Part shown: piece after piece, positions 1 through 23,965 of the stretch
How the letters are laid out: every line of letters begins with the position of its first letter
How positions within the stretch are numbered: the first letter of the stretch is position 1
Origin: Saccoglossus kowalevskii
Lineage: Eukaryota > Hemichordata > Enteropneusta > Harrimaniidae
Length of the DNA: 23,965 nucleotides
Reading direction: 5' to 3'
Assembly: GCF_000003605.2 (NCBI RefSeq)
Contig: NW_003126916.1
Span: 5,361-29,325, forward strand
Program-made: the position numbers and the translations under genes
The notes under the pieces: model-generated
Told to the model about the DNA's origin: nothing
Databases searched by the model: none
The model's input: only the letters and a program-made list of their open reading frames with translations

Positions 1-1
1 T

Positions 2-490
2 AAGATAAAACCTCTTATTCGTGTACAAAATGCAGCAGCCCGCCTTGTCACTCGTGCTCGAAAATATGACCACATTACAGACATTTTTATTAAACTTCAT
101 TGGTTACCAGTTGTACAAAGAATCAATTTCAAATTACTTTTACTAATGTATAAATCTTTGTATGGTTTTGCCCCAAATTATCTATGTGAATTAATCGAAT
201 TTTATGTACCGAGTCGTAGTTTAAGATCTGAATCGAAGTTTCTTATTAAAACTCGTCAGATGTGTAGTAAAAAGTTCAAGGTGTTATACAAAGACCGTGC
301 TTTTGAAAATTTAGGTCCTAAACTTTTTAATGAATTACCTCTGTCTGTTCGTTCTAGTCCTTCAGTAGACATTTTTAAATCCAGACTGAAAACGCACTTA
401 TTTAAATGTGCTTTTAATATTTGGCTGATTGTTTATTGTATCAGCGCCTTTGATCTTCATATGTTGGAATTGTTGCGCTTAATTAAATAG
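2..490 (+). pseudogene. LINE (CR1/L2-like) ORF2 C-terminal fragment
   Basis: An open frame runs from the left window edge to a TAG at 488-490. It carries the conserved C-terminal block that follows the reverse transcriptase in CR1/L2-type non-LTR retrotransposons: RVQNAAARLVTR, then KYDHIT, then LHWLPV.QRI, then DRAF...GPKLFNELP, then FKSRLKTHLF. The RT catalytic part would lie to the left. The frame has no internal stops, so this is a fairly young copy, but the element cannot be judged intact from this window. The last 20 or so codons after the FKCAF block do not look like the family and may be read-through to the first stop. The family level is inferred from remembered motif order, not from a search. 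Confidence 0.85.
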
Positions 491-492
491 AG

Positions 493-513
493 TTATTATT
501 ATTATTATTATTA
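493..513 (+). repeat. (TTA)7 microsatellite at the LINE 3' end
   Basis: Seven TTA units lie directly after the LINE stop codon. Short A/T-rich simple repeats are common 3' tails of non-LTR retrotransposons, so this probably marks the element's 3' end. Confidence 0.7.
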
Positions 514-1247
514 CAAAGCAGTGTCAGTGACACTTATTACCAGTTGCTGATTGCTGTGTGTTGCTGTTCCACTGGAACCAGTATAGAGCGCTTTTTGGAA
601 GACTTATTCCTTATTATTATACATCTGTCACCGTAACTCCTTAAATTACAGCGTGACATAATTTCACGGTATTGCACTAGGTATTTGCATCCTACAACAT
701 TAGGAAATGCGAATTCCAAGTATGGAACGTTCGCGCGTAAGCGTCCTCTGACAATAAAAACAAACATGGCAGCCTCCTGGGTTTGACTGAGCCCCACACA
801 AATAAATTCGCTAATTCTGTTCTAAACTTTTTGGATTTCGGTATTCCCATGATGCATCCTCGGGAGGAAAATATGTATACTAATAGGGTTATCACGAAGA
901 TACCACAAAGTATGCACTCAGTCAGTACGCTGCACATCGGTCGATACTACCGCTGTACTGTCCTCGTGCATACTTTTCGGTATCCTCGTAATAACCTCAT
1001 ATCATTTTCACTGGGACATTTGCTAATACTACAATCTGTAAAATTCGTTTGGCTGAGAATAATGTTTTATCAGTCACAAATCATTCATGGCGTTTGAAAT
1101 CTAATTCAACAAGAACGAAGTCAAATGACATAATATTACAATTTATTAATTTCATGTGATTCATTATATAGTTTCTTTTCAAAATATTTTCTTTTTATTT
1201 ATCCACGATGAATAAAATATAAATATACATGCTATGATGAATTGTAG
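514..1247. other. Non-coding stretch between LINE tail and first GPCR exon
   Basis: Apart from the fold-back element at 886-997, I see no exon, RNA gene or recognisable repeat here. If the receptor gene extends left of the window, this is intronic. Confidence 0.4.
886..997. repeat. Fold-back (MITE-like) element
   Basis: The left arm 886-917 and right arm 966-997 are inverted copies (about 27 of 32 positions pair), both built around a GGTATCNTCGT.ATAACC-like core and an AGTATGCAC inner end. Partial complementarity continues inward (CAGTACGC on the left, GTACTG on the right). A related single arm occurs at 16951-17015. This looks like a small non-autonomous fold-back transposon. No target-site duplication was resolved. 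The open frames across it are by-products of the repeat. Confidence 0.6.
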
Positions 1248-1356
1248 GATAGTAGTCAGCTTCGCCAAATTATAAGCGGGATGGAAGACTTCACAGAAGC
1301 AATGTCGAAAGTGATGGTTCCCGGTGACTTCATCAGTGTCTTTACGGGCGTAATAC
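1248..1356 (+). CDS. GPCR exon 1 in window: GAIN subdomain A helix
   Basis: Residues 1-36 read DSSQLRQIISGMEDFTEAMS followed by KVMVPGDFISVFTGVI, an amphipathic helical stretch like those of GAIN subdomain A. The acceptor is TTGTAG before 1248 and the donor is C|GTGAGT after 1356 (phase 1 out). An alternative acceptor (GTCAG) would start the exon at 1260 in the same frame. Only frame, splice sites and fit to the next exon support it, so it is less certain than the 7TM exons. Confidence 0.7.
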
Positions 1357-4300
1357 GTGAGTAATAATAAGTCATAAGTTCTTGGATTTTACTACCAAAC
1401 AAACATTATGCACTGAAAGTTATGCACTAATTTACAACACATGGTATGTTATATAATGATTTCTGAGTGGATTTAATGTTGTAGTTGTGTAAGCTGATGT
1501 TGTAATACATTGTTCACGGATCAACACAATATATCCATGACACGTCACTTACGATGTTAACTTATAAACCAGTCAGATTAGTTAAATCATCAATATTTTA
1601 TTTTGATCATGAAAATATATTTTTGAATGGAAGTCCATTGGCTGATGAGCTCAAATGCTAAAACGGAATCAACTGAAGGTGTGAATTTTCTTCTTTTTAC
1701 TATTGGATGCGGACAACAGAAATTATTGTATTCTAAAACGTCACTAGTTACTGTAGTAGATGTATAATAATATACAGTTATTGGCTGTTCCTAGTTAATA
1801 TAAAAAATAGTTGGCAATAGAGGCAAGATACATACAAAATTTCATCAGGTGCAAGAAATAAGATTATTTGTCATACCATATGATTATATTTAAACAATAA
1901 CTGGATAACTGGTTACCATCCCCTGGTTACCATCCCCGAATGTATCTCCATATTTCGAATTGAAAGATGGTCGGGGAGGTACGGTAAGCTGTCTGTTCTA
2001 GTCGCATTAATAAACAAACAAAATATGAGTTTTATAAACATAAGTCATAATCTTAACATACTATTTACTTATTGATAATGTTTCTACTCTGGAGGATACA
2101 TTTGTCAACATATATTCCTACAATTTAAAAAGCTGAATTCCTACAGGAATTATCTGAAAACGAACGGTACATAGAAGCAAAACCCTTTAATTTTGCATTC
2201 AGATTTATGCATGATTTACTTTCCAACAACAATCCTAAACTTAGTTATTATATTCCAATGAAGACTAAAGAATCTGCTTCTTCTGCTTCATACTTAAACT
2301 ATATATGACAAAATCCATACTTTTACAGCAATATTCCAGTCTCCTACCTTTTTTCTGGGGTATACGCTTACAACTTATTCGGTGTGCCCACGTCTGTAGT
2401 ACACATGCAGACTTTTAAAAAAGTCATTGTCTCCTTTTTCAAAACTATTAAACCAAGGGTTTTGAACTCAAGAAATCTTTGTCATACTGTTTTGATGATG
2501 TAGTGTAGTTAGTGTAGCTTATTTAGTTGGGTTGGGTTATTTCCACATTATTGTTGAGGCTATCAAATTAGTTTACCGTAAGAATGGATAGTGTTGGACT
2601 TAAAAGTAAATACGCATAATGTATTTCTAATTTATTTAGAATTAAGCTTCTACTAATCTTAAAAAGTGGTTGAAATTAGCTTAAGGTCTAATCTCTAATG
2701 CTTTAAAAAACAGAACCTACATAACACAAAATAATATAAATAAACACACTTGTCTCTTGCTTTATTTATCATGCATGATGCAACTATTTAAATTGCACCC
2801 CATATGTCTTTCTATCTACATCAAAGCTCTGCTAGATGAGAGACACATTCCTTAAGGAAGGTTTGGAGCAAAGTGGGTTATAACGTCATGTGAACCGTGC
2901 TGTACATGTATACTGATGTTCCTTTTTCATGTGCATAGCAAGTCAGGCCTCGAAATCATGAGTCAACCCCGTTTTGTTGGGCAAATAAGCGGAAGCGATG
3001 ATGAGGATAAGTCTTGAAATAAAATAACACTAAATATATAAATCTTGATTAAAATGCGCCTTCTCTCTTCTCCTACTACCTTTCATGGTTGACATAAGGT
3101 AGATCAGAGGTTAGGGGTGATGTTTATCTACAATATCCCCTTCTAAGACTATACTTCCTTCACATTTTACCGACCAAACTGGTTGATAGTTGGGGATTAT
3201 CTCTCCCACAATGGTAACTAATGAAAGAGCCTCCCAAGCCTCACTCGGTGTAATGTTGTTCAAAGGTTTGTATTTGAATATATAGACGGGCTATTGAACC
3301 TGTTGTAAGGGCAGGAGACAATGTTTGTCGTATTCAAACCCCTGTAAGCCACAGTGAGATGACTATATGTTGGCACAGGGCATGCACGAGGATGGATCTA
3401 ACTGCGGTTTTTGTCAAGATGAGTTTGACATTCATTTCTGTGGCCTGACCAGTAGAAAGAAAACATGTAATGCTGACCATTCCGGTCCAATCCCTTCTAA
3501 TAATCCAATATGCTAAAGATGCTAAAGATACCTGCCATAAATGTGTTTTGGAGATCCAAAATGTTACATAGGAGTGTCACAACAAGAGGAATGTTCGTTG
3601 CATTACAAAGCAGCAGAATGGCGTGGGTCATGCAGCCTATACACAATGATGTGAAAATTGTAGTTACTGCAGTACGGAGGATCCAGTTCTAAATAAGCAG
3701 TCATGTGGCTGTGCGGGCTTCTGGGAATGTTGGTCATTCTCTCTCAATAACTGTTGCAACAAAGCAAAGCTGATCAAAATTTTCCAGAAACACGTAATCA
3801 GCAGTAATACTTCTGTTACAGTGTAAGGCAAGCTTATTGATATTGAGAGGGACACCCAGGGGGTTCTTTCACTGCTGAAATGGGGTAGACAAGACAATAG
3901 TAGTACAGGAAATGAAATACACATACATCAAAATAACAAGTTAAAGCTCCTGGCTTTAATACCTCTCAAAATAATTACAAGAATCAAAACACAGAATAAT
4001 ACAATGCATAAATTCACTAAAATAAGAAAGTGTGCATTGATGACAACTCACAGTTCCAGGAGTTGGAAATTTATGACAGTCAATAGCTTTTGCAACACAA
4101 CAACGAAGGGAGTCTTGCTTGCAGAGGAACGATGTTATTCTGGAGGACATCGCTGAAAGGAGATCACATAGCGGTTCATACAAGTCTCACAGAATGATGA
4201 TTGAAGCCAGTATCACTTGTCTCACAATATCGAAGCAGCAACACACAGGATATTCAGTTGAAATGGTGGTCCACAACCTTCCTCAATCTAGCCAATTTAT

Positions 4301-7300
4301 AGGGCATATATGGCCCAGTTTTAGGTACACCACCTGGGTTCCCACAGGAGCCAATCAGAATGTGGTCTTGCTAGCAGCTGTCTCACGATGACATGCGGGC
4401 ACTCACGTAAGCAAGTCAGTGGATCGTAAACATCCTTCGTTATGTAAATCACAAGCACACCTGGTAGATTCCAATCATCCTTCCAGAGTTGAAAAACAAG
4501 TATGACAGTTATCACACGACAATACACACCGTTTCTTCCCATGGTTCCATGCACACTTCTATTTGCAGGGTTTTAGGTAATATTAAAAAAACATAGAATA
4601 AAGGCATATTCTATACGTCACGATTCAGGCATAAAATATGTTGTTTCAGTAATCCAATAAGATAACCTCAAATACTAATAGCATGGCCTATAGTAGTAGG
4701 GTTATTGCATTTTCGTAATCTGTTTCTAACCTCATTAACATATATTTTAACTTATAATCATAATGAGGGTCGGCAAGGGTTTTTTCGTCAGTTGTAATCT
4801 GTTGTTTTTATTTTCTTAATAATGTAATTTAAATAAACAAAAAAACGTAAATTCGTAGATAAGGTTTAAAATGTAATCAACTATATTATTCGTCCGTAAT
4901 TTGTACAAAGATCTTATTTTTTGTAAGCGTATAAAGCATTTTCCACATTAAATGTCGCAATTCGCACGCAATTTCCATTTTTGATTCTTAAACACAAATT
5001 ATCAAATATATTATAAAAATGTTAAATGTAATTAGGAATTTCCTTATCTGTAAAGTATAAAAACCTATCTTTTACTGTCAATGAAACTTTCATTTTATTT
5101 CCTGTAAAAACGGTAAAATGCTTTTATTATTTCCTGTAACCTGTACCAGCTACCCCCTTCCCCGTTCCATAATGATGTAAGAGTTAAAAGTCCGACCTTT
5201 CACGAGGTTGGAACGTGTGCATTCCCAGTGACGAACATTTTTTTCTAGACAAAAATGATAAAACTTTTTACAGGGGACAAATTAAGATATTTTTATGTCA
5301 GCTGTATATAGATATGATACGAGGATAAATTGTGTTTTCCACAGAATTAGAAATGGTCTCACATAGACCACGTGACTATCATACACAATGGAGGTTTAGC
5401 GATAGAGATATGGATACAGTGAAGACGACTCGCTCTAATATGATTGAAATGCAATTACCAACCTACAGTAATACTTCAAATGGTAAGTTCACAATCAATA
5501 GCAATACAGGAATAATATAAATCTTTTGTAGCGTGTTTGTAATATGCTAATTTTGCACTGCTGGAGAATATAAACTTATCTCAAGGACAAATGTAATTGG
5601 ATAGGTCATACTGATCAGCAATACTAAGCTTCATATGTATGTGGATATCTGTGATGTGCTTATTCTTTCTATTCACTGTGTGTCTGTGTTAATTACAGTA
5701 TTTTTCCCGTCACTATTTCGGTGACGATTAGTGTGGCATACAAGGGCACGCGGCTGCTTACATTCGTGTATGTATATGATTATAAAATGCCTATTGTTAC
5801 ATTCATCACATTTCTACCTTACTTGATCACTATAATGGGTATATTGTTATAAACTTTTCAAATTTGAATATTGTTCTCTTCTTCGCACAATTATAGTATC
5901 TATGGTAACGACTGGTTTACTTTATAAAGCTATTGACGGTGCACCATTGGACGAGTGCATTGCTAGTGACATCATATCGGTCACATTGATATGTGACAAT
6001 GAGATTCATAGTGTACCCATTGAGTTTTCTATGACCTATTATGTAAGTATCAATGCACATATTTGATGTATCATGTAAGTATCAATACGCATCTTTGATG
6101 TATCATGTAAGTATCAATACACATCTTTGATGTATCATGTAAGTATAAATACACATCTTTGATGTATCATGTGAGTATCAATACACATCTATAAGGTATT
6201 ATGTAAGTATCAATACACATCTTTGTTGTATCTTGTAAGTATCAATACTCATCTTTGATGTATCATGTAAGTATCAATACACATCTTTGATGTATCATGT
6301 AAGTATCAATACACATCTTCGATGTATCATGTAAGTATCAATACACATCTATAAGGTATTATGTAATTATCAATACACATCTTTGATGTATCATGTAAGT
6401 ATCAATACGCATCTTTGATGTATCATGTAAGTATCAATACACATCTTTGATGTATCATGTAAGTATCAATACACATCTTTGATGTATCATGTAAGTATCA
6501 ATACACATCTTTGATGTATCATGTAAGTATCAATACACATCTTTGATGTATCATGTAAGTATCAATACACATCTTTGATGTATCATGTAAGTATCAATAC
6601 GCATCTTTGATGTATCATGTAAGTACCAATACGCATCTTTGATGTATCATGTAAGTATCAGTACACATCTATAAGGTATTATGTAAGTATCAATACACAT
6701 CTATAAGGTATTATGTAAGTATCAATACGCATCTATAAGGTATTATGTAAGTATCAATACGCATCTATAAGGTATTATGTAAGTATGTACGAGTGCATAA
6801 TATACATGTGCTCTATAATTATTAAACAATATTTTACACGGAATACAAACAATGTATGACTTTATTTGTGAACATGTAGAATTAAAGAGATATTTATTCG
6901 TATTCTTAACACTGACATTAATGTTTCCATCTGGCGCAGCTTGAGTGTGGAAGTGTTGTCATAAAATTGGTTTGAAATTCTCTGTATAATTTTAGAATAT
7001 TAATCACAACTTTCGGTCAAATACTTATGTACCAATAATTAAGTTTGTGCCATTTGTGTAAGAATATATCAATACAGTGAAAGTAATGGCTGTGATTTTT
7101 ATGAATGTTTACTTCAAAAACGACTCCTGGACGATACAGTCATATCACGTTTTCCGAATCACGGGAATAAATTATGCTATGTACTTTGTAGGTTGACGGC
7201 GAGGTGTTACCGGAACAAGATATTTGTGCTTTTCTAAATTTTGAAAATACGTGAGTACCAATAGATTGCATGCAACTGACTGGTTTGTCTGATTCTTATT

Positions 7301-10300
7301 TAAAATACTGGTTTTTAAAACATTTTTCTTCGTGTTAGTTCTTTCCATTATTTCAAATTGTTCAAATTGATTTGTTTGGGTTTCCATATTTTGAAATAAT
7401 TAGTTTATTATCAATACAGTTTCTTATGATATAATGAATTAATCACTTTCAGATATTCGAACACCCTTTTTCTTATTTCACATATTGTCAATAATTAAAC
7501 TTTAAAATTATCCTAACGCATCTAGAAAATCAACGCCATTTACACATCTGTATTCTTCTCAATGTATGTTTTCAAATGTTGACGTAAAATATCTTCTTTT
7601 TTTCAAAAATCAGTCGACACCGGAATCTGTTGCTCCGTGCCGAACCATTCATGGTCCGAACCGGAATCTGTTGCTTCGTGTCGACCCATTCATGGTCTGT
7701 ACCTGAATCTGTTGCTCCGTGTCGACCCATTCATGGTTCGTATCGGAATCTGTTGATCTCTGTCGACCCATTTATGGTTCGTATCGGAATCTGTTACTCC
7801 GTGTCGACCCATTTATGGTTCGTACCGAAATCTGTTGCTCCGTGTCGACCCATTTATGGTTCGTATCGGAATCTGTTACTCTGTGTCGACCCATTTATGG
7901 TTCGTACCGGAATCTGTTGGTCCGTGTCGACCCATTTATGGTTCGTATCGGAATCTGTTACTCCGTGTCGACCCATTTATGGTTCGTACCGAAATCTGTT
8001 GCTCCGTGTCGACCCATTTATGGTTCGTATCGGAATCTGTTACTCTGTGTCGACCCATTTATGGTTCGTACCGGAATCTGTTGGTCCGTGTCGACCCATT
8101 TATGGTTCGTACCGGAATCTGTTGCTCCGTGTCGACCCATTTATGGTTCGTACCGGAATCTGTTGCTCCGTGTCGACCCATTTATGGTTCGTATCGGAAT
8201 CTGTTGCTCCGTGTCGACCCATTTATGGTTCGTACCGGAATCTGTTGCTCCGTGTCGACCCATTTATGGTTCGTACCGGAATCTGTTGCTCCGTGTCGAC
8301 CCATTTATGGTTCGTACCGGAATCTGTTGCTCCGTGTCGACCCATTTATGGTTCGTACCGGAATCTGTTGCTCCGTATCGACCCATTTATGGTTCGTACC
8401 GGAATCTGTTGCTCCGTGTCGACCCATTTATGGTTTGTATCGGAATCTGTTGCTCCGTGTCGACAAGACAAGATTTATATGTTGAAACAGCTTCTAGTTA
8501 AACGCCTTCAAGTTGACTATCATTTTGTTTGAATTGTAATATTTTTATCAAAACACACAGTAAACATTCTAGTGTAATTTCATTTGCAATGTTTTAACTT
8601 GTTTTTTTCATGATGCATCACATTCAGCTCAGTTTATGTGCATTCAGTTAACTATTCTGATTCCTCTGTCAGATACGAGGGAGAATGGCAGACTACAGGA
8701 TGTGAACAGATCAGTCATGTTGAGTCACGTGTCAAATGTCAGTGTAACCATACAACAAACTTTGCGCTATTACTACAAGTTGTGCCATTCCAGGTGAGTT
8801 CATACATACATGGTGAGTGACATGTTAAATCATTTGAACTTAATCACGTGGGGGGGGGGAGTTTATACATATGCATCAGGGTTGAATTAGGCAGAATTCC
8901 TATTAGATTTATTAGACCTAAATCAGGTGGGAGCTTATTGGCCAATTGTCCTACTATACAAAAGGAGTTACGTAACACACGTACACTGTGACAGCACACG
9001 ATCCGTAATAGGACTGCAAAAAACACCTAAAACAGATTTGCAATATTATTTCGTTAAAGTACTAAAACTCTGACGTAACGGTAGTTAACGGCCTGTTCAA
9101 GGTTGAGGTTCTAGTAAACGTTCTCGACGCTGCGGGCGTACTCTATCAGTTAAACATGTTGAGGGCCATACTATACAGTTATCCCACTGTACAACAATAG
9201 TGTAACACGACAATATATTTATGTTTGTAACTGATATACTGATAAATATTCTGGTCACTATTTTCCAGATTGGCGATACACATGCACGGATATTGCGTTT
9301 AATATCTGAAATTGGAGGATCTGTATCACTGATTGTTTTGTTTATTGCGTTCGTGTTGCTTTTAAATGTCAGGTATGTGTAGAATTAGCATAATTGATTG
9401 GTAAGAGGTATTTTCATAGTCCACCTATAAATAAAAATATTCCAAATTAGAAAATATACATTTTTGAACTACAAACTTAAAAATGAATTTACAATGCCAT
9501 TATTCAACAACGTTTGAAAATTAAAATTGTTAGCGCTTTGGTATCAGTTAGCCCGACGAGGTCGCGTGTGTTGCGCCATATGCGGTGCTCCAACCCAGCA
9601 CACGCCTGGCAGAACGATGTAGTTTTTCACTTCCCCCGACGATTTTTTGTCGGTACTAATCAAATTGCAGGAACATCAGATAGTGACAGCCATCAAAGGC
9701 ATGAACTTTGCGAATTCGCAGTATTGATCTTGCCGACGAGACACTAATCTGCCAGGCGTTAGCGAAGTCTGATGCAGTTCGGCCGGCGAGGGCGCTACTA
9801 CGCCTACATGTCAGGCGATGGTATCAGTAAGACTATGAAAATAAATGGCCGACATAATTCTGCCCGCTAATTATCATATCGGATCTAAAGTGGAAGACAA
9901 CATTACAGTAGAGTTATCTTAGACAGTTATGCAGTGTCCGTTCCGTATAGATTGAATATGCATTATTGGCGTATCATAAAAAATAAAGCTACTTACCACT
10001 GTTTTATTGAATTATGTTTTGTTTACAGGACATTATTAAAGTCGGATAGAATGGTCATACATCGGCACTTAATGGTGGCATTGTTTATAGCACAGTTTAT
10101 AATATTACTGTCCGACACGTTATCATATTCAAAGGTAACGCTAAATCAACCTGAATGATTCTCTAACGATGGTCATATAAGAGGTCAGAAAGTATGAATC
10201 CTCCCCGGCCTCCCACTCCCTATATTTAGGGGGGGCCTATGCGTGTTCCCCCATTTTTTTTGACCCCCCCCCCTATCTAGGTAAAAGAAGAAAATTTAAC

Positions 10301-13300
10301 GGGCTTTTCCGATGAATTTCACCCCTATCTAGGGAACTTTTCAGTCTAGAACTCCTTTTAAACCCCCCTTTTTTGTATATCTCGGGAAGTGTTTTGAAAT
10401 ACACCCCCTATTTTGAGAATCTCGGGAAAACAAGCAAAAAATACCCCCTTTTCTACGATTTTCTCGGGAGAATGTTCCCGAGACAGATCGTCAAAAAGTA
10501 CCCTCTTTCCCGAGAAAATGGGAACGCGCATGCGAGGTATGTAATGGCAATCTTGAGCTTCAACCTGAGCTTGCTCAGAGTCAACCTGAGCTCCACCCTG
10601 AGCTTCAACTTGAACTTCAACCTGAGCTTCAACCTGAGTTTCAACTTGAGCTCCACCCTGAGCTTCCTCAGAGTCAACCTGAGCTCCACCCAACTTGAGC
10701 TTGGGAAATTATTTAATATACTGATTAGTTTTTCATGCAAATTTATCTTAATTTATCATTTGAATAAAATATCTTTTTTGTCCAATACGTTTAGGATAGT
10801 ATATCTAGTTTGGGTGAAAATCTATACAAATTAATACTGCATATTAATTTGGTAGATTTAATTTGGNNNNNNNNNNNNNNNNNNNNNNNNNNNNNNNNNN
10901 NNNNNNNNNNNNNNNNGGAAGCTCAGGTTGAAGCTCAAGTTGAAGCTCAGGTTGAAGCTCAGGGTGGAGCTCAGGTTGACTCTGAGCAAGCTCAGGTTGA
11001 AGCTCAAGATTGCCATCACATACCTGCGCATGCGGTCCCCTATGGATCTGAGTGGGGGGGGGGGCGTGGAATCCTCTGAGAATCTATATAGGAGAACGAC
11101 GCCCAATAAACTAGGGAAGCACTGTTTGATGTTGGATTAAGATAGCTTTGTTACTGGGTTGTAGATAGTAATCAGACGTGGGGGGATATTTTCGTTTATA
11201 TCAATTGCAATATTTTTTTGTTCGTACAACTTACGTAAATTGAAAAAATAAATTCCGTAATTCTGTAATCACTGGCTAGACGTACAACGCAACGTAATCA
11301 ATCAAATAGTTTTGTCGTACACTGTAAAAATGTGTCATTTTTCTCGGTACGCACAAGAATTTACATCCAAATAAAAAAAGTCGTAAAGAATAATCCAGGG
11401 AAATTACATTTTCGAAACGATTCACTGCAAAATTCAATGTTCACTGTAAACTGTAAAAACGTCTTTTTTTCCTTGTAAATTGTAAAATGCCATTTTTATT
11501 TCCCGTTAAACTGTACAAGCTACCCCCCCTTGCCCCCTCAAATCACTGTACTTATATGACAAAGTTAGTTATACTTTACTAGTAACAAGCTTTGTGTTAT
11601 TCGTGTTCTGCCTTCAGGAAACATTATCACCAGTAGAGGAATGATCAACTGCTTAAATGTCTGTCTTTCTTGTTTGGCTTCAGTCTGCACGAAAACATAC
11701 AGTTGCAGGAAATGTTAATAAGTCTGACTTTAGCCACTGTTTTAACCTTCAATTATGCACTGCATTAAATGTCTTAATGTTTAAAAAGTATATCCGGGTT
11801 ATATTAAGTATAAATTTGTTCTTATTTAGTTTTATAAATTTTATAATAATTAACATTTATTTAAACTCGCCCTTTGCTGGATTTTAAAAACACTTGGAAC
11901 ATTTGCAAACTAGGGCTATCAACTTTTATTATTTTTTTTTCTTCATATTAGCTAACTGCTCTGTAACTGTTTGGTAGACGGGTAGCTTGGAGCGATGTAA
12001 AAACCTGGTTTGGTTTGGGTTCATATCCATGATATTAACCACTGTGCTGATGCTGTTTACTATTTGATTTTAAAAACTATACAAATAACTATGTTTTCAT
12101 TTTGTAAAATTCGGACGTAGCTGTATAAAAAATTCCAACGAAATTTAGAACAGCTAAAATGCCAGACGATCATGGCAAACTTCCACTGATCATTTAGCAG
12201 TCTATGCACGCAAGACTATTGCGAATTTCCAATGAAATTTGGATCTTTTTGAGACCAGACTTTTCACAGTTCACGAACAATTAAATTGCTTGCTTGGATG
12301 ACTGTTAATTTCTTTGCGTGTCAATTATTTCATTACTGAACACTTTATTCATCAAGTGGATTAAGTTGTACTAGTCTGTTACATGCAAGCATTATTTGTA
12401 TTTTTAGATTGGATGTAAGTTATCGGCAGTTGCTCAACATTATGCCTGGACAGCTGTGTTTATTTGGATGCTGATAGAGGGCGTTCAGCTGTATCGCCAA
12501 GTTGTAATGGTGTATGGAAGCGAAAACAGTTGGATGAAGTACTACTACTTGGCAGGTTGGGGTAAGTCGTCAGGAAATATAACATAACATAATAATGATA
12601 TTATTATACCGGTAAATATAATAAATCGTTACTAGAAATTTGCATAGTTAGCTGTTTAACTACCACTGGTGATTCGTTTTGTGAATGTTCACCTGTCTCA
12701 TCGGGTGTTCAACAGAGTGGACTGTGAGAACCCCTGCTTTTATTCTATACACCAATGACATCACTGCTGAGTTACAATCAAATATACTCCTGTTCGCGGA
12801 TGATAGGAAGGTTTACTGCATTATTGCCACTATAGATCTTATCCTACAAAATGGCTTAAAAAGATTTGTATGTGATCACATGGCTGAGAACTTAAAGCCA
12901 GTAAAGTGTAAGCATTTTCACTTTGAACTTTGAAAGTTAAAAAAGTCATCAGTCATAGTTATAAGGTGAACGGGGTCAAAATAAAATTACGTCCTTCAAT
13001 CGTATGATTGGGTTATAAAATGAAACAAAAAAGATACATTGAAGTTGCTAGCAAGTTGGAATAATAAATTGAAATAGTACAGGTCAAAGGTCAAACACAT
13101 AGTGTGAGGATTGACAGGATGCTGTACAATCTCTATATAAACATGCTAGATGGAATATTGAATTACCATACCAAGGTATGTGTAAAACGTCTACCCATAC
13201 TTGAAGCTCGAAGAAAATACTTTGATATGGTCTTTCTTTCTAAGTGTGTCATGAGCCGATTCAGCTGTTGTAAATGTTCGTCTTTTTTGGTTCCTGTTCT

Positions 13301-16300
13301 GACGTACTCGGAGACTTATTTTATCTCCGTATGTACGTGCATCTCAGAATACCTGGGCCGATTTCATTCAAAATTCACACATAAATCACATATCATATCA
13401 TGCATTTGTTTCAAGATTCAATGCATGACAATTATGTATTTCTGCCATTCCAATACCATATTTCAGTCAGGTATGAACATATTTCATCTAAACTTCGTAT
13501 GTTCACTTAACATAATGGATCATTGATGTACGCCATTTTTTTCCCGGAATTAATTCAAAATTACTGGCTGATGGCCATTTTGTCAACCATAATGCTAACA
13601 TACATTGTAACTAACTGGACTGATCATGTTCAGACTTTACACCTGTAATACATTTGTACATGCATCTAATTCAAGATGGTTGATCGTCTTTGATATCTTA
13701 AAAGTTCGCTATGAATGTCATGGGCAGGAAAAAAGAAGGAATCGCACAAAGAAACTGGTTCCATTTTGTATCATGTCTGTCACATGAGCGTGAATAATTA
13801 TTTGACAGTCACTAAAAAATGAACGGCGGCTTGTCACTGACAATGATTTGTTTACATATATTAAAATATTAAACGATAATAATTTAAGGAGCTTACACTG
13901 TTTTGCTTGTTTTTCTTTCTAGGATTGCCTGGCATCATTGTAGGTGTGACTGGATCCATTAATTGGCAGGATTATGGTGCTGTTGAAACGTATGAGTAAT
14001 ATTCACTTGTTCATAGCACTATATAATATATACTTATTAACAAATGAACAATATAAGATATTACCTACTGTTTTGTCTTCCACGGAGTCACGTTGATGTG
14101 AATACATTTTCTACAAAAAAGAGATGTAGAGAACTGTTATCACATGTCTGAGCCGTGTGTTGATACTTTTAACACAATCAATAGTTTTAATAAGTTTTCA
14201 AAAGCTACATGTATTTACACTTGTTCGTGTATTGTGTGTACTTTTATATGCAACTGTAAGGCACATGTTAAGGGGGAATTGGCAGGTTGTTTTAGTAATG
14301 ATATTATGGAATATACTAACATTACCACGCATATTATTATAACATACAATCTTTGCGTCAATAGTTGAAATCGTCTATAACTTATCCTTTTTTATCTTGA
14401 TGTTTTAGCTGTTGGTTGTCTGCAACGAGTGGACTTATCTGGGTGTTTGCTGGAACTGTTTTGGTAATCATCTGTGTAAGTATTTAAAATATGTAATCTC
14501 TCGCTGATTATTTCGTATACCTCATTTTTTCTTATGTTCATCTCGAAACTAACAAGAATTCATGGCAATGATATAGTAATTGAAGTTTGCCATCACAACG
14601 AAACGAGACTGGTTCATTGTTGTGTTGAATGTATTTAATGTTAACCATGACTGTATTGCTGCAGTGAATATTTGACTATGTGTGTGTATGTTACCATACA
14701 AGGCTGCATCTATGAAAACTGGAATAATTAGTTATTCATCGCCCATTTATATCAGAGAATACTAGTGCTTGTATGAAGTTTGTTGACAAAACTAGCTCGT
14801 TTCGCAAAATAAACTTAGGTAGCAAGGATTTTTCAATCTTTCAAAGTAAATAAATCCGCACTTAAAGTGTAATATTCAAGAATACATACTTCTAATTGTA
14901 CAGACTCGGCAGAAGATTAACGACTAGTCGAATATATTTCTTTCGAATTAACATTCGAATTATGCCATGTGATAGAATAGGTCATTCAGATAATGGGCAG
15001 GATATAATCGCATCGTAATAGATATGCAATTTCCACATTATTATAATCATATATTACACAGTTTGTCCAAAAACTAGACAGACGTTATATTTGCATTTAC
15101 ACATTTCAAGGTTAAAAACGATATTTCATGAAATCAAGTTTGTACATGATATGCAAGATGTTTGAGTAATCCTTTTTTGTAATTTTCACTACTCGTGCAG
15201 TATTATGCATTATTACGAGAAATGTATTTTTTGCCTTTTTCTGAACGAAAGGGGCATGCAACAAATACATATTTTAAAATTCTGTTACGTTCAGAATAAA
15301 GTTCATTCAGATTTTATTGAAAAACTTACAAAACATGTGTGATTAAATTTTGAAAAAATATGTTTGTTATAAATTGTACATATCCTTTGTTGCAAATTAT
15401 TAAGCATAAGCGTAATTACAGCGGAAGAGTCGTCACCTGCGCATGCGTCAGTTGACAATAGCGTGTCATTGTTTACAAACAAGCGTATACCCATGAGCCT
15501 TTGTGTTTTTAGCGTGTGTTGTTATCGTCGCTTGGGACTCAATTCCCGCGCGTGACCATGGTTCATATTTCAGACAAGCCTGATTTCTTGTTTCAGTTGA
15601 GGACGGGACGACCCTCCCACTTTAACCAGCGTCATTTGTTTTTCCCAATTATTTTAGGTGAATACCTTCATCTTAGTACAAGTGGTCAAAGTTGTCTATT
15701 CGGCTGCAAGAAATCTTGAATTTAACAATGATAGTACACGGTATGTAGGTGTTCTTAAAGGTGATGATCGTCGCGCTGCGCATGTGCAGCATTAATTTTC
15801 CCACAACCCAGTGCGCTCTTCCAATAGAAATCACCTGTAAAAATACCGAATTGAAGTTTGGTAACGTCTCGGTTTGTACTCGTTGAACTGTGAAAAGTCG
15901 GCACCGTTGTTTATACGAGACCCATATATATCTCGCATGCGTGACGCGACCAGTGTCACTAGTATTAATACCTGACAAATGATGCTTCATGTAATCACAG
16001 TCCCTCTATCATAGAGGGACTGTGATGTAATATTGATTCCAGTACCCAATGTTACTCTGGAGTTAAACATAACAAAGTAGTGCAGTGAATAATTTGAGTG
16101 TTTAAATAAAAGGCGGTGGTCATTTCCCAGCGCGTTTTACATTTGCATTTTACACGCGTTGTATACTCGCTATGAGTCACATGTCGAACAGGACGCGGTG
16201 CGATGACCACCGCCCTTTAAAAGAAAGTTACATAGTGTTTATATGCTGATAGCTTTAGCCTACAGTAATACAATCTGAACACGCTTCTAGTTTGTAGATG

Positions 16301-19300
16301 ACCTAATGGGTTATCAAAAACAGTCGCAAACATCTGACAATAGTATTTTTTGGAATACAGCTGAAACAAGGGGAGTCCATCAAAGCCTCAATTCCACGTG
16401 CCTAAGAGTGCTGGGGCAACTGGTTAATATCAAAATCTATCACGATCTGAGCCAGAACTGGTTTGTGTGGGTATTATCGCTGATTAATTAAATTTTGATC
16501 TACTTGTGCTTCACCCAAACAGTGTGACTGTGTCATAATGAACCATGACGTTCTTAATTTTCACATTAAAAAAAAACAAACAATATATTCAGACTAGTAA
16601 CCTTTATAGCAACTCCCTTCTGGAAACACATTATAATAAAGACCTCGGAAACACAATTTATCCGGGGTATGGGATAGTTTTTCTGCCTTTCCATTATGAC
16701 TTAATCACCGTGTCTAAGGGCATAACCCAGGGACGAAGTTCATTGTTTTCAAGATAGGGTTCGAGCATTGCGATATCGCCAGGATTTGAGACACATCGAT
16801 GCCAGTTTGAATGTCCAAAACAACGTGAATATGATAACATATCAGTCGTCTAAATCTGGAAAAAGGTGCTCATTATGTCTATGGATTATGGAACTTACTG
16901 CAGCATCATCAAATTTACATGTCATGATCTCACATATCTCAGGGCGTAATCGCGTCGGTCGAGACTCTTGCTGTCCTGTCTTCATGCATACTTTGAGGTA
17001 TCCTCATAATAACCTTATAATACTAATACCAACACAATTTAACTTCAGTGCCTTGTTTATTTAAAATAGGGCTGCTGTTCGAAGTACTATGATGTTGTTA
17101 CCCCTACTTGGATTGACTTGGATATTTGGTATATTTGCTGTTAATAAGGATACTATTATATTCCTGTATTTATTTGCAATATGCAATTCTTCACAGGTAT
17201 GCTAAGTGATTATAATTTTCTGATTTTAAATTCCTGATTTCAGATTTTTGAATATAATAAAATACTTTTCTGATTCTTGAATATAATAAAACTGTTTTTT
17301 ACATTTAACATGTTAGTTTTCCAAGGAGTGGATATAGTGAAGAGTTGTGTATTAAGGTCACATAGGGTTACTGTAACATCTTTAAAATAGCCTTGTCATA
17401 GTGAGATGAGATTGATCTCACGTAGATTGTGATTATAAAAAGATTTTTGATTTCATTTTTATACAGGGATTTATTGTTGTTATAATCCATGTGTTATCCA
17501 ACAAAGAGGTGAGTGAATGTCATCATGTTTTAGTCAGCTATACATCGATTGTAAGAGCAAGAACCTAACTGAATAGCCTCTCTGAATAAACAGAAACTAA
17601 GCTAAGGTAACATAGTAATTTAAAATTAATTGCTTCAGTAACAGTGATAATCGCTAAAGTAAATTAAGAAATAAAATCAACCGCTAATGTACCTAATTAA
17701 AATCAATCGCTAAAATAACGCAACACATACATGAAACAATGGACATTAGATATTGACCCTCTAAAGTTATATATAGCGCCACCTATTGGTCAGATACTGA
17801 TAAACATTAAAGGGCAGGTATTTGTATTTATACCACTCCTTGAACTGGCTTTTCCCGGGGTGATGAACGGAAACCAGGTTCAATGCCTCACAACCAGGAG
17901 TTCTTTGTGATTATCAATGACACCATTGACAAGTTGTGTGAGGAACAACGATGACAACTCATTATAGGGTATTTTGCTCTTGTAAAGTTTGTATACATCA
18001 ACAGTGATATGATTACCTCATGATCGCACCATTGGGGAAATAAACATGATTACTTGTTCATGGTAATATTTTAAATTAGGATTTCCCATAATAAATCATT
18101 TTGTTTACATACATTTGGTATGAATGATAAATTGTCTATTAGCATACCGCATACCACATACTACTAACGGCATAAAAACGATCACAGGTCTACACGATTC
18201 AAATCATGTTGATTCATCTCACATAAATATAACATACATGAAATATCCAATGCACAACACTAAATATGATTCACACTACAATTTGTCCCCTGGAGGACAA
18301 TGACAATTTGAAAAGTAGGACAGGGCTGACGGTTAATAATATTGAATGAATAGTTCACAGTGTGATCCTTGATCATTCAAAGAGTCAACATATCATATTC
18401 ACTTAGTTTAAAAGATGAGCAATTAGATTATGCACCATGTGAAGGTAATCGAGTATAAGTCATTGATAAAAATGCAGTGAATTTTAGTTATCTTGCTAAC
18501 ATTGGATTAGTATTTTAAAGCAAAAATGCTATTACCGGGGGGGGGGGGGGGGATACCATATGGTTCCATTGTTACGTTGTTACATTTGAAGTTGCTAGGT
18601 GACAACTATTCGATGTCAAGGATCATCATTGATCTTACTTGTCAATTCATAAAATAATGCAGCCATTAACTATGCCACTGTAACAATGGATACGAGATGT
18701 AGCTAAATGTTATTAAGAAGATTCTCAAAGTGTTCCAAAACTTACCTCATTGATCACACTATGCACAGGGTAATCCGTTCATTCTGTCAGTTTTCTTACA
18801 AAATTGCAAGGTGTACAAGTTGTTGACATGGCAAAATCACCACCAGGAAGCCGTAACAAAACTGAAAAGTGTGTGTATGAAAGGTAATTTGCACCAATCT
18901 GTGTCTATATAATATGTATGGGTAGTCAGCGTAGGCACGTAAAAAGATGTTGTTTTAGAAATAAAATAAAATGATAAAACCGAACGTTTTGTATTGAACC
19001 ATCAAACCATCAATAACGAGCAATCAAAGTGGCAATGATATTCAATATGTTATCAAGTTTGAAATCCGTCCATACACAACCAATGCTAATGTTTTCATAT
19101 AATTCTATTGTAGTATTATATTTAACACATTTACTCGTTCAGGTACGTAGCGCCATACAGCATAAAAAGAACATCCAAGCAGCCAAGAAGGGAGAAACTA
19201 TTATTAGCACCATGGTACGTAATCATCTCTCAGTATACAATATTTTGATGTTTGAGTATTATTATATTTAATCATGACAAATAGAGTTTATACATCTACT

Positions 19301-19943
19301 TGGTGTACATTTGATGTTCACAATGTACATCCTGTCCAAACCTAGCAACATTTGAAAACAAGTTTTGGAATCCAGTATTATATCACACATTTGTATTTGT
19401 GTGGTAAAGTGCATTTTATGGGGACCAATTTACACATTAGCATATCAATTGTTGTAATGTTTTGATTTGGGGTATTATCAAACAAAAAGACACAATATAC
19501 ATGACAATCACGATACAGCTTTTGTATTGTAATTACCTCCACCTCTAATTAACTTTTCTAACAGGGTATTTTAACGAGCATGAATAACACCTCCAGCAGT
19601 CTCATCAGTCCATCTTCTTCAGGCCAAAGTGACAATACCAAACAAATGGTAATCATCAATGAGGAGCAGGTATGTGTACTGACTGTGGATGCATCTTAAT
19701 TGCTTTGATTGGACACAGCTGTATATATATTGAATATATGTGCACGTAATCGTTATATATAATATTTGTAATATTTAAATAACTGTCACAATGTATATAC
19801 TCACAATATTATATAATTATCTTCTACATTACATTAAAATATATCTTGTTTTTAACATTTTCCAGAAAATAGACAGTAACACCATCATGAAAGACGATGA
19901 CATAGACATACTGACCTTGAACTGTCCTGTCAATACATGCTGA
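1248..19943 (+). CDS. Adhesion GPCR, 3' part of gene (17 exons in window)
   Basis: This is a multi-exon adhesion-family (class B2) receptor at the plasma membrane. The chain is exons 1248-1356, 1634-1678, 5345-5482, 5897-6042, 7192-7250, 8673-8793, 9269-9372, 10029-10134, 12408-12561, 13923-13989, 14409-14475, 15658-15740, 17070-17196, 17467-17508, 19143-19214, 19565-19669 and 19866-19943. Every junction is GT..AG and phase-compatible, and the total is 1623 nt, giving 540 residues in the window. Residues about 1-206 are GAIN with GPS, 207-456 the 7TM, 457-540 the tail. Family hallmarks are the GPS cysteines, C279 at TM3 with C351 in ECL2, LTWIFG in TM6 and NSSQGF in TM7. The ectodomain lies off the left edge. 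Some TM3-TM6 phrases resemble ADGRD1 and others latrophilins, so I leave the subfamily open. Residue numbers in the exon entries count from the first codon at 1248. Confidence 0.92.
1634..1678 (+). CDS. GPCR exon 2 in window: GAIN subdomain A (45 nt)
   Basis: A short phase 1-1 exon reading (L)HWLMSSNAKTESTE, bounded by GGAAG before and AAG|GTGTGA after. Its phase matches both neighbours and its composition fits the inter-helix linker of GAIN subdomain A. Being phase-symmetric, it could be skipped without a frame change. No homologue was checked, so confidence is moderate. Confidence 0.55.
2129..2503 (+). pseudogene. Reverse-transcriptase remnant (palm domain, degraded)
   Basis: In one frame the sequence reads LQELSENERYIEAKPFNFAF, RFMHDLLSNNNPKLSYYIP, then KESASSASYLNYI to a TGA at 2306-2308. 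It continues in the same frame with SNIPVS and GVY until a TAG at 2501-2503. This matches a recurrent invertebrate retroelement RT of the form FNF.FRYIDDVLS.NNP.F..Y...IYP.EL..K.T..S..SASYLD...SNIP.SPAYGV. The catalytic Y-x-DD position is degraded to FMHD, residues are missing between IP and KESAS, and there is an internal stop, so it is dead. The family name of the parent element is uncertain. Confidence 0.75.
3370..3519 (+). other. Short cysteine-containing frame, unassigned
   Basis: A 49-codon frame starts at ATG 3370 and ends at TAA near 3517. It contains SNCGFCQDEFDIHFCG and, downstream, KTC and NPIC, so it has C-x2-C and other spaced cysteines that could suggest a metal-binding fragment. 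No splice sites, neighbouring exons or recognised family support a gene. It may be a degraded transposon zinc-binding segment. Listed only because the pattern stands out from the surrounding AT-rich intron. Confidence 0.2.
5090..5170 (+). repeat. Dispersed repeat copy A (TGTAAAA / GTACCAGCTACCCCC)
   Basis: The block with GTAAAATGC, TATTTCCTGTAA, CTGTAC.AGCTACCCCC and a C/T-rich end is closely matched at 11461-11540, also in an intron of the same gene. Looser similarity in TGTAA-rich sequence extends upstream in both places. Probably two copies of one interspersed repeat in the same orientation. Confidence 0.55.
5345..5482 (+). CDS. GPCR exon 3 in window: GAIN domain core
   Basis: Residues about 52-97 read ELEMVSHRPRDYHTQWRFSD then MIEMQLPTYSNTSN. 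The MQLP...SN motif corresponds to the first beta strands of GAIN subdomain B. The acceptor is TTTTCCACAG and the donor G|GTAAGT; phase 1 to 1. NTS is a potential N-glycosylation sequon. Confidence 0.8.
5897..6042 (+). CDS. GPCR exon 4 in window: GAIN subdomain B
   Basis: Residues about 98-146 read SMVTTGLLYKAI, then IISVTLICDNEIHSVPIEFS, then MTYY. This is the classic subdomain B pattern: a strand ending in Y, an 'iiSvtl' strand and a 'PI.f' strand just before the GPS. The acceptor is TTATAG. The donor TAT|GTAAGT is phase 0 and is the first member of the 32-bp tandem array. Intron retention or use of a later donor meets an in-frame TGA at 6064-6066. Confidence 0.9.
6041..6784 (+). repeat. 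32-bp minisatellite, 23 units, duplicated splice donor
   Basis: Twenty-three complete units of exactly 32 bp, without a single indel, run from 6041 to 6776, with a partial 24th unit after that. Each unit starts ATGTAAGTATCAATACRCAT and ends CTTTGATGTATC (most) or CTATAAGGTATT (units 5, 10, 20-23). The first unit overlaps the 3' end of the GAIN exon, so the exon's donor TAT|GTAAGTAT is itself unit 1. Donor changes are few: GTGAGT in unit 5 and GTAATT in unit 11. A CRISPR array is excluded because there are no spacers. Confidence 0.97.
6785..7191 (+). other. Remainder of intron after the 32-bp array
   Basis: AT-rich intronic sequence without recognisable genes. It ends at the acceptor TACTTTGTAG before 7192. 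Confidence 0.5.
7192..7250 (+). CDS. GPCR exon 5 in window: N-terminal half of GPS
   Basis: A 59-nt exon, phase 0 in and 2 out, reading VDGEVLPEQDICAFLNFENT (last residue split). ICAFLNF matches the first cysteine of the GPS motif (C158), where many family members have C-x-[FY]-W-[DN]-F; here leucine replaces the usual tryptophan. Donor AC|GTGAGT. It sits alone between two introns that each hold a large minisatellite. Confidence 0.88.
7613..8464 (+). repeat. 41-bp minisatellite, about 21 units
   Basis: The unit is GGAATCTGTTGCTCCGTGTC followed by GACCCATTTATGGTTCGTACC. The GGAATCTGTT word recurs 21 times at exactly 41-bp steps from 7622 to 8442, with only base substitutions. The array is bracketed by GTCGAC at 7613-7618 and 8459-8464; the first unit lacks 15 bp. 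Units 5-8 and 9-12 form a repeated four-unit block. The plus strand lacks stops in all three frames, giving long open frames of a 41-residue repeat, but nothing indicates that these are translated. Confidence 0.96.
8465..8672 (+). other. Intron end before the GPS exon
   Basis: Ordinary AT-rich intron sequence ending in a good acceptor (TTCCTCTGTCAG). Nothing else is seen. Confidence 0.5.
8673..8793 (+). CDS. GPCR exon 6 in window: GPS cleavage motif and Stachel
   Basis: Residues 166-206 read TYEGEWQTTGC...KCQCNHTTNFALLLQVVPFQ. This is the C-terminal half of the GPS: W171, G175-C176, C188-Q-C190, then N-H192-T193|T194. By family knowledge, autoproteolysis uses the His and the +1 Thr/Ser, so cleavage would fall between T193 and T194 (T194 codon at 8755-8757). 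That would free a tethered agonist beginning TNFALLLQV. T193 takes the place of the commoner leucine. Acceptor TCTGTCAG, donor CAG|GTGAGT. Confidence 0.96.
8794..9268 (+). other. Intron between GPS and TM1 exons
   Basis: It contains a run of about nine or ten G after CACGTG near 8850 and otherwise no recognisable feature. Ends in TATTTTCCAG. Confidence 0.5.
9269..9372 (+). CDS. GPCR exon 7 in window: TM1
   Basis: Residues 207-240 start IGDTHARILRLISEIGGSVS and continue with the hydrophobic helix LIVLFIAFVLLLNV. The donor is AG|GTATGT, phase 2. The pre-TM1 linker follows the Stachel directly, as expected for an adhesion GPCR. Confidence 0.95.
9530..9840. other. GC-richer block inside the TM1-TM2 intron
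   Basis: This segment is visibly richer in G+C and CpG than the intron around it. It contains related phrases GCCCGACGAGGTCGCG, GCCGACGAGAC and GGCCGGCGAGGGCGC, and TGGTATCAGT near both ends. It could be an inserted short element (SINE-like), but I found no convincing Pol III boxes or target duplication. Confidence 0.3.
10029..10134 (+). CDS. GPCR exon 8 in window: ICL1 and TM2
   Basis: Residues 241-276 are RTLLKSDRMVIHRHLMVALF then IAQFIILLSDTLSYSK. The R-x-L...D-R-x-x-I-H-x-x-L pattern is the usual class B2 ICL1/TM2 signature. Acceptor TTTACAG, donor AAG|GTAACG (the least standard donor of the 7TM set), phase 0. Confidence 0.95.
10200..10520. repeat. C-run and CTCGGGA-rich repetitive block
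   Basis: Runs of 5-9 C alternate with short recurring words ATCTAGG (near 10270 and 10330) and TCTCGGGA (near 10380, 10420 and 10463). A short palindrome CTCGGGAG-AATG-TTCCCGAG lies at about 10463-10482. It directly precedes the inverted repeat around the gap and probably belongs to the same transposon-like unit. Confidence 0.5.
10526..11036. repeat. Large inverted repeat spanning the assembly gap
   Basis: The left arm from about 10526 (GCGCATGCGAGGTATGTAAT, then GGCAATCTTGAGCTTCAACC) and the right arm 10917-11036 (ending in CATACCTGCGCATGCG) are near-complementary over about 118 bp. Both arms contain a degenerate 12-bp tandem repeat (GAGCTTCAACCT and variants) and the word TTGCTCAGAGTCAACCTGAG or its complement. 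Open frames here (QAEV-like repeats) are artefacts of the 12-bp unit. Confidence 0.85.
10867..10916. other. Assembly gap (50 N)
   Basis: Exactly 50 N, which suggests a nominal rather than measured size. It lies between the arms of an inverted repeat, a structure that commonly breaks assemblies. Open frames crossing it are meaningless. Confidence 0.98.
11461..11540 (+). repeat. Dispersed repeat copy B (TGTAAAA / GTACAAGCTACCCCC)
   Basis: It matches the block at 5090-5170 in the same orientation: TGTAAAATGC, TATTTCCCGTTAA, CTGTACAAGCTACCCCC, then C-rich. TGTAA-rich sequence of looser similarity precedes it from about 11220. Confidence 0.55.
11541..12407 (+). other. Intron sequence before TM3 exon
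   Basis: AT-rich, with short open frames only and no recognised domain. Ends with GTATTTTTAG. Confidence 0.45.
12408..12561 (+). CDS. GPCR exon 9 in window: TM3 and ICL2
   Basis: Residues 277-327 include IGCKLSAVAQHYAWTAVFIW, MLIEGVQLYRQVVMVYGSEN and KYYYLAGWG. C279 is the conserved TM3 cysteine that pairs with ECL2. W296-M-L-x-E300-G301 and the KYYYLAGW motif entering TM4 are strong adhesion GPCR marks. Donor G|GTAAGT, phase 1. A donor-like TGTAAGT also occurs inside the exon at about 12414-12420. Confidence 0.97.
12685..12960 (+). pseudogene. LINE reverse-transcriptase remnant
   Basis: Fragments of a non-LTR RT are readable with frame changes. The segment before 12750 reads like a broken SSGVPQGSVLGP..F; then come FILYTNDITAELQSNILLFADD, then KPVKCKHFHFEL. 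The FADD catalytic motif survives, but the preceding PQGS block is disrupted and stops follow. It lies in the TM3-TM4 intron on the receptor's strand. It is a different segment from the element at the left window edge, and no link between the two can be shown. Confidence 0.8.
12961..13922 (+). other. Rest of TM3-TM4 intron
   Basis: AT-rich. A 140-codon frame (13104-13526) has no recognisable domain, and its Cys/Phe-rich composition fits translated intron DNA. Ends with a strong acceptor TTTTCTTTCTAG. Confidence 0.45.
13923..13989 (+). CDS. GPCR exon 10 in window: TM4
   Basis: Residues 328-350 are GLPGIIVGVTGSINWQDYGA then VET. With the preceding exon this completes KYYYLAGWGLP..IV, the TM4 signature, and the start of ECL2. 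Phase 1 in, 2 out, donor AC|GTATGA. Confidence 0.93.
13990..14408 (+). other. TM4-TM5 intron
   Basis: AT-rich intron. Overlapping short frames at 14144-14368 have no recognised homology. Ends TGATGTTTTAG. Confidence 0.5.
14409..14475 (+). CDS. GPCR exon 11 in window: ECL2 and TM5
   Basis: Residues 350-372, CWLSATSGLIWVFAGTVLVI then IC. C351-W-L is the conserved ECL2 cysteine motif that disulfide-bonds to C279, and LIWVFAGTVLVII is the TM5 start. Acceptor GTTTTAG, donor TGT|GTAAGT, phase 0. Confidence 0.96.
14476..15657 (+). other. TM5 intron (1.2 kb)
   Basis: Mostly AT-rich with no recognisable element. A GC-richer patch with CGCATGCG and CCGCGCGTGACC begins around 15420 and continues to the exon. 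No promoter is claimed, although CpG-rich sequence on both sides of the next exon is unusual for this gene. Confidence 0.4.
15658..15740 (+). CDS. GPCR exon 12 in window: end of TM5 and ICL3
   Basis: Residues 373-400, VNTFILVQVVKVVYSAARNL then EFNNDSTR. It completes TM5 (IICVNTFILVQVV) and provides a short polar ICL3. Acceptor ATTATTTTAG, donor CG|GTATGT, phase 2. Confidence 0.94.
15994..16026. repeat. Perfect 16-bp hairpin with one-base loop
   Basis: ATCACAGTCCCTCTAT (15994-16009), a single C, then the exact reverse complement (16011-16026). Such a tight perfect palindrome in an intron is most likely a remnant or terminus of a small hairpin transposon. No flanking duplication was identified. 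Confidence 0.9.
16102..16222. repeat. MITE-like element with GGCGGTGGTCAT terminal inverted repeats
   Basis: The left end AAAAGGCGGTGGTCAT (16108-16123) is inverted at the right end ATGACCACCGCCCTTT (16203-16218). The interior of about 80 bp is CpG-rich (GCGCG, ACGCG), unlike the flanking intron. TTAA occurs just outside or at both ends (16102-16105 and 16217-16220), which would fit a piggyBac-type TTAA duplication, but the arm ends do not line up exactly. Confidence 0.65.
16230..16940 (+). other. Middle of ICL3-TM6 intron, unassigned
   Basis: Open frames at 16306-16491 and 16545-16757 have no recognised family and no usable splice context. I see nothing further that I can name. Confidence 0.4.
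16951..17015 (+). repeat. Half-copy of the fold-back element
   Basis: CGCGTCGGTCGAGAC...GCTGTCCTGTC...CATGCATACTTTGAGGTATCCTCATAATAACC matches the right half of the element at 886-997 (CACATCGGTCGATAC...GCTGTACTGTC...GTGCATACTTTTCGGTATCCTCGTAATAACC), with no opposite arm seen. Confidence 0.65.
17070..17196 (+). CDS. GPCR exon 13 in window: TM6, ECL3 and start of TM7
   Basis: Residues 400-442, RAAVRSTMMLLPLLGLTWIF then GIFAVNKDTIIFLYLFAICN then SSQ. LLPLLGLTWIFG is the TM6 hallmark of adhesion GPCRs, followed by a short ECL3 (VNKDT) and TM7 YLFAICNSSQ. Acceptor AAAATAG is weak in pyrimidines; donor CAG|GTATGC, phase 0. Confidence 0.97.
17197..17466 (+). other. TM7 intron
   Basis: A short AT-rich intron with local duplicates of CTGATT..TTGAATATAATAAAA near 17230-17290, and nothing else. 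Ends TTTTTATACAG. Confidence 0.5.
17467..17508 (+). CDS. GPCR exon 14 in window: end of TM7 (42 nt)
   Basis: Residues 443-456, GFIVVIIHVLSNKE. It completes the NSSQGF motif across the splice junction and ends TM7. Phase 0-0, donor GAG|GTGAGT. Confidence 0.94.
17509..19142 (+). other. Intron between TM7 and tail exons (1.6 kb)
   Basis: It contains a 16-G homopolymer at 18537-18552 and short inverted words around it (TCCATTGTTAC near 18564, GTAACAATGGA near 18680; AGTGTGATC near 18360, GATCACACT near 18750). These suggest another decayed fold-back element. No coding potential is recognised. Confidence 0.4.
19143..19214 (+). CDS. GPCR exon 15 in window: helix 8 / proximal tail (72 nt)
   Basis: Residues 457-480, VRSAIQHKKNIQAAKKGETI then ISTM, a basic amphipathic segment equivalent to helix 8 (the family often shows N-x-EVR after TM7). 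Phase 0-0 and 24 codons, so skipping keeps the frame. The exon begins GTACGTAG and is followed by the donor GTACGTAA, so its first bases mimic its own donor. Confidence 0.92.
19565..19669 (+). CDS. GPCR exon 16 in window: Ser/Thr-rich tail
   Basis: Residues 481-515, GILTSMNNTSSSLISPSSSG then QSDNTKQMVIINEEQ. A low-complexity Ser-rich cytoplasmic tail that offers possible phosphorylation sites (inference). Acceptor TTTTCTAACAG, donor CAG|GTATGT, phase 0. Confidence 0.9.
19866..19943 (+). CDS. GPCR terminal coding exon
   Basis: Residues 516-540, KIDSNTIMKDDDIDILTLNC then PVNTC, then TGA at 19941-19943. Acceptor ACATTTTCCAG. The acidic DDDIDI stretch and terminal VNTC are not recognised motifs to me. 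Confidence 0.9.
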   Translation, partial: KIDSNTIMKDDDIDILTLNCPVNTC

Positions 19944-21270
19944 AGAATGATATATCGGTGGATACAAGTCATTTAAGAGCATGTGAGGTTCACCATGCAC
20001 GTGTAAATTACAGTTTCATACTCTGAATATCATCAACTATAACAGTAGTCAATTTTACAAAAATGTCATACTTCTCATCGTGCTAAATGCAGTATGTTAT
20101 TATTGCAGTGTGATCCACCAGACAATTGCTTGCTATTCTCTGGAGCGAACATCTGGGCATTTTCATCACATGGCAACCACCACAATGAAAATAACGGTCG
20201 AACACAAAGTCCATAGAAATATGTGGTACACGTCCAAATATAAAACGTTCTGTGACATAGCTCTGCCCTGAATAAGTTAAGGCTTAGACTACCACTTTAC
20301 CTTAACTTAGTTTGTGTTGCAACTAATTGCAGCAAGAATTTCATTATTTTCGCGAGACGTACATTGACAACAGATTATCAACAGTCAGATATAGATCATA
20401 CTATAAACACGACATAAATAGTGGACACAAAATATGAAACTTCATAAAAGCAGTTTTTACGAATAACTATTTGATGCATTTGATGCATCATATTGAATGT
20501 ATTTTTATCTCGCATACAAAATGTTCGTGGTTTCATTTCATTGCAGAGTATGTTTCATTGAATCAATAGTTCTTGGTATTAATAATAATTTCCTGTTTAT
20601 GCACACACCATTTATATTGTAAAGATAATAGTTTATTCAAGGCACATATTCTACGGGCTTTTGAGTACAATATAGTGAAAACGGTTTATAATTTATGTGT
20701 TATAGAGAACTCTTGCCAGAGTAGTACGACATTTAACGCGCGAGCAACTAATTCAACTTTTTTTTCATTCCTCTCCATACAATGTACTTTTGATGATCTG
20801 AATTTAAAATTCAAGAAAGTGGTCACAATCGATCAGAAAATAATCTACAAGATACTGTAAATTTCTTCGACTGTCGTTATCAATGCCAAAATGACGTACT
20901 CAGTCAGTTTTCTTTATGTCAGTACAACTTGTGCCTTGAAAATTCCCTAAATAGTATTAGATCATTGTGTTGATATTTTAACGCATATATAGATTTTCTA
21001 GCTGTACAGAACTTTTTTTTGTTTGTTTTTCAGAAATATATTATTCAAAACTTGTTTCCTAGAACATTACCTTTCTATCATATGGGTTAAATGTCAAAAT
21101 GTATTCATGATCATAACGTAATCGAATTATAGGTTACGGAATTATTTCAATTATTGTCTAATTTTGTTGAAATTTGCCTCAGTGAAAAAATATTTAATAA
21201 TCTATTGTAAACCTGTTAATTGTCTAAAATGATAGATGTATCGATTCAAGTAATATTACAGTGTATTACT

Positions 21271-21773
21271 AATCCGTGACACCTGGCGGCCATTCATTTT
21301 TCTTGTGTGTATCAAATAAACAAGATGGAATTATGGCAAAACGTCATGTTTCATCTTTGAAATTTACACTTAGACTAAGAAAAATATCCATATTTAATGT
21401 TTCGATTTTATTCCATTTTAAATTACCCCTCCATCTGAATCCGTGACACCTGGTGGCCATTCATTATATAAAATACATTGCACATAAAGTAAATATGACT
21501 ATGGCAAAAAAACATTTCTCAATATTGAATACGACAACGGAAATTGAATTTTACCCATATTTTCAAATGCGGATTTCTCGAATAGAAATACAAAATACGT
21601 TATAGAAAATTACATCAGATGCGGTACATAATACGACCATTTATTATTTATTTACGGACGTCCTTATAAACATATCACAATATGTGATTAATTTAATATT
21701 GTTGAGTGTATAGCGCACAAATCTAAATTGAAAATTGATATATTGAAATCAAAATTTCACGGTGTCACAGATT
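21271..21773. repeat. Element with AATCYGTGACACC repeats, direct and inverted
   Basis: AATCCGTGACACCTGGCGGC begins at 21271 and recurs at 21438 as a 28-bp direct repeat with one substitution (CATTCATT end). The inverse GGTGTCACAGATT lies at 21761-21773 (12 of 13 pairs). This fits a small transposon with terminal inverted repeats whose left end is duplicated, but target duplications are not clear. Confidence 0.45.
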
Positions 21774-22276
21774 ATTACTCTTGGGTGATTTTAATATTGA
21801 TTTTACTCAAGTTCCATGTTTCAAATCACAAATTTGAATTGATTATGTTAAAAGTTTTTTTTACCCAACAAAACTTTGGAACATTCTTAATGAGATAGCA
21901 GGATTAGCTTACGTAACAAATCTTAGTGAAAATCATGCTTTTGATAGACAGATACATTGGCATGCAGTTGAGTTAACTTTAGCATCAATTAAAAAGTTAT
22001 AATTGTTTTTAAAAAAAAAATGAAGTATTGTCATGTTAATTATCATTTATATATTCATTGACCAATTAGTTGTTATGGTACTTAACCTATTTGTTGCATA
22101 CAATATTCTATTCCATTTTTAGTGTATGTATATCCCAATACATCAAGTTATCCAGTGCCACATTAGACCATATATTGTTTACATGGGGCACTAAGCACAA
22201 CTTGAACCACACATCCCTGTCACTTTTACTTCAATATATGGCGCACATTTGTTATATTTTGTAAGCACTTAATCGC

Positions 22277-22282
22277 AATAAA
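22277..22282 (+). terminator. Candidate GPCR poly(A) signal (AATAAA)
   Basis: Canonical AATAAA. It is the last plus-strand one before the minus-strand signal of the convergent gene; downstream GT-rich sequence (TGTGTAG, CTTTGCTGTTG) is compatible with cleavage just after it. This would imply a 3' UTR of about 2.3 kb. Confidence 0.35.
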
Positions 22283-22314
22283 GAAACAAGGTAACATTGC
22301 CGATACCTGTGTAG

Positions 22315-22320
22315 TTTATT
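22315..22320 (-). terminator. NUS1: Candidate NUS1 poly(A) signal (AATAAA on minus)
   Basis: TTTATT on the plus strand reads AATAAA on the minus strand, about 870 bp beyond the NUS1 stop. A variant ATTAAA lies nearer the stop at 22870-22875. Usage is not determinable here. Confidence 0.3.
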
Positions 22321-22418
22321 TCTTTGCTGTTGACTATTTGATTGTAAATTCTTTGAAGAGTCTCAACAAGCAGCCGCTCGGCTAAGATAGCTCTGCTGTT
22401 AGCAATGCACATTTCAAT

Positions 22419-22735
22419 TAGAGAATTGAACAAATCAGAGAGGTCCACCTGAGGTACCTATATGTATAATATCAAAGCAATCAGACTTGCGGTTTTACAA
22501 ATATATTTGCTAAAAATAGAGAATTGAAGAGATCGTCATGAAATGAAAAAATCTGACAGAGGTCCACCCAAGGTACCTACATACCAAGTATCAAAGCAAT
22601 TGAGCTGGTAGTTTTCAAGAAGTTGAAAATAGCATTTTTTCAACAACAAAAATTGCCAGAAATAGAGATCTGAAAATATTGCCATAAAATGAACAAATCT
22701 GACAGAGGTCAGATGCAATTGTTGATGGACGGATG
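22419..22735 (+). repeat. Degenerate tandem repeat (about 120-145 bp period)
   Basis: Three diverged copies start AGAGAATTGAA, AGAGAATTGAAGAG and AGAGATCTGAAAAT (22419, 22518 and about 22663). Each contains AAATCTGACAGAGGTC or a variant, and the first two have CACC..AGGTACCTA and TATCAAAGCAAT. The last copy runs into GATGGACGGATGGAC. This looks like a decayed interspersed repeat inside the 3' region between the two genes. Confidence 0.6.
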
Positions 22736-23192
22736 GACAATCACCTGTATGAACAGCTCCGCTCAGCCATCTACCATGACAGTGGAGCTAAAAAGTGACT
22801 ATCTTCTTTCTTTTTCTGTTCAGATGTTTACAGACACAATTAGAAAGTATTGTGATTTCACCATCTTGTTTTAATTCATTTTGAACTGCAATTTTTCTGC
22901 AAATATCTGGGATGAGCAGTCTTACAAATTACACATCAGTTCAGGGTTACCATGACAATGCTACAAAATATGAACTAAAACAAACCATAAAGTACATCTC
23001 ATAATTGAACACATGTGCCACCAGATATTTTCTCAAAGTTGTTTAAAATGTGTAAACAATAAACAGCAGATGGTACAAAGTGAGAAGCCCCTCGGTAACA
23101 AACAAAATATACAAAACATCTGCAAACTAAGGAAACTAAGCCTTGTCACCATATTGCAGGATATTCATCTATCATCAACCAGCGACGACAGC
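22736..23192 (-). other. Presumed NUS1 3' UTR / intergenic
   Basis: Sequence between the NUS1 stop codon and the convergent 3' flank. Short frames on both strands, nothing recognised. Confidence 0.4.
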
Positions 23193-23283
23193 TCATTTAC
23201 CATATCTCTGTGCACATCCAGCATATCTATACAGCAATGAAATGAAAACCTTATAATCCATATTGTGGTGTGATGATGAACAT
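23193..23283 (-). CDS. NUS1: NUS1 terminal coding exon
   Basis: On the minus strand, the acceptor TTTTCTCTTTGCAG precedes 23283 and the stop TGA is 23195-23193. With two bases from the upstream exon it reads LCSSHHNMDYKVFISLLYRY then AGCAQRYGK. This aligns without gaps to the end of vertebrate NUS1, which has SH.N.SY..F...L..YA.C.QR.GK. The terminal RxG motif (R-Y-G here) is known to be needed for cis-prenyltransferase activity of the NUS1-DHDDS heterodimer, which makes polyprenyl diphosphate for dolichol at the ER. A competing frame through the same DNA, ending SLVDDR at 23165, does not fit the family. Confidence 0.93.
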
Positions 23284-23816
23284 CTGCAAAGAGAAAACAA
23301 CAATATATAAGCTTGTCCAAATGGCAGTTTTTGTTCACCACTTCCCTGTAGTAGTTTGGTGAACTATTACTAGTCACTTGAAGTGCCCTTCACCCAAGAT
23401 GTCGTGGAGGATCACTACGACACCATACAACTTCTGGCCAAACCATACAACCAATCACACTCTAGCTTCTAGTAGCCTTGGCATCAGCTTAAAGATACAG
23501 TAGGTAAGAGGTTCACAGTTTTGAGGTTTTAGCAGTCTACCGGGTTGAGTCAGTCACATTGTGGAATAATCACATTTTTAGAGCTAAGAACCAGAGGCAC
23601 CAGCTCCCAACATCATATTCCTACATTTGATTCTGCCTGTATTATTCTGCTGACATTCGTTACGCATTTGCCTTGTATGCCGTGTCCTAGACTTAGTCTT
23701 CCTGCAAGCATTGCTCATTGGTTTTATTCACCCATATTTAAAATAAATAATAAATGCAGTGTAGACAGACTTTTGATTCATAACTAAGGTGGTCTGCATT
23801 GCAAAAGTTTACTTAC
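23284..23816 (-). other. NUS1: NUS1 last intron
   Basis: Minus-strand intron, GT at 23816-23815 to AG at 23285-23284. It has no recognised element; the plus-strand frame at 23545-23787 is spurious. Confidence 0.7.
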
Positions 23817-23916
23817 AGTATTTCACTCAGTCTAATTTGATATGGTAGGAAGCCCAATAAGCTATCAACATCGCCAAACTTTATAATTAAATCAGGATCT
23901 GGAAATATATCATTGC
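23817..23916 (-). CDS. NUS1: NUS1 penultimate exon
   Basis: On the minus strand, the exon lies between acceptor TTTCTCTCCTACAG and donor CT|GTAAGT, phase 2 out. It reads [20 protein letters not shown] then [12 protein letters not shown]. The PDPDL..KFG.VDS.LGFLP..IRL.EI block is the highly conserved C-terminal core of NUS1/NgBR, the cis-prenyltransferase regulatory subunit, which lacks the catalytic residues of its DHDDS partner. It joins in phase to the exon at 23193-23283. The remainder of the gene, including the N-terminal membrane segment, is beyond the right edge. The 49 bases at 23917-23965 are intronic, with a good polypyrimidine tract. Confidence 0.96.
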
Positions 23917-23965
23917 CTGTAGGAGAGAAAAAAAATTACAACAATGCTGTTTCCATAGAAAAATG

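Follow-up and report, generated by a model that had tools for sequence, protein, structure and literature searches.

What is new here is that tandem arrays headed by an exon's own 5' splice site recur within one genome, that of the hemichordate Saccoglossus kowalevskii: 4 of the 14 GTAAGTAT-bearing arrays with a readable start have this configuration, in unrelated genes. One of the four lies in an adhesion GPCR gene within a stretch of 23,965 nucleotides of contig NW_003126916.1 (positions 5,361 to 29,325, forward strand), which is called the window below and provides all coordinates given without a contig name. We consider this array to be probably a minisatellite that was born at an exon–intron junction, that is largely neutral and that is tolerated since the exon-adjacent donor wins. 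Most likely it arose as a by-product of the genome's richness in repeats and does not act as a switch.

The plus strand of the window carries seven adhesion GPCR exons, all of which join as one open frame. Exon A (5345-5482), likely part of the GAIN region and in the same frame as exon B, was placed by open frame and splice consensus (donor ATG|GTAAGT); by itself it gave no credible domain match in Pfam. Exon B (5897-6042), which is the source of the donor, belongs to the GAIN domain, ends in ...SVPIEFSMTYY and is supported by the in-frame chain, the paralog exon and an alignment to ADGRL3. It is followed by exon C (7192-7250; 59 nt, VDGEVLPEQDICAFLNFENT), based on splice consensus, frame and a paralog exon C of the same length, and by exon D (8673-8793), which bears the GPS motif (Pfam GPS 7.8e-12; the paralog exon is likewise 121 nt). 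Exon E (9269-9372) encodes TM1 according to the in-frame chain and PDB alignments, exon F (10029-10134) encodes TM2 (7tm_2 2.2e-4, 21.0 bits versus a cut-off of 20.6, and the chain), and exon G (12408-12561, donor at 12562) encodes TM3 (7tm_2 3e-14, and the chain). A GAIN/GPS region followed by a secretin-family 7TM domain identifies the product as an adhesion GPCR. Exons for TM4-7 were not located in the window by Pfam in ten plus-strand frames or by inspection of the ORF lists by eye, and sizeable gaps interrupt the contig (13,756 N in 50 kb), so that the 3' half of the gene may not be intact. Three other observations were made along this contig. Positions 2-490 of the window hold an open frame that lacks a Pfam match and resembles the terminal part of a LINE-type reverse transcriptase; at 10554-11006, imperfect repeats of 12 bp, first TGAGCTTCAACC and later GAAGCTCAGGTT, form inverted blocks that flank an N run at about 10867-10917; and farther downstream, a 202-codon open frame (L023:1744-2352) resembles a dual-specificity phosphatase.

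The authentic 5' splice site of exon B is TAT|GTAAGT at 6043-6048 on the plus strand, which is also the head of the first repeat unit. The best PDB matches of the spliced protein were ADGRD1 and ADGRL3. The alignment to ADGRD1 begins within exon C; that to ADGRL3 starts at the end of exon B, crosses the junction into exon C and extends beyond it, with single-residue gaps, and thus the junction 6042/7192 is correctly placed. Considering also the in-frame exon chain, the frame test of this donor and the phase-0 junction of the paralog, 6043 is the authentic donor.

The array itself was reported by TRF as a single array at 6037-6786 with a 32-bp period, 23.4 copies, 93% matches and 0% indels. Read in register, it consists of 23 full 32-bp units (6043-6778, plus strand; consensus GTAAGTATCAATACACATCTTTGATGTATCAT), each headed by a donor-like site that is broken in unit 11, and a partial unit 24 of 8 bases (GTAAGTAT, 6779-6786), where the array ends and unique sequence begins. 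The initial annotation, made from the letters of this DNA, had described 23 repeats without indels, about 24 copies of the donor, a unit starting exactly at the authentic GAIN-exon donor at 6043 and a GTAAGT core altered in units 5 and 11 alone, all of which agree with our reading. It had placed the array correctly, although the bounds of 6036 and 6784 that it gave are one or two bases off. The 24 donor-like sites comprise 22 GTAAGT, one GTGAGT (unit 5, still donor-like) and one GTAATT (unit 11, broken). Two unit types are intermixed, the commoner ending in TTTGATGTATCAT and the other, represented by units 5, 10 and 20-23, in TATAAGGTATTAT. Units 13-17, five in succession, are all identical, which points to a recent expansion of the array.

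Such a series of spaced donor-like sites is no chance product: when the window was simulated 200 times with a Markov-1 model, no more than two GTRAGT words ever followed one another at a spacing of 32. By its build of head-to-tail units of tens of bases, the array is a minisatellite, present as a single locus copy in the one assembly. When the consensus unit was searched with up to 3 mismatches in the 572-Mb assembly, every one of the 17 matches lay inside the window array, and the 1.2-kb array region matched only itself in its own genome, in a search that ignores very common words and whose counts are lower bounds. A dispersed repeat family or transposon was therefore rejected, the unit being found at the window locus alone. 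A known structured RNA was rejected as well (no Rfam matches at the gathering threshold), as was a tRNA. Finally, a simple higher-order repeat was rejected, since weak similarity appeared only at lag-1 and lag-5 (shuffle P 0.012 and 0.038; 12 lags tested).

Searching with the spliced protein revealed a close paralog elsewhere in this genome (contig C3984, L043). Its exons C and D, of 59 and 121 nt, are identical in length to those of the window, and its exon B ends in phase 0 at the homologous residue, as in the window. The introns are quite different: they measure 95 and 121 nt in the paralog versus 1149 and 1422 nt in the window, and the homologous 95-nt intron is without an array. Hence an intron at the B/C position needs no array. 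Minisatellites enlarge both introns of the window, and one of the two minisatellites contains donor words. The second minisatellite, unrelated to the 32-bp array, lies in the next intron on the plus strand (7619-8464; 41 bp x 20.6, 93% matches by TRF), and no GTAAGT or GTGAGT occurs on its sense strand; all three of its sense frames are open, for 242-314 codons. Compared with the head of the paralog intron, 9 of 10 bases match from unit 24 (6779) and 7 of 10 from unit 1. A last donor that resembles the old intron head would be expected, as far as ten bases can tell, if the array arose through duplication at the border of the exon and the old intron. The similarity of the two genes is patchy: exon D with its flanks (window 8669-8846) shares 93% identity with the paralog over 182 aligned bases, and exon B about 51% protein identity, a pattern that suggests possible gene conversion between the two receptor genes.

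The distribution of comparable arrays was obtained from two genome scans. Three GTAAGTAT words at spacings of 22-52 gave arrays on at least 10 contigs among the matches listed, and the variant pattern GTAAGTATH x3, listed in full, gave 61 matches on 13 contigs. The union of the two scans covered at least 17 contigs, 14 of which had a readable array start after exclusion of C1982, C3225 (N upstream) and C1727 (start beyond 4.7 kb, array throughout). The first unit contained a supported donor in four arrays, those of C1964 (the window), C1603, C4504 and C762, and their hosts are unrelated genes: the receptor, a cullin-domain gene, lanosterol synthase and an ectodomain gene. Outside the window, the donors lie at C1603:24782, C4504:224780 and C762:198237. 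In two of the four, the cullin-domain gene and lanosterol synthase, the unit also includes the exon tail. The cullin-domain gene (C1603:24749-25250, L050; Pfam PF00888 8.7e-14, with a cullin-3 alignment crossing the junction), which looks like CACUL1, has a 46-bp unit in 11 copies, in which 33 nt from the exon tail are followed by 13 nt from the intron head, and its donors 2-11 all reach one stop. Its second joined exon (C1603:23514-23616) has an apparent GC donor, CAG|GCATGT, judged by frame and joined protein. In lanosterol synthase (C4504 from 224756, L063; exon peptide versus 1w6j 3.4e-8, aligned to within 3 codons of the donor), two of the three further donors seen come with a repeat of the 24 nt of exon tail, and a stop in frame follows the first donor at once. 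The ectodomain gene on C762 has 2.9 copies of 45 bp with stops from donors 2 and 3, and its spliced product can be aligned across the junction to a further repeat of that gene (3e-8).

Among the other ten arrays, those of C2524, C2743 and C2964 (L057, L058 and L059) are candidates, for which inspection by eye gave no more than an open frame and an acceptor-like site; at C2524, no acceptor was found at the script threshold and the PDB search gave no credible match, and L059 resembles the final part of a von Willebrand C domain. No exon evidence was found at the seven arrays of C172, C253, C413, C1296, C1729, C3293 and C3390. Two of the excluded arrays are very long. That of C1982 (19-2860, probably longer) is built of 42-44-bp units with GTAAGTAT in each and accounts for most of the matches listed, and that of C1727 is a 47-bp array of about 100 copies that fills the entire 4.7 kb at 7901-12600 (L051, L064).

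Minisatellites are common in this genome. Nineteen 5-kb stretches sampled from four contigs, with 48,851 readable bases in total, contained six arrays with a period of at least 25 and at least 4 copies, three of them within one stretch, and none of the six had GTRAGT in its consensus on either strand. The density is about 1 array per 8 kb (Poisson limits of one in 3.7 kb and one in 22 kb, assuming independence). About 0.4% of donors would then have an array edge within 16 bp, or hundreds genome-wide if 50,000-200,000 donors are assumed. Thus random birth suffices for such cases, at least when donors of every kind are counted. If arrays ignored donors, the expected share of flush arrays would be about 0.7% (assuming 200,000 donors and 40-base units) versus the 4 of 14 found. 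This suggests that the donor-bearing arrays originate at junctions, with an expectation that rests on the assumed donor count and not on the share of donors that read GTAAGTAT. Since random birth also gives donor-flush arrays, the 4 of 14 do not demonstrate a preference for junctions as birthplaces. Genome-wide enrichment of donor words was not shown in either scan: GTAAGTAT x3 gave 1199 matches versus 760 for the reversed pattern and GTAAGTATH x3, the cleaner scan, gave 61 versus 234 for its control, that is, fewer than the reversed pattern, and with matches this clustered the ratios are no test. The reverse-strand matches listed for GTAAGTAT x3 belong mostly to the one huge array of C1982. 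The unit sequences are unrelated among arrays, and so the arrays represent independent events.

We propose that the array began as a short segment holding the 5' splice site of the exon, which was copied in tandem and multiplied in a minisatellite-rich genome, presumably by slippage or unequal exchange. The outcome would be 23 further donor-like sites, one of them broken, behind the real donor and within the intron. The exon-adjacent donor would mostly be used, as it lies at the normal exon length from the acceptor (146 nt, versus 178-882 nt for the later donors), and the later donors would be used only as a leak that is cleared by nonsense-mediated decay. The unit may derive partly from the exon tail as well, as the comparison suggests: it matches 12 of the last 15 bases of the exon, a value equalled by none of 34 TATTAT-ending sites of the window, and 13 of the last 24, a value equalled by 5 of the 34 (P = 0.15).

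What the later donors would do to the receptor can be read from the frame. It stays open for 1 of the 24 donors (6043), and the remaining 23 share a first stop, the in-frame TGA at 6064-6066 on the plus strand, as found by testing each donor in the exon chain. The earlier prediction that later donors pull in this TGA and truncate the receptor was thus confirmed for 23 of 23. On a human donor matrix, which may not fit the host, 16 of the 24 sites outscore the authentic donor, because they have C and not T at -3. The energies of pairing with U1 are nearly equal (-6.9 to -7.5 kcal/mol), save for unit 11 (-1.4), and 23 of the 24 sites pair over at least 7 contiguous positions with the canonical 5' end of U1, which may not match the U1 of the host. 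A special RNA accessibility of the first donor was rejected, its value of 0.014 being inside the range of the 24 sites (0.003-0.069). Considering that scores, U1 pairing and RNA structure all fail to single out 6043, local sequence does not explain a preference for the first donor. Position is a plausible discriminator, with the chosen donor perhaps being the one at a normal exon length from the upstream acceptor. In human work summarised in PMC5585400, SRSF1 favours the intron-proximal of two competing donors; an intron-proximal donor can win under the influence of SR proteins, and use of the first donor over the others should not be taken for granted.

The common stop, the higher scores of later sites at about equal U1 pairing and the behaviour of SRSF1 all favour an alternative in which the later donors are used appreciably. 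The copy number would then set the share of transcripts stopping at 6064, and the array would tune the output of the receptor or yield a truncated, secreted ectodomain. We consider this unlikely, as the paralog does without an array and the donor core is not visibly preserved. In addition, the configuration recurs in the cullin-domain gene and lanosterol synthase, where a strong loss of full-length product would presumably be costly. The preservation of the core was assessed by comparing each unit with the closer of the two unit types and counting the cells that differ: 2 of 138 were changed in the six positions of the core versus 15 of 598 elsewhere (Fisher P = 0.75; 23 units, small numbers). 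Neither preservation nor removal of donors by selection is visible in the array, 23 units being a weak test, and selection on the donor core was rejected on these small numbers.

The same count bears on the suggestion that many U1 particles are bound without splicing, as a decoy or platform that changes how the intron is defined or represses premature polyadenylation. In favour of it are the 23 sites that pair with U1 and the AATAAA/ATTAAA hexamers at 6821, 6881 and 7166, which lie 3' of the array and within its intron. However, 13 more such hexamers occur across the rest of 5301-12700, so that three in this intron are nothing unusual, the paralog lacks an array, and a decoy whose U1-pairing sites are kept by selection is not what we found, weak as the test of 23 units is. 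We regard a U1 platform as very improbable. The initial annotation had offered the array as a U1 decoy, a tuner of intron definition or a VNTR modulating splicing; with an array-free paralog and a donor core that shows no more conservation than the remainder of the unit, we found no support for these roles. A selected role in splicing is also disfavoured by the abundance of minisatellites in this genome and by the recurrence of donor-flush arrays in unrelated genes.

The human 6-16 minisatellite was reportedly described by Turri, Cuin and Porter in Nucleic Acids Research in 1995 (23:1854) as a source of multiple splice donors. This minisatellite of IFI6 (G1P3, 6-16) is the closest known case, in that its repeats supply multiple splice donors. 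Two downstream repeat units there act as donors and give three mRNA species (PMC4526556). The extra donors of IFI6 are used, whereas in the window array the unit has 32 nt, the frame is broken by a stop and the later donors are putative. One could suppose that, as in IFI6, several repeat donors are used here to make protein isoforms, given the similar anatomy of minisatellite units that are donors with the authentic donor in the first unit. But 32 nt is not a multiple of 3, unlike the 12-nt, frame-keeping unit of IFI6, and the TGA at 6064-6066 ends every extension, leaving no full-length isoform. Full-length protein isoforms of the IFI6 kind are thus refuted for the window array; only truncated products could arise in this way, and we give an IFI6-like role as a whole almost no credence. 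The minisatellite VNTR of TERT intron 6, with a 38-bp unit, is likewise an intronic array of many tandem copies of tens of bases; its account, as far as consulted, makes no mention of donors, whereas in the window the donor itself heads the first unit. Tandem genomic duplication of AGGT segments, which leads to intron gain (PMC3443670), is similar in that splice signals at an exon are multiplied by tandem duplication. It differs in that a new intron arises there from exon sequence, while in the window an existing intron is lengthened and the donor alone is multiplied. No other donor-headed array was found in the open literature, including PMC3045353 and PMC12783039, a search that left subscription literature mostly uncovered. 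Lastly, an assembly artefact, or a copy number mis-stated for a much shorter or longer array, is highly improbable: the assembly is gappy, as the N content of the contig indicates, but the array lies within continuous sequence, has distinct variants among its units and has counterparts elsewhere with different unit sequences.

Beyond the junction-born, largely neutral array of the receptor gene, a broader proposition is possible, though we hold it doubtful: that exon–intron junctions repeatedly seed minisatellites in this genome, and that either splicing is led by position or array copy number sets non-productive splicing. If it were true, receptor and housekeeping genes would bear up to 22 extra intact copies of a donor and splice at the first. 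The spliceosome would then pick 5' splice sites mainly by position, or the non-productive splicing of many genes would be set by copy number.

The choice among equal 5' splice sites has usually been studied by engineered duplications. A natural test of donor choice is offered by true junctions at which as many as 24 donor-like sites are arrayed. Within the array of the cullin-domain gene, the sequence of most copies is near-identical for 33 bases upstream and 13 downstream, so that position, and not local sequence, must mark the productive donor. With several such loci within one genome, positional donor choice becomes testable by ordinary RNA-seq. Gene predictors, for their part, may misplace exon ends where genomes are rich in minisatellites. 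The interest of these arrays rests on their recurrence and on the clean test of positional donor choice that they provide.
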